From positions 3,348,001-3,412,000 of the forward strand of contig CP152408.1 in assembly GCA_038961845.1 (NCBI GenBank): a stretch of 64,000 nt of DNA. Direction: 5' to 3'. The position numbers were made by a program, and so were the translations under genes. The notes under the pieces were generated by a model. The model made no database searches, was not told the origin of the DNA, and was given only the letters and a program-made list of their open reading frames with translations. The stretch's first letter is position 1. Each line of letters opens with the position of its first letter. This DNA is from Xylophilus sp. GW821-FHT01B05 (GTDB lineage Bacteria; Pseudomonadota; Gammaproteobacteria; Burkholderiales; Burkholderiaceae_C). Of the stretch, positions 1-64,000 are shown piece after piece.

Positions 1-1448
1 CCCAGGCCGGCAGCGTTGTCCGGCTGTTCGACAACAACGCCGACGCGGTCGCCGCGGCCTGCGCAGCCGTTCACGCCCAGTGGGACAAGATGCAGGACAA
101 GGGCCGCATCGATGCGGCGCAATGCGCGGCCTTGAAGGAGCGGCTGCTGTCCGCGGACTCGCTCGAGGCCCTTGCAGACTGTTCACTGATCGTCGAAGCC
201 ATCGTCGAGCGGCTCGACATCAAGCGCGAACTGTTTGCCAAGCTGGAAGGCCTCGTGACGCCCGATACCATCCTGGCCACCAACACCTCGTCGCTGTCAG
301 TCACCGCCATCGCCGCGGGCCTGCAGCACCCCGAGCGCTTTGCCGGACTGCACTTCTTCAACCCAGTGCCGCTCATGAAGGTGGTGGAGGTGATCGCCGG
401 GCTACGCACCGCGCCTGCCGTATGTGATGCCCTGCACGCCTACGTCGGGAAAATGGGTCACACCGCCGTCCGGGCCCAGGATACCCCGGGCTTCATTGTC
501 AACCATGCCGGGCGCGGCTTCGGGACCGAGGCGCTGCGCATCGTGGGCGAGAGCGTGGCGGATTTCGCAACCATCGATCGAATCCTGAAGGACCAGATTG
601 GCTTCAAGCTCGGCCCTTTCGAGTTGATGGACCTTACCGCATTGGACGTCTCGCACCCGGTGATGGAATCCATTTACCACCAGTACTACGAAGAGCCGCG
701 CTACCGCCCCAGCGTCATCACGGCCCAGCGCCTGGCGGGTGGCATGCTCGGCCGCAAGAGCGGCCAGGGCTTCTACGACTATGAAGACGGTGTCGCCATC
801 CAGCCCCCCGAAGCAGCGGCGCCGAAGGTGGAAAAGCTGCCGCCCGTATGGGTCTCCCCGCGCGCGGCGCGGCGCGCTGAATTGCTGCAACTGCTCAAGG
901 ACCTGGGCGCCTCCATCGAAAGCGGTGCATCGCCTTCGCCCCAGGCCTTGACGCTGGTGGCACCACTCGGCTTCGATGTGACGACGGTGGCCGTGGTCGA
1001 GCGTCTGGATCCGGCGCGTACCATCGGCATCGACATGCTGGCCGACGACGCGACCACCCGGCGCCGGGTACTGGCCACCAATCCAGCCACGCGCAGCGAT
1101 ATGCGCGACGCCGCGCATGCCCTGTTCGCCCGCGACGGCAAAGCCGTCAGCGTGATCCGCGACAGCGGCGGCTTCGTCACACAACGCGTGGTGGCCACCA
1201 TCATCAATATCGCGGCTGACATATGCCAACAGGGCGTGTGCTCGCCGCGCGACCTGGACACAGCCGTGACACTGGGCCTGGGTTATCCGCAAGGCCCGCT
1301 GGCACTTGGCGACCGACTGGGCCCGACCAATGTGCTGGAGGTGCTTTTCAACCTGCAGACGGTGTACGGCGACACACGCTACCGCCCCAGCCCCTGGCTG
1401 CGCCGCCGCGGTGCCATCGGCCTGAGCCTGCTGCATACGGAAGATTGA
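1..1448 (+). CDS. 3-hydroxyacyl-CoA dehydrogenase (PaaH type), 5' end outside window
   Basis: Oxidises 3-hydroxyacyl-CoA to 3-oxoacyl-CoA with NAD in beta-oxidation or phenylacetate-type degradation, in the cytoplasm. The frame is open from base 3 and gives 481 residues up to the TGA, so roughly 25 N-terminal residues with the glycine-rich NAD loop are missing. Visible family motifs are NTSSLS (about visible residues 94-99) and GLHFFNPVPLMK (about 115-126), which contains the catalytic His. A first C-terminal 3HCDH domain starts near TPGFIVN and a second, shorter one near SGGFVTQR. Two such domains fit the roughly 505-residue form common in Burkholderiales. The enoyl-CoA hydratase gene follows 28 bp downstream, which supports a shared acyl-CoA pathway. 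The actual substrate cannot be read from the sequence. Confidence 0.93.
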   Translation, partial: QAGSVVRLFDNNADAVAAACAAVHAQWDKMQDKGRIDAAQCAALKERLLSADSLEALADCSLIVEAIVERLDIKRELFAKLEGLVTPDTILATNTSSLSVTAIAAGLQHPERFAGLHFFNPVPLMKVVEVIAGLRTAPAVCDALHAYVGKMGHTAVRAQDTPGFIVNHAGRGFGTEALRIVGESVADFATIDRILKDQIGFKLGPFELMDLTALDVSHPVMESIYHQYYEEPRYRPSVITAQRLAGGMLGRKSGQGFYDYEDGVAIQPPEAAAPKVEKLPPVWVSPRAARRAELLQLLKDLGASIESGASPSPQALTLVAPLGFDVTTVAVVERLDPARTIGIDMLADDATTRRRVLATNPATRSDMRDAAHALFARDGKAVSVIRDSGGFVTQRVVATIINIAADICQQGVCSPRDLDTAVTLGLGYPQGPLALGDRLGPTNVLEVLFNLQTVYGDTRYRPSPWLRRRGAIGLSLLHTED

Positions 1449-1476
1449 CTGCCTCCCACGTATTGAAAGCCTCTGC

Positions 1477-2250
1477 ATGCCCGCTCAACTCATCTGCACT
1501 CGCCATGGCGAAACCATGGTGCTCACGCTGCACAACCCCGACAACCGCAATGCGCTCGGCCCCGAGATCTACGCGGCAGGCATCGAAGCGCTGAATTCAG
1601 CCGGTTCGGAAATTCGCAGCGTGGTCATCGTCGGCGAAGGCAGCACCTTCTGCGCCGGCGGCAACCTGCAACGCCTGAAAGCCAACCGCGAGCAAGCTCC
1701 CGAGGTCCAGGCGCAAAGCATCGAAGGCCTGCATCTCTGGATCGAGGAACTGCGCGCCTTCCCCAGGCCCATCATTGCCGCAGTGGAAGGTGCTGCGGCC
1801 GGAGCCGGCTTCTCGCTGGCCCTGGCCTGCGATTTCATCGTTGCCGCACGCGATGCCTTCTTCGCCATGTCCTACAGCAGCGTGGCCCTGTCACCAGACG
1901 GTGGCGGCAGTTGGCACCTGCCCCGCGTGCTGCCCCGCCCGCTGGTCAACGAACTGATGATGCTCGGCACGCGTATCGAGGCCGAGCGGCTGCACGCTCT
2001 GGGTGTGGTCAATCAGCTGGCAACCCCAGGTGCGGCGCTGGCCGATGCCATGGCGCTGTCCGAGCGGCTCAACCGCCGCGCACCCAATGCACTGGCCAGC
2101 ATCAAGGAGCTGGTCAACAAGGCTCCGCACACCGAACTCTCCGAGCACCTGGCCGCCGAGCGCGATCGCTTCGTGCGCAACCTGCACCACCCCAATGCGG
2201 GCATCGGCATCGATGCGTTTCTGAACAAGACCACGCCGCGTTACGCCTAA
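1477..2250 (+). CDS. enoyl-CoA hydratase/isomerase (crotonase family)
   Basis: A 257-residue crotonase-fold protein that should hydrate or isomerise an unsaturated acyl-CoA. The oxyanion-hole segments are visible as FCAGGNL (residues 58-64) and GAAAGAGFSLALACDF (about 105-120). The acid residue region reads LSPDGGGSW, with Asp where classical hydratases carry the GAGG-type loop. This resembles PaaG-like isomerase/hydratases more than short-chain crotonase, but the reaction is uncertain. It lies 28 bp after the dehydrogenase gene and is probably cotranscribed with it. The ATG start gives the expected family length of about 260 residues. Confidence 0.9.
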   Translation: MPAQLICTRHGETMVLTLHNPDNRNALGPEIYAAGIEALNSAGSEIRSVVIVGEGSTFCAGGNLQRLKANREQAPEVQAQSIEGLHLWIEELRAFPRPIIAAVEGAAAGAGFSLALACDFIVAARDAFFAMSYSSVALSPDGGGSWHLPRVLPRPLVNELMMLGTRIEAERLHALGVVNQLATPGAALADAMALSERLNRRAPNALASIKELVNKAPHTELSEHLAAERDRFVRNLHHPNAGIGIDAFLNKTTPRYA

Positions 2251-2343
2251 GCCTCGACAAGCGCCGCAAGCCCCGACAACTTACAGGAGTGGGTCGCTCC
2301 CGCGACATCGCCACGCCCCCCCAAGTCACGCACACGACAGACC

Positions 2344-3063
2344 ATGGACGAACCGATTCTTACCATCGAAGAACGCGAGGCCATCAATTCAGGCCGCTGG
2401 TTCTCTTCCCTCTCCCCCTCCCTGCGACACGACATCCTTCGATGCGCCTACGTCAAACGCTACAAGGACGGCGACCTGATCGCCGCGCGCGGCGACTCGC
2501 CGGAGGAGTGGATTGCCTGCGCCTACGGCGCGGTACGCGTGAGCTCTACCTCGGTATCGGGCAAGCAGATCACGCTGACCTATGTCGAGCCGGGCATCTG
2601 GTTCGGGGATGTCGCCTTCTTCGATGGCGAGCGCCGCACCCACGACGCCTACGCCCATGGCGACAGCACCACGCTGTGCGTGGCGCGTGCCGACTTCCGC
2701 AAGATACTGGAGCAGCACGTCGAGCTCTACGAGGCACTGCTGCGCCTGCATGCGCGGCGCATACGCCAGCTCTTCGGGCTGGTCGAGGATCTGAACACCC
2801 TGCCCTTGCGCGCGCGGCTGGCCAAGCAGTTGGGCCATCTGGTTCGCAGCTACGGTACGCCAAGCCTCGCCGACGGCAACGAAATTCGCATCAGCCTGCA
2901 GCTCGCCCAGGAAGAGCTGGCCCAGTTGCTGGGCGCGTCGCGCCAGCGCGTGAACCAGGAGCTCAAGCTCATGGAGCGCGAAGACGTGATCCGCATCGAG
3001 CCCGGCGGCTTGGTCGTGCGCAACCGCCACATGCTGCTGCGCATTGGCGAAGGGGACCTCTAA
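2344..3063 (+). CDS. Crp/Fnr family transcriptional regulator
   Basis: A 239-residue regulator with an N-terminal cyclic-nucleotide-binding-type beta barrel (about residues 20-130) and a C-terminal winged helix. The recognition region is LAQEELAQLLGASRQRVNQE near residues 180-200. There are no cysteines arranged as in Fnr, so an oxygen-sensing cluster is not supported. It follows the hydratase gene by about 90 bp and precedes the phosphotransferase-like gene, so it may control this acyl-CoA cluster; that is inference from position. The ligand is unknown. Confidence 0.9.
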   Translation: MDEPILTIEEREAINSGRWFSSLSPSLRHDILRCAYVKRYKDGDLIAARGDSPEEWIACAYGAVRVSSTSVSGKQITLTYVEPGIWFGDVAFFDGERRTHDAYAHGDSTTLCVARADFRKILEQHVELYEALLRLHARRIRQLFGLVEDLNTLPLRARLAKQLGHLVRSYGTPSLADGNEIRISLQLAQEELAQLLGASRQRVNQELKLMEREDVIRIEPGGLVVRNRHMLLRIGEGDL

Positions 3064-3115
3064 GCCCCTTTTCATTTCCACAACACCTGGTGCCACAGGC
3101 ACCTGAAAAGAGACA

Positions 3116-4201
3116 ATGCCCGACTACGACCATTTCGTGGGCACCCGGCCCGTGTCATCCACCCATGCCATCGACACCAACGCATTGGCGGCTTGGCTCT
3201 CGGACCACGTGCAGGGCTTCGCTGGCCCGCTGTCGCTTGAAATGTTCAAGGGTGGGCAATCCAATCCGACCTACAAACTAATCACCCCCACGCGCGCCTA
3301 CGTGCTGCGCGCCAAGCCCGGGCCGGTGGCCAAGCTGCTGCCCTCGGCCCACGCCATCGAGCGTGAATACGCGGTGATGCGGGGCTTGCACGGCACACAG
3401 GTCCCGGTAGCGCAAATGGTCGCGCTGTGCGAGGACGAATCCGTGATTGGCCGCGCCTTCTACGTCATGGAGTTCGTCCAGGGGCGGGTACTGTGGGACC
3501 AGACGCTGCCCGGCATGGAACGCACGGAACGTGCCGCCATCTACGACGAGATGAACCGTGTCATAGCGGCCCTGCACACGGTCGACTACAAGGCACAGGG
3601 GCTGGCCGCCTACGGCAAGCCCGGCAACTATTTCGACCGCCAGATAGGACGCTGGAGCAAGCAGTACATCGCCTCCATCACCGAGCCCATCACGGCCATG
3701 GAAAAGCTGATGGACTGGCTGCCTGCGCACATGCCGGCCAGCGCGCGCGACGAGTCGCGCACCTGCATCGTCCATGGCGACTACCGGCTGGACAACATGA
3801 TGTTCCACCCCACCGAGCCCCGCGTGCTCGCGGTGCTGGACTGGGAGCTCTCCACCCTCGGCCATCCGCTGGCCGACTTCAGCTACCACTGCATGGCCTG
3901 GCATATCCCGCCTGGCTCATTCCGTGGCATTGGTGGCGTCGACCTGCAGGCGCTGGGTATTCCCGCCGAGGCCGACTACATCGCCCGCTACTGCGAGCGC
4001 ACCGGTCTCACCACGCCCGGCGAACTGGCCGCAGACTGGAACTTCTACCTCGCCTACAACCTGTTCCGCATGGCCGCGATCCTGCAAGGCATTGCCAAGC
4101 GTGTGCAGGCCGGCACCGCCTCCAGCGCGCAAGCAGCTGCCTCGGCCGCTGGTGCGCGGCCACTCGCGGAAATGGCCTGGAAGTTCGCGCAGCAGGGCTA
4201 A
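3116..4201 (+). CDS. phosphotransferase family protein (APH/ACAD10-11-like)
   Basis: A 361-residue kinase-fold protein of the aminoglycoside-phosphotransferase superfamily, in the subgroup found beside acyl-CoA metabolism genes. The catalytic loop reads IVHGDYRLDNMMF (about residues 218-230) and the metal-binding motif LDWELSTLGHP follows at about 240-250. Related domains in ACAD10/ACAD11 phosphorylate 4-hydroxyacyl-CoAs, which would suit this neighbourhood. That role is inferred from family and context and is not shown by the sequence. A purine-rich AAAAGAGA stretch sits just before the ATG. Confidence 0.85.
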   Translation: MPDYDHFVGTRPVSSTHAIDTNALAAWLSDHVQGFAGPLSLEMFKGGQSNPTYKLITPTRAYVLRAKPGPVAKLLPSAHAIEREYAVMRGLHGTQVPVAQMVALCEDESVIGRAFYVMEFVQGRVLWDQTLPGMERTERAAIYDEMNRVIAALHTVDYKAQGLAAYGKPGNYFDRQIGRWSKQYIASITEPITAMEKLMDWLPAHMPASARDESRTCIVHGDYRLDNMMFHPTEPRVLAVLDWELSTLGHPLADFSYHCMAWHIPPGSFRGIGGVDLQALGIPAEADYIARYCERTGLTTPGELAADWNFYLAYNLFRMAAILQGIAKRVQAGTASSAQAAASAAGARPLAEMAWKFAQQG

Positions 4202-4291
4202 CACGCGCTGCTGCTGCCCGCCCTGCGCCAGCAAGAACGGTGCGTTTCTTCTAGAGTCGCATCTTCGTTCCGCTGAAAGAAGTTGCGCACC

Positions 4292-4984
4292 ATGATCACC
4301 GTCTACACCTGGCCCACCCCCAACGGCCATAAAATCCACGTCATGCTGGAGGAATGCGGCCTGCCCTATCGGGTCGTGCCGATCAATATCGGCGCAGGCG
4401 ACCAGTTCACGACTGAATTCCTGCGCATCAGCCCCAACAACAAGATTCCCGCCATCGTCGATGACACGGGGCCGGACGGCCAGCCAATCTCGCTGTTTGA
4501 ATCCGGTGCCATCCTTCTCTACCTGGCCGCCAAGACTGGCAAGTTTCTTCCTGAAGGAGACCGCGCCAAATTCGAAGCCATGCAATGGCTGATGTTCCAG
4601 ATGGGCGGCGTTGGCCCCATGCTGGGGCAAGCCCATCACTTCCGGATGTACGCCCCGGAAAAAATCCCTTACGCCGTCGACCGCTACACCAACGAGGCCA
4701 AGCGGCTGTATGGCGTCATGGACAAGCGGCTGAACACAAGCCCGTACATCGCAGGCGACAGCTACACCATCGCCGATATCGCCATCTTTCCCTGGCTGCG
4801 CAGTGCGGCCAATCAGGGGGTGGACTGGGCCGACTACCCAGCGCTGAAGCGCTGGTTCGACGCCATCGACGCGCGCCCTGCGGTACAGCGTGGCGTCCAG
4901 GTTCTGGCCGAGCGGCGCAGCACCACGCGTACGCCACAAGAGCGCGACATCCTGTTCGGCGCGCAGCAGTACCAACGACGCTAG
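4292..4984 (+). CDS. glutathione S-transferase family protein (YfcG/nu-class-like)
   Basis: A 230-residue cytoplasmic GST. The N-terminal thioredoxin fold starts at MITVYTWPTPNGHKI. The Asn/Pro-rich loop and the absence of a catalytic Cys near residue 10 resemble the disulfide-reductase YfcG/Ure2-like group. The helical C-terminal domain ends near residue 215. The ATG at 4292 is preferred over an in-frame TTG 9 bp upstream because the purine run GAAAGAAG lies about 9 bp before the ATG. It may detoxify electrophiles from the preceding acyl-CoA cluster, but the substrate is unknown. Confidence 0.85.
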   Translation: MITVYTWPTPNGHKIHVMLEECGLPYRVVPINIGAGDQFTTEFLRISPNNKIPAIVDDTGPDGQPISLFESGAILLYLAAKTGKFLPEGDRAKFEAMQWLMFQMGGVGPMLGQAHHFRMYAPEKIPYAVDRYTNEAKRLYGVMDKRLNTSPYIAGDSYTIADIAIFPWLRSAANQGVDWADYPALKRWFDAIDARPAVQRGVQVLAERRSTTRTPQERDILFGAQQYQRR

Positions 4985-5135
4985 CCGTAGCCGGGCGCAA
5001 ACAGCGAAGGTGGGAGCTGTCTGACATCCGCTGTCATCCTTCATCCATTTCACGGCATATCCCGCCGCAAACACCAAAAAGGCAGGGCGAAGCCTCGATA
5101 CTGGCATGCACAACAACTCGACAGAGGACATGCCC

Positions 5136-5489
5136 ATGACCACAACGACATCCGCCTTCCGCACCCTGGCCGCCGTGCTGGCAATCAGCGCCGCGGCCTA
5201 TGGCATTACCGCCCATGCGCAGCCAGCCGCAGCCCCGGCAGCAAGCAGCGCGGCGGAAGCACCAGCGCCCAAGACGGGCGTGGTGGAAGGCGCCAAGGAA
5301 ATGGGGCACAAGGCTGCCACGGCAACCAAGCGCGGCGCCAAGAAGGTCGGCCATGCCACCTCGAACGCCGCCAAGCGCTCGGCAACGGCGGTTCGCCATA
5401 CCGGTGAACGCATTGGCAGCAAGCTGCCGCCGGCACCGCGCGATGAAGGCCTGAACAGCCAAGGTCAGCCGCGCACCCCGACCAACTAA
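5136..5489 (+). CDS. secreted Ala/Lys-rich small protein
   Basis: No family is recognised with certainty. The product has about 117 residues with a clear signal peptide (hydrophobic LAAVLAISAAAYGI, cleavage near AHA-QP). A low-complexity Ala/Pro linker follows, and then a basic, Lys/Ala-rich helical segment with repeated AAKR/ATKRGAKK patterns resembling histone-H1-like tails. The ATG at 5136 sits 7 bp after AGAGGA; another in-frame ATG lies at 5130. A strong terminator follows the gene. It is probably periplasmic, of unknown function. Confidence 0.65.
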   Translation: MTTTTSAFRTLAAVLAISAAAYGITAHAQPAAAPAASSAAEAPAPKTGVVEGAKEMGHKAATATKRGAKKVGHATSNAAKRSATAVRHTGERIGSKLPPAPRDEGLNSQGQPRTPTN

Positions 5490-5508
5490 ATGCCGTCCAT
5501 CACCTAGA

Positions 5509-5532
5509 GGGCCCCGCACCCGGGGCCCTTTT
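5509..5532 (+). terminator. rho-independent terminator
   Basis: A perfect 8-bp GC stem (GGGCCCCG/CGGGGCCC) with a four-base loop is followed by TTTT. It lies 20 bp after the stop codon of the Ala/Lys-rich secreted protein gene and separates it from the membrane-protein gene at 5600. Confidence 0.85.
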
Positions 5533-5599
5533 GCATTTTGAGTCGGTCCATCTGCTGCGACGCACCCTGCCACCGCAGCTACCCATCAAAGGAGAAACC

Positions 5600-5854
5600 A
5601 TGGCACCCATCGAGAATTCGAACCCGTCTGAAAGTATCGACCCGGAAGGCGTAGTCGGTCGCGCTGCGGCCAGCGCCCATGAAACCGTGGACCGCGCAGC
5701 CGAGAAAGCGCAGGAGAGTTGCGACCGCCTGGGCCAGTTCTGCTCGGATATTGCAGAACTGCCGCGCGACACCATCCGCACCCATCCCGTCGCAGCCGTG
5801 GTACTGGCGCTCTCGGTTGGCTACATCCTGGGCCGGCTGGGCGGCAATCGCTGA
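5600..5854 (+). CDS. DUF883/ElaB-like small membrane-anchored protein
   Basis: An 84-residue protein. Residues 1-60 form an amphipathic Ala/Glu-rich helix containing HETVDRAAEKAQ, and residues about 62-80 are a single membrane span ending in GYILGRLGGNR. This layout matches the DUF883/ElaB/YqjD group, whose E. coli members are inner-membrane, ribosome-associated, stationary-phase proteins. The ATG at 5600 is chosen because AAAGGAG lies 6 bp upstream; longer in-frame starts lack a binding site. The function here is unproven. Confidence 0.75.
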   Translation: MAPIENSNPSESIDPEGVVGRAAASAHETVDRAAEKAQESCDRLGQFCSDIAELPRDTIRTHPVAAVVLALSVGYILGRLGGNR

Positions 5855-5872
5855 GTCGGCGCTAGCCTTAAC

Positions 5873-6040
5873 TTAATCGCCCGCAGGCTCGGGCTGAACC
5901 ACCCGCTCACATTCCTCATCGAACGGAATGCCCGCCGGCTCCAGCAAGCCTTCCCCCACGCGAGGGAGTTCGGGCTGGTCCTCTTCAGGCAGCAAGGATG
6001 GGCTGTCTTCCACCGGGGGGAATTCGGGATTGGTGGTCAT
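5873..6040 (-). CDS. small acidic Pro/Glu-rich protein
   Basis: A 55-residue acidic protein (MTTNPEFPPVEDS...VVQPEPAGD) with no recognised domain. Its ATG is preceded by CCAGGAG at a good distance, which is the main evidence that it is translated. It lies on the strand opposite to the tRNA-Arg gene and has no neighbour on its own strand within 200 bp. Composition suggests a disordered peptide. It could still be a chance frame in GC-rich DNA. Confidence 0.5.
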   Translation of the reverse strand: MTTNPEFPPVEDSPSLLPEEDQPELPRVGEGLLEPAGIPFDEECERVVQPEPAGD

Positions 6041-6151
6041 GGGAAAACTCCTGGAAGAAAGAGCGCGTCGCCAACGCACTGCGTGTATGCATCGCAGTCG
6101 CCGTTATGATCGGGCGCCTTGGCTTCATGCCACATGGATCCATGTCCATGA

Positions 6152-6228
6152 CTGCCCGTAGCTCAGTTGGATAGAGCATCGGCCTTCTAAGCCGAATGTC
6201 ACAGGTTCGATTCCTGTCGGGCAGGCCA
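6152..6228 (+). tRNA. tRNA-Arg (anticodon TCT)
   Basis: A 77-nt cloverleaf: acceptor CTGCCCG pairs with CGGGCAG, the D arm is GCTCAGTTGGATAGAGC, the anticodon loop CTTCTAA holds TCT at 6186-6188, the T arm is ACAGGTTCGATTCCTGT, and the 3' end GCCA is encoded. Confidence 0.96.
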
Positions 6229-6265
6229 GATATTCCAGTTCTGCCGTAATAACGCCAAACTCCTT

Positions 6266-6439
6266 CTATGAAGGCTCGGGCTCAGGTGGTTCATCGCCCG
6301 GATGCCGCGTCGGCGGCAGCACGGGCTCCGGCGCAGGCTCGGTGGGATGCTCGTGCGGCGGTCGGGATTCCAAGCGGCCCAGACCTCGCACCAACCACGA
6401 GACATTCTGTCCCAGTTCTGCGGCGTCGAACATCCCCAT
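6266..6439 (-). CDS. small hypothetical protein
   Basis: A 57-residue product (MGMFDAAELGQNVSW...) with a short hydrophobic/amphipathic start followed by a Pro/Glu-rich tail with EPAPEPV and EPPEPEPS. The ATG has an AGGAG site 6 bp upstream, which supports translation. No family is recognised. With the 55-residue protein at 5873 it flanks the tRNA-Arg gene; both have similar proline/glutamate-rich tails but no convincing homology. Confidence 0.5.
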   Translation of the reverse strand: MGMFDAAELGQNVSWLVRGLGRLESRPPHEHPTEPAPEPVLPPTRHPGDEPPEPEPS

Positions 6440-6514
6440 AAAAATCTCCTGAAGATCACGGCATGGAAAACCCATGCTGGACCCAGAACGGGTGTCGCGC
6501 TGTAGGCCGCCGGC

Positions 6515-6967
6515 TCAAGCCTCTGCGCTGGCCAGCCAGTTGCGGCACCAGGCGACGGCGGCCTGCTCGGGCTCTGGCTCTTCCATGGCATCAAGGCGCA
6601 GCAGCTCACCCACGCGGTGCGCCCCCAGGTCGCTGAGCCGCTCGTCGAAACGCAAGCCGCCGCCACAGAAGCTCTCGCCATGGCTGCTATCGCCCAAGGC
6701 GATCACGCCGTAGCGCAGATGCCCCAGATAGCGTGGGTCGCTGGCCAGCGACTCGTACAGGCCCAGCGCGTTGTCCGGCACGTCTCCCGATCCGTAGGTG
6801 GAGCAGCACAGCAGAGTAAGAGGCACGGGCGCGTCGAAGACCGCAATGTCCAGGCCGTCCATGGGCAACACGGTGATAGAGGCCAAATCGTCACAAGCCA
6901 AGGCTATGGCGTCAGCCACGCGTTGGGCCGTGCCGGAGACGGTGCCGACCAGAATGCGAAGGTACAT
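6515..6967 (-). CDS. flavodoxin (MioC-like)
   Basis: A 150-residue flavodoxin-fold electron carrier. The FMN phosphate loop is GTVSGTAQRVA near residues 8-18, the STYGSGDVPDN segment (about 56-66) contacts the isoalloxazine ring, and ALGDSSHGESFCG (about 90-102) is the third FMN loop. MioC-type flavodoxins support biotin synthase and some radical reactions; the partner here is unknown. It is a single gene between tRNA-Arg and tRNA-Pro, on the opposite strand. Confidence 0.9.
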   Translation of the reverse strand: MYLRILVGTVSGTAQRVADAIALACDDLASITVLPMDGLDIAVFDAPVPLTLLCCSTYGSGDVPDNALGLYESLASDPRYLGHLRYGVIALGDSSHGESFCGGGLRFDERLSDLGAHRVGELLRLDAMEEPEPEQAAVAWCRNWLASAEA

Positions 6968-7075
6968 GGAGAGAGCGTATCCAATAGAGAAAAAGACAGC
7001 GATTGCACCCCGGCCAAACGATTTAGCAGGGGCCCCACGAAAGGGGCGGCAACATCAGCATATAATGCTAGCTGT

Positions 7076-7152
7076 CGGAGCGTAGCGCAGCCTGGTAGCG
7101 CATCTGCTTTGGGAGCAGAGGGTCGCGAGTTCGAATCCCGCCGCTCCGACCA
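7076..7152 (+). tRNA. tRNA-Pro (anticodon TGG)
   Basis: A 77-nt cloverleaf with acceptor CGGAGCG/CGCTCCG, anticodon stem TCTGC/GCAGA around loop TTTGGGA (anticodon TGG), T loop TTCGAAT and encoded ACCA end. The T stem has one A-C mismatch. A TATAATG-type -10 sequence lies about 15 bp upstream (7061-7066). Confidence 0.96.
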
Positions 7153-7163
7153 AAATAGTGAAC

Positions 7164-7197
7164 GCCGGCAAAGACTTAAGGTCTTTGCCGGCTTTTT
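7164..7197 (+). terminator. rho-independent terminator of tRNA-Pro
   Basis: A perfect 12-bp stem (GCCGGCAAAGAC/GTCTTTGCCGGC) around loop TTAAG is followed by TTTTTC. It starts 12 bp after the tRNA CCA end. Confidence 0.92.
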
Positions 7198-7238
7198 CTT
7201 TGGGCGATCGGCTTTTGACAAGCCGTCGCCCTGGCCGC

Positions 7239-7724
7239 TCAAAGCAGCGACTGTCCCTGCTGCAGCACGTAGTCGCAAGCCTTTTCCTTGACCTTGGACT
7301 GCAGCTTGCCCATGTCAAAAGAGCTGCCGTTGCTGCCCTTGAGCATGCCGGTCACGCCGCTTTGGTAGCCGGAATCCTGCTCTGCCTGCTGGCCGCCCAG
7401 GCCGACCTTGCCCAGCAGTTTGTCTTTGACCCCTTGGGCGCCGCCCTGCAGATAGTTGTTCTTGACGCAGTACTCGATGACGCCTGCGGCATTGCTGGCG
7501 GTATTGCCACCGATGGCCGGCATGCCCAGTGCGGCCATGCCAGCAGCACTGCCGCCACTGCCACCCAGACCCGACGGCAGGCCAAGGCCACCGCCGGAAT
7601 TCCCACTGCTACTGCCGCCGCCCCCGACCTTGTCCTTCAGGTTGCCGAGCAGGTCGGCATGCGCGGGCACTGCGCCAATGGCCGCGCACAGGGCGGCGGC
7701 AAAAAGGGTGTTACGGAAAGTCAT
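7239..7724 (-). CDS. DUF2501 family secreted protein (YjjA-like)
   Basis: A 161-residue exported protein. The signal peptide (LFAAALCAAIGAVPAHA) is followed by DLLGNLKDKV, a Gly/Ser-rich low-complexity linker (about residues 34-75), and a conserved C-terminal helical part starting near NTASNAAGVIEYCVKNNYL with two cysteines (Y-C-V-K and A-C-D-Y) that could form a disulfide. This matches DUF2501/YjjA, a periplasmic family without a proven function. The gene is monocistronic and convergent with tRNA-Pro. Confidence 0.85.
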   Translation of the reverse strand: MTFRNTLFAAALCAAIGAVPAHADLLGNLKDKVGGGGSSSGNSGGGLGLPSGLGGSGGSAAGMAALGMPAIGGNTASNAAGVIEYCVKNNYLQGGAQGVKDKLLGKVGLGGQQAEQDSGYQSGVTGMLKGSNGSSFDMGKLQSKVKEKACDYVLQQGQSLL

Positions 7725-7795
7725 GGGCAGCCTCCTGAAGATAAATCCGTGAGCCTAACGAAAACCTTGCGCACTGCGGTTTCCAAACGCATCCA

Positions 7796-9891
<2,096 letters not shown>

Positions 9892-9899
9892 TGCGGCAG

Positions 9900-9964
9900 A
9901 ATTTTGAAGAAAAGTGGCTTTATCCCAATACCTGCCTGGGCTATAAGCTATCAAATTTGAAGTA
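9900..9964 (-). repeat. dispersed repeat I, copy A
   Basis: A degenerate copy of the family repeat (CTGGGCTATAAGCTATCAAA... read on the + strand), between pobA and the ABC-transporter genes. It shares the GCTATAAGC/TGATAGC and CCTGGGC elements with the copy at 21724 in inverse orientation. Confidence 0.7.
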
Positions 9965-10015
9965 ACCCCCTCCGCGCAGCAGGCGGCACAATCAGCAGCC
10001 ACCACTGCCGCACCC

Positions 10016-10639
10016 ATGCCGCACCACACCCCGCCCGCCACCGGCACGCTGCATGCGCGGCAGCTGCGGGGCCGGCTGCCAGGCTCTTTCGACCTGGACT
10101 TGCACCCCGGCAAATGCACCGTGCTGACCGGCCCCTCGGGCAGCGGCAAGAGCCTGCTGCTGCGCATGCTGGCCGATTTGGACCCCAACACTGGCGATGT
10201 GCGCATTGGCAACCAAACGCGCGACAGCATGCCGGCTGCAGTCTGGCGCCGGCAGGTCGGCTATGTGCCGGCCGACGCTGGCTGGTGGGCCGATATGGTG
10301 GGCGCGCATTTCGACCCGCCCTCTGCCGCGCGCGAATTGCTGCCCACCGTGGGCCTGCGGCCCGAACTGCTGGACGCGCCGGTAGCCCAGCTCTCGACCG
10401 GCGAGCGCCAGCGCATGGCGCTGCTGCGCGCCATCACGCGGCAGCCGCGCTTTCTGCTGTTGGACGAGCCCACCTCGGCACTGGACGCCGACAGCGTGGC
10501 GCTGGTCGAGGCCTTGCTGCAGCGCCTTAGATCCGAGGGCATGGGCCTGCTGGTGGTATCGCACGACCCGGCCCAGGCGCAGCGGCTGGCGGATCGGCAC
10601 CTGAAGCTCACGCCCACGGGACTGGAGGCCGCCACATGA
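10016..10639 (+). CDS. fetA: ABC transporter ATP-binding protein (FetA-like)
   Basis: A 207-residue ATPase with Walker A GPSGSGKS (residues 39-46), signature LSTGERQRMAL (about 126-136), Walker B FLLLDEP (about 145-151) and a switch His in VVSHD. Its stop overlaps the start of the FetB-like permease gene by 4 bp, so the two form one transporter. E. coli FetAB is linked to iron export and peroxide resistance. That role is inferred from the pairing with the FetB family. Confidence 0.88.
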   Translation: MPHHTPPATGTLHARQLRGRLPGSFDLDLHPGKCTVLTGPSGSGKSLLLRMLADLDPNTGDVRIGNQTRDSMPAAVWRRQVGYVPADAGWWADMVGAHFDPPSAARELLPTVGLRPELLDAPVAQLSTGERQRMALLRAITRQPRFLLLDEPTSALDADSVALVEALLQRLRSEGMGLLVVSHDPAQAQRLADRHLKLTPTGLEAAT

Positions 10640-11430
10640 CGCAGGTGATCGTGCTGAGCCCGGGCGACCTGGCGCTGGCCGCGCTGCTGGTGCTGGCCAG
10701 CGCCGGGCTGTCGATGCTGCTGGCGTTGCGGCTGCAGCGCCCTTTGCTGATCGCGGCGGCGCGCATGGTGGTGCAGTTGCTGCTGGTCGGCTTCTTTCTG
10801 CAGCGGGTGTTTGCCATTTCTTCGGCCTGGCTGACCGGTGCCGTCATCGTCGCCATGCTGCTGGCTGCCAGCCGCGAGGTGGGGGCGCGGCAAGAGCGCC
10901 GGCTGGCCGGCCTGTGGCACTACGCGCTGGGCGGCCTGCCCATCGTGGCGGCGACCGTGGGCATTGCGCTGCTGGCGCTCACCACCGCCCTCAAGCCCCA
11001 GCCCTGGTACGACGCGCGCCACGCCATTCCGCTGGTGGGCATCGTGCTGGGCACGGTGATGAATTCGGCCAGCCTGGCGCTGCACCACGTCTTCTCGACC
11101 GTGACGCGCGAGCGCAGCGCCATCGAGGCGCAACTGGCGCTGGGCGCAGACCGCTACACCGCCTTTAGCGACATCGCGCGCCGCGCCACGCGTGCCGGCG
11201 TGCTGCCGGTGATGAACCAGATGGCTGCGGCCGGCATCATCACCCTGCCCGGCATCATGACCGGCCAGGTGCTGGCCGGCATGGACCCGATGGAGGCGGC
11301 CAAGTACCAGATCCTGCTGATGTTCTTGCTGGCGTCGGGTGGCTTCCTGGCCTCGGCCGGCGCGGTGTACCTGGCCGTCTGGCGCCTGACCGATGAGCGC
11401 GATCGGCTGCGGCTGGACCGGTTGGAGTGA
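10636..11430 (+). CDS. fetB: iron export ABC transporter permease (FetB/UPF0014)
   Basis: A 264-residue inner-membrane protein with about seven hydrophobic spans, for example LALAALLVLASAGLSMLLAL and the LPGIMTGQVLAGMDP region. The motif GTVMNSASLALHH and the ERSAIEAQLALGA segment are typical of the FetB/UPF0014 family. It is translationally coupled to the ATPase through an ATGA overlap at 10636. The probable role is metal (iron) export together with FetA. Confidence 0.9.
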   Translation: MTQVIVLSPGDLALAALLVLASAGLSMLLALRLQRPLLIAAARMVVQLLLVGFFLQRVFAISSAWLTGAVIVAMLLAASREVGARQERRLAGLWHYALGGLPIVAATVGIALLALTTALKPQPWYDARHAIPLVGIVLGTVMNSASLALHHVFSTVTRERSAIEAQLALGADRYTAFSDIARRATRAGVLPVMNQMAAAGIITLPGIMTGQVLAGMDPMEAAKYQILLMFLLASGGFLASAGAVYLAVWRLTDERDRLRLDRLE

Positions 11431-11432
11431 TC

Positions 11433-11470
11433 GCCCCAGGCTGCGCGCTTCGCGGCCTTCGCACCTTTCT
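11433..11470 (+). repeat. possible short remnant of dispersed repeat II
   Basis: GCCCCAGGCTGCGCGCTTCG followed by CGGCCTTCGCAC resembles the first 30 or so bases of repeat II (copies at 30660 and 44655). It is only a partial match and sits between the convergent fetB and methylglyoxal-synthase genes. Confidence 0.35.
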
Positions 11471-11475
11471 GCCGG

Positions 11476-12375
11476 TTACGGCAATGCCTGCACCGCCAAG
11501 TGCCGCTCTACCGCCAGTGCCCAGCGCTCGGCCATGGCGGGTGAGTTGATGCACGAGGCGGCCTCGCCCACGCTGCACACGGCGCGCTCCAGCAGTTGGA
11601 TGTCGGCCTCGTGCTGGCGTGCCACGTGCGGGTCTTCGAAGAAGATCACCTTGTGGCAGGCGCCGTCCAGCACCAGCTCGGCGATCTGCGCGTCGCCGCC
11701 CAGCGGGCCGCTCAGGTAGCGCTGCACCCAAGGCTTGTCGGCCGGCCAGCCGCGTGACCAGGCCATGCGGTTGAGCCGCTCGCCGGTGGTGCCGGTGGCC
11801 ACGCGGTGCGCGTAGCGCGACAGCAGATCGAAGTGCGCCTCGGCAAAGGCCACCATGCGGTCTTTCAGCGCATCGTGGGCGATCAGCGCGGCGGTTTGCG
11901 TCTCCAGGCGGAACAGCGTTTGTGGCCGCTGCACCGGCAGGCCGGCGTGCAGCAGCTCGACCTCCACCCACTCGATGGCGCCAGCCAGTGTGGACACAAA
12001 AGGCTTCTGGTGCGTCACGCACTGGCGCTTGAGCGCGTGCGCCTCGGCATAGGTGGTGGTGGGGTCGACCGGGTCTTGCAGGTAAATGATGCCGTCCAAC
12101 TCGTCCTCGGGCCGCAGCCCGCCGGAGATGCGCGACACCAGTCGCATCAGCCCGCCCTCGCGGCCACGCGGGTAGCGCACCAGCGGCGCATAGCCCTGCA
12201 ACAGCCCGGCCTGCGCCAAGGCGTCATAGGCGCCGCCAACCGCATGCAGGCCCAGGCCCAGGCGGCGGATGCCGTCGCCACTGGCGGCGATCCATGCGGG
12301 CAGGCCGGCCTGCGTGGCGTCGCGGTGCAAGCGGCTGGCGGCAAGGCCGAAACGGCGGGTGGGTGCTGGTGTCAT
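11476..12375 (-). CDS. methylglyoxal synthase with two MGS-like domains
   Basis: A 299-residue protein, twice the length of E. coli MgsA. The C-terminal half carries the full synthase signature: LIAHDALK, ATGTTGERL, LSGPLGGDAQ and IFFEDPH, which supply the family's His and Asp catalytic residues for converting dihydroxyacetone phosphate to methylglyoxal and phosphate. The N-terminal half looks like a second, degenerate MGS fold: GIIYLQDPVDP is kept, but the GGD and TGTTG motifs are lost (GREGGLMRLVS). The ATG at 12375 is chosen because it gives MTPAPTRRF; in-frame ATGs further upstream are possible. It is monocistronic. Confidence 0.8.
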   Translation of the reverse strand: MTPAPTRRFGLAASRLHRDATQAGLPAWIAASGDGIRRLGLGLHAVGGAYDALAQAGLLQGYAPLVRYPRGREGGLMRLVSRISGGLRPEDELDGIIYLQDPVDPTTTYAEAHALKRQCVTHQKPFVSTLAGAIEWVEVELLHAGLPVQRPQTLFRLETQTAALIAHDALKDRMVAFAEAHFDLLSRYAHRVATGTTGERLNRMAWSRGWPADKPWVQRYLSGPLGGDAQIAELVLDGACHKVIFFEDPHVARQHEADIQLLERAVCSVGEAASCINSPAMAERWALAVERHLAVQALP

Positions 12376-12454
12376 GGTGGCTTCTGAGAGGGAATGCGCA
12401 TCCATTGTCATGGGTTCTGTCACGGCAACGCGGCAGGCAAGCGGGCGCCTCAAA

Positions 12455-12526
12455 GCTCCTAATTCAGTAGCTACTTCCCCAGTCTACATCTGGGCTACAG
12501 CCACTTTTCACCAATATTTTCAGTTT
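12455..12526 (+). repeat. dispersed repeat I, copy B
   Basis: A degenerate copy: AGTAGCTAC, CCCAG...CTGGGCTA and CAGCCACTTTTCA are recognisable. It lies between the methylglyoxal synthase start and the ECF sigma gene. Confidence 0.6.
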
Positions 12527-12545
12527 TATAATAAGAACTATTCCC
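12527..12545. promoter_or_regulatory. candidate Fur box upstream of the FecI-type sigma gene
   Basis: The 19-mer TATAATAAGAACTATTCCC matches the Fur consensus GATAATGATAATCATTATC at 12 of 19 positions. It ends 12 bp before the sigma-factor frame. FecI-type genes are usually Fur-repressed, so the place is sensible, but the match is moderate. Confidence 0.45.
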
Positions 12546-12556
12546 ATCTATAGAAT

Positions 12557-13159
12557 GTGCCACCCGCATGGCTGCCGCCTGCTTCCTGGCCTTCTACGAC
12601 CCGACCCGTGCTTGCGCGCTACTACCAAGAACTGCTGAGCTTTCTGTCCCGCAAGGTGTCCGACCGCGCCACGGCGGCTGACCTGGCGCAGGAAAGCTAC
12701 GCACGCGTGTATGCGTCGCAGCAGGCCGGCCCCGTGGTCCGCGACCCGCGCGCGCTGCTCTACAAGACGGCCCGCAACCTGGTGATCGACCAGGGCCGGC
12801 GTGGCGATGTTCGCGCCCGCTTTGCCGAGCCACAGGACGACATGGCCTCTGACGAGCCAGACAACACGCTCGGGCCCACCGCCTTCGAGCCCGATGCCGC
12901 GCTGCAATCGCGGCAGATGGTCAATGCCATCCTGGCCACCATCGACGGCCTGCCGCCGCGCTGCCGCCAGGCCTTCATCCTGCACAAGTTCGACGGGCTG
13001 TCGCATGCCGAAGTGGCGGCGCGCATGGGCGTCAGCGTCAAGATGGTCGAACAGCATGTCAGGACTGCCGTGGCGGCGTGCAGGCATTGCCGCGACGGGA
13101 TCAACGAAACCGCCCCGCCCGCGCCCCCGTTGCGCAGAAGAAGGCGCAGCCACGAATGA
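12557..13159 (+). CDS. ECF sigma factor, FecI type
   Basis: Up to 200 residues from a GTG at 12557; a later in-frame GTG at 12608 (VLARYYQEL) would give about 183 residues and could be the true start. Region 2 is seen as LLSFLSRKVSDRATAADLAQ...YKTARNLVID and region 4 as LPPRCRQAFILHKFDGLSHAEVAARMGVSVKMVEQHV. It is the cytoplasmic partner of the FecR-like gene 79 bp downstream and directs RNA polymerase to the receptor gene. An iron-starvation role is inferred from the FecI-FecR-FecA order. Confidence 0.9.
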   Translation: MPPAWLPPASWPSTTRPVLARYYQELLSFLSRKVSDRATAADLAQESYARVYASQQAGPVVRDPRALLYKTARNLVIDQGRRGDVRARFAEPQDDMASDEPDNTLGPTAFEPDAALQSRQMVNAILATIDGLPPRCRQAFILHKFDGLSHAEVAARMGVSVKMVEQHVRTAVAACRHCRDGINETAPPAPPLRRRRRSHE

Positions 13160-13193
13160 AGAAGTACGGATCGAGATATTTGTGCAAGGCAGG

Positions 13194-13225
13194 CATAGGG
13201 TTGTGCACGGCTCGTGCGTCTACCC
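13194..13225 (+). promoter_or_regulatory. FecI-type ECF promoter of the fecR-like gene
   Basis: ATAGGGTT (13195-13202) and CTCGTGCGTCTACCC (13211-13225) recur with identical spacing upstream of the receptor gene (14331-14362). CGTCTA is a plausible ECF -10 element and TAGGGTT the -35. The shared layout makes this the probable target of the adjacent sigma factor. Confidence 0.6.
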
Positions 13226-13238
13226 TTCTGAGAGAGCC

Positions 13239-14270
13239 ATGAGCCTGCCGCAACGCCCTTCCTCCGCCCCGCAAAGCATCGACGGTGATGCTCTGGACTG
13301 GTTCGTCCGCCGCACAGGCGGCGGCTTTGGCGCGCGCGACGAAGCCGCCTTCCAAACCTGGTTCAAAGCCGATGCCCAGCACCGCAGTGCCTATGCACGC
13401 CAACAGGCGGAATGGACTGCGCTCGACCGCTTGCCGGCTGAGGGGCTGGCAATCCTGCGGGCCAACCTGGCGGATGACTTGGCTGCTCGTCCGGCCACGC
13501 CGCTGCGTCGCCGCTTCTTCGTGCCTGCCTTCTCTGCCGCAGCCTTTGCCCTGGTGGCAAGCAGTGCCGGCTTCATGGCCTGGAACCACTGGCAGGCCCA
13601 GCCGGTGTTCGCCCAGAGCTTCAGCACGCAGCGCGGGCAGCAGCTCGAAGTGCCGCTGCCCGATGGCAGCCGGCTGCGGCTGGACACCGCGACACGTGTG
13701 CAAGTCACCTATTACCGCCAGCGCCGGGAAGTGAGACTGCCCGAGGGACAGGCCGTTTTCAGTGTGCATGGCGATACCGCGCGCCCGTTCGAGGTACTGG
13801 CCGGGCCGGTGCGCATCACCGTTGTCGGCACGCGTTTCTCGGTGCGCCACACGCCCGGCATGGCGAGCGCCGGCGGGGTGCGCGTGGCGGTGGAAGAAGG
13901 CCGCGTCAAGGTCGAGCGCATCGCGCCGGGTGCGGCCGCCCCGCCGGTCTTTTTGTCGGCAGGCCAGCAGATCGCCAGCGACGCCCAGGGCGTGCTGGAG
14001 CCGGTGGCGCCCCTCTCTACCGCGGGCATCGCGCCCTGGCGCGACAAGCGCGTGAGCTTCGACAACACCCGCCTCGACCAGGTGCTGGCCGAACTGGAGC
14101 GCTACGGCGACACGCGGCTGGTGCTGCGCGACCCGGCCGTGGCCAGCCTGCGCGTGACCGGCACCTTCAACCCCGCGCGCCTGGACAACTTTGCCAGGCT
14201 GCTGCCGCAGGCCGCCCCGGTACGGCTGCAGGCAGCCGGGGACGTGATGGAGATCGTCCGCGCGCCATGA
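13239..14270 (+). CDS. FecR-type anti-sigma/sigma regulator
   Basis: A 343-residue inner-membrane signalling protein. The cytoplasmic N-terminal part (about 1-88) has the DUF4880-like ALDWFVRRTGG...AFQTWFKADAQHRSAYA. A single membrane span FFVPAFSAAAFALVASSAGF follows at about 89-108, and then the periplasmic FecR domain (PDGSRLRLDTATRV, VVGTRFSV, VAVEEGRVKV). The C-terminal STN-like part contacts the receptor's signalling domain. The ATG at 13239 follows GAGAGAGCC and gives the normal FecR length. It should relay receptor occupancy to the ECF sigma factor. Confidence 0.9.
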   Translation: MSLPQRPSSAPQSIDGDALDWFVRRTGGGFGARDEAAFQTWFKADAQHRSAYARQQAEWTALDRLPAEGLAILRANLADDLAARPATPLRRRFFVPAFSAAAFALVASSAGFMAWNHWQAQPVFAQSFSTQRGQQLEVPLPDGSRLRLDTATRVQVTYYRQRREVRLPEGQAVFSVHGDTARPFEVLAGPVRITVVGTRFSVRHTPGMASAGGVRVAVEEGRVKVERIAPGAAAPPVFLSAGQQIASDAQGVLEPVAPLSTAGIAPWRDKRVSFDNTRLDQVLAELERYGDTRLVLRDPAVASLRVTGTFNPARLDNFARLLPQAAPVRLQAAGDVMEIVRAP

Positions 14271-14330
14271 CACATGGCGCGCCTTGTTCAGCGGTACGTC
14301 CATCATTGAATGCAAATAGTTTTTATTTGA

Positions 14331-14362
14331 TATAGGGTTTGATGCGTCTCGTGCGTCTACCC
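14331..14362 (+). promoter_or_regulatory. FecI-type ECF promoter of the TonB receptor gene
   Basis: ATAGGGTT, eight spacer bases, then CTCGTGCGTCTACCC, the same two blocks and spacing as at 13194-13225. A short AT-rich inverted repeat (CAAATA...TATTTG, 14313-14329) lies immediately upstream. Confidence 0.6.
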
Positions 14363-14409
14363 GGGTGAGAGAAAGAAGCAACTCATTCACCTGCAGGAAA
14401 ACGTACGCA

Positions 14410-16776
14410 ATGAACCGTCCCGTGTTTCGGCCCGCACCGCTGGCCCTTGCCATCGCGCTGGCCATCGGCTGCCCCGCCCTCCATGCGCAAAGCGCCAACG
14501 CACTGCTTGGCGCGCCCGTGCCGCTCAACATCGCCGCGCAGCCGCTTGGGCAGGCGCTCAATGATTGGGCGCGGCAAACCCGCATCGAACTCATCGTGCC
14601 GCCGGCCCTGGTCGCGGGCAAGGCCGCGCCGGCGGTGGTGGGCAGCCTGACGCCACGGCAGGCGCTGGATCGGCTGCTGGCCGGCAGCGGCCTGGTCGCG
14701 GCGGCAGACGGCCCGGCCATGGTGGTCAGGGCGGCGCCGGCGGGCGCCGAATCGGCGCTGCCGGCCGTGGTCGTCACGGCCAGCGCGGAGCGGGAAACCG
14801 GCACCAGCCCGGTCAATGGCTATGTCGCCAGGCGCAGCACGGCAGGCACCAAGACCGATAGCTCCATATTGGAGATTCCGCAGTCACTGTCGGTCATCGG
14901 GCGTACGGAAATGGAGGCGCGGGGCGCCCTGGATCTGATGGATGTGGTGAGCCAGACACCCGGCGTATCGGTCGCCCCCTACGGGCCAGACAACCGTGGT
15001 TGGGAATACATCTCGCTGCGCGGCTTCCCCGGCAACACCAGCAGCTACCGCGACGGCCTGCCCCAAACCCAGTTTGGCGTGATCTACCGCATGACCGAAC
15101 CCTATGGCTTGGAGCGCGTGGAGATCCTGCGCGGCCCCTCTTCCGTCTTGTACGGCCAGGGTGACGCAGGCGGTGTCATCAACCGGGTCAGCAAGGCGCC
15201 CGGGCCAGAGGCCACCCGGGAAGTCGAAGTGCAATATGGCAACTTCAATCGCAAGCAATTGGCCGTCGACGTGGGCGGGGCCGTTGGGGAAGGCAGTGAC
15301 CTCAGCTTCCGCTTGGTGGGCGTTGCGCTCGACAGCCAGGACCAGGACCGGTACTCAAATGGCGACCGGATCAAACGCACACGCGCCTACCTGGCGCCGT
15401 CGCTGCGCTGGCAACCCAACGCTGGCACGTCGCTGACATTGTTTGGCGAGTTCCTGAACGACGAATCAGGCGAAGACCCCTACTACGCCATCTTCACGGG
15501 CCCCGATGGTCTCGTGCGCCACGTCAAATACGGAGACCCGTCCTTCAGCAGCTTCAAGCAGAACCAGTATTCGATGGGCTACCGGTTCGAGCACGCCCTC
15601 AACGACACCTGGACGCTGCGCCAGAACGCCCGCTACACCGACATCACGATGAAGCGAAATGCCCTGTGGGCCGATTCGCTCCAGGCGGACGGCCATACCC
15701 TTTCCCGCATGACCCGGTCGTGGGACGACGCACTGACGCAAGGGTCGATCGATACCCAGCTGCAAGGCACGCTGCGGACAGCGGCCGCCGAGCACAAGCT
15801 GCTTTTTGGCGTGGACTGGAATCGCCTGGATGGAACCGCGCTGCGCTTTAGAGGCACGGGGCCCGACCTGGACCTGCTCAATCCGGTGTACGGCATGGCA
15901 GTTGCCACGCCCACCACACCGCTGGCCAACTTCACCCAGACGATGGACCAGATCGGCCTGTACGCCCAAGACCAGATCCGCTTCGGCGAGCGCTGGATAG
16001 CCACGCTGGGCGGCCGCCAGGACCACGTCAGATCAACGATCGACAACCGCCTGAGCACCCGGACCACGCAAACTGACAACGCCTTCAGCGGCCGGGTCGG
16101 GCTGAACTACCTGCTGGGCAACGGCTGGGCGCCGTATGTCAGCTATGCCACCTCCTTTTTGCCCACCAGCGGCGTGGATGCCGACAACAACCCCTTCAAG
16201 CCCAGTCGTGGCAAGCAGGCGGAGATCGGCATCAAGTACCAGCCCGAAGATGGCAAGAGCCTTTTCACGGCGGCCCTGTTCGACCTCACGAAGACGAACG
16301 TCGTCACCTACGACAACATCACCTCGGATGCGCGGCAGATCGGCAAGCAACGCTCGCGCGGGCTGGAGCTGGAGGCCAAGACCAGGTTGACCAACCGCCT
16401 GAATGCCACGGCATCCCTCACGCTGATGGACCTGAAGGTGCTTCAAAGCGCCGACGCAACCGAGGTGAACAAGATCCCCGCCACGGTGCCCAGGCAGATG
16501 GCCTCGGTCTGGCTGGACTATGCCGTGGGTGGCGGCTTTGGCATGGGCGCAGGGGCCAGCTACGTCGGGCCGCGCCAGAACGACGAGGCCAACACCTCGG
16601 TCGAAGGCGGCTTCACCTTGCTCAACGCCGTGTTGCGCTACGACCAGGGGCCTTGGCGCTTTGCACTGAACGCGACCAATCTGCTGAACAAGAAGTACAA
16701 CACCATCTGCTACCACGGCGAGTGCTATCTGGGCAGGGAGCGCACCTTGATCGCAACGGCCAAGTACCGGTTCTGA
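14410..16776 (+). CDS. TonB-dependent siderophore receptor with signalling domain (FecA/FpvA type)
   Basis: A 788-residue outer-membrane transducer. Residues 1-27 are a signal peptide (LALAIALAIGCPALHAQ). About 35-107 form the STN signalling domain. A TonB-box-like LPAVVVTA follows near 117-124, then the plug with IPQSLSVIGRTEME and RGPSSVLYGQGDAGGVINRV, and a beta barrel that ends in KYRF. The STN domain and the upstream sigma/FecR pair show it both transports and signals. An upstream GTG would add 15 residues ahead of the signal peptide and was rejected. The ligand is probably a ferric siderophore, identity unknown. Confidence 0.93.
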   Translation: MNRPVFRPAPLALAIALAIGCPALHAQSANALLGAPVPLNIAAQPLGQALNDWARQTRIELIVPPALVAGKAAPAVVGSLTPRQALDRLLAGSGLVAAADGPAMVVRAAPAGAESALPAVVVTASAERETGTSPVNGYVARRSTAGTKTDSSILEIPQSLSVIGRTEMEARGALDLMDVVSQTPGVSVAPYGPDNRGWEYISLRGFPGNTSSYRDGLPQTQFGVIYRMTEPYGLERVEILRGPSSVLYGQGDAGGVINRVSKAPGPEATREVEVQYGNFNRKQLAVDVGGAVGEGSDLSFRLVGVALDSQDQDRYSNGDRIKRTRAYLAPSLRWQPNAGTSLTLFGEFLNDESGEDPYYAIFTGPDGLVRHVKYGDPSFSSFKQNQYSMGYRFEHALNDTWTLRQNARYTDITMKRNALWADSLQADGHTLSRMTRSWDDALTQGSIDTQLQGTLRTAAAEHKLLFGVDWNRLDGTALRFRGTGPDLDLLNPVYGMAVATPTTPLANFTQTMDQIGLYAQDQIRFGERWIATLGGRQDHVRSTIDNRLSTRTTQTDNAFSGRVGLNYLLGNGWAPYVSYATSFLPTSGVDADNNPFKPSRGKQAEIGIKYQPEDGKSLFTAALFDLTKTNVVTYDNITSDARQIGKQRSRGLELEAKTRLTNRLNATASLTLMDLKVLQSADATEVNKIPATVPRQMASVWLDYAVGGGFGMGAGASYVGPRQNDEANTSVEGGFTLLNAVLRYDQGPWRFALNATNLLNKKYNTICYHGECYLGRERTLIATAKYRF

Positions 16777-16858
16777 CCTGAGGTCGCGCCAGGCCAGGTG
16801 CGAGGGCCATCAGGATTTCACCCCTGCCGCGCAAGCGCCAGGCCGTGTCCAATGCCTG

Positions 16859-17743
16859 ATGCCCTCCTCCACACCTCTGCAGCCCCTGGCGGGCATTCGC
16901 GTACTCAGCCTTGCCCTCAACCTGCCCGGCCCCGCCGCGCTGCAACGCTGCCGGCGCATGGGCGCGGACTGCGTCAAGCTCGAACCCCTGGCGCCCAAAG
17001 GCGCTGCCAGCGCCGATCCGATGGGCCGCTACAGCCCGGCCGCCTATGCCGCGCTGCACGAAGGCGTGCAACTGCTGCAGGCGGATCTGAAGCATGCTGA
17101 CGGCCAGGCGCTGCTGCAGGCGGAGCTGGCGCAGGCCGATGTGCTGCTGACATCGTTCCGGCCTTCTGCGCTGGCGCGGCTGGGCTTGGATGCGGCCACG
17201 CTGGGCGTGCGCTACCCGCGGCTGTCGTGCATCGCCATCGTCGGCGCGCCCGGCCCTGCTGCCGAGGTGCCCGGGCATGACCTGACCTACCTGGCCGAAA
17301 GCGGCCTGGTGCCCGGGCTGGCGCTACCGCCCACGCTCTACGCCGACATGGCCGGCGCCCTGATGGCCAGCGAGGCGGTGCTGCAGGCGCTGCTGCAGCG
17401 CGCCAGCACCGGCGCGGGCGTACATGTGGAGGTGGCGCTATCGGATGCGGCCAGGCACCTGGCGCAGCCGCGCGACTGGGGCCTGACGCTGCCCACCGGT
17501 GCGGTGGGTGGCGCGCATGCGGGCTACGGCGTCTATGCCTGCGCCGATGGCCGCGTGGCCGTGGCGGCGCTGGAGCCGCACTTTGCCGCCGCGCTGTGCA
17601 GCGCCGCCGGCCTGCCGGCGCAGGACGACATGCTGCACCCCGCCACGCGTGAGGCCATCGCCCGCTTTCTGCAGCGCCAGACACGGGCGGAGCTGGATCA
17701 GTTGGCCCGCGAGCGCGACCTGCCGCTACATACGCTGGCATAG
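16859..17743 (+). CDS. CaiB/BaiF-type CoA transferase, compact form
   Basis: A 294-residue family III CoA transferase, shorter than the usual 380-410. The start LAGIRVLSLALNLPGPAALQ, the LLQADLKHADGQALLQ segment and VLLTSFRPSALARLGLD are typical. The catalytic Asp should be the one in GHDLTYLAESG (about residues 139-149). The large C-terminal region is reduced, so it may be a racemase-like or partly degenerate member. It is a single gene, convergent with the DMT exporter, with repeat I copy C as a shared boundary. The substrate is unknown. Confidence 0.78.
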   Translation: MPSSTPLQPLAGIRVLSLALNLPGPAALQRCRRMGADCVKLEPLAPKGAASADPMGRYSPAAYAALHEGVQLLQADLKHADGQALLQAELAQADVLLTSFRPSALARLGLDAATLGVRYPRLSCIAIVGAPGPAAEVPGHDLTYLAESGLVPGLALPPTLYADMAGALMASEAVLQALLQRASTGAGVHVEVALSDAARHLAQPRDWGLTLPTGAVGGAHAGYGVYACADGRVAVAALEPHFAAALCSAAGLPAQDDMLHPATREAIARFLQRQTRAELDQLARERDLPLHTLA

Positions 17744-17745
17744 CG

Positions 17746-17806
17746 AAACTACAAAATAGATAGCTATAAGCCCAGGCCACACCTGGGCTAAAGGCCTTTT
17801 TTACCC
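17746..17806 (+). repeat. dispersed repeat I, copy C (likely bidirectional terminator)
   Basis: ACTACAAAATAGATAGCTAT is followed by an AGCCCAGG/CCTGGGCT hairpin (8-bp stem, loop CCACA) and AAAGGCCTTTTTT. It lies between two convergent stop codons (17743 and 17801), so it probably ends both transcripts. Confidence 0.8.
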
Positions 17807-18700
17807 AGATTTCCCGCGCCGCGACAGCAAGCCCATGGCCGCACCCAGCAGCAGCCCGCCCCACCACTGGCGCGGCGCCATCGGCTCGGCCAGCCACCAG
17901 GCGGCCAGCACCGCAGCCACCAGGGGCTCCACCAACGAGCCGATGACCGCCGCCGTGGGCGACAAGCGGCGCGCGCCCCAGGCAAAGCACAGGTAGGCCA
18001 GCGAGGTCGTCACCACGCCGGTATAGGCAATGCCCCACCAGTCCACGGCCAGCGCCGGCCCCCGCCAGCCTTGCGGCAAGGCCACCACCAGCACGCACAG
18101 CGTAGACACCGTCATGCTCCAGGCCGAGGCGGTGACTGCCGGGATGGCCGCCGGCATGCGCGCATTGCCCAGCACCATCAGCGCATAGCAAAACGCCGAG
18201 CCCAGCGACCAGGCCAGGCCCGCCAGATGCCCGGCCGGCAAGGCCGCGCCGCCCGCCGGCAAGGCCACCAGCAGCACGCCGCCCAAGGCCAGCGCAAGCG
18301 CCAGCAGCAGGCGCGCGCTCAGGCGCTCATAGCCGCGCGCCAGCGACACCAGGGCCACGATGGCCGGCGCGCAGCAGACCGAGATCACGGTAGGCAGCGC
18401 CGGGCCGATGCGCTCTATGCCGGCAAACCAGCAGCCCACGTTGAGCGCCATCGCCACGCCCGTGCCCGCCACCAGCATGCGCTGCCGCCCGGGCAGCGCA
18501 CGCCAGCGCGGCACCACGGGCTGGCGCCAATGCCACCACCACAGCAGCGGCAGCCCCAGTGCAAAGCGCACCAGCGTCAGGCTTTGCGGCGTCATGCCGC
18601 TGCCCATCAAGTGTTGTGCCACCAGGGCCCCCAGGCCCCAGAGGGCGCCCGCGAGCAATACGCCGCCCCATGCCAGGGCGGCGGAAGTTGTCGATTTCAT
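17801..18700 (-). CDS. EamA/DMT-family transporter
   Basis: A 299-residue inner-membrane exporter of the drug/metabolite transporter superfamily with about ten hydrophobic spans arranged as two EamA repeats; GALWGLGALVAQHLMGSG lies in the first and WGIAYTGVVTTSLAYLCFAW in the second. The ATG at 18700 (MKSTTSAALAWGG) follows GGAGAAG and fits the family length. Longer upstream frames only add a non-hydrophobic tail. The substrate is unknown; relatives export amino acids or nucleotides. Confidence 0.87.
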   Translation of the reverse strand: MKSTTSAALAWGGVLLAGALWGLGALVAQHLMGSGMTPQSLTLVRFALGLPLLWWWHWRQPVVPRWRALPGRQRMLVAGTGVAMALNVGCWFAGIERIGPALPTVISVCCAPAIVALVSLARGYERLSARLLLALALALGGVLLVALPAGGAALPAGHLAGLAWSLGSAFCYALMVLGNARMPAAIPAVTASAWSMTVSTLCVLVVALPQGWRGPALAVDWWGIAYTGVVTTSLAYLCFAWGARRLSPTAAVIGSLVEPLVAAVLAAWWLAEPMAPRQWWGGLLLGAAMGLLSRRGKSG

Positions 18701-18865
18701 GGTTCCGTCTTCTCCGAAAGGCGCCCGCCCGCCATGCGGCGGTGGGCGCGACCGTGCCTGCCTGCCCTGGCAGTGAGCCAAGGCAAGCGCTATACGCGGC
18801 GCAGCAGGGCTGCGCGCGTTACAGGCCTACGGTCGGAGGAGCAGTGCGGAAGAAAGGCATGGGCG

Positions 18866-18927
18866 CAATTAGATAGCAAAAAGCCCAGGCGGGACCTGGG
18901 CTTTAGGCACTTTTGATGCTCAAAAGG
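18866..18927 (-). repeat. dispersed repeat I, copy D
   Basis: AGATAGCAAAAAGCCCAGGC...GGCACTTTTGATG is a variant copy whose hairpin (AAAGCCCAGG/CCTGGGCTTT, loop CGGGA) is extended by A/T pairs. It lies about 30 bp downstream of metQ. Confidence 0.75.
18877..18904 (-). terminator. rho-independent terminator of metQ, formed by repeat I
   Basis: Read on the minus strand, the 10-bp stem AAAGCCCAGG/CCTGGGCTTT is followed by a short T run (TTTTTG). It sits directly behind the metQ stop and is part of repeat I copy D. Confidence 0.7.
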
Positions 18928-18956
18928 CCGTAAAAAGCAGAGGCAGCGCCGAAGGC

Positions 18957-19760
18957 TTACCAGCCCGGCACCACGGCACCCTTGAACTCGGTCAGCACGT
19001 ACTGCTTGACGGCATCAGAGTGGTAGGCCTTGACCAGCTTGGCAACCCAGGCCTTGTCCTTGTCTGCCGTACGCACCACCAGCACGTTCACGTACGGGCT
19101 CTTGGCGCTTTCCTGGGCGATGGCGTCCTTGGCGATGGTGAGGCCGGCGGAAACTGCGTAGTTGGTGTTGATGCCGGCGGCGTCCAGGTCATCGAGCGTG
19201 CGGGGCAGCTGGGCGGCGTCGACCTCAATGAATTTGAGCTTCTTGGGGTTGTCGATCACGTCCAGCGGCGTGGCCTTGACGCCCGCACCAGCGCGCAGCT
19301 TGATCAGGCCCTGGTCCTGCAGCACCAGCAGCACGCGGGCGCCATTGGTGGGGTCATTGGGCAGGCCGAAGCGCGCGCCCGGCTTCAGGTCTTCAAGCTT
19401 CTTCACCCTCTTGGAGTAGATGCCCATCGGGTAGTTGACGGTGTAGCCCACGTCCGAGAACTTGTAGCCGCGGTCCTGCACCTGCGCATCCAGATACGGC
19501 TTGTGCTGGTAGCTGTTGGCGTCCAGGTCGCCGGCGGCCAGCGCGGCGTTGGGCTGCACGTAGTCGCTGAACTCGACGATCTGGATCTTCAGGCCGTCTT
19601 GCTCGGCCACCTTCTTGACCTGCTCCATGATCTGCGCGTGCGGGCCGCCGGTGACGCCGATCTTGATCGGCTTGTCTTGCGCCAGGGCCGGCAGGCTGAG
19701 CGCGGCGGCCATGGCGCCGGCGGCGAGGATCTGCAGCGTGAAGCGTTTAGGGAATGTCAT
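18957..19760 (-). CDS. metQ: methionine ABC transporter substrate-binding protein
   Basis: A 267-residue periplasmic protein of the NlpA/MetQ family. The signal sequence [20 protein letters not shown] is followed by IKIGVTGGPHAQIMEQVKK, and EFSDYVQPNAALAAGDLDANSYQHKPYLD is the family's ligand-binding strand. Unlike E. coli MetQ there is no lipobox cysteine, so it appears to be soluble. It is the last gene of the minus-strand mop-metN-metI-metQ operon. The ligand is D/L-methionine or a related sulfur compound. Confidence 0.93.
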   Translation of the reverse strand: MTFPKRFTLQILAAGAMAAALSLPALAQDKPIKIGVTGGPHAQIMEQVKKVAEQDGLKIQIVEFSDYVQPNAALAAGDLDANSYQHKPYLDAQVQDRGYKFSDVGYTVNYPMGIYSKRVKKLEDLKPGARFGLPNDPTNGARVLLVLQDQGLIKLRAGAGVKATPLDVIDNPKKLKFIEVDAAQLPRTLDDLDAAGINTNYAVSAGLTIAKDAIAQESAKSPYVNVLVVRTADKDKAWVAKLVKAYHSDAVKQYVLTEFKGAVVPGW

Positions 19761-19791
19761 GTTGATGTGTCCTTTGGATCTAGAAAACGAA

Positions 19792-20457
19792 TTATTTGTG
19801 GCTCAGGCGCTTCACCAGCCAGTCGCCGGCGCCCTGCAGCACTTGTACGAAAACGATCAGCACCACCACCACGGCCAGCATCACCTCCGGCAGGAAGCGC
19901 TGGTAGCCATAGCGAATGCCCAGGTCGCCCAGGCCGCCGCCACCGATGGCGCCGGCCATGGCCGAGTAGCCGGTAAGGCTCACCAGGGTGATGGTGATGC
20001 CGGCGACGATGCCCGGCCGCGCCTCGGGCAGCAGCACCTTCCAGACGATCTGGCGGGTGCTGGCGCCCATGGCCTGGGCCGCCTCGACCAGGCCGCGATC
20101 GACCTCGCGCAGCGCGGTTTCCACCAGCCGCGCCATGAAGGGCGCGGCGGCGATGGTCAGCGGCACGATGGCCGCCGCCGTGCCAATGGACGAGCCCGTC
20201 AGCAGCCGCGTGAACGGGATGATGGCCACCAACAAGATGATGAAGGGCGTGGAGCGCACCGCGTTCACGGCAAAGCCCACCACCCGGTTCACCGGCTTGT
20301 TCTGCAGCACACCGCCGGCAGCGGTCAGGTGCAGGTAGACGCCCAGCGGCACGCCCAGCAGCGCGGCGATGGCGCCCGATATGCCCACCATCACCAGCGT
20401 TTCCCAGAGCGAGGTGGCAAAGAGTTCGAGCATGGGCCCGGTAAAGACATCAAACAT
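19792..20457 (-). CDS. metI: methionine ABC transporter permease
   Basis: A 221-residue inner-membrane protein with five to six spans (for example [21 protein letters not shown] and [21 protein letters not shown]). The EAA loop [22 protein letters not shown] contacts the MetN ATPase. Its start overlaps the metN stop by 8 bp, so translation is coupled. Confidence 0.94.
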
Positions 20458-21493
20458 CGCTCACCTCCTGCACCGACACGCCCGCGCTGCGCAGATGCGC
20501 CACGGCATCGCCCAGGGACGAGGGCGAGCCGCGCAACAGCAGCGCCAGCGCGCCATAGGGCTGGCCCTGGATCTCGTCCATCTGGCCGTGGATGACGGAC
20601 AAATCAACGCCAAAGCGCCGCACCAGGTCCGACAGCAACGATTGGTCGGCCACCGCGTCGCCGGCAAAGGCAATGCGCAGCACGCAGGCCTCGCCCGCCG
20701 CCCGGCCGTTGAGTTGCGCGCGCAGGCGCGCCAGCACGCTCTCAGGCAGCGTCTGCGGCGTGACCTCGTCCAGCAGGCTGCGCGTGGTGGCGTGCTGCGG
20801 GCGCGTGAACACGTCCAGCACCGCGCCCTGCTCCACAAAGCGGCCAGCGTCGATCACCGCCACCTGCTGCGCGATCTGCTTGATGACCTGCATCTGGTGC
20901 GTGATCAGCACCACGGTCAGGCCAAACTCGCGGTTGACCTGCTGCAGCAGCGCCAGGATGGAGCGGGTGGTCTCAGGGTCGAGTGCCGAGGTAGCCTCAT
21001 CCGACAACAGCACCTTGGGCCGATTGGCCAGCGCCCGGGCAATGCCCACGCGCTGCTTCTGGCCGCCGCTGATCTGCGCCGGGTAGCGGTCGTGCAGCGC
21101 GGCCAGGCCGACCAGGTCCAGCAGCGGCATGACCCGTGTGCGGATCTCTGCCGCGTCCATGCCCGTCAGCTCCAGCGGCAGCGCGACGTTGTCGTACACC
21201 GTGCGCGAGGCCAGCAGGTTGAAATGCTGGAACACCATGCCAATGCCCTGGCGCGCGTGGCGCAGCTCGGCATCGGGCATGGCGGTGAGATCCTGTCCGG
21301 CCACGAACACGCGGCCGGAGGTGGGCCGGTTCAGCAGGTTGATGGTGCGCACCAGCGAGCTTTTGCCCGCCCCGCTGCGCCCGATCACGCCGAAGACCTG
21401 GCCTTGGGGAACATGCAGGTCGATGCCCCGCAGCGCCTGCACCGGCCCGGTGGGGCCTGGATAAGTTTGATGTATGTTTTCGAGCCGAATCAC
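20450..21493 (-). CDS. metN: methionine ABC transporter ATP-binding protein
   Basis: A 347-residue ATPase. Walker A is GRSGAGKS (residues 39-46), the signature [14 protein letters not shown], and Walker [16 protein letters not shown]. The C-terminal 100 residues form the NIL domain, which in MetN binds methionine and trans-inhibits transport. It starts with GTG in a GTGA overlap with the small TOBE-domain gene, so it is coupled to it. It has no TOBE domain of its own. Confidence 0.94.
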
Positions 21494-21705
21494 AGTTTGG
21501 CGATGGAAACCTCGGTGGATTTCACCAAGGCCACAACGTCGGAACCCACCTGCAGTTGCAGGTCGTCCACAGAACGCGTGGTGATGACAGAAGTGACGAT
21601 GCCCCAGGGCGTCTCGACATCGACTTCAGAGACGACGTCGCCGCGGATTATCTCGCGGACCTTGCCCTTGAATTGGTTGCGGACATTGATGGCTTGGATG
21701 GACAT
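21490..21705 (-). CDS. small TOBE/Mop-domain molybdate-binding-like protein
   Basis: A 71-residue single Mop/TOBE domain: [20 protein letters not shown] and [32 protein letters not shown] are the hallmark strands of molbindins, which bind oxyanions such as molybdate or tungstate as oligomers. The ATG at 21705 follows AAGGAG; the longer in-frame start at 21777 runs through repeat I and is rejected. The stop overlaps metN by 4 bp (GTGA), which makes it the first gene of a methionine-transporter operon, an unusual place for a molbindin. Confidence 0.85.
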
Positions 21706-21723
21706 GGAATTTCTCCTTGGGTT

Positions 21724-21791
21724 GAAAACTACAAAATTGATAGCTATAAGCCCAGGCCACGCCTGGGCAAAAGCCATATTTCATTCAAAAA
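21724..21791 (+). repeat. dispersed repeat I, copy E
   Basis: A near-canonical copy: AACTACAAAATTGATAGCTA, the GCCCAGG/CCTGGGC hairpin, and AAAAGCCATATTTCATTCAA. It lies between metY and the mop-metNIQ operon. Confidence 0.85.
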
Positions 21792-21795
21792 ACTG

Positions 21796-21867
21796 ACCGT
21801 TCGCCCTGAGCCTGTCGAAGGGCTTGGCAATAGGTGGCAGGGCTTCGACAAGCTCAGCCCGAACGGT
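21796..21867. repeat. long inverted repeat of a second dispersed palindrome
   Basis: ACCGTTCGCCCTGAGCCTGT...AAGGGC and its imperfect inverse GGGCTTCGACAAGCTCAGCC...ACGGT form a 70-base hairpin with an 18-base loop region. The two arms are the familiar TTCGACAAGCTCAG-type intergenic repeat seen in many proteobacteria. It sits downstream of metY and may end its transcript. Confidence 0.7.
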
Positions 21868-21893
21868 GTGGAGGCCTGAGGTCGTTGCCAAAA

Positions 21894-23192
21894 CTACGTA
21901 GCGGCCAGCGCCTGGTCCAGGTCGGCACGCAAGTCGTCGATGTGCTCTATGCCCACGGACAGGCGCACCGTCTCTTCCGAAACACCGGCCTTGGCCAGTT
22001 CCTCGGGCGACAACTGGCGGTGCGTGGTGGACGCCGGGTGCGTGGCCAGCGAGCGCACGTCGCCGATGTTGACCAGCCGGGTGAATAGCCCCAGCGCATC
22101 CAGGAAGCGCGCACCCGCCGCGCGGCCGCCCTCCTTGAGGCCAAAGGTCAGGATGCCCGAGGCCTTGCCGCGCAGGTACTTCTGCGCCAGCGCATGGTCC
22201 GGGTGGCTGGGCAGGCCGGCGTAGTTGACCCAGCTCACCTTGGGGTGGGCTTCCAGGTACTGCGCCACGGCCAGCGCGTTGTCATTGATGCGGTCCAGCC
22301 GCAGCGCCAGGGTCTCTATGCCCTGCAGGATCAGGAAGGCGTTGAAGGGCGAGATGGCCGCGCCGGTATTGCGCAGCGGCACCACGCGCGCCCGGCCGAT
22401 GTAGGCGGCAGCGCCCAGCGCCTCGGTGTAGACCACGCCGTGGTAGCTTGGGTCGGGCTCGTTCAGGCGGCGAAACTTCTGCTTGTGCTGGCCCCAAGGG
22501 AACTTGCCCGAATCGACAATCGCGCCGCCAATGCTGTTGCCGTGGCCGCCCAGGTACTTGGTGAGCGAATGCACCACGATGTCGGCGCCGTGCTCGATCG
22601 GGCGGCTCAGGTAGGGCGAAGGCACGGTGTTGTCGACGATCAGCGGCACGCCGTGGCGGTGCGCGATCTCGGCAATGGCCGCGATGTCGGTCACGTTGCC
22701 GGCCGGGTTGCCCAGCGACTCGACGAACACCGCCTTGGTCTTGTCGTCGAACAGCTTCTCGAAACTGCTCGGGTCGCGGTGGTCGGCAAAGCGCGTGGTG
22801 ATGCCGAACTGCGGCAGCGTGTGCGCAAACAGGTTGTAGGTGCCGCCATACAGCGCGGTGCTGCTGATGATGTTGTCGCCAGCCTCGGCGATGGTCTGGA
22901 TCGAATAGGTCACCGCCGCCTGGCCCGAGGCCAATGCCAGCGCCGCAATACCGCCTTCAAGTGCCGCCACGCGCTGCTCCAGCACGTCTTGCGTCGGGTT
23001 GTTGATGCGGGTGTAGATGTTGCCCGGCACCTTCAGGTCGAACAGGTCTGCGCCGTGCTGCGCGCTGTCGAAGGCGTAGGCCACCGTCTGGTAGATCGGC
23101 GGCACGGCGGCGCGCGTGGTTGGGTCGGGCGAATAGCCGGCATGGACCGAGAGGGTCTCGAATTTCCAGTGGGCGGCGGCAGGCTTGGACAT
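21894..23192 (-). CDS. metY: O-acetylhomoserine aminocarboxypropyltransferase (sulfhydrylase)
   Basis: A 432-residue PLP enzyme of the Cys/Met family that makes homocysteine from O-acetylhomoserine and sulfide. The start [19 protein letters not shown] and [22 protein letters not shown] are typical, and the PLP-binding Lys is K212 in [11 protein letters not shown]. The length and the insert near [10 protein letters not shown] favour the MetY type over MetB/MetZ. It lies 25 bp downstream of ssuB and upstream of the methionine importer genes, linking sulfur scavenging with methionine synthesis. Confidence 0.94.
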
Positions 23193-23217
23193 GGCGGCTT
23201 TCTGTGAAGGGGGAAAC

Positions 23218-24036
23218 TCAAATCGCCCAGCGCAAGGCGTGCGCTGCGGGGCGGAAGACCTCGGGTACGGACTCGTCCGCCGGCTTTTGCAGCACGCGGT
23301 CGAGGATGCGTTTTTCTATGGCCGCAAAGGCCGGGTCGCCCTGCGAGCGCGGGCGGGCCAGTGCGATGTTCTCGTCCAGCGCTATGCGGCCGTCTTCGAT
23401 CAGCACCACGCGGTCGGCCAGGGCCACCGCCTCTTGCACGTCATGCGTGACCAGCAGCGCGGTGAAGCGGTGGCGCTGCCACAGGTCTTCGATCAGGCGG
23501 TGCATCTCTATGCGGGTGAGCGCGTCGAGCGCGCCCAGCGGCTCGTCCAGCAGCAGCAGGCGCGGCTGGTGCACCAGGGCGCGCGCCAGGGCCACGCGCT
23601 GGCGCTGCCCACCCGACAGGCGCGCCGGCCATTCGTTCTCGCGCTCGGCCAGGCCAACCTGGGCCAGCACCTCGCGCGCCCGGCCCCGGGCCGCTGCCGG
23701 CAGGCCCAGCGCCACGTTGTCGAGCACGCGCTTCCAGGGCAGCAGGCGCGCCTCCTGGAACATGATGCGGGTGTCTTCGTGCAAGCCCTGCACCGGCTGG
23801 CCATCCACCGCCAGCGTGCCGGCAGAGGCCTGCTCCAGCCCGGCCACCAGCCGCAGCAGCGTGCTCTTGCCGCAGCCGCTGCGCCCGACGATGGCGATGA
23901 ACTGGCCCGGCTCGATGTTCAGCTGCGCGCTGCGCAGCACCTCGCGCGCGCCGTAGCGCTTGCTCAAGCCCCGCGCCTCCAGGCGCACGCCGCCCGTGCT
24001 GGCCCGGGCTTGATCGTCTTGCAGAACGGCACTCAT
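23218..24036 (-). CDS. ssuB: aliphatic sulfonate ABC transporter ATP-binding protein
   Basis: A 272-residue ATPase. Walker A GRSGCGKS is at residues 51-58, the signature [15 protein letters not shown] and Walker [17 protein letters not shown] are clear, and the Q loop reads [10 protein letters not shown]. The ATG at 24036 lies 4 bp after the preceding SsuA-like stop and gives the usual SsuB length. It powers sulfonate import with SsuC. Confidence 0.93.
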
Positions 24037-24040
24037 GGCT

Positions 24041-25018
24041 TCAGGCTCCGGGCTTGAACAGCGCAATGTCGAGCGCGTTGATTTTTCGGGGCAGCAGCTT
24101 TTCCGCAAAGAAGGCATCGGCGATGCGCTGCTGCTCGGCCAGGCCTTCGGGCACGACCGGGCGCACCGCGTAGCTGCGGCGGGCGTTGGCCTGCTCGATG
24201 GTGGCGGCGTCCAGGCCCCACACGGGCGCCAGCAGCGTGGCCGCAGCCGTGGGGTTCTGCTTGACCCACAGGCCGGTCTTTTCCAGCTCGGCGTAGACCA
24301 CGCGCAGCACATCGGGCCGCGCCTTGGCGAACTTGCTGCTGGCCAGGTAATAGCGCTGGTAAGACGCGATGCCCGTGCCATCGGCCAGCACGCGCACCTT
24401 GGATTGGCGCTGCGCAGCCGCCAGGAACGGGTCCCACACCACCCAGGCATCAATCGCGCCCTTCTCAAAAGCGGCACGGCCATCGGCCGGCGTGAGGTAG
24501 GCGGGCTCGATGTCCTTGAACGACAGCCCGGCCTTATCAAGCGCGGCGATCAGCAGGTAGTGCACACCGGCCGCTTTGGCAAAGCCGATCTTCTTGCCCT
24601 TGAGGTCGGCCACGGTCTTGATGGGCGAATCCTCGCGCACGACGATGGCCTGCGCGGCGGGCGAAGGCGCCTCTTGCGCGATGAAGGTCAGGTCGGCGCC
24701 GGCGGCCTGCGCAAATACCGGCACGGTATCGGCCACGTCGGCGCTGATGTCCAGGTTGTCGAGGTTCAGCGCCTCCAGCAGCGGCAGGCCGCTGGTGAAC
24801 TCATGCCAGCTGACGGTGACGTTGAGCGGCGCAAGCTGCTTCTCCAGCGTGCCCTGCACCTTGAGCACCGCTATCAGCGTGGAAGACTTCTGGTAGCCCA
24901 GGCGCACGACGGCCGGCCGCGTGGCCGTGCCCTGCGCCAAGACGGCACCGGCACCCAAAGCGCCCAGCGTGGCGACGGCCGCGCGGCGGGAAATGCGTGA
25001 AGCGGATGAATGCGTCAT
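24041..25018 (-). CDS. ssuA: aliphatic sulfonate-binding protein (SsuA paralogue 2)
   Basis: A 325-residue periplasmic binding protein. The export signal holds twin arginines ([22 protein letters not shown]), so Tat export is possible. [23 protein letters not shown] opens the mature protein; [27 protein letters not shown] and [20 protein letters not shown] are SsuA/TauA-type motifs. It lies between ssuC and ssuB, so it belongs to this transporter. A clearly related second copy lies at 27306-28331, which suggests two sulfonate specificities. Confidence 0.9.
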
Positions 25019-25029
25019 GTCTTCTGTCC

Positions 25030-25875
25030 TTACTTTGCGTTGTGCTGATAACCAGGGTGCCAGCGCAGCCACCAGTGTTCGAGGCCACGGGCAAACAGGT
25101 CGGCCAGCTTGCCCAGCAGCGCGTACAGCAGGATGCCAACCAGCACCACGTCGGTCTGCAGGAACTCGCGGGCGTTCATGGTCAGGTAGCCAATGCCGGC
25201 CTGCGCCGAGATGGTTTCGGCCACGATCAGGATCACCCACATCAGGCCCAGCGAGAAGCGCAAGCCCACCAGGATGGAAGACAGCGCGCCCGGCAGGATC
25301 ACCTCGCGGTACAGCTGCCAGCGCGACAGGCCGTAGGTGCGGCCCATCTCGATCAGCTGCGGGTCTACGTTGCGGATGCCGTGAAAGGTGTTGAGGTAGA
25401 TCGGGAAGAACACCGACACCGCAATCAAGAACAGCTTGGCCGACTCGTCAATGCCAAACCACAGGATCACCAGCGGGATCAGCGCCAGCGCCGGGATGTT
25501 GCGCACCATCTGGATGGTGGAGTCCAGCAGCAGCTCAAAGAAGCGCACCGAGCCCGTCAGCAAGCCCAGCAGCAGCCCCAGCCCGCCGCCAATCGCCAGC
25601 CCGGCCAATGCGCGGCCGGCACTCACCTTGACGTGGGTCCAGAGTTCACCCGAAGCGGTCAGCGTCCACGCCGCCTTGGCCACGTCCACCGGCGCCGGCA
25701 GCACCCGGCTGGACAGCCAGCCCAGCGAAGAGGCGATCTGCCAGAGGGCGATCAGCCCCACCGGCACCAGCCAGGGAATGAGCCGCTTGCCGACGTTCGC
25801 GGCAAAGCCCTTGAGCGCGCTGCCGGCGCCATCGGCAGGCGCGACTGCCGGCAGGTCCTGAACTTGTTCGGTCAT
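25030..25875 (-). CDS. ssuC: aliphatic sulfonate ABC transporter permease
   Basis: A 281-residue inner-membrane protein with six spans (for example WLVPVGLIALWQIASSLGW and LAGLAIGGGLGLLLGLLTG) and the EAA-like loop near GRTYGLSRWQLYREVILPGALSSI. The ATG at 25875 (MTEQVQDLP) lies 10 bp after the ssuD stop; an upstream extension adds only charged residues. It forms the channel of the sulfonate importer. Confidence 0.93.
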   Translation of the reverse strand: MTEQVQDLPAVAPADGAGSALKGFAANVGKRLIPWLVPVGLIALWQIASSLGWLSSRVLPAPVDVAKAAWTLTASGELWTHVKVSAGRALAGLAIGGGLGLLLGLLTGSVRFFELLLDSTIQMVRNIPALALIPLVILWFGIDESAKLFLIAVSVFFPIYLNTFHGIRNVDPQLIEMGRTYGLSRWQLYREVILPGALSSILVGLRFSLGLMWVILIVAETISAQAGIGYLTMNAREFLQTDVVLVGILLYALLGKLADLFARGLEHWWLRWHPGYQHNAK

Positions 25876-25885
25876 GGGCGGCCTC

Positions 25886-27055
25886 TTAACTTTGCGATCG
25901 CAGACGCGAAGGCGCGTCGAGATTGGCAACCACCTCGCCAAACGGCCCGCTCAGCGAACCGCCCGTGAGCTGCGTCTGCGCCTTGCGCGAGAGCAGCGGG
26001 AACACCAGCTCAGCGAAGCGATAAGCCTCCTCCAGGTGCGGGTAGCCCGACAGAATGAATTTGTCCAAGCCCAGCGCGGCGTATTCCTCGATGCGGGCGG
26101 CGACGGTCTTGGGGTCGCCCACCAAGGCAGTGCCGGCACCGCCGCGCACCAGGCCAACGCCAGCCCACAGGTTGGGGCTGATTTCCAGATCGGCACGCGA
26201 GCGTTTGGCACCGCCCGCATGCAGCGCGGCCATGCGGCGCTGGCCTTCGGAGTCCATGCGCGCGAAGGCGCTTTGGGCGCGGATCACCGTCTCGTCGTCC
26301 ACGCGGCTGATCAGCTCTTCTGCGGCCTTCCAGGCGGCGTCATCGGTCTCGCGCACGATCACGTGCAGGCGGATGCCAAACTCCACCTTGCGGCCTTGGC
26401 GCTCTGCGCGGGCGCGCACGTCGGTGATCTTCTTGGCGACTTCGGCCGGCGGCTCGCCCCAGGTCAGATAGGCATCGACCTGCTCTGCCGCCAGCTCATG
26501 CGCTGCGGCGGACGAGCCGCCAAACCACACCGGCGGATGCGGCTTCTGTAGCGGCGGGTAGAGCAGCTTGGCGCCCTTCACGCTCAGGTGCTGGCCTTCG
26601 AAATCAAAGCTCTGGCCGTCATGGCTGCGCGCGATGATCTCGCGCCAGATGCGGATGAACTCGGCCGATTGTTCGTAGCGCGCCGCGTGGTCCAGATACA
26701 CGCCGTCGCCTTCCAGCTCGGCCTGGTCGCCACCCGTGACCAGGTTCACCAACAGGCGCCCGCCGGACAAGCGATCAAAGGTGGCCGCCATGCGCGCGGC
26801 CAGGCTGGGCTGGTGCAGGCCGGGGCGCACCGCCACCAGAAACTTGAGCTTGCTGGTGGCGCCGATCAGGCTGGAGGCGATCACCCACGGGTCTTCGCAC
26901 GAGCGGCCGGTGGGGATCAGCACACCTTCGTAGCCCAGGCGGTCGGCCGCGCCTGCCACTTGCTGCAGGTAGGCCAGATCGACCGTGCGCGCGCCCTCGG
27001 TGGTGCCAAGGTAGCGGCTGTCGCCGTGCGTAGGAAGAAACCAGAAAATTTGCAT
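25886..27055 (-). CDS. ssuD: FMNH2-dependent alkanesulfonate monooxygenase
   Basis: A 389-residue luciferase-fold enzyme that cleaves alkanesulfonates to aldehyde and sulfite. [20 protein letters not shown] is the characteristic SsuD start. [40 protein letters not shown] and [19 protein letters not shown] follow the family. The ATG at 27055 gives the expected length (E. coli 381). Reduced flavin should come from SsuE at 28462. It lies in an operon with ssuC and the binding proteins. Confidence 0.96.
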
Positions 27056-27077
27056 GTCGGGGGCCTTGTCTAAGGGC

Positions 27078-27296
27078 TTACCAGGAATGGGCAATGAAGC
27101 CGCGGCCCGCTGCGGCAGCAGCGGCGGCCCGGCCCATGCGGCGCAGCACGCGCAAGGGCACATAGCCGTGCGGCGCCTGCCGCGCCAGGGCGCGGGCAGA
27201 GGTCGATGCCGCAGGCCATGTCAGGCCCCAGGCGGTGGCCGTGGCGGCGATCACGCGCTGCGCCTGGGCGGCGGGATAAGAGGTGTCGTGTGCCAT
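27078..27296 (-). CDS. small hypothetical protein in the ssu operon
   Basis: A 72-residue frame that fits tightly between the first SsuA gene (9 bp) and ssuD (22 bp), leaving no gap in the operon. It has no signal peptide and no known domain. [33 protein letters not shown] and the end GRGFIAHSW look like an ordered, basic helical protein. The ribosome site is weak. It may be a real ssu-associated protein; no function is proposed. Confidence 0.45.
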
Positions 27297-27305
27297 CGCA
27301 AAGAC

Positions 27306-28331
27306 TCAGGGCTGTACGGAAACCACCGCATCGCGCACGCGGATGGCCTTGGGGATCAGCTTCAGCGCAAAGAAGCTGTCGGCGATCTTTTGCTGGTCGG
27401 CGGCCACGTCGGCGGTGATCGGCTTTACGTTGAACTCGTAGCGGCGCAGGCTCAGCTCGACCACGTCGACCGGCAAGCCCTGCAGCGGCGCAATGCGTTC
27501 AGCAGCGGTACGCAGGTTCTTCTTGAGCCAGATGCCCTGCTCTACCGAGTCATCGAACAGCGCCTGGATTGCCTGCGGGTACTGGCGCGCAAAGTTACGG
27601 TCGGCCAGGTAGTACTGGTAGTTGTTCACCACGCCCGTGCCGTCGGCCAGGATGCGGGCGCCCGTGGCCTTCTCGGCGGCGGCCAGGAAGGGCTCCCAGA
27701 TCACCCAGGCATCGACGTTCTTGCTCTCGAACGCGGCGCGGCCATCGGCCGGCGCCAGGTAAATGGGCTGGATGTCGGCCAGCGACAGGCCATGCTTCTC
27801 CAGCAATTTGAGCAGCAGGTAGTGCACGTTGCTGCCCTTGTTGAGCGCGACCTTCTTGCCCTTCAGGTCAGCCACCGAGCGGATCGGTGAATCGGCCGTC
27901 ACCAGAATGGCCTCTGCCTTGGGCGCCTCGGGGTCGTAGCCCACGTAGACAAAACGGGCGCCGGCGGCCTGCGCAAAGATGGGCGGGGCTTCGCCGACAA
28001 AGCCGACATCCACCGCGCCCACGTTCAGGCCTTCCAGCAGTTGCGGGCCAGCCGGGAACTCGACCCACTTCACGCCAAAGCCCAGCGGCGCCAGCCGCTT
28101 CTCCAGCGTGCCCTGCGCCTTTTGCAGCACGAACAGGCTGGCCGACTTCTGGTAGCCGATGCGTAGTGGGGGTTTGGCCTGCGTCTGCGCGGCAGCCGCA
28201 GTCACGGTAATAAAGAGCACGATCAGCGCCAGCGCGCCTACGGCAAGCGCGCCAATCAGCAGATCGCGGGCGACGCGCCAGAACGGGCGCGGCGCAGCGG
28301 TGGAAAGATCATCAAGCGACAAAGAGGGCAT
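27306..28331 (-). CDS. ssuA: aliphatic sulfonate-binding protein (SsuA paralogue 1)
   Basis: A 341-residue binding protein with a long N-terminal part and membrane segment (LLIGALAVGALALIVLFITV) that acts as signal or anchor, ending near AAAAQ. The mature part begins LRIGYQKSASLFVLQKAQGT and carries LEGLNVGAVDVGFVGEAPP and AFESKNVDAWVIWEPFLAAA, parallel to the second SsuA at 24041. It precedes ssuD in the operon, the usual position of ssuA. Confidence 0.9.
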   Translation of the reverse strand: MPSLSLDDLSTAAPRPFWRVARDLLIGALAVGALALIVLFITVTAAAAQTQAKPPLRIGYQKSASLFVLQKAQGTLEKRLAPLGFGVKWVEFPAGPQLLEGLNVGAVDVGFVGEAPPIFAQAAGARFVYVGYDPEAPKAEAILVTADSPIRSVADLKGKKVALNKGSNVHYLLLKLLEKHGLSLADIQPIYLAPADGRAAFESKNVDAWVIWEPFLAAAEKATGARILADGTGVVNNYQYYLADRNFARQYPQAIQALFDDSVEQGIWLKKNLRTAAERIAPLQGLPVDVVELSLRRYEFNVKPITADVAADQQKIADSFFALKLIPKAIRVRDAVVSVQP

Positions 28332-28461
28332 GGTCGGCTTTCAGTCGGTGAGCAGATACGGCGGAGCCCTGGAGCACAAAGCGCTACAGCGCTAGCTATG
28401 GGCAAAGAGACATGCAAGAGGCGAAAGCGGCACAGCGGCAGAACCGCCCGCCGCCGCTGCG

Positions 28462-29046
28462 TCAAACGCTACATCGCACCTGCGAGAACGGCACCGGTGC
28501 AAAACCGTGCGACACCGGCAGGCGCAGCCCCTCGATCACCAGCGCGTCTACCGCGTCGTCCAGGCGCGGCGCCAGGTCCGGGTGCACCTGGTAGGCGCCT
28601 TCGGGCGTCAGCGCCACCTGCGCGTCGGTGGCATACACGCCAGGCAAGATATGCCGCGCCGCCAGCGACTGCAGCACCGGCCGCAGCGCGTAGTCGAGCG
28701 CCAGCATATGGTGCGGGCTGCCGCCGGTGGCCAGCGGCAGCACCGTCTTGCCCTTGAGCGCGGTCTGCGGCAGCAGGTCCAGAAAGGCCTTCAGCACACC
28801 GCTGTAGGCCGCCTTGTAGACCGGCGTGGCCACCACCAGCGCCTGTGCTTGCGCCACCAGATCTGCCGCCCGGCGGATCGACGCATTGCCAAAATCCGCC
28901 TGCAGCACGGCCTGCGCGTCCAGGTCGCGCACCGCCAGCCGCTGCACGCCAACGCCTCGCTGGCCCAGCCGGTGCGCCACCGCATCCAGCAGCGCAGAAG
29001 AGCGCGAGGGCGCAGAAGGGCTGCCGGCGATCAGCAAGACGGACAT
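28462..29046 (-). CDS. ssuE: NADPH-dependent FMN reductase
   Basis: A 194-residue flavodoxin-like reductase that supplies FMNH2 to SsuD. The FMN loop is AGSPSAPSRSSALLDAV near residues 7-23, ATPVYKAAYSGVLKAFLDLLP (about 73-93) is the typical SsuE/MsuE motif and LATGGSPHHMLALDYALRP follows. It is the first gene of the ssu operon, 130 bp before the first ssuA. Confidence 0.93.
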   Translation of the reverse strand: MSVLLIAGSPSAPSRSSALLDAVAHRLGQRGVGVQRLAVRDLDAQAVLQADFGNASIRRAADLVAQAQALVVATPVYKAAYSGVLKAFLDLLPQTALKGKTVLPLATGGSPHHMLALDYALRPVLQSLAARHILPGVYATDAQVALTPEGAYQVHPDLAPRLDDAVDALVIEGLRLPVSHGFAPVPFSQVRCSV

Positions 29047-29061
29047 AAACCAGGCTCTTTT

Positions 29062-29138
29062 CGGAAAATATTAGCTAAATATGCCTCTAGCCCAGGCTGC
29101 ACCTGGGCTATTAGCTACAAACTCAGTAGCAAACCGCT
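29062..29138. repeat. dispersed repeat I, copy F
   Basis: The hairpin TAGCCCAGG...CCTGGGCTA (loop CTGCA) is flanked by TTAGCTAAATATGCC and TTAGCTACAAACTC. It lies between the sbp stop and the ssuE start on the minus strand and may end sbp transcription. Confidence 0.75.
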
Positions 29139-30157
29139 TATTTCTGGCGGTTGGTGTAGAGCTGGTCGAAGGTGCCGCCGTCGGCAAAGTGGTCCTTGTC
29201 GGCCTTGCCCCAGCCGCCAAAGGCCTGGTCGATGGTGACCAGCGTCAGCTGCGGGAACTGCTGGGCGTACTTGGCCTTGGCCTTGTCGGAGGTCGGGCGG
29301 TAGAAGTTGCGCCCGGCGATGTCCTGGCCTTCGTCGGAGTACAGGTACTTCAGGTACTCCTCTGCCACGGCGCGGGTGCCCTTCTTGTCGACGTTCTTGT
29401 CCACCACCGCCACCGAAGGCTCGGCCAGGATGGAGAGCGAAGGCACAACGATCTCGAACTTCTCGGGGCCGAATTCCTTCAGCGCCAGGAAGGCTTCGTT
29501 TTCCCAGGCCAGCAGCACGTCGCCCACGCCACGTTGCACGAAGGTGATGGTGGCGCCGCGCGCGCCGGTATCCAGCACCGGCACGTTCTTGAACAGCTTG
29601 CCGATGTAGTCACGCGCGCCGGCCTCGCCGCCGTACTTGCGCTTGGCGTATTCCCAGCCCGCCAGGTAGTTCCAGCGTGCGCCGCCCGAGGTCTTGGGGT
29701 TGGGCGTAATCACCTGCACGCCGGCCTTGGCCAGGTCGTCCCAGTCCTTGATGCCCTTGGGGTTGCCCTTTTTCACCAGGAACACGATGGTCGAGCTGTA
29801 AGGCGCCGAGTTGTGCGGCAGGCGCTTTTGCCAGTCTGCCTTGACCAGGCCGCCATGCGTGACCAGCGCATCGATGTCGCCACCCAGGGCCAGCGTGGCC
29901 ACGTCGGCCTCGATGCCGTCGATGATGGAGCGCGCCTGCTTGCCCGAGCCGCCGTGCGACTGCTTGATCACCACGTCCTGGCCGGTCTTGCCCTTCCAGT
30001 AGGCAGAGAAAGCCTTGTTGTAGTCCACATAAAGCTCACGCGTCGGGTCATACGACACATTGAGGAGAGTCACCGTCTGGGCCCACGCCGGCAGGGACAA
30101 GGCAGCAGCCAATGCACCGGCCAAGGGAATCTTGATAAAGTTGCGACGATGGGCCAT
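29138..30157 (-). CDS. sbp: periplasmic sulfate-binding protein
   Basis: A 339-residue binding protein for sulfate/thiosulfate import. Signal peptide [18 protein letters not shown]; the mature part has [52 protein letters not shown] and [17 protein letters not shown], all diagnostic of Sbp/CysP. No CysT, CysW or CysA gene is adjacent, so it is an orphan binding protein that must work with a transporter elsewhere. It is divergent from yggX. Confidence 0.95.
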
Positions 30158-30278
30158 GGCTCTCTTCCTCTTTCTTTAATGTGAAACGATGGAAGAATTC
30201 TGGAAGCCGGCCAACCAAACTGGAACGATCAAGTTCGCAGTTTCTTATTCGAAAATCATTTTTAGAGAGTCTCCCCAC

Positions 30279-30554
30279 ATGGCACGCATGGTCCATTGCA
30301 TCAAACTCGGCACCGAAGCCGAAGGCCTGGATTTCCCCCCCTATCCCGGCGAACTGGGCAAGCGCCTGTGGCAAAGCGTCAGCAAGGAAGCCTGGGCCCA
30401 GTGGATGAAGCAGCAAACCATGCTGGTCAACGAAAACCGCCTGAACCTGGCCGACCAGCGCGCCCGCGAATACCTCAAGCGCCAGATGGAAAAGCACTTC
30501 TTCGGCGAAGGCGCCGACGCCGTACAGGGCTACGTGCCGCCTACGGCAGCCTGA
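30279..30554 (+). CDS. yggX: oxidative damage protection protein YggX
   Basis: A 91-residue cytoplasmic protein of the YggX family, implicated in protecting Fe-S clusters and in iron trafficking. [20 protein letters not shown] and [20 protein letters not shown] are family hallmarks, including the conserved Cys. The ATG at 30279 is used; an upstream in-frame ATG at 30189 would add 30 non-conserved residues. It is a single gene with its own terminator. Confidence 0.96.
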
Positions 30555-30571
30555 CGCCCCTCACCCCCATG

Positions 30572-30604
30572 CGCCCCGCCTGTCGCAGCCGGGGCGTTTT
30601 CTTT
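30572..30604 (+). terminator. rho-independent terminator of yggX
   Basis: Stem CGCCCCG/CGGGGCG with an 11-base loop is followed by TTTTCTTTTC, beginning 17 bp after the yggX stop. Confidence 0.85.
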
Positions 30605-30659
30605 TCGGCTATCCATGGTGCTGCGCGCCACCCGCCTCGCATGAAACACCAAAGCACCA

Positions 30660-30776
30660 AAGGCCGCGGAGCAGGCCATGCCAAGACATCCGCGGAACCG
30701 GCTTTGCCGGGCCGCAGGATGTGCCCCCTGCAAGGGGGTGGGCGAAGACACGAAGTGCGAAGCCTGGGGGTGTTTC
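30660..30776 (-). repeat. dispersed repeat II, complete copy
   Basis: Read on the minus strand: CCCCCAGGCTTCGCACTTCG, TGTCTTCGCC, a CCCCC...GGGGG hairpin, then GCAAAGCCGGTTCCGCGGAT. It aligns over about 95 bp with the copy at 44655. It ends at the mnmC start codon and overlaps its translation signal. Confidence 0.8.
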
Positions 30777-32600
30777 ATGCCTGAACCCATCGACTGGAGC
30801 CCCGCTGGCGAGCCGCGCAGCGCGCGCTTCGATGACCGTTACTACTCCGAAGCCGGCCCGCTCGCGCAAGCCCGGCACGTGTTCCTGGGCGGCTGCGGCC
30901 TGCCTGGCGCCTGGGGCGGGCAGGCGCAGTGGCGCATTCTGGAAACCGGTTTTGGCCTGGGCCTGAACTTTCTTGCCACCTGGATGGCATGGCGCGCCGA
31001 CCCGGCACGGCCGGGGCTGCTGCACTTTGTATCGATAGAGGCCTACCCGGTGGCCGCCGCCGATCTGCTGCGCGCCGCCCAGGCCCAGCCCGAGCTGGCG
31101 CCGCTGGTGCAAGAACTGGCCGCGCAATGGCAGGGCCTGCTGCCGGGCTTTCACCGCCTGGCCTTTGAGGGCGGGCGCGTGCTGCTCACGCTCTGCGTGG
31201 GCGACGTGCAGCCCATGCTGCGCGCCCAGCGCTTCGAGGCCGACAGCCTGTTCCTTGACGGCTTCAGCCCGCAGCGCAACCCGGCCATGTGGTCGCCCGA
31301 CACGCTCAAGGCCATCTCCCGCTTTGCCCGCCGCGGCACCCGCCTGGGCACCTGGACCATCGCCCGCGCCGTGCGCGACGCGCTCACCGCCCAGGGCTTT
31401 GTGCTGGAGAAAGCCCCCGGCCTGCCGCCCAAGCGCGACTGCCTGCGCGGCGTCTTCGCCCCCACCTGGGAGCCGCGGCGCCGCGCCCCCTTGCCCGGCG
31501 AGGCCGTAGCGGCGCCAGGCGATTGCGCCGTCATTGGTGCCGGCCTGGCCGGCGCCGCCGTGGCCGCCAGCCTGGCGCGGCGCGGCTGGCGCGTCAGTGT
31601 GCTGGACGCTGCCGCGCAGCCGGCAGCCGGTGCCTCTGGTGCGCCGGTCGGCGTGCTGGCGCCGCATGTCTCGCCCGACGACGCCCTGCTGTCGCGCCTG
31701 ACCCGCGCCGGCGTGCAGGCCACCTTGCAGCAACTGCGCTTGCTGCTGGAAGAAGGCCGCGACTGGGCCGCCCCTGGCGTGCTGGAGCTGAGCGCCCGCC
31801 TGCCCGCCGCCTGGGATGCGCAGGCGCCCTCGCTCCACGCCAGCGCCGCGCAGCTCGCCCAGGCCAGCCTGCCGCCCAGCGCCGCCGCCGTGCTGCACCA
31901 GCAGGCCGGCTGGGTGCGGCCGGCCCAGTTGGTCGCGGCCTGGCTGGCCACACCAGGCGTGTCTTTTATCGGCGGCCAGCAGGTCGCCCGGATCGCACCT
32001 AACGGCCATCGCTGGCAGGTACTGGATGCCGCTGGCCAAGTGCTGGCCGAAGCCGACCGCGTGGTGATCGCCACCGGCGCCCAGGGCGGGCCGCTTGCGC
32101 CCGGCCTGCCGCTGCAGCCGGTGCGCGGCCAGCTCGCCTGGGGCCGCATGGCCGACGCCGCAGGCGCCCTGCCCCAGCAACCGCTCAATGGCGACGGCCA
32201 CCTGATCGCCCACGTGCCCGACGCGGGCGGCGCGCTCTGGCTCAGCGGCGCCACCTTCGACCGCGACAGCACCGACACCACGCCGCGCGCCGCCGACCGC
32301 ACGGCCAATCAAGAGCGCTTGGCGCGCCTGCACCCCGCCGCCGCCCAGGCGCTTGACGGCGCCTTCCGCAGCGGTGCGATGCACGACTGGGTGGGCATCC
32401 GCTGCGCCTCGGCCGACCGCCGGCCGCTGGTCGGCCCGCTGGCCGCAGACACCCCGGGCCTCTGGGTCTGCACCGCGCTGGGCTCGCGCGGCCTGAGCTT
32501 TGCCGCGCTGTGCGCCGAACTGCTGGCCGCCCGCTGGCATGGCGAGCCCTTGCCGCTGCCAGCGGCGATGGCAGCGGCGCTGTCGACACAGCGCTGCTGA
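30777..32600 (+). CDS. mnmC: bifunctional tRNA mnm5s2U34 methyltransferase/FAD-dependent oxidoreductase
   Basis: A 607-residue enzyme completing mnm5s2U at the wobble position of several tRNAs. The N-terminal MTase domain (about 1-235) contains RFDDRYYSEAGPLAQARHVF, ILETGFGLGLNFLATW (SAM loop) and LFLDGFSPQRNPAMWS. The FAD oxidoreductase domain begins with CAVIGAGLAGAAVAASLARR near 250 and ends with the MHDWVGIRCASADRRPLVG motif. The ATG at 30777 is placed by the conserved IDWSPAGEPRS start. The probable ribosome site (GGGGGTG) lies inside repeat II. Confidence 0.96.
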   Translation: MPEPIDWSPAGEPRSARFDDRYYSEAGPLAQARHVFLGGCGLPGAWGGQAQWRILETGFGLGLNFLATWMAWRADPARPGLLHFVSIEAYPVAAADLLRAAQAQPELAPLVQELAAQWQGLLPGFHRLAFEGGRVLLTLCVGDVQPMLRAQRFEADSLFLDGFSPQRNPAMWSPDTLKAISRFARRGTRLGTWTIARAVRDALTAQGFVLEKAPGLPPKRDCLRGVFAPTWEPRRRAPLPGEAVAAPGDCAVIGAGLAGAAVAASLARRGWRVSVLDAAAQPAAGASGAPVGVLAPHVSPDDALLSRLTRAGVQATLQQLRLLLEEGRDWAAPGVLELSARLPAAWDAQAPSLHASAAQLAQASLPPSAAAVLHQQAGWVRPAQLVAAWLATPGVSFIGGQQVARIAPNGHRWQVLDAAGQVLAEADRVVIATGAQGGPLAPGLPLQPVRGQLAWGRMADAAGALPQQPLNGDGHLIAHVPDAGGALWLSGATFDRDSTDTTPRAADRTANQERLARLHPAAAQALDGAFRSGAMHDWVGIRCASADRRPLVGPLAADTPGLWVCTALGSRGLSFAALCAELLAARWHGEPLPLPAAMAAALSTQRC

Positions 32601-32610
32601 CGCGGGCCGA

Positions 32611-33876
32611 TCAGGCGCGCGCCTGGTGCCTCAACACGAACAGCCCCACGTCGACCCGGCCCGACAGAAAACCCGCCTCGCAGTAGCAAAGGTAGTACGC
32701 CCACAGGCGCTGGAACGCGGCATCGAAGCCCAGCGGGGCGATGGCGGGCCATGCGGCCAGGAAGCGGTGCTGCCATTCGGCCAGCGTCTTCGCATAGCTG
32801 CCACCAAAGGATTCGGCCAGCTCCAGCGTGAGCCCGGCCCGCTCGGCCTGCGCGCGCAGCGCAGCCACCGAGGGCAGCATGCCGCCCGGGAAGATGAAGC
32901 GCTGGATGAAGTCGGGCGTGCGGCGGTAGTGGTCAAAGTGCGCGTCGGCGATGGTGATCACCTGCACCACGGCCACGCCCTCGGGCGACAGGCGCTGGCG
33001 CAGGGTGTCAAAGTAGACCGGCCAGTAGCGCTCACCCACGGCTTCGAGCATCTCGATAGAGACGATGCGGTCGTAAGCGCCCTCGACGTCACGGTAGTCC
33101 TGCAGCCGCAGATCGACCTGTTGTTCGCGCTGCTCTGCCACCACGCGCTGCTGCGCATGCGCAAGTTGCTCGGTCGACAGCGTGAGGCCGGTAACCTGCG
33201 CGCCCTGCTCCGCCATGGCCAGCGCCAGCGCGCCCCAACCGCAGCCAATCTCCAGCACCTTGGCGTCCGGCTTCAGGTCGAGCAGTTCAATGATGCGCTG
33301 GAGCTTGGCGGCCTGCGCCTGTTCAAGCGTTTCGCCCTCGCCCTTGGCATACAACGCGCTCGAATAGACCATGTCCGGGTCCAGCCACCGGGCGTAGAAG
33401 TCGTTGCCCATGTCGTAGTGGAAGGAGATGTTCTGGCGGCTGCCGCGGCGCGTGTTGGAGCGCGCCCGGTGCAGCAGCCGGCCGGCCCAGCGCGCGGGCG
33501 GCGAGGCATCGAACACGCGGCCCCAGCCGGCCTCGTTGCGGATACCGAACTCGAGCAGCGCCGTGAGGTCGGGGCTTGACCAGTCGCCGTCACGGTAGGA
33601 CTCGGCCAGCCCGATGTCGCCGCGCAGCAGCATGCGCGCCAGCGGGCGCCAGCGATGCAGCGTGATCGCCGCATGCGGGCCGGGCGCCGCGCCGCGGCCT
33701 TCGACGCGCTGGCCATCGGGCAGCTCAACAACCAGCGCGCCGCAGGCCATGCCGCGCAGCAGGCGTGTCAGCAGGCGCCGCAGCGGGCGCAGCACCCAGC
33801 CCGAGCGCAAGGCAAGGGCGGCCTGTTCGAGGGAGTCGGCCTGCAGGCCATTCGACGGGGAGGAGGAAGTGCTCAT
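32611..33876 (-). CDS. cfa: cyclopropane-fatty-acyl-phospholipid synthase
   Basis: A 421-residue SAM-dependent enzyme that methylenates unsaturated acyl chains in membrane phospholipids. NISFHYDMGNDFYARWLDPDMVYSSA is split here into HYDMGNDFY (residues 153-161) and DPDMVYSSA; the SAM loop is VLEIGCGWGALAL (207-219), and DRIVSIEMLEAVGE and HFDHYRRTPDFIQRFIFPGG follow. The start overlaps the DUF1365 stop (ATGA). It is the last gene of an eight-gene minus-strand operon whose first gene encodes a second Cfa-type enzyme. Confidence 0.93.
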   Translation of the reverse strand: MSTSSSPSNGLQADSLEQAALALRSGWVLRPLRRLLTRLLRGMACGALVVELPDGQRVEGRGAAPGPHAAITLHRWRPLARMLLRGDIGLAESYRDGDWSSPDLTALLEFGIRNEAGWGRVFDASPPARWAGRLLHRARSNTRRGSRQNISFHYDMGNDFYARWLDPDMVYSSALYAKGEGETLEQAQAAKLQRIIELLDLKPDAKVLEIGCGWGALALAMAEQGAQVTGLTLSTEQLAHAQQRVVAEQREQQVDLRLQDYRDVEGAYDRIVSIEMLEAVGERYWPVYFDTLRQRLSPEGVAVVQVITIADAHFDHYRRTPDFIQRFIFPGGMLPSVAALRAQAERAGLTLELAESFGGSYAKTLAEWQHRFLAAWPAIAPLGFDAAFQRLWAYYLCYCEAGFLSGRVDVGLFVLRHQARA

Positions 33877-34685
33877 GAGTCTTTGGTTCCGGCGATGGTC
33901 ACGGATTGCGCAGGTGCTGCGGGGCAGGCATGGAGGCGCACGCCCTTGATCCACAGCCGCAGGGCTTCCCAATGGATCGCGAGCACAACCTTGAGGGTCA
34001 GCAGGGGGTGGGAGAAGAAAACGGCGGCCAGCGCGGCGTCGCCCAGCGGGCAGCGGCGCGCATCGAAGCGCGCGGTGAGCACCGGGCCCGCGTCGTCGGC
34101 CACGGCAATACCAATCGCCAGGCCGAGGCGCGCCACATCGGGCGCCTGCATCCGGAAGTCGTAGTGCAGGTCAAGCCCAAGAAAGGGCGAGACATGGAAC
34201 TGCTTGTCGCAGCGCTGGGCGATGTCTTGGCCGTCGCGCCCATCGGCACCGACCGCGATCAGGTAGCTGTGCCGCTGGCCGAAAGTGTTGTTGACCTCGT
34301 AGAGGATGGCTTGCAGCCCGCCGCCAGGATGGTCGCAGTAGTACACGCTCAGCGGGTTGAAGGCGTAGCCCAGGATGCGCGGCATGCTCAGCAGCCGGAT
34401 CGCACCGCCCGCGCGCAGGCCGGCGGCCACGAGCTGCCGCTCCACGTAGGGCCGCAGCCCCGGGCCCTCCGTGGCGTCGCCGGCGCCGTAATCGCGCTCG
34501 TGCAGGCTGAACAGGTTGAAGCGGTTGAGCGAGAAGAGCCGCAGCCGGCGCGCCAATGCGGGCAACTCGTCGATGTCGAGCAGCAGCGAGAACACGCGGT
34601 AGCTCAGCCGGTGTTTTGCGGGCCGCAGCCGCTGGTGCAACACGCGGCCCACGTAGAGCGCAGAGGCGGTCGCGCCGGTGGTCAT
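33873..34685 (-). CDS. DUF1365 family protein
   Basis: A 270-residue protein of DUF1365. YVGRVLHQRLRPAKHRLSYR, YAFNPLSVYYCDHPGGGLQ, EVNNTFGQRHSYL and KQFHVSPFLGLDLHYDFRM match the family, which nearly always lies between a Cfa-type methyltransferase and a FAD oxidoreductase, as here. It overlaps both neighbours by 4 bp. The family is linked to modified fatty-acid synthesis under photo-oxidative or light stress in other proteobacteria; the reaction is not established from this sequence. Confidence 0.9.
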   Translation of the reverse strand: MTTGATASALYVGRVLHQRLRPAKHRLSYRVFSLLLDIDELPALARRLRLFSLNRFNLFSLHERDYGAGDATEGPGLRPYVERQLVAAGLRAGGAIRLLSMPRILGYAFNPLSVYYCDHPGGGLQAILYEVNNTFGQRHSYLIAVGADGRDGQDIAQRCDKQFHVSPFLGLDLHYDFRMQAPDVARLGLAIGIAVADDAGPVLTARFDARRCPLGDAALAAVFFSHPLLTLKVVLAIHWEALRLWIKGVRLHACPAAPAQSVTIAGTKDS

Positions 34686-36055
34686 TGCACGGTCTCCGTA
34701 GTCGGCCGGATGCGGATGCGGCCCGATTCATTGGCCACGTTCCAGGGCCGGCGCACGCCACCCAGGGCCTCGGCCACGGCCAGCCCGGCCTGCAGGCCGT
34801 CTTCATGGAAGCCGGAACCGAAGTAGGCACCGCAGAACCAGGTGCGGCAGCGGCCCTGCAGGCTCCACAGCTCGTCCTGCGCGCGGATCGCCTTCATGTC
34901 GAAGATCGGGTGCTCGTAGATCTCGCTGCGGATCAGGTGCTCGCCGCGCGGCTCCAGCTTGGGATTGAGGGTGAGGAACATCGGCGTGGCGTCGGGGATG
35001 GCCTGCAGCCGGTTCATCCAGTAGGTCACGCAGGGCGCCTCGGCCCGGCTACGGTCGGCCGCGTAGTTCCAGCTCGACCACACGGCGCGGCGCTGCGGCA
35101 TCAGCGCCGGGTCGCTGTGCAGCACCGCGCGGTTGCGGCTGTAGCCGAAGGCGCCCAGCACGCGCTTCTCGTTGGCCGAGGCGTCGGACACCAGGCGCAG
35201 CGCCTGGTCGGCGTGTGTGGCGATCACCACCTGGTCGAAGCGCTGCGGCGCGGCCACGCCTTCGGTGCGCACCCACGCGCCCTCGGCGTCACGCTTCACT
35301 TCAGTGGCGGCCTGGTCCAGACGCAGGCCCTGCCCCAGCCCTGCGGTCAGGCGCTCGACGTAGCGCGCGCTGCCGCCGGTGACGGTGCGCCATGCCGGTC
35401 GGCCGCTGAGCTTGAGCAGGTGGTGGTTCTCGCAGAAGCGAACAAAGGCTTCGGTCGGGTACTCGCCGACGCGGGCGGCCGAGGTCGACCAGATCGCCGC
35501 GGCCATCGGGTACAGGTGGTCTTCGCGAAAGGCTTTGCCAAAGCCGCGAGCATCGAGGTAGCTGTCGAGCGGGATCAGCCCAAAGCGCTCGGCGTCGGCT
35601 GGCGCCTGGCGGTAGAAGCGCACCAGGTCGCGCAGCATCGACCAGAAGCGCGGGCTCAGCAGGTTGCCGCGCTGCGCGAACAGGCCGCGCAGGTCGGTGC
35701 CCGAATACTCGAGCTGGCCGCCGTCCAGACTCACTGCAAAGGACATCTCGGTCGCCTGCGTTGCCACGCCCAGATGCTTGAACAGCGCGCTCAGGTTCGG
35801 ATAGGCCGGCTCGTTGTAGACGATGAAGCCGGTGTCGACGGCAACCGTGCCGGTGGCGGTCGGCGCCTCCACCGTGTTGCTGTGGCCGCCCGGCCGGCTG
35901 TCGGCCTCGAACAGCGTCACACGGTGGCGCTGCGCCAGCAGCCACGCAGCCGAAAGGCCGGCAATGCCGCTGCCGATGACGGCGATATCGAGCGCCGGCG
36001 GGCCGGAGGCACGGTGGGTCGGCAGAGGGCCCTCGGGTGCGGTGGCAATCGTCAT
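34682..36055 (-). CDS. NAD/FAD-binding oxidoreductase (COG2907 type)
   Basis: A 457-residue flavoprotein with FAD-binding VIGSGIAGLSAAWLL at residues 27-41, an ADSRPGGHSNTVE segment typical of amine oxidase-like desaturases, and TGFIVYNEPAYPNLSALF. The C-terminal CGAYFGSGFHEDGLQAGLAVAEAL closes the FAD site. In related clusters this protein is thought to act on acyl chains modified by the methyltransferase. The stop overlaps the DUF1365 start, so the genes are translationally coupled. Confidence 0.9.
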   Translation of the reverse strand: MTIATAPEGPLPTHRASGPPALDIAVIGSGIAGLSAAWLLAQRHRVTLFEADSRPGGHSNTVEAPTATGTVAVDTGFIVYNEPAYPNLSALFKHLGVATQATEMSFAVSLDGGQLEYSGTDLRGLFAQRGNLLSPRFWSMLRDLVRFYRQAPADAERFGLIPLDSYLDARGFGKAFREDHLYPMAAAIWSTSAARVGEYPTEAFVRFCENHHLLKLSGRPAWRTVTGGSARYVERLTAGLGQGLRLDQAATEVKRDAEGAWVRTEGVAAPQRFDQVVIATHADQALRLVSDASANEKRVLGAFGYSRNRAVLHSDPALMPQRRAVWSSWNYAADRSRAEAPCVTYWMNRLQAIPDATPMFLTLNPKLEPRGEHLIRSEIYEHPIFDMKAIRAQDELWSLQGRCRTWFCGAYFGSGFHEDGLQAGLAVAEALGGVRRPWNVANESGRIRIRPTTETVQ

Positions 36056-36134
36056 GCAGTGCTCCGAACAGGTGTGTTGCTGCTTCTACGCAGCCTCCGG
36101 CCGTTTGGATTTGCCGTTTGCCGAATCGAATCTC

Positions 36135-36548
36135 TCAGCGCCGGCCGAACGCCAGCGTGACCCGCGCCGCAGCCGCCGCCGACACCGCCGTCACGAAAGT
36201 GCCCCAACAAAGGTCGGCGACCGTCACCCGCCACGGCCAGTCCTTGAGCGTGGCCTGGTTGGTCAGGTCGTAGGTCGCATAGGCCAGCAAGCCGAGCAGC
36301 GCGCCAAAGCCCAGCGCAGTGGTCCAGCGCCCACTGGCCAGCGCCGGCCTGACGGCGAACACCACCACGCCGGCCACGTAGATCAGATAGAACAGCACAG
36401 CCGGCGCGGGCGCGAAAGGCTCGCGCATCAGGTGGCCGATGGCCGGGCGATAGAGCCGGTCGGCCATGGTCGTGAGCCAGACGGCATCGAGCGCCAGGAA
36501 GACCACGACCGTGGCCAGGTAGGCGATAGCGGTTTGCCGGAAGGTCAT
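36135..36548 (-). CDS. DUF2177 family membrane protein
   Basis: A 137-residue inner-membrane protein with four spans. FLALDAVWLTTMADRLYRPAIGHLM and TYDLTNQATLKDWPWRVTVADLCWG are DUF2177 hallmarks. The ATG at 36548 follows CAGGAG and fits the family length. It lies in the lipid-modification operon, about 80 bp from its upstream and downstream coding neighbours. The function is unknown. Confidence 0.88.
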   Translation of the reverse strand: MTFRQTAIAYLATVVVFLALDAVWLTTMADRLYRPAIGHLMREPFAPAPAVLFYLIYVAGVVVFAVRPALASGRWTTALGFGALLGLLAYATYDLTNQATLKDWPWRVTVADLCWGTFVTAVSAAAAARVTLAFGRR

Positions 36549-36607
36549 GCGAAGCTCCTGTACGTTGAAGGGACGAGGCGCGGCGGGCTTGGGGCACGGG
36601 CCATGCA

Positions 36608-37264
36608 TCACTTGAGCCGGTACGCCAGTTGCCGCCCGCCTTCGAGCGTCGAATCGAGCCCGACCCATTCGCCCTGGGCCGAATACCAGACATCGATCGG
36701 CTGCGGTGGCCCCTCGATGCGCCAGCGTGTCGCCACGACCGGCTGGCCGCGCACCTCGATGGGCCCGTCGCCCAGCCGGTTCACGCGCACCGTCTCGGCC
36801 TTGCCGGTCTGCGCGTTGAGCAGCCGGCTCTGGTGGCGCATGGCAGGGTTCCAGTAGGCGAAGCTCATCACGCAGCCCGACAGGGCACGCACCATTGGCG
36901 CAGTGCCAGCACCGGCGCCCGCCTCGGCCGTGACCGAAAGGCCCTCGCCGGCCGGCTCGGCGCGCACGCGGCTCATGCTGCCGTCGTCGTCGGTGGTGGC
37001 GCTCAGGCTGTCAAGGCAGTCGCCGCGCCAGCGCTCGGTCGCCTGGTGCCGGTAGCGGTAGACCGTGAGGCCCAGCAGCTTGACGGTGAAGCGTGCATCG
37101 CTCAGCACCTCGCGCGCCTCGGCCGGCCCGCTGACGACGAAGCGGTGCTCGCCGATCGGCTTGCCGTCGAGGAAGGCCGAGAAGTTCGACTCGGCCGCGC
37201 CGGCAACACCACTCACCGCGCACAGGCCCAGGGCGCAAGCCCAGCGCCGCGACGTCTTCGTCAT
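36608..37264 (-). CDS. DUF6134 family exported protein
   Basis: A 218-residue protein with signal peptide RWACALGLCAVSGVAGAA. The mature domain (NFSAFLDGKPIGEHRFVV, CVMSFAYWNPAMRHQSRLLNAQTG, DVWYSAQGEWVGLDSTLEGG) matches DUF6134-type periplasmic proteins with a predicted beta structure. It overlaps the DUF1295 gene by 4 bp. It probably binds or handles a lipid made by this operon; that is inference. Confidence 0.8.
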   Translation of the reverse strand: MTKTSRRWACALGLCAVSGVAGAAESNFSAFLDGKPIGEHRFVVSGPAEAREVLSDARFTVKLLGLTVYRYRHQATERWRGDCLDSLSATTDDDGSMSRVRAEPAGEGLSVTAEAGAGAGTAPMVRALSGCVMSFAYWNPAMRHQSRLLNAQTGKAETVRVNRLGDGPIEVRGQPVVATRWRIEGPPQPIDVWYSAQGEWVGLDSTLEGGRQLAYRLK

Positions 37265-38061
37265 GGCGCGCTCCCGACTTGGCGGCGGCGCACGGGACCG
37301 GGCACGAAGGCGTTGGTGCGCGCGATGTAGTCGCGGTAGGCCGGGCGGCGCTCGGCGATGTCCTTCTCGAGCAGTTTCACGCCCGAGACCTTGAGCAGCA
37401 GCAGCGTCATGAGCAGCGGCGACACGATGCTCCAGGTGCCGGCCCAGCCCGCGCCCGCCATGGCCGTGAGCCACAGGCCCCACCAGACGCAGGCCTCGCC
37501 GAAATAGTTGGGGTGCCGCGTGTAGCGCCACAGGCCGCGGTCCATCACCTGGCCCTCGTGGGCCGGGCCGGCCTTGAAGCGCGCCATCTGCGCATCGCCG
37601 ATCGCCTCGAAAACGAGGCCGAAGGCCGCCAGCACGAGGCCAAAGGCGCCGAGCGCATGCAACGGCCCTGCAGCGGTCACCCCGACCAGGAACGGCGCCG
37701 ACACCACCCAGGCCAGCACCGCTTGCAGAAAGAACACCAGATAAAGGCTCTTGAAGCGAAAGCCCGGCTGGTTGCGCTCGCGGATCTCCCGGTAGCGGCG
37801 CTCCTCGCCATGGCCCCAGTTGCGCCAGGTGATGAACAGGCTCAAGCGCAGCGCCCAGGCACTGGCCAGCGCCAGCATGCAGAGGCCGTGTGCCCCCACC
37901 TGCGGCACCAACAGCGCATAAACCCAACCGGCGCCGACGATCAGCAGCGCCCAGACCCGGTCGACCAGGCTCACGTCCTTGCACAGCAAGCTCGCAAGCC
38001 AGGTCAGCACGGCCAGTGCTGCGGTCAACGCCAGGCCAGTGAATGCGATCGACGCGCTCAT
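37261..38061 (-). CDS. DUF1295 family membrane protein (steroid 5-alpha-reductase-like)
   Basis: A 266-residue integral membrane protein with about seven spans. DRVWALLIVGAGWVYALL, the RYREIRERNQPGFRFKSLYLVFFLQ stretch (in two parts) and LWRYTRHPNYFGEACVWWGLWL match DUF1295, a relative of steroid 5-alpha reductases and ICMT. The conserved TRHPNYFGE motif should bind NADPH or SAM. The gene overlaps both neighbours by 4 bp. Confidence 0.9.
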   Translation of the reverse strand: MSASIAFTGLALTAALAVLTWLASLLCKDVSLVDRVWALLIVGAGWVYALLVPQVGAHGLCMLALASAWALRLSLFITWRNWGHGEERRYREIRERNQPGFRFKSLYLVFFLQAVLAWVVSAPFLVGVTAAGPLHALGAFGLVLAAFGLVFEAIGDAQMARFKAGPAHEGQVMDRGLWRYTRHPNYFGEACVWWGLWLTAMAGAGWAGTWSIVSPLLMTLLLLKVSGVKLLEKDIAERRPAYRDYIARTNAFVPGPVRRRQVGSAP

Positions 38062-38660
38062 GGCTGCGGCCCGCCGGCCCGGACGCCGTCAAAGCGCACC
38101 GACAGCCGCAAGAGCAGCGGCAGCACCAAGCCCCAGACCAGCGCCAGCGTGAGCAGCGCCGGCGCCGTGTGGACGAAGGCCGCGCCACCCAGTCGTACGC
38201 CCGAAGCGAACGCGAGCGGCCCGGCGACGGCGCCCAGCACCGCCGCCAGCCACAGCCTGGGCCGCAGCCAGCGCAGGCTGACATTCAACGCAATCGCGAA
38301 CAAACCCCACAGCGCCACCATCCAGTAGGGCGCGACATGCACATCGGGCTGGCCCGAGGGGTACACGACATTGCCCTGCAGCGCCACCATCGTCTCTACC
38401 GTGAAGCCGATCCCGCATGCCAGCGCCACCAACAGCGCCTCGCGGCCGGGCCGGGCCGACACCGCCAGGTGCCAGCAGATCACGGCCACCACACACAACG
38501 TGCCGGCCAGCGGCACGTGATGGGCCGCGCCAAGCACGGCGGCGAACCAGGCCAATTGCGACAGCGCGACGTTGGCCACCAGCACCCGGCGCGTGGGCCG
38601 GGCAGCGGTGGCCACAGACAGGGTCGTGGGCGTTGCCTTGTGTGCCATGAGGGCTGTCAT
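38058..38660 (-). CDS. DUF2878 family membrane protein
   Basis: A 200-residue inner-membrane protein with about six spans (WFAAVLGAAHHVPLAGTLCV, LVALACGIGFTVETMVALQG). The sequence and position between a Cfa-type methyltransferase and DUF1295 match DUF2878. The ATG at 38660 overlaps the upstream stop (ATGA). The function is unknown. Confidence 0.87.
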   Translation of the reverse strand: MTALMAHKATPTTLSVATAARPTRRVLVANVALSQLAWFAAVLGAAHHVPLAGTLCVVAVICWHLAVSARPGREALLVALACGIGFTVETMVALQGNVVYPSGQPDVHVAPYWMVALWGLFAIALNVSLRWLRPRLWLAAVLGAVAGPLAFASGVRLGGAAFVHTAPALLTLALVWGLVLPLLLRLSVRFDGVRAGGPQP

Positions 38661-39700
38661 GCGCGCCGCTCGAACAGGTAGTGGCTTACCCACCAGCGCT
38701 GGCCATCGTCGTAGCCAAACAACTCTGCCACCGCCATGAAGAACAGCCGCCAGCGCACCCACCACCGGTCGGCGTCCTGGCCATAGGTCTGGCGAAACAG
38801 CGGCATCAGCGCGGCACGGCGCTGCTCCATGTTGCGCAGCCAGGCTTCAGAGGTGCGCTGGTAGTGGGTGCCGTCCCAACGCCACTGCTGCAGCAGCCGC
38901 AGGTCGTCCTGGCAGCGCAGCGCCAGGTCATCGCTGGGCATCATGCCGCCCGAGAAGAAATGGCGGCTCATCCAGTCGCTCGCATCGCGCTCGACAAAAG
39001 GGTACGGCGCCCCGCGATGCGCAAACACATGCATGAAGAAGCGGCCACCGGGCTGCAGCCAGCGCGCCACATTGGCAAAGGCCTGCGGCCAGTTGCGCAG
39101 ATGCTCGAACATTTCGACCGACACCACGCGGTCGAAACGGTCGGTCGTATCGAACTCGTTCATGTCGCGGGTCAGCACGCGCACATTGACAAGCCCGCGC
39201 CGCTGGGCCTCGGCCTCGATGTACGCGCGCTGCGAATTCGAGTTCGACAGCGCCGTAATGCGGCTATGTGGGTAGTGCTCGGCCATCCAGAGCGTGAGCG
39301 AGCCCCAGCCGCAGCCAAGTTCAAGCACCGCCTGCCCGTCGACCAGGCCGGCCCGCTCGCAAGTGGCAGCCAGCGCCGCCGCCTCGGCGTCGGCCAGCGT
39401 CTCGACACCCACGGGCCAATGGCAACTGCTGTACTTGCGGTGCTGGCCCAGCACCTCGCCAAAGAAAGCTGCCGGCACCTCGTAGTGCTGCTCGTTGGCC
39501 TTCTCCGGCAGCGGCGCCAGCGAGGCGGCCTGCATCCCCTCCACGAAAACCTGCTTCAGCACGGCCGACGCCTCGGCGTCGTCGTCCTGCAGCTCTGCCA
39601 GCCGCTGCTGCAACAGGCGGCGAATGCCGATGCGCACCAGGCGATCGGGCACCAGGCCCCGCTCGACCGAGCGGATGGCGATTTCAATGGGTTGGGGCAT
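38657..39700 (-). CDS. SAM-dependent methyltransferase, Cfa family
   Basis: A 347-residue cytoplasmic methyltransferase. HYEVPAAFFGEVLGQHRKYS, LELGCGWGSLTLWMA (residues 126-140), DRFDRVVSVEMFEHLRNW and SRHFFSGGMMPSDDL place it in the Cfa superfamily but in a branch distinct from the true Cfa at 32611 (shorter, lacking its N-terminal domain). The ATG at 39700 has AAAGGA at a proper distance, while an ATG 6 bp upstream is too close to it. It is the first gene of the operon. It could be a methyltransferase acting on lipid double bonds, similar to those proposed for furan fatty acids. Confidence 0.85.
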   Translation of the reverse strand: MPQPIEIAIRSVERGLVPDRLVRIGIRRLLQQRLAELQDDDAEASAVLKQVFVEGMQAASLAPLPEKANEQHYEVPAAFFGEVLGQHRKYSSCHWPVGVETLADAEAAALAATCERAGLVDGQAVLELGCGWGSLTLWMAEHYPHSRITALSNSNSQRAYIEAEAQRRGLVNVRVLTRDMNEFDTTDRFDRVVSVEMFEHLRNWPQAFANVARWLQPGGRFFMHVFAHRGAPYPFVERDASDWMSRHFFSGGMMPSDDLALRCQDDLRLLQQWRWDGTHYQRTSEAWLRNMEQRRAALMPLFRQTYGQDADRWWVRWRLFFMAVAELFGYDDGQRWWVSHYLFERRA

Positions 39701-40010
39701 GCACATGTCCTTTGCCGCAGCACCGCAATGGGTGCCAGTGCAGGTCATACGCACGAAAAGCCCAATTGGATCAAGCTGTCGGATGGCGCGCGCGGAATCT
39801 GCCACTCCCTCGCTACAACGCGCCAAGCGCTGGACACCCGGCGCACCTGGCCCTAAGCTGCGTGGTTCCGGGGCCGATTCGGCGCCCCGGATTCCAAGCC
39901 CCCAAAACGCCGCAAACCCGCGCCGGCATTGGTGCATATGCTTATACGCATAAGGCGCTAACCAAAAAATCGTTTGTTCTTATAAGCCGCGCCTTTACAG
40001 TCGCGGCCCT
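39701..40010. other. divergent intergenic region between the lipid operon and the sulfate-assimilation operon
   Basis: No gene is seen. The left part (39701-39860) is GC-rich and holds the operon leader of the Cfa-type gene. The right end is A/T-rich and carries CTTATACGCATAAG (39951-39964) and TTCTTATAAG (39977-39986), inverted elements of the kind bound by CysB-type regulators, just before the TSUP gene. A short related TTCTTATTCG occurs at 30242-30251 between sbp and yggX. Regulator identity is inferred. Confidence 0.5.
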
Positions 40011-40802
40011 ATGCCTGATATCGCGTTCGTCTTTGCCGGCTTCGCCGTGGGTCTCATCGTGGGCCTGACCGGTGTGGGCGGCGGCTCGCTCATGACGCCG
40101 CTGCTGATCTTCATGTTTGGCGTCAAGCCGCACCTGGCCATTGGCACCGACCTGCTGTTTGCCGCCTTTACCAAGCTGGGCGGCTCGGTCTCCCTCGCAC
40201 GCGCGCGCCTGATCGACTGGCCCGTGGTGCTGCGCATGGCCGCCGGCAGCGTGCCGGCCTCGCTGCTGACGCTTTATGTGCTGCACCGCGTGGGCCCGGC
40301 CCAGCCGGCCATGCAGAGCCTTATGACCACCACCCTGGGCGCGGCCCTGCTGCTGACTGCGGCCGCCACTCTGTACAAGGCCGTGCGTGGCGCCAGCGCC
40401 CCGCGCGAAGTCACGCCCGAGGCCCTCTCCCAGGCTACCCATGGCCGCCACCCGGCCTTGGCCGTGCTGCTGGGCGTGGTGGTGGGCACGTTGGTAACAT
40501 TGACGTCTGTGGGCGCGGGTGCCATCGGGGTCTTGATCCTGATGCTGCTGTATCCGGCCCTTCCCCTGCGCCGCATTGTTGCGGCCGACATCGCCCACGC
40601 GGTGCCACTCACGCTGGTTGCCGGCCTCGGACACGCCTCCATCGGCTCGGTGGACTGGCCGATGCTGCTGCTTCTGCTGGTCGGCTCGCTGCCCGGCATC
40701 TGGCTGGGCACCCAACTGGTGCGCAAGGCGCCCGAGCGCTTGATCCGCTCGCTGCTGTCGGTCCTGCTCGCCTACGCCGGGACCAAGCTGATCACCCTAT
40801 AA
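40011..40802 (+). CDS. TSUP (TauE/SafE) family sulfur-compound transporter
   Basis: A 263-residue membrane protein with about eight spans. GFAVGLIVGLTGVGGGSLMTPLLI and KPHLAIGTDLLFAAFTKLGG are the family signature of the first repeat, and GVVVGTLVTLTSVGAGAIG of the second. It stands 27 bp before cysI, so it probably moves sulfate or sulfite in step with assimilation. Direction of transport cannot be inferred. Confidence 0.9.
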   Translation: MPDIAFVFAGFAVGLIVGLTGVGGGSLMTPLLIFMFGVKPHLAIGTDLLFAAFTKLGGSVSLARARLIDWPVVLRMAAGSVPASLLTLYVLHRVGPAQPAMQSLMTTTLGAALLLTAAATLYKAVRGASAPREVTPEALSQATHGRHPALAVLLGVVVGTLVTLTSVGAGAIGVLILMLLYPALPLRRIVAADIAHAVPLTLVAGLGHASIGSVDWPMLLLLLVGSLPGIWLGTQLVRKAPERLIRSLLSVLLAYAGTKLITL

Positions 40803-40829
40803 GACGACCCGACTCAACGGATTCCCACG

Positions 40830-42620
40830 ATGTACCAGTACACAGACTTCGACCGCCAGTTCGTGCGCCAGCGCGCCGCGCAATTCCGCGACCAGCTTGG
40901 GCGCTGGCAAGCCGGCAAGCTCTCAGAAGATGAGTTCAAGCCGCTGCGCCTGCAAAACGGCTGGTATGTGCAGCGCTACGCGCCCATGCTGCGCGTGGCC
41001 GTGCCCTACGGCGAGCTGTCGAGCGCCCAAGTGCGCGTGCTGGCCCGCATCGCCCGCGAATACGACGAGCCGGAAGCCGCCGTGTACCAACTGGCGCTAG
41101 AGAAGCAGGCCCTGCTCGGCACCAAGCATCTGCCCACGCACTATGCGCACTTCACCACGCGCCAGAACGTGCAATACAACTGGATCCCGCTGTCCAAGAG
41201 CGCCGACGTGATGGATCTGCTGGCCTCGGTCAACATGCACGGCATCCAGACCAGCGGCAACTGCATTCGCAACATCACCAGCGACGAGCGCGCCGGCATT
41301 GCCGCCGACGAAATCGCCGACCCGCGTCCCTTCGCAGAAATCATGCGGCAATGGAGCACCCTGCACCCCGAGTTCGCCTTTTTGCCGCGCAAGTTCAAGA
41401 TCGCCATCACCGGCGCCACCGAAGACCGCGCCGCCACTGGCTGGCATGACGTGGGCCTGCACCTGATCAAGAACGAAGCCGGCGAGCTGGGCTTTCGCGT
41501 GCAGGTGGGCGGCGGCATGGGCCGCACGCCCATCATCGGCACCGTGCTGCGCGAGTTCCTGCCCTGGAACCAGATCATGAATTACCTGGAAGCCGTGGTG
41601 CGGGTCTACAACCGCTACGGCCGCCGCGACAACATCTACAAGGCCCGCATCAAGATCCTGGTCAAGGCCGAAGGCCAGGCCTATATCGACGACGTGGAAG
41701 CCGAGTACACGCAAATCCTCGAGCACGACGGCGCGCCGCACACCATCACCCAGGCCGAGTACGACCGCGTGGCTGCCTCCTTTGTGCCGCCCGCGCTGGC
41801 CAGCAGCAGCGGCACCAATGCCGAGCAGGTCGATGCCGCCCTGCGCCAGGCCGCTGATGCCGAACCCCTGTTTGCCCGCTGGCTGCAGCGCAACGTGGCG
41901 CCGCACCAGAACCCGGCGCTGCGTGCGGTCACGCTGTCCTTCAAGCGCCGCCTGCAGGCGCCTGGTGACGCCTCGGCCGACCAGCTCGACATCGCCGCCG
42001 ACCTGACCGACCGCTTCAGCGCCGGCGAGGCCCGCGTCACGCACGACCAGAACCTGCTGCTGCCCTGGGTCCGCGCAGAGGACCTGCACGCCCTGTGGCT
42101 GGCGGCGCGCGAAGCCGGCTTTGCCAGCGCCAACGTGCACCTGCTGACCGACATGATCGCCTGCCCCGGCGGCGACTTCTGCGATCTGGCCAACGCGCGC
42201 TCCATCCCCATCGCCGAAGCCATCACCGAGCGCTACCAGGACCTGGACGAGCTCGACGACCTGGGCGAGATCGACCTGCACATCAGCGGCTGCATCAACA
42301 GCTGCGGCCACCACCACAGCGGCCACATCGGCATCCTCGGCGTCGACAAGGACGGCAAGGAGTGGTACCAGGTCACCCTGGGCGGCTCTGATGGCTCGGC
42401 CTTGTCGGGCGCACCGCAGGCCGGCAAGGCCGTGGGCCCCTCCTTCACCGCAGCCGAAGTGCCCGAGGTGATCGAGGCCGTGCTCAACACCTACCGCGAC
42501 ACCCGCCAGACGGTGGATGGCCGCCACGAAACCTTCATCGACACGCTGCGCCGCGTCGGTGCCGACCCCTTCAAGGCTGCGGCCAACGGTGCGCGCTTCA
42601 AGGTGGAGGAAGCGGCCTGA
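40830..42620 (+). CDS. cysI: sulfite reductase hemoprotein (nitrite/sulfite reductase family)
   Basis: A 596-residue siroheme/[4Fe-4S] enzyme that reduces sulfite to sulfide. HFTTRQNVQYNWIPL and TSGNCIRNITSDE are siroheme-binding segments, and the cluster ligands are the cysteines of CPGGDFC (about residues 445-451) and CINSCGHHH (about 488-496). No flavoprotein CysJ gene is nearby, so electrons probably come from ferredoxin, as in the ferredoxin-type enzymes. fdxA and a ferredoxin reductase lie 3.5 kb downstream on the same strand. Confidence 0.95.
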   Translation: MYQYTDFDRQFVRQRAAQFRDQLGRWQAGKLSEDEFKPLRLQNGWYVQRYAPMLRVAVPYGELSSAQVRVLARIAREYDEPEAAVYQLALEKQALLGTKHLPTHYAHFTTRQNVQYNWIPLSKSADVMDLLASVNMHGIQTSGNCIRNITSDERAGIAADEIADPRPFAEIMRQWSTLHPEFAFLPRKFKIAITGATEDRAATGWHDVGLHLIKNEAGELGFRVQVGGGMGRTPIIGTVLREFLPWNQIMNYLEAVVRVYNRYGRRDNIYKARIKILVKAEGQAYIDDVEAEYTQILEHDGAPHTITQAEYDRVAASFVPPALASSSGTNAEQVDAALRQAADAEPLFARWLQRNVAPHQNPALRAVTLSFKRRLQAPGDASADQLDIAADLTDRFSAGEARVTHDQNLLLPWVRAEDLHALWLAAREAGFASANVHLLTDMIACPGGDFCDLANARSIPIAEAITERYQDLDELDDLGEIDLHISGCINSCGHHHSGHIGILGVDKDGKEWYQVTLGGSDGSALSGAPQAGKAVGPSFTAAEVPEVIEAVLNTYRDTRQTVDGRHETFIDTLRRVGADPFKAAANGARFKVEEAA

Positions 42621-42637
42621 GCCGTTTGGAGAAGACC

Positions 42638-43024
42638 ATGAAGATCATTGCCTCGCAAGACCACAGCGCCGCAGCCGACGACGCCACGCTGCTGCAACTG
42701 CCCAACGACGCCGATCCGCTGGAGGTGTCGCTCGACGGCATCGCGCGCATCGACCTGGTGTTCCCCAAGTTCACCGACGGCCGCGCCTACAGCCAGGCCT
42801 TTTTGCTGCGCCGCCGCCGCGGCTTTGCGGGCGAGATCCGCGCCACCGGCGACGTGCTGATCGACCAACTGGTGCAGATGGCCCGCACCGGCTTCAGCGT
42901 GGCCGTGCTGCGCGAAGGCGTGGACGCGGCTGATGCGCAGCGCCAGTTCGACCGCTTTGGCGCCTTCTACCAGGGCGATGCCGTGCACGTGCAACCACAC
43001 TTCAACGAAGCCGCTGCGGCCTGA
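42638..43024 (+). CDS. DUF934 family protein (CysI-associated)
   Basis: A 128-residue protein of DUF934: IDLVFPKFTDGRAYSQAFLLRR and GEIRATGDVLIDQLVQMARTGF are the family core. It is the regular companion of cysI-cysH in beta- and alphaproteobacteria and has been proposed to help sulfite reduction; its exact role is unknown. The ATG at 42638 follows GGAGAAG. It overlaps cysH by one base pair (A of its stop codon TGA is the A of the cysH ATG). Confidence 0.9.
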   Translation: MKIIASQDHSAAADDATLLQLPNDADPLEVSLDGIARIDLVFPKFTDGRAYSQAFLLRRRRGFAGEIRATGDVLIDQLVQMARTGFSVAVLREGVDAADAQRQFDRFGAFYQGDAVHVQPHFNEAAAA

Positions 43025-43665
43025 TGACCAGTCCCACCATGAGCCTCGACCTCGACCTCGCACACGTCAACGCAGAACTCGGCCACAACGCACAGGGCCT
43101 GGTGGACTGGGCCATCGCCCTGGGCCAGCCCGCCATCGTCACCACCAACTTCCGCCCGTTCGAAGCCGTGATCCTGCACATGGTCACGCGCGCCAAGGCC
43201 AACGTACCGGTGATCTGGATGGACAACGGCTACAACACCGAGGCCACCTACCGCTTCGCCGACGAGGTGACCAAGCAACTGGGCCTGGACCTGCACATCT
43301 ACCTGCCACGCCGCTCGCGCGCGCACCGCGAGGCGGTGGAAGGCCCCACACCGGCGCTGGACGACCCGCGCCACGCGGCCTTCACCGCAGAGGTCAAGCT
43401 GGAGCCCTTCGCCCGCGCCCTGCGTGAAACCGCGCCCAAGGTCTGGTTCACCGCGCTGCGCGCCACCGACACCGCCGTGCGCGCCCAGATGGACCCGGTC
43501 AGCGTCAACCCGGATGGCCTGATCAAGGTGGCGCCGCTGCTGCACTGGTCGTCCAAGGACCTCTACCAGTACTGCGAAGTGCACGGCCTGCCCAACAACT
43601 TCGACTACGTGGACCCGACCAAGGGCGAGGACAACCGCGAATGCGGCTTGCACCTTGCGCACTGA
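43024..43665 (+). CDS. cysH: phosphoadenylyl/adenylyl-sulfate reductase without Fe-S cysteines
   Basis: A 213-residue CysH-fold reductase converting activated sulfate to sulfite. The active-site cysteine is in the C-terminal ECGLHLAH. The nucleotide-binding part includes TNFRPFEAVILHM and PVIWMDNGYNTEATYRFADEV. The protein has no CC pair and no CxxC motif, which bind the [4Fe-4S] cluster in bacterial APS reductases. In that it resembles PAPS reductases, yet no cysC kinase is present nearby and CysN lacks a kinase domain. It is shorter than usual (about 240-250). Confidence 0.85.
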   Translation: MTSPTMSLDLDLAHVNAELGHNAQGLVDWAIALGQPAIVTTNFRPFEAVILHMVTRAKANVPVIWMDNGYNTEATYRFADEVTKQLGLDLHIYLPRRSRAHREAVEGPTPALDDPRHAAFTAEVKLEPFARALRETAPKVWFTALRATDTAVRAQMDPVSVNPDGLIKVAPLLHWSSKDLYQYCEVHGLPNNFDYVDPTKGEDNRECGLHLAH

Positions 43666-43696
43666 CGGCCCGCCTTATTCCACATCCTCTTGCACG

Positions 43697-44653
43697 ATGA
43701 ACGCCCGTAACGACTCCGAACTGCAGCAAGCCGCCACGACGCAACCGTCGGCCCGCTTGTCCAACACCCACCTCGACGCGCTCGAAGAAGAAGCCATCTT
43801 CGTGCTGCGCGAAGTGGCCGCGGCCTTCGAGCGCCCCACCCTGCTGTTCTCTGGCGGCAAGGATTCGCTGGTGCTGCTCAAGTGCGCAGAGAAGGCCTTT
43901 GGCGCGGGCCGCATCCCCTACCCGCTGCTGATGATCGACACCGGCCACAACTTCCCTGAAGTGACCGATTTCCGCGACTTCCGCGCCAAGGAGCTGGGCG
44001 CCGAACTGGTCGTGCGCAGCGTCGAAGACTCCATGAAGCGCGGCACCGTGCGCCTGGCGCACCCGGGTGAGTCGCGCAACGTGCACCAGTCGGTCACGCT
44101 GCTGGAAGCCATCGAAGAGTTCCGCTTCGACGCGCTGATCGGCGGCGCCCGCCGCGACGAGGAAAAGGCCCGCGCCAAGGAGCGCATCTTTTCGCACCGC
44201 GACAGCTTCGGCCAATGGCAGCCCAAGGCCCAGCGGCCCGAGCTGTGGACGCTGTTCAACACCCGGCTGGCGCCCGGCGAGCACTTCCGCGTGTTCCCGA
44301 TCAGCAACTGGACCGAGCTGGACGTGTGGCAGTACATCGACCGCGAACAGATCGCCCTGCCCTCGCTCTACTACACGCACCAACGCCAGGTGGTCGAGCG
44401 CAAGGGCCTCTTGGTGCCGGTGACCGAACTCACACCGCCGCGCGAAGGTGAAACGGTAGAGACGCGCGACGTGCGCTTTCGCACCGTCGGTGACATCACC
44501 TGCACCTGCCCGGTGGAAAGCACCGCCGCCAACGCCGCCGACATCGTGGTCGAGACACTGGCCGCTGACGTCAGCGAGCGCGGCGCCACGCGCATGGACG
44601 ACAAGACCTCCGAGGCGTCCATGGAGAAGCGCAAAAAAGACGGGTATTTTTAG
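43697..44653 (+). CDS. cysD: sulfate adenylyltransferase subunit 2
   Basis: A 318-residue small subunit of ATP sulfurylase. The PP-loop FSGGKDS is at residues 51-57; LLMIDTGHNFPEVTDFRD, GGARRDEEKARAKERIFS and VFPISNWTELDVWQYI are diagnostic. It ends in KRKKDGYF. It forms a complex with CysN to make APS from sulfate and ATP. Unusually, 127 bp of repeats separate it from cysN. The ATG at 43697 is preferred over one 42 bp upstream that lies in the cysH tail. Confidence 0.96.
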   Translation: MNARNDSELQQAATTQPSARLSNTHLDALEEEAIFVLREVAAAFERPTLLFSGGKDSLVLLKCAEKAFGAGRIPYPLLMIDTGHNFPEVTDFRDFRAKELGAELVVRSVEDSMKRGTVRLAHPGESRNVHQSVTLLEAIEEFRFDALIGGARRDEEKARAKERIFSHRDSFGQWQPKAQRPELWTLFNTRLAPGEHFRVFPISNWTELDVWQYIDREQIALPSLYYTHQRQVVERKGLLVPVTELTPPREGETVETRDVRFRTVGDITCTCPVESTAANAADIVVETLAADVSERGATRMDDKTSEASMEKRKKDGYF

Positions 44654-44654
44654 T

Positions 44655-44752
44655 TCGCCCCCAGGCTACGCACTTCGTGTCTTCGCCTTCCCCCGTCCGG
44701 GGGCGGCACCAGCGGACCAGCGGAGCCGGATCCGCGGTGCCCTTGGGTTGGG
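44655..44752 (+). repeat. dispersed repeat II, copy between cysD and cysN
   Basis: CGCCCCCAGGCTACGCACTT, CGTGTCTTCGCC, hairpin TCCCCCGTCCGGGGGCGG and GAGCCGGATCCGCGG, aligned over about 95 bp with the minus-strand copy at 30660-30776. It begins two bases after the cysD stop. Confidence 0.8.
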
Positions 44753-44780
44753 ACTGTGCACTTTTTGAGATTTCTCTGAT

Positions 44781-46112
44781 ATGAGCAACGCTACAAATAC
44801 TATAGCTACCAGCCCAGGCCAGTCCTTGGCTACAGGCCAAAATGATGCAGAACACGCAGCGGCGCTGCGCTTCATCACCTGCGGCAGCGTGGACGACGGT
44901 AAAAGCACGCTGATCGGCCGGCTGCTGGTAGACAGCAAGACCGTGCTGCAAGACCAGCTGGCGGGCGTGCAGCGCGGTGGCGAGACCGATCTGGCGCTGC
45001 TGACCGACGGGCTCTCGGCCGAGCGCGAGCAGGGCATCACCATCGACGTGGCCTACCGCTACTTCGCCACCGCCAAGCGCAAGTTCATCATCGGCGACGC
45101 GCCGGGCCATGAGCAGTACACCCGCAACATGGTCACCGCCGCCTCCAGCGCCGACGCCGCCGTGGTGCTGGTAGACGCCACCAAGCTGCACTGGGCCGCC
45201 ACCGAGGAAACCGGCGAGCTGCTGGCGCAAACCCGCCGCCACACGCTGCTGGCGCACCTGCTGCGCGTGCCCTCGATCGTGTTCGCCATCAACAAGCTGG
45301 ATGCCGTGGCTGACGCCGCCACGGCCTTCCGCCGTATCCGCGCAGCGCTGGAAGCCTTCACCCAGGCCGCAGGCATAGATTCCGTGGCCACCGTACCGGT
45401 GTCCGCGCTCAAGGGCTGGAACGTGGTCGATGCCAAGCACGACGGCTGGGCCGACTACATCGGCCCCTCGCTGCTGCAACTGCTCGAAGGCCTGCCCAAC
45501 ACGCCGGCCGACGTGGAGCAGCCCTTTGCCTTCCCGGTGCAGTGGGTAGAGAAGTTCTCGACCTCGGCCGACACCTCCCAAGGCCGCCGCACCTTCTGGG
45601 GCCGCGTTGCCGCCGGCCGCGTGGTGCCGGGCCAGGACATCACCGTGCTGCCCAGCGGCCAGACCGCCAAGGTGGCCCAGGTGCTGGACCATGCACGCCA
45701 GCCAAAAGACATCGCCGCCGGCCACAGCGCCGGCATCGTGCTCGACCGCGAGGTCGACGTGTCGCGCGGCGACTGGCTGCTGGCAACCGGCGCCTTCGAG
45801 CCCGCACGCGAAATCCGCGCCACCGTGGCCTGGCTCGACGACGAGCCGCTGGTGCCCGGCCGCGTCTACTGGGCGCTGCACGGCCACCGCTGGGTCAAGG
45901 CCAAGGTCAAGCGCATCATCGACCGCCTGGACATCCAGACCCTGGCGCGCGAGGAGGCCAGCGAGCTGCCCGCCAACGCCCTGGGCCACATCGAACTGGC
46001 GCTGCAAGAACCCATCGCCGCCCAGCCCTTCACCCAGGCCCGCACGCTGGGCTCGCTGATCCTGGTAGACACCGCCAGCCACAAGACTGCAGCCGCAGTC
46101 TTGGTTCAGTAA
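44781..46112 (+). CDS. cysN: sulfate adenylyltransferase subunit 1 (GTPase)
   Basis: A 443-residue GTPase subunit of ATP sulfurylase. G1 GSVDDGKST (residues 35-43), G3 DAPGHEQY, and NKLD (G4) are present, followed by the two beta-barrel domains ending at VLVQ. There is no fused APS-kinase domain. Residues 1-28 (MSNATNTIATSPGQSLATGQ...) are an extension encoded by repeat I copy G rather than conserved CysN sequence. A start at a later codon is possible, but no ATG occurs before FITCGSVDD. Confidence 0.95.
   Translation: MSNATNTIATSPGQSLATGQNDAEHAAALRFITCGSVDDGKSTLIGRLLVDSKTVLQDQLAGVQRGGETDLALLTDGLSAEREQGITIDVAYRYFATAKRKFIIGDAPGHEQYTRNMVTAASSADAAVVLVDATKLHWAATEETGELLAQTRRHTLLAHLLRVPSIVFAINKLDAVADAATAFRRIRAALEAFTQAAGIDSVATVPVSALKGWNVVDAKHDGWADYIGPSLLQLLEGLPNTPADVEQPFAFPVQWVEKFSTSADTSQGRRTFWGRVAAGRVVPGQDITVLPSGQTAKVAQVLDHARQPKDIAAGHSAGIVLDREVDVSRGDWLLATGAFEPAREIRATVAWLDDEPLVPGRVYWALHGHRWVKAKVKRIIDRLDIQTLAREEASELPANALGHIELALQEPIAAQPFTQARTLGSLILVDTASHKTAAAVLVQ
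44788..44848 (+). repeat. dispersed repeat I, copy G, inside the cysN coding sequence
   Basis: ACGCTACAAATACTATAGCT, CCAGCCCAGG...CCTTGGCTAC and AGGCCAAAATGATGC match the repeat I consensus in the + orientation. The copy encodes about residues 3-22 of CysN. Confidence 0.8.
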
Positions 46113-46173
46113 GCACTACATTTCCTGCACAGTTTAAAATGCAGGGTTTTTACCGTACCACCACAACACTCCC

Positions 46174-46503
46174 ATGACCCACGTTGTCACCGAAAACTGC
46201 ATCAAGTGCAAATACACCGATTGCGTGGACGTGTGCCCGGTGGACTGCTTCCGCGAAGGCCCCAACTTCCTCATCATCGACCCGGACGAGTGCATCGACT
46301 GCGCCGTGTGCATCCCCGAATGCCCGGCCAACGCGATCTACGCCGAGGAAGACGTGCCCGCAGACCAGTTGGCCTTCATCAAGCTCAACGCCGAGCTGGC
46401 GCTGGCTGCCGGCTGGAAAAGCATCACCAAGCGCAAGACCCCAATGCCTGACGCCGACGAGTGGAAAGACAAACCGGGCAAGATCGCCGAATTGATCCGC
46501 TGA
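46174..46503 (+). CDS. fdxA: 7Fe ferredoxin FdxA
   Basis: A 109-residue [3Fe-4S][4Fe-4S] ferredoxin. The cysteine pattern is [18 protein letters not shown] and [12 protein letters not shown], identical in layout to Azotobacter FdI/FdxA, and the long C-terminal tail ends in PGKIAELIR. It is a cytoplasmic electron carrier. It lies between cysN and a ferredoxin-NADP reductase gene, so it could carry electrons to CysI. That is inference. Confidence 0.96.
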
Positions 46504-46512
46504 TTCCGAACC

Positions 46513-46541
46513 ACGGGAGGCTTTTCTAGCCTCCCGTTTTT
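46513..46541 (+). terminator. rho-independent terminator of fdxA
   Basis: A perfect 10-bp stem ACGGGAGGCT/AGCCTCCCGT around TTTCT is followed by TTTTTC. It ends only about 10 bp before the next start codon and hides a GGAGG sequence in its stem. Confidence 0.85.
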
Positions 46542-46551
46542 CTTGGTGCCC

Positions 46552-47616
46552 ATGACTGCTTCCCCGCCCTCTTCTGCAAGCCCCATCACCACCGACGCCC
46601 TGGTCATAGGCGCCGGCCCGGCCGGCCTGTTCCAAACCTTCGAGCTGGGCCTGCTCGACATCCGCGCCCATGTGGTCGACGCCCTGCCCTATGTCGGCGG
46701 CCAGTGCATGGAGCTGTACCCCGACAAGCCGATCTACGACATCCCCTCCGTCGCCGTCTGCACCGGCCGCGAACTGGTCGCCAACCTGCAACGCCAGGCC
46801 GCCCCCTTCGCCCCCACCTTCCACCTGGAGCAGGAAGTAACCGTACTTGCCGCGCGAGACGACGGCGCCTTCGACGTCCAGACCTCCACCGGCACACGCT
46901 TTATCGCCAAGACCATCCTGCTAGCCGCAGGCGTCGGCGCCTTCACGCCACGCAAACTCAAGATCGAAGGCCTGGACGCCTTCACCGGCACCCAGCTGTT
47001 CCACCACGTACGCGATGCCGCCGCCTTCACCGGCCAGCGCGTGGTCGTCGCCGGCGGCGACGACCTGGCAGTAGAAAAAGCCCTGACCCTGTCCGACGCC
47101 GGCGCCACCGTCACCCTGGTGCACCGCCGCGCCCAACTCCAGGCCACGCCAGAGCTGGCAGCACAGTTCCAGGCCCGCTGCGACGCCGGCACCCTGCACT
47201 TCCAGGCCGGCCAACCCAACGGCATCAAGATCCAGAACGGCCGCCTTACCGCACTGGAACTGCTGGACCCAGAAGGCCAACCCCAAACCCTGCCGCTCGA
47301 TGTCCTCTGCGTACTGCTGGGCCTAAGCCCCCGCCTGGGCCCCATCGCCGACTGGGGCCTGGCGTTGGAACGCAAGCAGGTGCCGGTAAACACCGAAAGC
47401 TTCGCCACCCAGGTGCCAGGCATCTTCGCGGTCGGTGATATCAACACCTACCCGGGCAAGAAGAAGCTGATCCTGTCGGCTTTTCATGAATGCACGCTGG
47501 CGGCGTTTGGGGTGGCTAAGCGGGTGTTTCCGGAGCGGCCTGTGCTGTTGCAGTACACGACTACTAGTACGCATTTGCATGAGTTGCTTGGGGTGATGGG
47601 TACGCCGTCTGACTGA
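46552..47616 (+). CDS. ferredoxin-NADP+ reductase, thioredoxin-reductase type
   Basis: A 354-residue flavoprotein of the TrxR-like FNR group. FAD loop [10 protein letters not shown] (residues 18-27), ALPYVGGQCMELYPDKPIYDIP, NADPH loop VVVAGGDDLAVE and GIFAVGDINTYPGKKKLIL are visible. There is no CxxC redox pair, which separates it from thioredoxin reductase. The ATG at 46552 is directly behind the fdxA terminator, so expression may need read-through or a separate signal. The last 100 bp are more A/T-rich than the rest, marking the start of the accessory region. Confidence 0.93.
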   Translation: MTASPPSSASPITTDALVIGAGPAGLFQTFELGLLDIRAHVVDALPYVGGQCMELYPDKPIYDIPSVAVCTGRELVANLQRQAAPFAPTFHLEQEVTVLAARDDGAFDVQTSTGTRFIAKTILLAAGVGAFTPRKLKIEGLDAFTGTQLFHHVRDAAAFTGQRVVVAGGDDLAVEKALTLSDAGATVTLVHRRAQLQATPELAAQFQARCDAGTLHFQAGQPNGIKIQNGRLTALELLDPEGQPQTLPLDVLCVLLGLSPRLGPIADWGLALERKQVPVNTESFATQVPGIFAVGDINTYPGKKKLILSAFHECTLAAFGVAKRVFPERPVLLQYTTTSTHLHELLGVMGTPSD

Positions 47617-47860
47617 CGGTGTAGGGCGTGTAGTTACTGCGGAGCAGTAACCTCCCACTGGGCGCGCACTACCACTCCTGAGTGACTACTTCAGGCTGGG
47701 AGCCGCCAGTCACTCCCTTCAGTTCATCGGCGCGTTCAGCAAGGCGTGTGAGCACCGACCGCCTGCTAGGCGTGCATTGACCGCTGATTCACGTCCAAAA
47801 GCGAGAGTTCATCCAGAAATTGAATTTCTACACAACAAATGTGTTGTGTAGAATACGTGT
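47617..47860. other. intergenic region at the left edge of the accessory region
   Basis: No gene is seen in 47617-47825. It holds two stem-loops: GTTACTGC/GCAGTAAC (47633-47651) and GAGTGACT/AGTCACTC (47680-47687 and 47708-47715). Neither is followed by a T run. The right end carries the operator of the following gene. Confidence 0.5.
47826..47853. promoter_or_regulatory. palindromic operator of the HTH-ImmA gene
   Basis: A perfect 12-bp inverted repeat, TTCTACACAACA/TGTTGTGTAGAA around AATG. Its right arm contains a -10-like TAGAAT (47849-47854) only 7 bp before the GTG start. This is the expected arrangement for autorepression by the encoded HTH protein. Confidence 0.75.
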
Positions 47861-49156
47861 GTGCCACCTAGTTCTGTCATCTCCAATGATCGCCAAGCTC
47901 GGGATCTCGAAGCCGAAATTGAGCGAATTTCGCAAGCGTTGTCGTCTGAGCAAACACTTAAGTCCGTCATAGACGGTCTGCCGGACCTTGCTATTGAGGG
48001 CATCCGTCGGTCTCTGACAACTGAGAGGCGAGAGCTGTCGAAAAGGCTGGATGCTTTTCGCCAAGCCCAGGGGGGCAATACTGAGCTGATGAAGGAGTTG
48101 GCAGGCACTGACCTAGGTGACTTGCTGATCGTTGCACGGCTGGCTCAAAACTGGAAGCAAAAGGATTTGGCCAGGAAGCTCGGATTGCAAGAACAGGCAA
48201 TTCAGCGCTGGGAGTCAGATCGATATCGCAGCATCAACCTTGCCAACTACATGAAGGTGGCGCGAGCTCTTTCCGTGGAGCTGTCGGCTCAGTTCCATTC
48301 ATCCCAGGTGTCAAAGTGGCTTCCGTCGCCCGATTTGAATCCGGCGGAGCTGCAGAAGGTGTTGAAGCATGCTCGTGCCCATGGCTGGCTTGAAGGGCAG
48401 GATTCAGACGAAGAGGATGCAAAGAAGCGTCTTATTCGACACGTGACTGAACATGTCGGGCGATATGGAACGCCATCGCTTTTGCGAACAGGCATCAATG
48501 TCAAAGACCATTCGGAAGATTGGGTTCTGCTCTCGTGGAAGGCACAGGTCACTCGTCGCGCCGAGGGAATCATCAATGCTGATCGACTGTCATACCGCCC
48601 GTTGGAGCTCTCGTGGCTCAAGCAGTTGGCCAAGCTCAGTGCTCACCCTAATGGGCCATTGCAAGCGGAAAAGTTGCTCCGAGAGCATGGCATCGTGCTT
48701 GTCATCGAAAGAAATATCCCAGGCATGGAGGTTGATGGGGCGGCCTTCCTGGTAGAGCACATTCCTGTTATCGGCCTGACGCTTCGGCGCGACGCGGTGG
48801 ACAACTTCTGGTTCACGCTGATGCACGAAGTGGCTCACGTCATCTTGCATTACAGAACAGGCCTCGCATCGGGTTTCTTCGACGACGTCGAGCATGTTGA
48901 GGTGGATGAGTTCGAGCAGGAGGCGAACAAGTTTGCCTCCGACCTGCTGCTTCCTGAGGAGCATTGGGCTCGCTCCCCAGCACGCATTGCTAAGGTGTCC
49001 GCTCCTATTGAGAACTTTGCCAAGCAACTCGGGATTGCTCCTGCCATCGTGTATGGCCGTATACGTTTCGAGCGTGGCAACTACGCGCTTTTTTCCAACA
49101 AGATTGGACTTGGCACAGTCCGAAAACTCTTCCTAGCGGAGGCTTCTGATGCTTGA
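47861..49156 (+). CDS. HTH (XRE) and ImmA/IrrE-type metallopeptidase protein
   Basis: A 431-residue three-part protein: an N-terminal coiled coil (about 8-72), an XRE-type helix-turn-helix (about 86-140, GDLLIVARLAQNWKQKDLAR and LQEQAIQRWESDRY), a linker, and an M78 ImmA/IrrE zinc peptidase (about 265-400) with HEVAH (residues 322-326) and the third-ligand motif EFEQEANKFASDLLLP (350-365). ImmA-type peptidases cleave HTH repressors to switch on mobile or stress genes. Here repressor and peptidase are fused. The gene starts with GTG just after a palindromic operator, and its end overlaps the beta-family gene by 8 bp. Confidence 0.88.
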   Translation: MPPSSVISNDRQARDLEAEIERISQALSSEQTLKSVIDGLPDLAIEGIRRSLTTERRELSKRLDAFRQAQGGNTELMKELAGTDLGDLLIVARLAQNWKQKDLARKLGLQEQAIQRWESDRYRSINLANYMKVARALSVELSAQFHSSQVSKWLPSPDLNPAELQKVLKHARAHGWLEGQDSDEEDAKKRLIRHVTEHVGRYGTPSLLRTGINVKDHSEDWVLLSWKAQVTRRAEGIINADRLSYRPLELSWLKQLAKLSAHPNGPLQAEKLLREHGIVLVIERNIPGMEVDGAAFLVEHIPVIGLTLRRDAVDNFWFTLMHEVAHVILHYRTGLASGFFDDVEHVEVDEFEQEANKFASDLLLPEEHWARSPARIAKVSAPIENFAKQLGIAPAIVYGRIRFERGNYALFSNKIGLGTVRKLFLAEASDA

Positions 49157-50297
49157 TCGAAAGAAAGTTATCTACGTTCCTGCACTGCGTATGAAGCGCG
49201 GGGAGTTGGAGGGATTGGCTTGGCTTCAGCCTGATGTTGCCGATTGCATTGCGCCTCTGCTCATCGTTCCTCCAGCAAAAGAACGCGATTGCGGAAGTCA
49301 GGGATCATTTTTTGAGACTGCCGATGGTGTACCTGACGTGGGCGCTGTGGTTGCCAAATACTGGGTACATCGCGAGGTATTCGTAGATGTCAAAGCCTTA
49401 CTCAAGGAAAAATCAGGGCAGGAAGTCAGTAGCTGGCTTCCTGCCCTTTTTGCTCGTGCACGCAGTATGGGTGTCTTCGCGATCCCGGTCGCCACCATCG
49501 GCACGCTTGAGAAGGTGGGAGTAAAGGCCTTCAAAAGCGCGCTTCTGACAGACTCCAAATTGAAATTCGGCCTTCGCATTGAGTCCGGTGATTTGGCCGA
49601 TCAATCGCTCGACTTGCGCATCAAGGCTGTGTTGAGCGGCTTGGACCTATCGGCGTCCGCCTGCACTGTCTTCGCCGATTTCTCTGACGCTGACCTCTCC
49701 TTTCCTTCGGTCGTTGAGCCCATTATTCGGGGAGCTTTGGAACAGCTTCAAGCCCTTGGCCATTGGCAGTTGATCTGCTTCTTGGGAACGCATTACCCTG
49801 AGAAAATCCCCGCAGATCCTGGGGAGACCTTCACCCAACCTCGCAATGAGTGGCATGCCTGGAAAGCTGCCGTCAAATTTGATCCGTCGACGGCGGAGCA
49901 CATGATCTTTGGAGATTTCGGAGCGGACAACGCAAAGATCGACTTTCGCAGCGGAGGCGGAGCTCAGCCAATTGTTCACTGCCGCTACACCACGCAGGAA
50001 AGTTGGATGATCGTCCGGGGAGAAAATGAGGGAAATTGGTCTCACCGAATGAGGGGGGTATACGGGTGGATCGTTGATAGCGGAAAGTTCTCTGGGCCAG
50101 AATTCTCTGAGGCTGATCGATTGATTTATGACGTTGCGCGAAAAAATGCTCAGAGCGTTGGCGGTCCGTCTGCATGGCGGCAAGTAAATACAACCCACCA
50201 CATCACGCGAGTTGTCGCCGACATGGCGACTATTCGGAGTATTCCGATTTCCACGCTTCCAACTGCCCCTGTAGGGATACAGCAGGAGCTTATATAG
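49149..50297 (+). CDS. beta family protein
   Basis: A 382-residue protein whose start, VIYVPALRMKRGELEGLAWL followed by IAPLLIVPP, is typical of the Beta_protein family (Pfam Beta_protein), predicted to form a TIM-barrel-like domain. EVFVDVKALL, GVFAIPVATIG and FGLRIESGDL continue the pattern. The C-terminal half ends with HHITRVVADMATIRSIP. The biochemical activity of the family is not known to me. It is translationally coupled to the HTH-ImmA gene, so the two form a module. Together they resemble a regulator-effector pair of a defence or toxin system. Confidence 0.75.
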   Translation: MLDRKKVIYVPALRMKRGELEGLAWLQPDVADCIAPLLIVPPAKERDCGSQGSFFETADGVPDVGAVVAKYWVHREVFVDVKALLKEKSGQEVSSWLPALFARARSMGVFAIPVATIGTLEKVGVKAFKSALLTDSKLKFGLRIESGDLADQSLDLRIKAVLSGLDLSASACTVFADFSDADLSFPSVVEPIIRGALEQLQALGHWQLICFLGTHYPEKIPADPGETFTQPRNEWHAWKAAVKFDPSTAEHMIFGDFGADNAKIDFRSGGGAQPIVHCRYTTQESWMIVRGENEGNWSHRMRGVYGWIVDSGKFSGPEFSEADRLIYDVARKNAQSVGGPSAWRQVNTTHHITRVVADMATIRSIPISTLPTAPVGIQQELI

Positions 50298-50301
50298 AGT
50301 T

Positions 50302-51084
50302 TTAAGCTAAATGTGTCCAAGCGCTCTTCGTAAAGCGCTCGGAAATAGCCATCTTCAGTGCCTGCGCTGACGACGGCGATGGAAACAACCAGAACCACCC
50401 CCAGGTACTGCCGATCCGAGGATATTTTTGCTCCAGTGCATGCGGTATTTGCACACCGCCGCGCTGCGCCTGCCGGTCCTCTTCCCAAACATGACGGGCG
50501 TGCAAAAGCTGCTGACGCAATGCGGGAGCCAAAGCACGCGGCAACATCACCACCCGATCCTTGTTGCCCTTGGCTTCGCGCACGATAATCACATGGCGGT
50601 CAAAGTCCACATCCTTGATGCGCAGCCGCAGCCCCTCCATAAGGCGCATTCCCGTGCCGTACAGCAGTTGCGCCAAGAGACGCATGTCCGAGTTGAGAAA
50701 CTGGAACAGCGCGGCCACTTCCTCCTTGGTCAGCACATTGGGAATGCGGCGCTTTTGCGCCGGGCGGCTCACGCCATCCAGCCAAGGCAAATCGATGCTC
50801 AGCACTTCCCGATATAGAAACAACAACGCGCTGAGGGCCTGGTTGTGCGTGGATGCCGATACCCTGCGCTCGGTGGCCAGCATGGTCAAAAAAGCCTCCA
50901 CCTCTGGCGCACCCATGTCACGCGGATGCCGCATACCTCCGGCGCGGCCATGCCAACGAATGAAAAAGCGTACCCAGTACAGGTAGGCCTTCTCGGTGCT
51001 GAGGCTATAGTGCCGGTAACTAACACGCTCCCGGACTTGGTCCAACAGTCGTGTGGAGCGCAAAACAGGTGTGCCGGGTTTCAT
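50302..51084 (-). pseudogene. intI: integron integrase, C-terminally truncated
   Basis: A 260-residue remnant of an integron integrase (intact IntI is about 320-340). The N-terminal SAM-like domain ([20 protein letters not shown]), the first catalytic Arg in [12 protein letters not shown] (R147), the Lys in GNKDR and the IntI-specific [19 protein letters not shown] insert (about 217-234) are kept. After LFPS the frame leaves the family and stops, so the HxxR, second His/Trp and catalytic Tyr are missing. It cannot recombine. The truncation abuts the beta-family gene. The ATG at 51084 is the family start. Confidence 0.9.
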
Positions 51085-51097
51085 GGGATTTTTATAA

Positions 51098-51112
51098 CTG
51101 TGTTTTGCACAG
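51098..51112. promoter_or_regulatory. degenerate LexA-like box at the intI promoter
   Basis: CTGTGTTTTGCACAG is a 5-bp inverted repeat 14 bp before the intI start, in the place where many integrases carry a LexA box. The LexA consensus needs 8 bases between CTGT and ACAG; here there are 7. Confidence 0.3.
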
Positions 51113-51217
51113 CGTATCGATCGCCAATCCAGGCTGCAAGCCACTTTCAGGAGGAAGCCGTGCCCAGAATATCCCGCCTCGTCCAGCTTATTCCGCAGGT
51201 TCTGCGGGATACATTGC

Positions 51218-51224
51218 GTTCGGC
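51218..51224. other. candidate attI/cassette core site
   Basis: GTTCGGC lies 12 bp before the first cassette start codon, where the attI x attC junction is expected. It departs from GTTRRRY at one position, so the exact crossover point is uncertain. Confidence 0.4.
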
Positions 51225-51235
51225 GTCCCCAAACC

Positions 51236-51682
51236 ATGCCTCCAACCATCGTTGATTCAGGCGCATTCGCGCATTGGTGTTCGGAGCTCCTCGCCAGTCG
51301 GCGCGAGCAAGCAATGCAGAGGTTGCGTGCTCTGTTCGATCAAGTTCTTCCAGCGGAAGTCACAAGCGCTGAGATACAGATCTTCTTTCAAGACGACGGC
51401 GGCGCTCCAGACGCCTGGATGTACTTCGATGGGAAGAACAAGAGAGTCAGCAAGTCAGACCAATCAATCTATCCGGGCCGCGCGATGTCACTCGATCTTG
51501 GCTTAGATGTGCTTTCAGAACTGGAGCCTAAAAACACTCATGCTGCTGCAAACAGCATCAAAGAATGGTTGGCAGAGTGCTGGTCGTCTGTGGGCGGCCA
51601 AGAGTACTCAGTTCCCGTAACTCTCTCAATCCATGACGGTTGGGGCGATGGAAAGCACGTATCCCTGACTGCAAAGAAGTGA
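51236..51682 (+). CDS. cassette 1 protein, function unknown
   Basis: A 148-residue protein with no family I recognise. It is soluble, without signal peptide or membrane span. It is predicted alpha/beta, with an acidic [20 protein letters not shown] segment and aromatic, Gly-rich C-terminal [17 protein letters not shown]. The ATG lies 12 bp after the candidate attI core, and its stop is 2 bp before the attC site, which is typical of a cassette gene. Confidence 0.75.
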
Positions 51683-51683
51683 C

Positions 51684-51752
51684 GCCTAACCCTTCAATCG
51701 AGAGGACGTCACCCGGCAAGCCGGGTGCCGCCTCTCATCTCAAACGTTAGGC
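51684..51752 (+). other. attC site 1
   Basis: Simple site R'' GCCTAAC (51684-51690) and R' GTTAGGC (51746-51752) are exact inverse complements. Between them lie imperfectly paired arms (GAGAGGACGTCACCCGG and CCGGGTGCCGCCTCTC) around CAAG. The 69-bp length and layout are typical of integron attC. Confidence 0.92.
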
Positions 51753-51756
51753 CGCT

Positions 51757-52059
51757 ATGAGCGATCTTCATATAGCTGAAATTCCATATCCGTCCGGTGC
51801 TATCCGCTTCCGGTACTCGCGTTACCTGGCAGCCGATGGCTCAACTTGGATTCGGCACGGCCTATTCCGTGCGTACCACGAGAGTGGTTTGCTCGCCTCT
51901 GAGGGCAATTATGAGCATGGCAAGGAGCACGGAGCCTGGCGGGACTATCACCCCAACGGTCAGGTCGCTGCAGAAGGGGCTTATGCTAATGGCGTAGAGT
52001 CGGGTGCTTGGCAATATTGGTCTGCAAACGGCGCGCCTGATTCGTCGGGCGCGGCCTAA
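51757..52059 (+). CDS. cassette 2 protein with MORN-like repeats (YwqK-type)
   Basis: A 100-residue protein made of short repeats: GLFRAYHESGLLASEGNYEHG, GAWRDYHPNGQVAAEGAYANG and GAWQYWSANGAP. These match the MORN/YwqK-type repeat (x-G-x-W/F-x-x-Y-x-x-x-G). Proteins of this fold are annotated as YwqK-family antitoxins. No toxin gene accompanies it in the cassette, so the role is unknown. The stop lies within the attC R'' site. Confidence 0.8.
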   Translation: MSDLHIAEIPYPSGAIRFRYSRYLAADGSTWIRHGLFRAYHESGLLASEGNYEHGKEHGAWRDYHPNGQVAAEGAYANGVESGAWQYWSANGAPDSSGAA

Positions 52060-52110
52060 CATTTCGTTCAAGGCGGACGGCTTCGCCGCCGCTTAACTCC
52101 AGCGTTAGCC
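52054..52110 (+). other. attC site 2
   Basis: R'' GCCTAAC (52054-52060) and R' GTTAGCC (52104-52110) enclose TTCAAGGCGGACGGCTTCGC and CGCCGCTTAA, the common attC layout (57 bp). The cassette 2 stop codon TAA is inside R''. Confidence 0.9.
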
Positions 52111-52163
52111 CTCACCAAGACCCCACGCGCTTACCATTGCGCTCTCACGAACGGGAGGATTTA

Positions 52164-52880
52164 GTGGCCACTGCAGCAACATACCCGAAGATCAGCCGAA
52201 AGCTCTGGTGGCTCCTTCGAGATCGCTTCAAGAAGACCGTCCCCTCCGTCGTGACGCCCACGCTAGTGATGTCGTTGGCCCCAATGGCAGACGGATCCGC
52301 GCGTTCAAATGTAATTAGCCCGCTGCGAGAGTTGGGACTTTTGGACGAAGACAACAAGCCAACAGAATGGGCGACGCGCTGGCGACATGATGACGAATAC
52401 GCCGCCGTCTGCCACGAGATTCGACAGAAGATCTATCCATCAGAGCTGATTGAGGCTTTTCCGGATGCCGACTCTGGACAGAAGAAACAGATCAAGACGT
52501 GGTTCATGAAGGTTGGTCACGTCGGCGAGGCCGCGGCTCGCATGTACACGGACACATATCTCCTACTCAGTCAAGCCGACCCGGCAAAGCCAGAGGAGAA
52601 GACCGGTTCAGTCTCACCTGTAAGACTTGCCAAGCCCAAGCCCAAGTCCAAACCGAAGGCGGAGGCTAAGGCATCGGCAAAGTCGGCACCAGCGCCGGCA
52701 CCGCCGACACCTCCGGTAGATACGCATCAAGGCTCAGATCATCCTGCGTCAACGCCACATCGCAGAGCACCGGCAATACATATCGACGTGCAGGTACACA
52801 TCTCGCCCGACACTTCTGCCGAACAAATCGACCGAATATTTGAGAGCATGGCAAAGCATCTCGGAACGTACATTAAGTAG
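52164..52880 (+). CDS. cassette 3 protein a (DUF5343-like)
   Basis: A 238-residue protein. The N-terminal half, WWLLRDRFKKTVPSVVTPTL, ARSNVISPLRELGLLDEDNKP and YAAVCHEIRQKIYPSELIEAFPD, resembles DUF5343, which has winged-helix-like character. A KPKPKSKPKAEAK low-complexity linker (about residues 155-200) leads to an IHIDVQVHISPDTSAEQIDR C-terminal segment. The GTG at 52164 follows GGGAGG by 5 bp, preferred over a TTG at 52137. The next gene starts 5 bp after its stop, so the two were captured together. Confidence 0.75.
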   Translation: MATAATYPKISRKLWWLLRDRFKKTVPSVVTPTLVMSLAPMADGSARSNVISPLRELGLLDEDNKPTEWATRWRHDDEYAAVCHEIRQKIYPSELIEAFPDADSGQKKQIKTWFMKVGHVGEAAARMYTDTYLLLSQADPAKPEEKTGSVSPVRLAKPKPKSKPKAEAKASAKSAPAPAPPTPPVDTHQGSDHPASTPHRRAPAIHIDVQVHISPDTSAEQIDRIFESMAKHLGTYIK

Positions 52881-52884
52881 CGCC

Positions 52885-53403
52885 ATGGCAGAGCGCCCAG
52901 CTGCTGATGCCGTTGCACTGGCCGCCGGCCTACAGCGGCTAGTGAATGAAACAATCCGCCCACCGTCCGAAACTGCAGTCTCACGAGATGAGCCGGTCAT
53001 ATACATGGCGATGGTGCGCGGCACTCGGGGCTATATTGAGCGCGTAGCACATCAGGCGAATGGGACTTACGCCAACGGTTGGTATGACGCTTGCGCAGTG
53101 ATGATCAGACGGCTGCTGGAGACCCTGATCATCGAGTGCTATGAGTCACACAAGATTGAGGCTCGCATCAAGGACGCAGTGGGCAACTACCTTTTCTTGA
53201 AAGACTTAGTCGACAGAGTCCTCGCCGAGCAAACTTGGACGCTCGGTCGTACAGTCCGCTCAGTTCTGCCAAAGCTCAAAGAACTGGGCGACAAGGCGGC
53301 GCACAATCGCCGCTACAACGCGCACCGGGAAGACCTCGACAAGGTCCTAAAGGATCTGCGCGACACAGTGCAGGAACTGCTCGTCCTCTCCAAGTTGAAA
53401 TGA
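52885..53403 (+). CDS. cassette 3 protein b (HEPN/DUF4145-like)
   Basis: A 172-residue helical protein. ANGWYDACAVMIRRLLETLIIECYE followed by KLKELGDKAAHNRR resembles the DUF4145/HEPN-type core in which a helix carrying MxRRLLE pairs with a (G)DKAAHN motif. An Rx4H-type RRYNAH follows, as in HEPN nucleases, but whether it is catalytic is unknown. It is 5 bp downstream of the DUF5343-like gene, so the pair forms a two-gene cassette ended by attC site 3. Confidence 0.65.
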   Translation: MAERPAADAVALAAGLQRLVNETIRPPSETAVSRDEPVIYMAMVRGTRGYIERVAHQANGTYANGWYDACAVMIRRLLETLIIECYESHKIEARIKDAVGNYLFLKDLVDRVLAEQTWTLGRTVRSVLPKLKELGDKAAHNRRYNAHREDLDKVLKDLRDTVQELLVLSKLK

Positions 53404-53429
53404 ACAAGCCGCTGCCTACGCCGAGTGCA

Positions 53430-53489
53430 GGCTAACCATTCCTTCAAGCGGACCTGCCTTCGGCAGTCCGCTTAAGTCAAACGTTGAGC
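53430..53489 (+). other. attC site 3
   Basis: GGCTAAC (53430-53436) and GTTGAGC (53483-53489) flank TTCAAGCGGACCTGCC and its partner GGCAGTCCGCTTAAG. The 60-bp site is slightly degenerate at its outer cores but has the normal hairpin. Confidence 0.88.
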
Positions 53490-53641
53490 GTCCGCTTCGA
53501 CATCAAACCAATACCTGCTCCTGGCCGACAGCTGACCAAGGACGCCCGCGCGCCGAAAGTCATCAATCGCTGCAAAGCGGACATACACCGTAAGCGCGCG
53601 GCAAACCCATGTTGACCGCCGCTGGCGGTCATGGCTGATGA

Positions 53642-55162
53642 TCAGATGCTGGCAGGTTGCCAGCGATGTGGCAGCAGCTCATCGATGCGGCCGGCCTTGT
53701 GCGTGGGCAGCCGGGTCAGCACATCCTTGAGGTAGGCATACGGGTCATGCTCGTTCATGCGCGCCGACTGGATCAGGCTCATCACGGCAGCTGCCCGCTG
53801 GCCCGCGCGCAGGCTACCGGCAAACAACCAGTTCGAGCGCCCAAGGGCAATGGGCCGGATCTGATTCTCGATCCAATTGTTATCCGCCGGCAGCTGCGGG
53901 TCATCGACGAAGCGCGTGAGCGCAGCCCATCTTTTGAGGCTGTAGTCCAGTGCCTTGGCCGTCGCCGAGTTGCCCGCCACCTGCTGGCGCTGCAGCACCA
54001 TCCATTGATGCAAGGCATCCAGTATCGGTCGGCTGTATTGCTGGCGTACCTGCAGCCGCTCTGGTGCCGCTAGGCTCTGAGCTTGCCGTTCGATCTCATA
54101 GACCCGGGCGAACTGCGCCAGGGCCAATTCGGCGATCTGGCTCTTGCCCGCCGCGTGCAGCTCGAAGAACTTGCGCCGGGCATGCGCCAGGCAGCCGGCC
54201 TCCGTCACGCCTTGAGCAAAGCTGGCTTTGTACCCGGCGTAGTCGTCGCAGATCAGACTGCCGCGCCAGTCCCCCAGGAAGATGCGGGCATGTTCCCCGG
54301 CGCGTGACTCGCAGAAGTCATAGACCACGGCACGCGTGGCTTCAAACGCTCCTGGGGCATACGCCCACAGGTAGGCCCGGTGCGTTTTACCGTTGCCCGG
54401 CTTGAGCATGGCCACCGGGGTCTCATCACCGTGCAACACCCGGTGGCCGAGCACCTCGGCCTTCAGGGCATCGACCAGCGGTTGCAGCCGCGCACCGCAG
54501 GTGCCCACCCATTGCGCCAAGGTGGATCTTGGAATCGCCAGACCGGCGCGACCAAAGATGTTCTCCTGCCGGTACAAGGGCTGGTGATCGGCGTACTTGG
54601 CCACCAGCACCTGGGCCAGCAGGCCGGCTGTCGGGATGCCTTTGTCGATGACGTGGGCGCCCACCGGCGCCTGGGTGATCGTCTGGCACTGGGCGCAGGC
54701 CCACTTGCCACGGATGTGGCGCTCCACCGTGAAGACGCCGGGCACGTAGTCCAGCTTCTCGGCCACGTCCTGGCCGATGCGCTTGAGCTGACAGCCGCAA
54801 CCGAGCGTGCCGCAGGTGGTGGATTCGGGTTCATGGAGGATCTCGCGCCTGGGCAGGTTCGCCGGCAGCGGCGTGCGCTTGGGCTGCTGTTTGTCGGTGG
54901 CAGGTTGAGCCGCTCGTAACTGCTCGATCTCGTGAGAGACGGCGGCCAGATCGCTGTCGAGCTCTTCTTCCAGCAGGCTCCTCTGATCGGCGCTGTGCCG
55001 CTCGGATTGGGCGGCGAACTTCAACTGCTTGAGCAGCGCGCACTCATAGGTGAGCTTCTCGTTGAGCGCGCGCTGGTGACGCAGTTCGGCCAGCAGGCGC
55101 TGGGTCACTTCGCGCAGTTGCTCTGCGTCCAGTTCGCTCAGGGCCTGCTCGTCGATCACCAT
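53642..55162 (-). CDS. tnpC: IS66 family transposase (TnpC)
   Basis: A 506-residue transposase. A coiled-coil N-terminus, a zinc-binding CGTLGCGCQLK and WACAQCQT segment, and the DDE triad: D in HGDETPV, D in CDDYAGYK and E in NNWIENQIRP. The C-terminal segment LIQSARMNEHDPYAYLKDVL is the usual IS66 C-domain. The length fits an intact IS66 TnpC. It is the last gene in the IS operon. Confidence 0.96.
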   Translation of the reverse strand: MVIDEQALSELDAEQLREVTQRLLAELRHQRALNEKLTYECALLKQLKFAAQSERHSADQRSLLEEELDSDLAAVSHEIEQLRAAQPATDKQQPKRTPLPANLPRREILHEPESTTCGTLGCGCQLKRIGQDVAEKLDYVPGVFTVERHIRGKWACAQCQTITQAPVGAHVIDKGIPTAGLLAQVLVAKYADHQPLYRQENIFGRAGLAIPRSTLAQWVGTCGARLQPLVDALKAEVLGHRVLHGDETPVAMLKPGNGKTHRAYLWAYAPGAFEATRAVVYDFCESRAGEHARIFLGDWRGSLICDDYAGYKASFAQGVTEAGCLAHARRKFFELHAAGKSQIAELALAQFARVYEIERQAQSLAAPERLQVRQQYSRPILDALHQWMVLQRQQVAGNSATAKALDYSLKRWAALTRFVDDPQLPADNNWIENQIRPIALGRSNWLFAGSLRAGQRAAAVMSLIQSARMNEHDPYAYLKDVLTRLPTHKAGRIDELLPHRWQPASI

Positions 55163-55244
55163 GGCTGGCAGTGTGCCCGCTCACCCTGGGTCCGGCCATT
55201 GACGCATCTCCCGATTGCCACGGCCACGCCCCTACGCCGACGAT

Positions 55245-55577
55245 TCAGACCACGGTGATGGCACCTTGCGAGCCCACACGCTGCCAGGGCAGGCCCAGCA
55301 CCAGGGCGTTGAGCTGGGCGTGTTCCAACGCCACGTTCGGACTGCCTGCCGGTGCCCAGACGAACTTGCCCTGGTGCAGTCGGCGCGCAGCCAGCCACAG
55401 TCCCACGCCGTCGTGCACTAGCACCTTCAGGCGATTGGCGCGCTGGTTGGCAAAGACGTAAGCGTGGTGCGGCTGGGCAGAGCCGAAGGTGGCGATCACC
55501 CGCGCCAGCGCGGTGTCGGTGCCTGCGCGCATATCCAGCGGGGTGGTGGCCAGCCAAGCCGCGTCAATCCTGATCAT
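55245..55577 (-). CDS. tnpB: IS66 family accessory protein TnpB
   Basis: A 110-residue IS66 Orf2 protein. LDMRAGTDTALARVIATFG and HAYVFANQRANRLKVLVHDG are family hallmarks, and GLWLAARRLHQGKFVW follows. It is required for IS66 transposition by an unknown mechanism. Confidence 0.95.
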   Translation of the reverse strand: MIRIDAAWLATTPLDMRAGTDTALARVIATFGSAQPHHAYVFANQRANRLKVLVHDGVGLWLAARRLHQGKFVWAPAGSPNVALEHAQLNALVLGLPWQRVGSQGAITVV

Positions 55578-55584
55578 GTGCGGA

Positions 55585-56022
55585 TCACCGCAGTAATTCG
55601 CGCAGCATCTGGGCGCACTCGGTAGCAGCGGATAAGGGCCAGTGCACGGTCACGGACATGCCGGGGCGCTGGCATTCGATGCGGATGCCGTCCGCTGACG
55701 TTGGCAAGGGCGCTGATGGTAGCTCCCCAGTAGACGCCGGCGGTACTACGCTCAGCTCGATGGGGATAAAGGCCGGGGGTTGGGAAGCAACGACCGCAGT
55801 GCTGACGCCAACTTCAAGACGGTGAAGTCCCTGCGCCCATTCCTTGAGCCAGCGGTGCAGTACGTTGGCGTTCATGCCATGTTGCAGGGCTACCGCAGCA
55901 ATGGACGTCCCGGGCTGTCGGCAGGCGGCCACCAGTTCGGCCTTGAACTGCGGGGTATAGGTGCGGTGCGTACGCCGCTGCGCATAGCGCGGTGTCTGAG
56001 GGTCTTTGAGCATCGTGTCCAC
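55585..56022 (-). CDS. tnpA: IS66 family accessory protein TnpA
   Basis: A 145-residue IS66 Orf1 protein. The N-terminal HTH region, YTPQFKAELVAACRQPG and HGMNANVLHRWLKEW, resembles the IS3/IS66 Orf1 type. The C-terminal part (IRIECQRPGMSVTVHWPL) is the TnpA beta domain. An alternative start (ATG, MLKDPQ) lies 9 bp downstream. Confidence 0.93.
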   Translation of the reverse strand: MDTMLKDPQTPRYAQRRTHRTYTPQFKAELVAACRQPGTSIAAVALQHGMNANVLHRWLKEWAQGLHRLEVGVSTAVVASQPPAFIPIELSVVPPASTGELPSAPLPTSADGIRIECQRPGMSVTVHWPLSAATECAQMLRELLR

Positions 56023-56304
56023 GCCAATGTTGCGTGCACACGATCTTGCTCAGCCTCACCACCTCATTCAAGATGGGTTCGCCAGCCGCTTACCATACAC
56101 CTTCCGCACATCTCAATCCGCTGACAAGCCAGAGCCCACAGCCGCCAGCGCCCGGCGCCTTTCGGACAAACGGGCTCTTCGCCCCTACTCCATCCACAAG
56201 GCATTCGTCGCCGCGCCACAAAACGCTCCTCCCGGCGCCGCAAACCAACAGCGGCCCCCACCCCACCGCATAAAATCCCCCCACTGCGCAGCCCAGGCCG
56301 CGCA

Positions 56305-56393
56305 GCCGCTGGGGGTGTTGCCGCGCGATGCGGGGCGACTGAGAAAGTCCCTTCGAACCTGATTGAGGTAATCCTCGCGCAGGGAAAGCATGT
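56305..56393 (+). promoter_or_regulatory. TPP riboswitch (thi box)
   Basis: The universal TPP-binding core is present: CTGAGA (56339-56344), CCCTTCGAACCTGATTGAGG (56350-56369) and TAATCCTCGCGCAGGGAA. Upstream GGGGGTG and CCGC...GCGG supply the P1-P3 stems. It lies 74 bp before the GTG start of the TonB-dependent receptor, so thiamin pyrophosphate should repress that gene. Confidence 0.93.
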
Positions 56394-56466
56394 TCTGACC
56401 GGGGCCGTTCATGGCCACCCGCGTCCCGCACGTCTTCGCCCTGCCCAACCGTCCAAGGATGACGTT

Positions 56467-58626
56467 GTGGCATTTATAAGAAAAGTGGGCTTAGCCCAGG
56501 TGCAGCAAGGGCTATCAGCTCTTGTTTTTATAGCAACGGGCGTTGCTGCCCAAACCACACCCGACAGCGCGCCCACGCTCAAGGCGGTGACGATCGACGA
56601 CCGCCGCGCGGCGCCGCAGGCCGACATCGCCGGCTTTGGCGATCTGCCGCTGCAAGAGGTGCCGGTGTCTGCCACGGTGGTGGACCGCACCCAGTTGCAG
56701 GCCAGCGGCGCGCGGCGGCTGGCGGACCTGACGCAGTTCGACGCCTCCGTCACCGACGCCTACAACTCGCCCGGCTATTGGGACTTCCTGACGGTGCGCG
56801 GCTTTGTACTGGACAACCGCTTCAACTACCGGCGCGAAGGCCTGCCGATCAGCGCAGAGACCACGATCCCGCTCGACAACAAAGAGCGCATCGAGATCCT
56901 CAAGGGCACCAGCGGCATCCAGGCCGGCACCAGCGCGCCGGGCGGGCTGGTCAACTACGTGGTCAAGCGCCCGACCGAGCACGACCTGCGCGAGGTGCGT
57001 GTGGAGACGACGTCGCGCGGCAGCCTGCTGGGCGCGGTGGACCTGGGTGGGCGCTTTGGCGTAGACCGCGAGTTTGGCTATCGCCTGAACCTTGCGCAGG
57101 AGCGCCTGCGGCCGCTGGCACACAACCTGGACGGCGAACGCAGCCTGCTGTCGCTGGCCACCGACTGGCGCATCAGCCGCGATTCGGTGCTGGAGGCAGA
57201 GGTGGAATGGAGCCGCAAATCCCAGCCCAGCCAGGCCGGCTTCAGCCTGCTGGGCAACACCTTGCCCGCGCCGGCGGACCCGCGCATCAACCTCAACAAC
57301 CAGCCCTGGTCGCAGCCCTCGGTGTTCGAGGCACTGACCGGCACGCTGCGCTTCCAGCAAGCCCTGAATGACCGCTGGCGCTGGTCTGCGCAACTGGGCC
57401 AGCAACGGCTCAAGAGCGATGACCGGCTGGCCTACCCCTTTGGCTGCGGCGCCGAGGGCAACTACGACCGCTACTGCTCTGACGGTACCTACGACCTCTA
57501 TGACTTCCGCAGCGACAACGAGCGCCGCCTGCAGCAAGCCGCCAACCTCACGCTGCAAGGCCATGCGCAGACTGGCGGCGTAGCGCACGACCTGTCCTTT
57601 GGCATCTTGGCCAGTCGCGTGCGCAACCGCTTCCAGGACCAGGCCTACAACTACGTGGGCAGCGGCAACGTCGCAGGCACGCTGTTCACGCCGGCAGACC
57701 CAACGCTGACCGACACCAACACCAACCGCGACGAACATTCGCTGGAGTTCTCGGCCCAAGACGCGATCCGCTGGAACCCGCGCTTCACCACCTGGGCTGG
57801 CCTGCGCTACACGCGCCTGTCGCGCGAGAGCGTGCGCACCGACGGCACGCGCCCAACCGACTACGACGCCGGCCTGACCACGCCGTGGCTGGCCGCCAGC
57901 TACGCGCTGGCGCCGGGCCGCATCGTCTACGCCAGCTACGGCCAAGGTGTGGAGTCGCAGATCGTGCCCAACAAGCCATCGCAATACACCAATGCCGGCG
58001 TTGCCCTGCCCGCCGTCAAATCGCGCCAGTGGGAAATCGGCATGAAGGGCGGCGACGAGGTGTTGCGCTGGCAGTTGGCCTGGTTCCACATCGTGCGGCC
58101 GGTGACCAACCTGGATGCCTGCAACCGCCTGGGTATCACGCCTTGCGAAGGCGCCTATGACGGCGATGCGCGCCACCAGGGCCTGGAGGCCAGCGCGCAG
58201 TGGCAGCAGGGCCCATGGCGCCTGGCCGGTGGCGTGATGCTGCTCGACGCCAAGCGCCAGGGCAGCACGGCCGAGCCCACCATCAACGGCCAGCGCCCCA
58301 CCAATGTGCCCAATCACACGCTGCGCGCGCAAGCGGGCTACCGCGTTGCGGCACTGCCGGGCCTGGAGTTGGTCGGCGCCCTGTCGCACGAAGGCCGCCG
58401 CGCCGTGCTGCCCGATGGCTCTATAGAGCTGCCCAGTTGGGCGCGCCTGGACGCGGGCCTGCGCTACGAGCAGAAAGTGGGCGGCAAGACCCTGCGCTGG
58501 CAGGCCAACATAGACAACCTGCTGGACCGCCGTTACTGGAAAGAGTCCCCCTACCAGTACGGCCACGTCTACCTGTACCCGGGTGCACCGCGCACGTTGC
58601 GCCTGGGGCTGAGCGTTGCGCTTTGA
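56467..58626 (+). CDS. TonB-dependent receptor, TPP-riboswitch controlled
   Basis: A 719-residue outer-membrane receptor without a signalling (STN) domain. The plug has GDLPLQEVPVSATVVDRTQL and KGTSGIQAGTSAPGGLVNYVVKR, and the barrel ends in LRLGLSVAL. Sequence features place it with siderophore-type receptors, but the riboswitch shows it is expressed at low TPP, so the ligand is likely thiamin or a precursor. The GTG at 56467 follows AAGGA. The signal peptide (KVGLAQVQQGLSALVFIATG) is encoded largely by repeat I copy H and has a weak, interrupted hydrophobic core. Confidence 0.88.
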   Translation: MAFIRKVGLAQVQQGLSALVFIATGVAAQTTPDSAPTLKAVTIDDRRAAPQADIAGFGDLPLQEVPVSATVVDRTQLQASGARRLADLTQFDASVTDAYNSPGYWDFLTVRGFVLDNRFNYRREGLPISAETTIPLDNKERIEILKGTSGIQAGTSAPGGLVNYVVKRPTEHDLREVRVETTSRGSLLGAVDLGGRFGVDREFGYRLNLAQERLRPLAHNLDGERSLLSLATDWRISRDSVLEAEVEWSRKSQPSQAGFSLLGNTLPAPADPRINLNNQPWSQPSVFEALTGTLRFQQALNDRWRWSAQLGQQRLKSDDRLAYPFGCGAEGNYDRYCSDGTYDLYDFRSDNERRLQQAANLTLQGHAQTGGVAHDLSFGILASRVRNRFQDQAYNYVGSGNVAGTLFTPADPTLTDTNTNRDEHSLEFSAQDAIRWNPRFTTWAGLRYTRLSRESVRTDGTRPTDYDAGLTTPWLAASYALAPGRIVYASYGQGVESQIVPNKPSQYTNAGVALPAVKSRQWEIGMKGGDEVLRWQLAWFHIVRPVTNLDACNRLGITPCEGAYDGDARHQGLEASAQWQQGPWRLAGGVMLLDAKRQGSTAEPTINGQRPTNVPNHTLRAQAGYRVAALPGLELVGALSHEGRRAVLPDGSIELPSWARLDAGLRYEQKVGGKTLRWQANIDNLLDRRYWKESPYQYGHVYLYPGAPRTLRLGLSVAL
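56472..56545 (-). repeat. dispersed repeat I, copy H, in the receptor signal-peptide codons
   Basis: Read on the minus strand: GTTGCTATAAAAACAAGAGC, TGATAGCCCTTGCTG, CACCTGGGCTAAGCCCACTT. It matches repeat I in the reverse orientation and covers about codons 3-27 of the TonB receptor gene. Confidence 0.75.
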
Positions 58627-58675
58627 AGGGGTGGCCAAGAAACCGCAGAAAAGCAGGCTATAATCTAAGGCTTAT

Positions 58676-58751
58676 TCCTCGATAGCTCAGTCGGTAGAGC
58701 GCCGGACTGTTAATCCGTAGGTCCCTGGTTCGAGCCCAGGTCGAGGAGCCA
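58676..58751 (+). tRNA. tRNA-Asn (anticodon GTT), copy 1
   Basis: A 76-nt cloverleaf with acceptor TCCTCGA/TCGAGGA, anticodon loop CTGTTAA with GTT, T loop TTCGAGC and encoded GCCA. A TATAAT box (58659-58664) lies 11 bp upstream. Confidence 0.97.
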
Positions 58752-58776
58752 GACACAAAGCCGCAAGGCCTCTGAA

Positions 58777-58809
58777 TGCTCCGCAACCCACAAGGTAGCG
58801 GGGCATTTT
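58777..58809 (+). terminator. weak rho-independent terminator after tRNA-Asn 1
   Basis: TGCTCCGC/GCGGGGCA forms an 8-bp stem with one wobble pair, followed by TTTTC. Confidence 0.6.
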
Positions 58810-58905
58810 CATTTGGCGTTGATACAAGCGGGGATCGCATCAATGCAAAAAATGCAGCCGGCGGGCGCAAATCGACGAATCCATTGCATATAATTTAAGG
58901 CTTGT

Positions 58906-58981
58906 TCCTCGATAGCTCAGTCGGTAGAGCGCCGGACTGTTAATCCGTAGGTCCCTGGTTCGAGCCCAGGTCGAGGAGCCA
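58906..58981 (+). tRNA. tRNA-Asn (anticodon GTT), copy 2
   Basis: The tRNA sequence is identical to copy 1, 230 bp further on, with the same TATAAT position (58889-58894) and nearly the same 5' flank (AAGGCTTGTTCC versus AAGGCTTATTCC) and 3' flank (AGCCGCAAGGCCTCTG). Confidence 0.97.
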
Positions 58982-59006
58982 CCTACAAGCCGCAAGGCCT
59001 CTGGAA

Positions 59007-59040
59007 AACCCGCTATGTTCTGCATAGCGGGTTTTTTCTT
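59007..59040 (+). terminator. rho-independent terminator after tRNA-Asn 2
   Basis: A perfect 11-bp stem AACCCGCTATG/CATAGCGGGTT around TTCTG is followed by TTTTCTT. Confidence 0.9.
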
Positions 59041-59094
59041 TTGCCGATACTTGCGGCTTGGCATGCCCACCATCAGCTTCATTGCACTCGTCCC

Positions 59095-59376
59095 ATGACA
59101 GACCACTACACAGCCCTTGGGCTGAGCAGCCACGCGTCGCTGGCCGACATCAAGAAGGCCTTCCGGCAACAGGCGTCGCTGCACCATCCCGACAAGAACC
59201 CTTCGCCCAACGCGGCGGAGCGCTTTCGGGCGGTGCAAAAGGCGTACGAGGTACTGTCGGACGAGACGCAGCGCGAGGCCTACGACAGCAACCGCCGCCG
59301 CAACCTGCTGGACGACCCGTTGGCCACCGCGCAGGACATCTGGCAAACCTATTTCAAGAGCATCCTCCCTTCATGA
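59095..59376 (+). CDS. J-domain (DnaJ-like) protein
   Basis: A 93-residue protein that is essentially one J domain (about 1-75): YTALGLSSHASLADIKKAFR, the HPD motif in HHPDKNP, and AYEVLSDETQREAYDSNRRR. It should stimulate an Hsp70 ATPase. No Gly/Phe, zinc-finger or HscB C-domain is present. The tail is DPLATAQDIWQTYFKSILPS. The stop overlaps the next gene (ATGA). The client is unknown, and the partners in this operon are the likely place to look. Confidence 0.9.
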   Translation: MTDHYTALGLSSHASLADIKKAFRQQASLHHPDKNPSPNAAERFRAVQKAYEVLSDETQREAYDSNRRRNLLDDPLATAQDIWQTYFKSILPS

Positions 59377-59942
59377 AACTCTCCCCCTACTTCCGTGACC
59401 TCCGCTCGGCTTACCAGGCAGAGCTGGATGACCTGAGTTTCGACTCCGAAGACAAGAATGTCCTGCGCCAGCGCCTGACGCAGAAGCGCAATGAAATGGG
59501 CTTTCTGGTCCAGATGATGGAGCTGAGCCCCGAGATGGTGGCGGTGGTCTTCCACCAGGGCTTTCGCTTTACCGGCCCGGCCAAGATGGAACACCTGCTG
59601 GGCCTGCATGCCGAGCAATTGCCCGCCTGGGACAGCCTGAAGGACAGCATCCAGCTGGAGCCCTGGGCCGTGGGCCTGGCGCAAACCGTGCTGCGCGAAC
59701 CTGGTGGCAGTAACTTCCTGACGCTGGCGGCGGGACTGGAGTATCTGTACCACCACGCCCGCTCGGCGCCAGCCGCGGTCCAGGAAGATGCGGAGGACGA
59801 AGAAGACAGCGATGACACCAGCGCCGATGACGACTTCAGCCGCTTCGACGCAGACGACGCGCGCGATTCGCAAGACCAGCGCACCCGCGAAGAAACCGCC
59901 GCCGACTGGCTGGCCGACCAAGGCTTTGAACGCAAAGACTGA
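59373..59942 (+). CDS. uncharacterised protein, J-domain operon gene 2
   Basis: No family is recognised. A 189-residue protein with a helical N-terminal part (SPYFRDLRSAYQAELDDLSF, ELSPEMVAVVFHQGFRFTGP) and a strongly acidic, probably disordered stretch EDAEDEEDSDDTSADDDF near 147-165. It ends REETAADWLADQGFERKD. It is translationally coupled to the J-domain gene. Confidence 0.8.
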   Translation: MKLSPYFRDLRSAYQAELDDLSFDSEDKNVLRQRLTQKRNEMGFLVQMMELSPEMVAVVFHQGFRFTGPAKMEHLLGLHAEQLPAWDSLKDSIQLEPWAVGLAQTVLREPGGSNFLTLAAGLEYLYHHARSAPAAVQEDAEDEEDSDDTSADDDFSRFDADDARDSQDQRTREETAADWLADQGFERKD

Positions 59943-59958
59943 TAGGGGCTCACTGCAT

Positions 59959-60711
59959 ATGAACCACCACCTGGCACTCATCACCCAAACCAAAAGCCTG
60001 ATTGCGGCGGGCGACATCGTGGGCGCGGAATCGGCCCTGGCTGAACTGGCCGACACCGAGGGCGACAAGGCCCTGATGGTGGTGCTGGACCAACTGGCGC
60101 CCAAAGACATCCTGGCCGTGATGCGCGAGTACGACGACTCCAAGGCGTCTGTCGTCAACCTGCTGGTCACCCCCGAGCAGTTTGCCCGCGCCATGGTGCT
60201 GGAGAAGCAGTACAAGGACCTGAGCCACACGCATCTGCGCAGCATGGTCAACGCGGTGATCTTCCGCGAAGACGCAGACACGCTGGAGTTTCTGAACGCC
60301 ATCGGCGACCTGGAAGGCGGCAGCGAAGCCCTGGCCAACTACTTTGCAGAAAAGTGGAGCCGTGTCGAAGCCTTTGCCCGCACCGGCAACTTCGATGCCG
60401 TAGAAGACTACGACCCGATGCTGTCTGAAGAGCAGTTGATGGCCTCGGCCTATGTACAGCCGCGCATCACGCAAGACGAGGTGGCCGACGGCGACTGGAT
60501 GCAGCTGGCCTGGCTGCTGCGCTACGAATGCCGCGACCTGTTCATCGAAACCCTGCTGGTGCTGCGCGCCAAGGCACGAGCGCACGATGAGGGCGTGGAC
60601 GAGAACGACACGCCGGAAGAAGAAGACGACGGCAAGTTCGAGACCACCGACACCGACCGGGGCAAAGCCACGCCAGCCGCACGCGCGTCTGACGAGGAAT
60701 CCGCCATCTGA
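59959..60711 (+). CDS. uncharacterised protein, J-domain operon gene 3
   Basis: No family is recognised. A 250-residue mostly helical protein: HHLALITQTKSLIAAGDIVG resembles a TPR/helical-hairpin start, QFARAMVLEKQYKDLSHTHL and YECRDLFIETLLVLRAKARA follow, and an acidic/charged tail (NDTPEEEDDGKFETTDTD) ends it. It starts 16 bp after the previous gene. The high helix content suggests an adaptor-type protein. Confidence 0.8.
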   Translation: MNHHLALITQTKSLIAAGDIVGAESALAELADTEGDKALMVVLDQLAPKDILAVMREYDDSKASVVNLLVTPEQFARAMVLEKQYKDLSHTHLRSMVNAVIFREDADTLEFLNAIGDLEGGSEALANYFAEKWSRVEAFARTGNFDAVEDYDPMLSEEQLMASAYVQPRITQDEVADGDWMQLAWLLRYECRDLFIETLLVLRAKARAHDEGVDENDTPEEEDDGKFETTDTDRGKATPAARASDEESAI

Positions 60712-60733
60712 TAGCGCCGCGCCACATCGCCAC

Positions 60734-61975
60734 ATGTCCACGCCCACTTCTTCGTCGGCGCTGTCGCTGCACGACGGCCGCCCCTTTTTCGAAAAGGCCC
60801 TGGCCTACGGCCTGCAGCACGGCATCATCGACGCCGCCAAGCTGGAGGCCATAGGCACAGAGGCCCCCAAGGGCATCGTGCAGATTGCCCGCTACTTTGG
60901 CACCGAGTACCTGCGGCCCGAGCTGGAAAAGGCCCGCGAGCGCATCGTCAACCTGGTGAGCCTCTACCTGGAAGACAGCACCGACGGCGATCTGCACCAG
61001 GCCGCGCAATCGCTGCGCGAGCATTCGTTTTTGTCGCGCTCCAAGGGCGGATCGGACATGCTCAAGCGCCTGATCGCCATGCCTGAGAGCAGCCACTTCG
61101 GCATGTACGGCATTGCCGATGCAGAAACCCCGCTGCTGGCTCTGTGGTCCTTGCGCAGCCACACGGAGTACCGGGCCGAGCTGGCACGCCGCAGCCAGCT
61201 CGCACAGGCCATCAAGGCCGCCCTGTGGCTGGCCAAGCCCTTCGAACTGGATGCCGACGACCTGGAAGAAGCCGGGGCCGATGCGGAATCGGTGATTCGC
61301 ACCGGGCTGCTCATCCACGCACTGGCGCCGCAAAGCACCGAATGGCCCAACGCCGTGGCGTTCGAAAAGCTGTTTCTTGCCTTGCGCAAAAAGAAAACCG
61401 CAGCGCCCGTGCTGGCGCTGCCGCTGCATTTGCCCGAGCCCCTGCGCGAAGTGTGCGAATCCCTGCGCCAATCCGTTCTGGCGGATCTACCCAAGCTGCT
61501 GGACCCGGCCCAGGCCCTGCGCCCGTTGTTGCGCGCCAACGCCGCATTCCGGGGCCGCTACTTCCTGGTGGATGACCCGCTGGGCGAGCTGGACCACTAT
61601 CACCACGCCCTGGCCGAGGAAGAAGAGCCCCCGCAGCCCGCCAGCAAGACCTGGATCAAGCTCACCCAGGGCCATGACGACGAGCACTCGCTGCTCACCC
61701 TGTTCCTGTGCCTGGCCACCGGTGCGCCCAGGAAGACCCTGCTCACCGAGAAAACCGCTGCCAGCCTGGTGCGCAAGATCCGCAAAAGCGGCCTGCAGCC
61801 GGAACTGGCCCACGACTTCATCGGCAGCCATGCCCCCGGCGCCTTCCAGGAAGACTATCGGCGGATGTGGGCCAGCTTTGTGCAGGAGTCGGAAAAGACG
61901 CTGCGCAGCGACCTGGACTACCAGTTGCATGACGCCATGGCCCTGCTGCGCAGGGAATGCCACGTAAGCGCCTAG
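60734..61975 (+). CDS. uncharacterised protein, J-domain operon gene 4
   Basis: No family is recognised. A 413-residue helical cytoplasmic protein with SLREHSFLSRSKGGSDMLKR, MPESSHFGMYGIADAETPLL and a C-terminal TGAPRKTLLTEKTAASLVRKI segment. There is no signal peptide or membrane span. It starts 22 bp after gene 3 and is the last gene of the operon. The regular 4-gene order argues for joint action with a J-domain co-chaperone. Confidence 0.8.
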   Translation: MSTPTSSSALSLHDGRPFFEKALAYGLQHGIIDAAKLEAIGTEAPKGIVQIARYFGTEYLRPELEKARERIVNLVSLYLEDSTDGDLHQAAQSLREHSFLSRSKGGSDMLKRLIAMPESSHFGMYGIADAETPLLALWSLRSHTEYRAELARRSQLAQAIKAALWLAKPFELDADDLEEAGADAESVIRTGLLIHALAPQSTEWPNAVAFEKLFLALRKKKTAAPVLALPLHLPEPLREVCESLRQSVLADLPKLLDPAQALRPLLRANAAFRGRYFLVDDPLGELDHYHHALAEEEEPPQPASKTWIKLTQGHDDEHSLLTLFLCLATGAPRKTLLTEKTAASLVRKIRKSGLQPELAHDFIGSHAPGAFQEDYRRMWASFVQESEKTLRSDLDYQLHDAMALLRRECHVSA

Positions 61976-62031
61976 ATTTGCAACCTGCCCCGACAGGGAG
62001 TACTGTTTGCAAAGACCCAAGGAGGTTTGCC

Positions 62032-62172
62032 ATGTCAATCTACCTCTATCTCTCTATTGCGCTGTTGCTGGCGTGCGCAGCAGTACCACTGCTCGGCGCG
62101 GCAAAAGACTGGTTGCGCCAGCGCTCTTGGCAGCATGCCCACGATGCCGCCAAAACGCCGCCCCCCTGGTGA
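62032..62172 (+). CDS. 46-residue single-span membrane protein
   Basis: Below common annotation limits but well supported: AAGGAGG stands 7 bp before the ATG. The product MSIYLYLSIALLLACAAVPL... has one membrane helix (about residues 3-25) and a charged C-terminal tail RQRSWQHAHDAAKTPPPW. It may be a small membrane regulator; no function is proposed. Confidence 0.7.
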   Translation: MSIYLYLSIALLLACAAVPLLGAAKDWLRQRSWQHAHDAAKTPPPW

Positions 62173-62265
62173 TGCGCCCCACACTCAGTAAATGAGGGCA
62201 TCCGCCCTGGGGCGCTGCCGTGCGCCATGGAACAATCGTGTTCTTTGGCCGCCACTGGCAGCTTG

Positions 62266-63021
62266 ATGACACGCCCGATCCCCTGGCTTGATGCCCACAC
62301 CCCCTTTCCTGCAGCGGCCAGCGCCTGGGCTGAGGCAGATCCCGCCCCGGGGCTGCTGGCTGCTGGCGGAACACTGGAAGTGGCGCGTCTGCTGCAGGCC
62401 TATCGCAGTGGCATCTTTCCGTGGTTCAGTGCTGGCCAGCCCATCCTCTGGTGGAGCCCCAGTCCTCGCATGGTGCTACGGCCCGCTGCGTTCCGCCTGC
62501 ACCGCTCCCTGCGCAAGACGCTGCAGCGCTTCATGCTGCAGCCGGGCTGCGAGATCCGCATCGACCACGACTTTCCCGCCGTCATTGCCGCCTGTTCCGG
62601 CACCCCGCGCGAAGGGCAGCAAGGCACCTGGATCGTGCCGGAGATGGTGCAGGCCTACATCGCCCTACATGCCGCCGGCCACGCCCACAGCGTAGAGACC
62701 TGGATCGACGGGGAACTGGTTGGCGGCCTGTACTGCGTTGCCATCGGCCGCGCGGTCTTTGGTGAGTCCATGTTTGCCTGGCGCACCGACGCCTCCAAGA
62801 TCGCCCTGGCCGCACTCGTGGCGCTGTGCCGCCACCATGGCATCGGCATGGTGGATTGCCAGCAAAACACACGGCACCTGGCCTCATTGGGCGCCACCGA
62901 GATTGATCGGGCAGAGTTTCTGGACACGATGGCGAAGGCGGCGGCAGAACCCGCACCCACCTGGAGATTCGAGCCCGTATACTGGAATTCACTCCTCAGC
63001 CTCGTGCAGCCCGCCGCGTGA
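62266..63021 (+). CDS. aat: leucyl/phenylalanyl-tRNA-protein transferase
   Basis: A 251-residue enzyme adding Leu/Phe to N-terminal Arg/Lys of proteins, making them ClpAP substrates in the N-end rule. [40 protein letters not shown] and [19 protein letters not shown] are signature motifs. The ATG at 62266 ([15 protein letters not shown]) fits the family start; an in-frame ATG at 62227 would add a non-conserved tail. It overlaps bpt by 4 bp. Confidence 0.95.
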
Positions 63022-63776
63022 CGCACCTCAAGGATCTCCCGCTGCATGCCTTGCAGTTCTATGCAACGGCACCCTATCCCTGCAGCTACCTGCCGGACCG
63101 GCAGGCACGCTCCCAGGTGGCCACGCCCGGGCATCTGATCCACAACGACATCTACAGCGAACTGATCGCCAAGGGCTTCCGGCGCAGCGGCATGTTCACC
63201 TACCGGCCCTATTGCGACGGTTGCCGCGCCTGCCAGCCGTTGCGGGTGCTGGCTGACCACTTCAAGCCCGACCGCAGCCAGCGCCGCGCCTGGCAGCAGC
63301 ATGCCGGGCTACAGGCGCGCGTGCTCAAGCTCTGCTATGTGCCAGAGCACTACGAGCTCTATCTGCGCTACCAGAACGGCCGCCACGCGGGCGGCGGCAT
63401 GGACCACGACAGCATCGATCAATACACGCAGTTCTTGCTGCAGAGCCGGGTCAATTCGCGCCTGGTCGAATTCCGCGACACGCTGCCGGACGGCAGCGCG
63501 GGCGCCTTGCGCATGGTGTCCATCCTGGACATCGTGAACGACGGCCTGTCGGCCGTCTACACCTTCTACGCCCCCGAACCTGACACCAGCTACGGCACCT
63601 ATGGCGTGCTCTGGCAGATTGAGCAGGCGCGCCAATTAGGCCTGCCGCACGTCTATCTGGGCTACTGGATCGAGCAAAGCGCCAAGATGCGCTACAAGGC
63701 GCGCTTCAAGCCTTTTGAGCTGCTGATCGATGGGCGGTGGCGGCCTCCAGATATCGCTAACCCAGCGCAATCCTGA
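63018..63776 (+). CDS. bpt: arginyl-tRNA--protein transferase (leucyltransferase-type, Bpt)
   Basis: A 252-residue R-transferase-family enzyme. [36 protein letters not shown] (cysteines of the N-domain), and YVLG-like [20 protein letters not shown] in the GNAT-like C-domain are visible. In bacteria Bpt adds Leu to N-terminal Asp/Glu. It starts with GTG in a GTGA overlap with aat; together they form a two-gene N-end-rule operon. Confidence 0.95.
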
Positions 63777-63831
63777 AGCAGGATTACATTTCACAAGATA
63801 AAATCAAGAACCGTTGTCACAGACAGGTTCC

Positions 63832-64000
63832 ATGAAGAAGACAGACCCCAGCGTGCCCGCCACGCCCAGCGTTCAGGTGATCGAGCGCATGTTCGCTCTC
63901 ATCGACGTGCTGGCCTCCCGTGAAGACGCGATCTCGCTCAAGGAAATCAGCGAGCGCACGGGACTGCACCCCTCCACCACCCACCGCATCCTCAACGACC
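63832..64000 (+). CDS. IclR family transcriptional regulator, 3' end outside window
   Basis: Only the first 56 residues are seen: MKKTDPSVPATPSVQVIERM, then FALIDVLASREDAISLKEIS and ERTGLHPSTTHRILND, the winged-helix of an IclR regulator. It is closest in layout to regulators of aromatic or aliphatic acid use, but the target is not visible. The effector domain lies beyond the window. Confidence 0.9.
   Translation, partial: MKKTDPSVPATPSVQVIERMFALIDVLASREDAISLKEISERTGLHPSTTHRILND

Follow-up and report, generated by a model that had tools for sequence, protein, structure and literature searches.

A two-gene Xre-peptidase and beta-protein module in Xylophilus, putatively a PD-lambda-2-type lineage without component A

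The gene pair and its operator

The window, that is the whole 64,000-nucleotide stretch of Xylophilus sp. GW821-FHT01B05 DNA analysed here, carries two genes, referred to as B and C, whose ends overlap and which are preceded by an inverted repeat. The features of the module are as follows.

47826..47853, no strand: operator, a 28-bp inverted repeat TTCTACACAACA-AATG-TGTTGTGTAGAA with perfect 12-bp arms and a 4-bp spacer
47830-47849, no strand: conserved core of the operator, ACACAACA-N4-TGTTGTGT, present in 23/23 clade loci
47827..47854, + strand: putative sigma-70-like promoter, TCTACA (47827-47832), 16 nt, TAGAAT (47849-47854), with the operator inside; 9/12 consensus matches
47861..49156, + strand: gene B, fusion of an Xre HTH and an M78 (ImmA/IrrE) peptidase, 431 aa, GTG start (ORF call, Pfam)
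48134..48286, + strand: HTH domain of B, residues 92-142, recognition helix around EQAIQRWE (Pfam HTH_3, 6.6e-11)
48695..48973, + strand: M78 peptidase domain of B, residues 279-371 (Pfam Peptidase_M78, 2e-10)
48824-48838, + strand: HEVAH of B, residues 322-326 (sequence, alignment)
49149..50297, + strand: gene C, beta protein PF14350, 382 aa, ATG start (ORF call, Pfam)
49149..49156, + strand: 8-bp overlap of the B stop and the C start, ATGCTTGA (sequence, ORFs)

The sequence-only reading had described open reading frames of 431 and 382 residues with an 8-bp overlap, the first joining an XRE HTH to an M78 peptidase with HEVAH and the second belonging to the beta family, and all of this was found in place, the Pfam match of C (PF14350, 2.4e-52) covering residues 9-356. 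The peptidase motif is intact: in the alignment of B proteins (n=23), no variation is seen at H322, E323, H326, E352, E354, A355 or N356, the last being D in some sequences of the wider set, and Q112, Q115 and R116 of the HTH are invariant in the same 23 sequences. Among 11 diverse beta proteins, R143 of C is nearly invariant and E19, D80, D177, D256 and H351 are fully so, a pattern that hints at an active site. Profile searches of C against solved structures gave no significant match, with best E values of 0.77 (glutamate racemase) and 0.23. The junction between B and C in relatives is an overlap, an adjacency or a short gap. A terminator-like hairpin within C (49415-49447) was dropped as a candidate, as it is absent from the congener's copy.

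The perfect 12-bp palindrome that had been noticed before the GTG is real and corresponds to the two arms of the inverted repeat, and the TAGAAT overlapping it was confirmed. The core shows 0-2 mismatches of 16 in every locus of the clade to which the module belongs (the window and 22 relatives, described below), and is perfect in locus L047 (the same as L005 and L067). The arms hold on average 1.75 and 1.67 bits per column, versus 0.11 in 48 upstream columns and 0.20 downstream, and this conservation among relatives places the palindrome beyond chance. In a search of the whole genome allowing up to 2 mismatches, the core was single-copy.

The promoter match is weak when taken alone, since 3 promoter-like sites were found against 1.9 by chance. 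Across the clade, TTGACA lies flush with the 5' side of the operator in 9/23 loci, and with a two-base offset in 2 others, and TAnnnT starts at the last base of the operator in 10/23. Because the flush TTGACA and the TAnnnT hold together only in L020 (1/23 loci), the reading that places the operator in a promoter-spacer position is good in outline and unproven locus by locus. Between the end of the operator and the start codon there are 6-13 nt in each of 22 tabulated loci; the distance is 11 nt in 9 of them, and in 7 of these 9 the TAnnnT is six bases from the start codon. No Shine-Dalgarno motif was flagged in 22 loci; L009 has AGGGG one base from its ATG. The simplest reading would be a leaderless mRNA for B, with a predicted start at the GTG. 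Given that the same operator stands at this short distance from the start codon throughout the 23 clade loci, B is probably the autorepressor of its own operon.

Relatives of the pair and the A-less clade

B matches the PADLOC model PD-Lambda-2_B (PDLC03982) over residues 96-426 with E=1e-69, and C matches PD-Lambda-2_C (PDLC03984) with E=5.1e-37. PD-lambda-2, an abortive-infection system according to Vassallo 2022 (PMC9519451), came out of a functional selection in E. coli; its component A is HigB-like, B is an Xre-peptidase and C has kinship with a P4 antitoxin (PMC9519451). In view of these matches the family is not new and the partner is not without known activity; the earlier idea of an unprecedented combination with a beta protein of no known activity has to be given up, as the two genes correspond to B and C of PD-lambda-2 (PMC9519451). 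The idea of an operator-controlled pair that recurs and is related to a defence system is upheld by the PADLOC matches and by the pairing. A profile search of genome contigs with the C alignment found 24 loci, and in 22 of them C is immediately preceded by a full B, the other two being L025, a fragment at a contig edge, and L023, where the 1.4 kb upstream of C contain no B.

Members of the clade are labelled Burkholderiales, Alphaproteobacteria and, in one case, a Desulfuromonadaceae MAG. The PF14350 family is accessory, being present in 15/299 genomes of the family, 6/349 of the order (5 over the cut-off), 8/369 of the class and 13/398 of the phylum, counts that include the genome of the window at each rank. 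Relatives of C were found in 20 plasmid records (best identity 43.7%), several of them annotated beside an XRE regulator and others beside an sce7726 protein. In viral contigs B has 19 relatives, with a top identity of 35%, and in phage records C has a single distant one (23.6%). As close relatives are absent from the viral contigs and phage records searched, the link to prophages that had been raised earlier is unsupported for this clade.

With models built here, including a HigB model from 4 sequences and a cII model from 10, no HigB, DUF6932 or cII/sce7726 gene was found in the 22 clade loci and the window, the upstream stretch of L009 being only about 560 bp long. The HigB model detected no HigB-like gene upstream of B in L048 either, where 2.8 kb are available, and in the window the 244 bp between the preceding gene and B (47617-47860) are too short for the HigB genes of 94-105 aa seen elsewhere. 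As a positive example, the HigB of L119 matches PF09907 at 2.5e-25 and PD-Lambda-2_A at 9.8e-43. The RelE-fold toxin and HTH antitoxin of a HigBA type II toxin-antitoxin system were thus not recovered as a pair, no HigB-like gene having been found, nor were the separate protease and repressor genes that are a feature of CapP/CapH, B being one chain. No gop appeared among the best 25 families of 139 and of 146 in the PADLOC neighbour scans.

In the wider set, full-length B is accompanied by HigB (17 rows) or by DUF6932 with a convergent cII (4/4 loci). A maximum likelihood tree of 48 B proteins places the 23 A-less rows on one side of a branch supported at 100/100, with the DUF6932 rows as their neighbours (both together 100/98); the HigB rows group weakly (77/49), and the program warned that long branches meet at deep forks. 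Because the A-less rows were collected through their kinship with the window, how many there are carries no information on frequency; in the genome census, 4 loci were A-less (window included), 12 had HigB and 3 had DUF6932, the others holding beta without a full-length B. As judged from sequence, the module belongs to the PD-lambda-2 kind as a separate lineage in which A was not found, and it is no new kind of system.

Other layouts were seen around beta proteins. Loci L107, L108, L109 and L026 hold DUF6932, Xre-M78, beta and a convergent cII/sce7726 gene, DUF6932 replacing HigB in a PD-lambda-2-like layout. Loci L118, L036, L038 and L035 have an HTH-less M78 protein (283-294 aa) between a protein of 216-229 aa and beta, again with a convergent cII; the 216-229 aa protein is weakly GNAT-like by Pfam in L118 and has no match in L036. 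The sce7726-like proteins beside beta in L111:6020-6721 and L119:6031-6651 match the PADLOC cII model ('cll') at 1.8e-42 and 2.4e-24, which links such genes to gop-beta-cII.

The operator could also be compared between lineages. Four DUF6932 operons share the operator of the window before their first gene, with 0, 2, 3 and 3 mismatches of 16, and their recognition helix is of the QxIQRYE type, the same as in the window clade. The HigB operons have a different, SRVSE-like helix and carry GTTCCCA-N3-TGGGAAC with at most 2 mismatches of 14 in 9/10 operons (L122 has 6), a comparison that covers the 10/17 HigB rows with enough upstream sequence and is partly circular, since the motif was picked after viewing some loci, its distance to the gene varies and L028, L029 and L031 are related. 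In the same 10 operons, ACACAACA has at least 5 mismatches in every one. The operator appears to change with the recognition helix across lineages, and this co-change, together with the conservation of the operator, supports B as the repressor of its own operon.

Neighbourhood, mobility and selection

In the window, 8.85 kb separate a ferredoxin-reductase gene (ending at 47616) from a TonB receptor gene (starting at 56467). In two of six congeners the gap is nearly empty, the tblastn matches to the two flanking genes lying just 382 and 431 bp from each other, and in three of the six the TonB gene lies outside the stretch compared. In the contig of Xylophilus sp. ASV27 (G004), the gap measures 6.7 kb and holds the pair in inverted orientation beside GajA (1.1e-108) and GajB (9.3e-49) of Gabija. 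The occurrence of the module is patchy and relocated.

The genes flanking the gap have a dS of 0.24-0.33 between the window and G004. Compared with the congener's copy, B has a dN of 0.07 and a dS of 1.86 (dN/dS about 0.04), and C a dN of 0.30 and a dS of 1.98, values of dS that are near saturation. Since the dS of the module far exceeds that of the flanks, the copies of the window and G004 were acquired separately, or one of them was replaced; the DNA similarity of the module between the two begins at 47827, at the operator start. Relative to the congener's copy, B appears to be under purifying selection and C under a looser one. B is also more identical than C in all 190 valid pairs, drawn from 21/23 clade rows (L009 and L019 left out) with the L008 pairs discarded. 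C may be the part that meets the phage or the target, and B the constrained regulator.

Downstream of C lie the following features, which are outside the module.

50302..51249, - strand: integron integrase with the C-terminal third missing (TIGR02249 positions 1-222 of 315)
51684..52110, + strand: two attC-like sites, 51684-51752 and 52054-52110, flanking a MORN-repeat cassette, with GCCTAAC/GTTAGGC-like borders (by eye)

The broken integron in A/T-richer DNA that had been pointed out before is borne out by the truncated integrase and by a GC content of 0.54-0.61 over 47001-54000 versus mostly 0.62-0.70 around it. Behind the truncated gene, positions 51236-52110 are occupied by integron cassettes for DUF6389 and MORN-repeat proteins, bounded by attC-like sites; taken by itself, the attC border motif shows no enrichment in the window. 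Beyond the cassettes are genes for a DUF5343 and a DUF4145 protein together with an IS66-like element, and the DUF5343 protein (52137-52880), whose gene adjoins that of DUF4145, matches the candidate defence model PDC-M34A (1.3e-10). Two more integron-integrase-like genes over the TIGR02249 cut-off are present in the same genome, at C1:2092104-2092997 and C1:1583314-1584258.

Recurrence beside integrons did not hold up: at a tblastn threshold of 1e-5, neither the integrase of the window nor its DUF6389, MORN, DUF5343 and DUF4145 proteins were found in the 24 other loci, and IS66-like transposase pieces were seen in L003 and L011. The integron is a neighbour and no cause, because the pair exists in 22 other loci without the integrase and cassettes, and one of these occupies the same gap in the chromosome. 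Insertion of the module into intI, with the remainder of the gene left on the far side, was considered and rejected, as inspection by eye of all six reading frames across the 244-bp gap showed no C-terminus of the integrase.

Recurrence beside defence genes was found in part, in L047, L014, L016 and L013, with no match to a defence model among the neighbours tried in L022 and L024. GajA and GajB adjoin the pair in L047. A PtuA/PDC-M01A gene lies about 0.2 kb downstream of B-C in two related Sphingomonadaceae genomes (L014:9329-11768 and L016:9329-11770), followed by PDC-M01B in L014, and the candidate defence gene PDC-S21 (3e-119) is directly upstream of the pair in L013:5507-6559. Neighbours checked singly gave a partial HEC-05 match in L015 and an AAA-domain match in L008. 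The PADLOC scans, run at E 1e-10, covered 195/217 neighbour ORFs of at least 120 aa that had been predicted with a home-made rule, the first half also by Pfam; they took the best 25 families of 139 and of 146 without a control set, and enrichment is not claimed.

Interpretation and comparison with known systems

We consider it reasonably likely that the pair is an autoregulated two-gene anti-phage module, a minimal PD-lambda-2 lineage with peptidase-triggered derepression and C-dependent defence. Dimers of B would bind ACACAACA-N4-TGTTGTGT inside their own promoter and keep the operon low, B being translated, probably, from a leaderless mRNA, and C being coupled to it through the overlapping or closely spaced gene ends. 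Infection would switch on the M78 domain, most likely by ssDNA, a trigger proposed because PprI and CapP are reported to be ssDNA-activated (PMC10904395). The active peptidase would then cut the repressor part of B, or B would let go of the DNA, so that B and C would be made in quantity and a C-dependent growth arrest or interference would result.

Either protein may do the harm, as the part that is toxic when overexpressed in PD-lambda-2 is B, with A rescuing the cells (PMC9519451). C is required against lambda-vir in that system (PMC9519451), and the beta protein may or may not be the effector, given the toxicity of B. With no A found in the clade, B would have to be harmless here or restrained in another way. 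Alternatively, the pair could be a toxin-antitoxin system in which the peptidase of B causes growth arrest, C neutralises it as P4 beta does Gop, and a phage attack on C frees B. The toxicity of PD-lambda-2 B alone would fit, as would the failure to find A, which neutralises B elsewhere, in the clade. The gop-beta-cII locus of satellite P4, which includes a beta protein, is reported to protect against lambda and P1 (Rousset 2022, PMC9122126), gop and beta being a likely toxin-antitoxin pair and gop toxic without beta (PMC9122126). However, C of PD-lambda-2 is described as dispensable for neutralising the toxin (PMC9519451), and C evolves faster than B, which is odd for a partner-locked inhibitor and expected if C faces the phage. 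We regard this alternative as unlikely, if worth keeping in mind.

Still less probable, in our estimation, is a stress or DNA-damage regulator without a role in immunity, in which B would be a fused ImmR/ImmA or PprI/DdrO-like switch controlling C. The protease-repressor pairs of Deinococcus and CapP/CapH are reported to work as such genotoxic-stress switches (PMC10904395), and the operator, found once in the genome, would limit the regulon to the B-C operon; the patchy, relocated distribution and the kinship with a tested defence system argue against it. That the pair is a decaying PD-lambda-2 remnant which lost its toxin gene is hardly credible: the failure to find a HigB-like gene in the clade would agree with it, but the clade stands on a 100/100 branch that spans Burkholderiales, Alphaproteobacteria and a Desulfuromonadaceae MAG, the dN/dS of B is low, and the operator and peptidase motif are kept.

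Returning to the anti-phage reading, a broader version, which we put forward tentatively and with slightly less than even confidence, is that the HTH-M78 and beta core is a general immune chassis with an exchangeable first-gene slot, complete by itself, HigB being an add-on. If so, the slot would be occupied by HigB, by DUF6932 (with a convergent cII), or by a GNAT-like protein before an HTH-less M78, and by nothing in the window clade; a self-repressing protease and a beta protein would make up a whole immune system, and the HigB 'toxin' of PD-lambda-2 would be an accessory. What is new here is the operator evidence, the exchangeable first gene and a separate, well-supported A-less clade. A puzzle of PD-lambda-2, as reported, is that the presumed antitoxin B is toxic and the presumed toxin A the rescuer (PMC9519451), and a natural two-gene version without A offers the cleanest route to ask about the roles of B and C. 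The operator and the transcript start are concrete, readily testable predictions. Our results also suggest that annotation rules demanding three components could miss the A-less branch.

Among known systems, the RmrA and spr1629-type proteins share the fusion of an HTH to M78 (RmrA 2.8e-18; spr1629 model 60.6 bits), although B is far under the 335-bit cut-off of the latter and its partner is a beta protein. CapP/CapH and PprI/DdrO share the M78 peptidase and the HTH repressor, the capP model matching B at 4.2e-12, but these are two proteins there and one chain here, and a beta gene takes the place of the known targets. The gop-beta-cII system of P4 has the beta-protein family in common with the module, whereas the PADLOC beta model matches C at 0.0022 only and the clade is without a detected cII. 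PD-lambda-2 differs in its HigB-like A, for which none of the 23 clade rows gave a match, and the operator and recognition helix of the window clade are unlike those of the HigB operons examined; the two share an Xre-M78 fusion followed, in the same order, by a beta-like protein.
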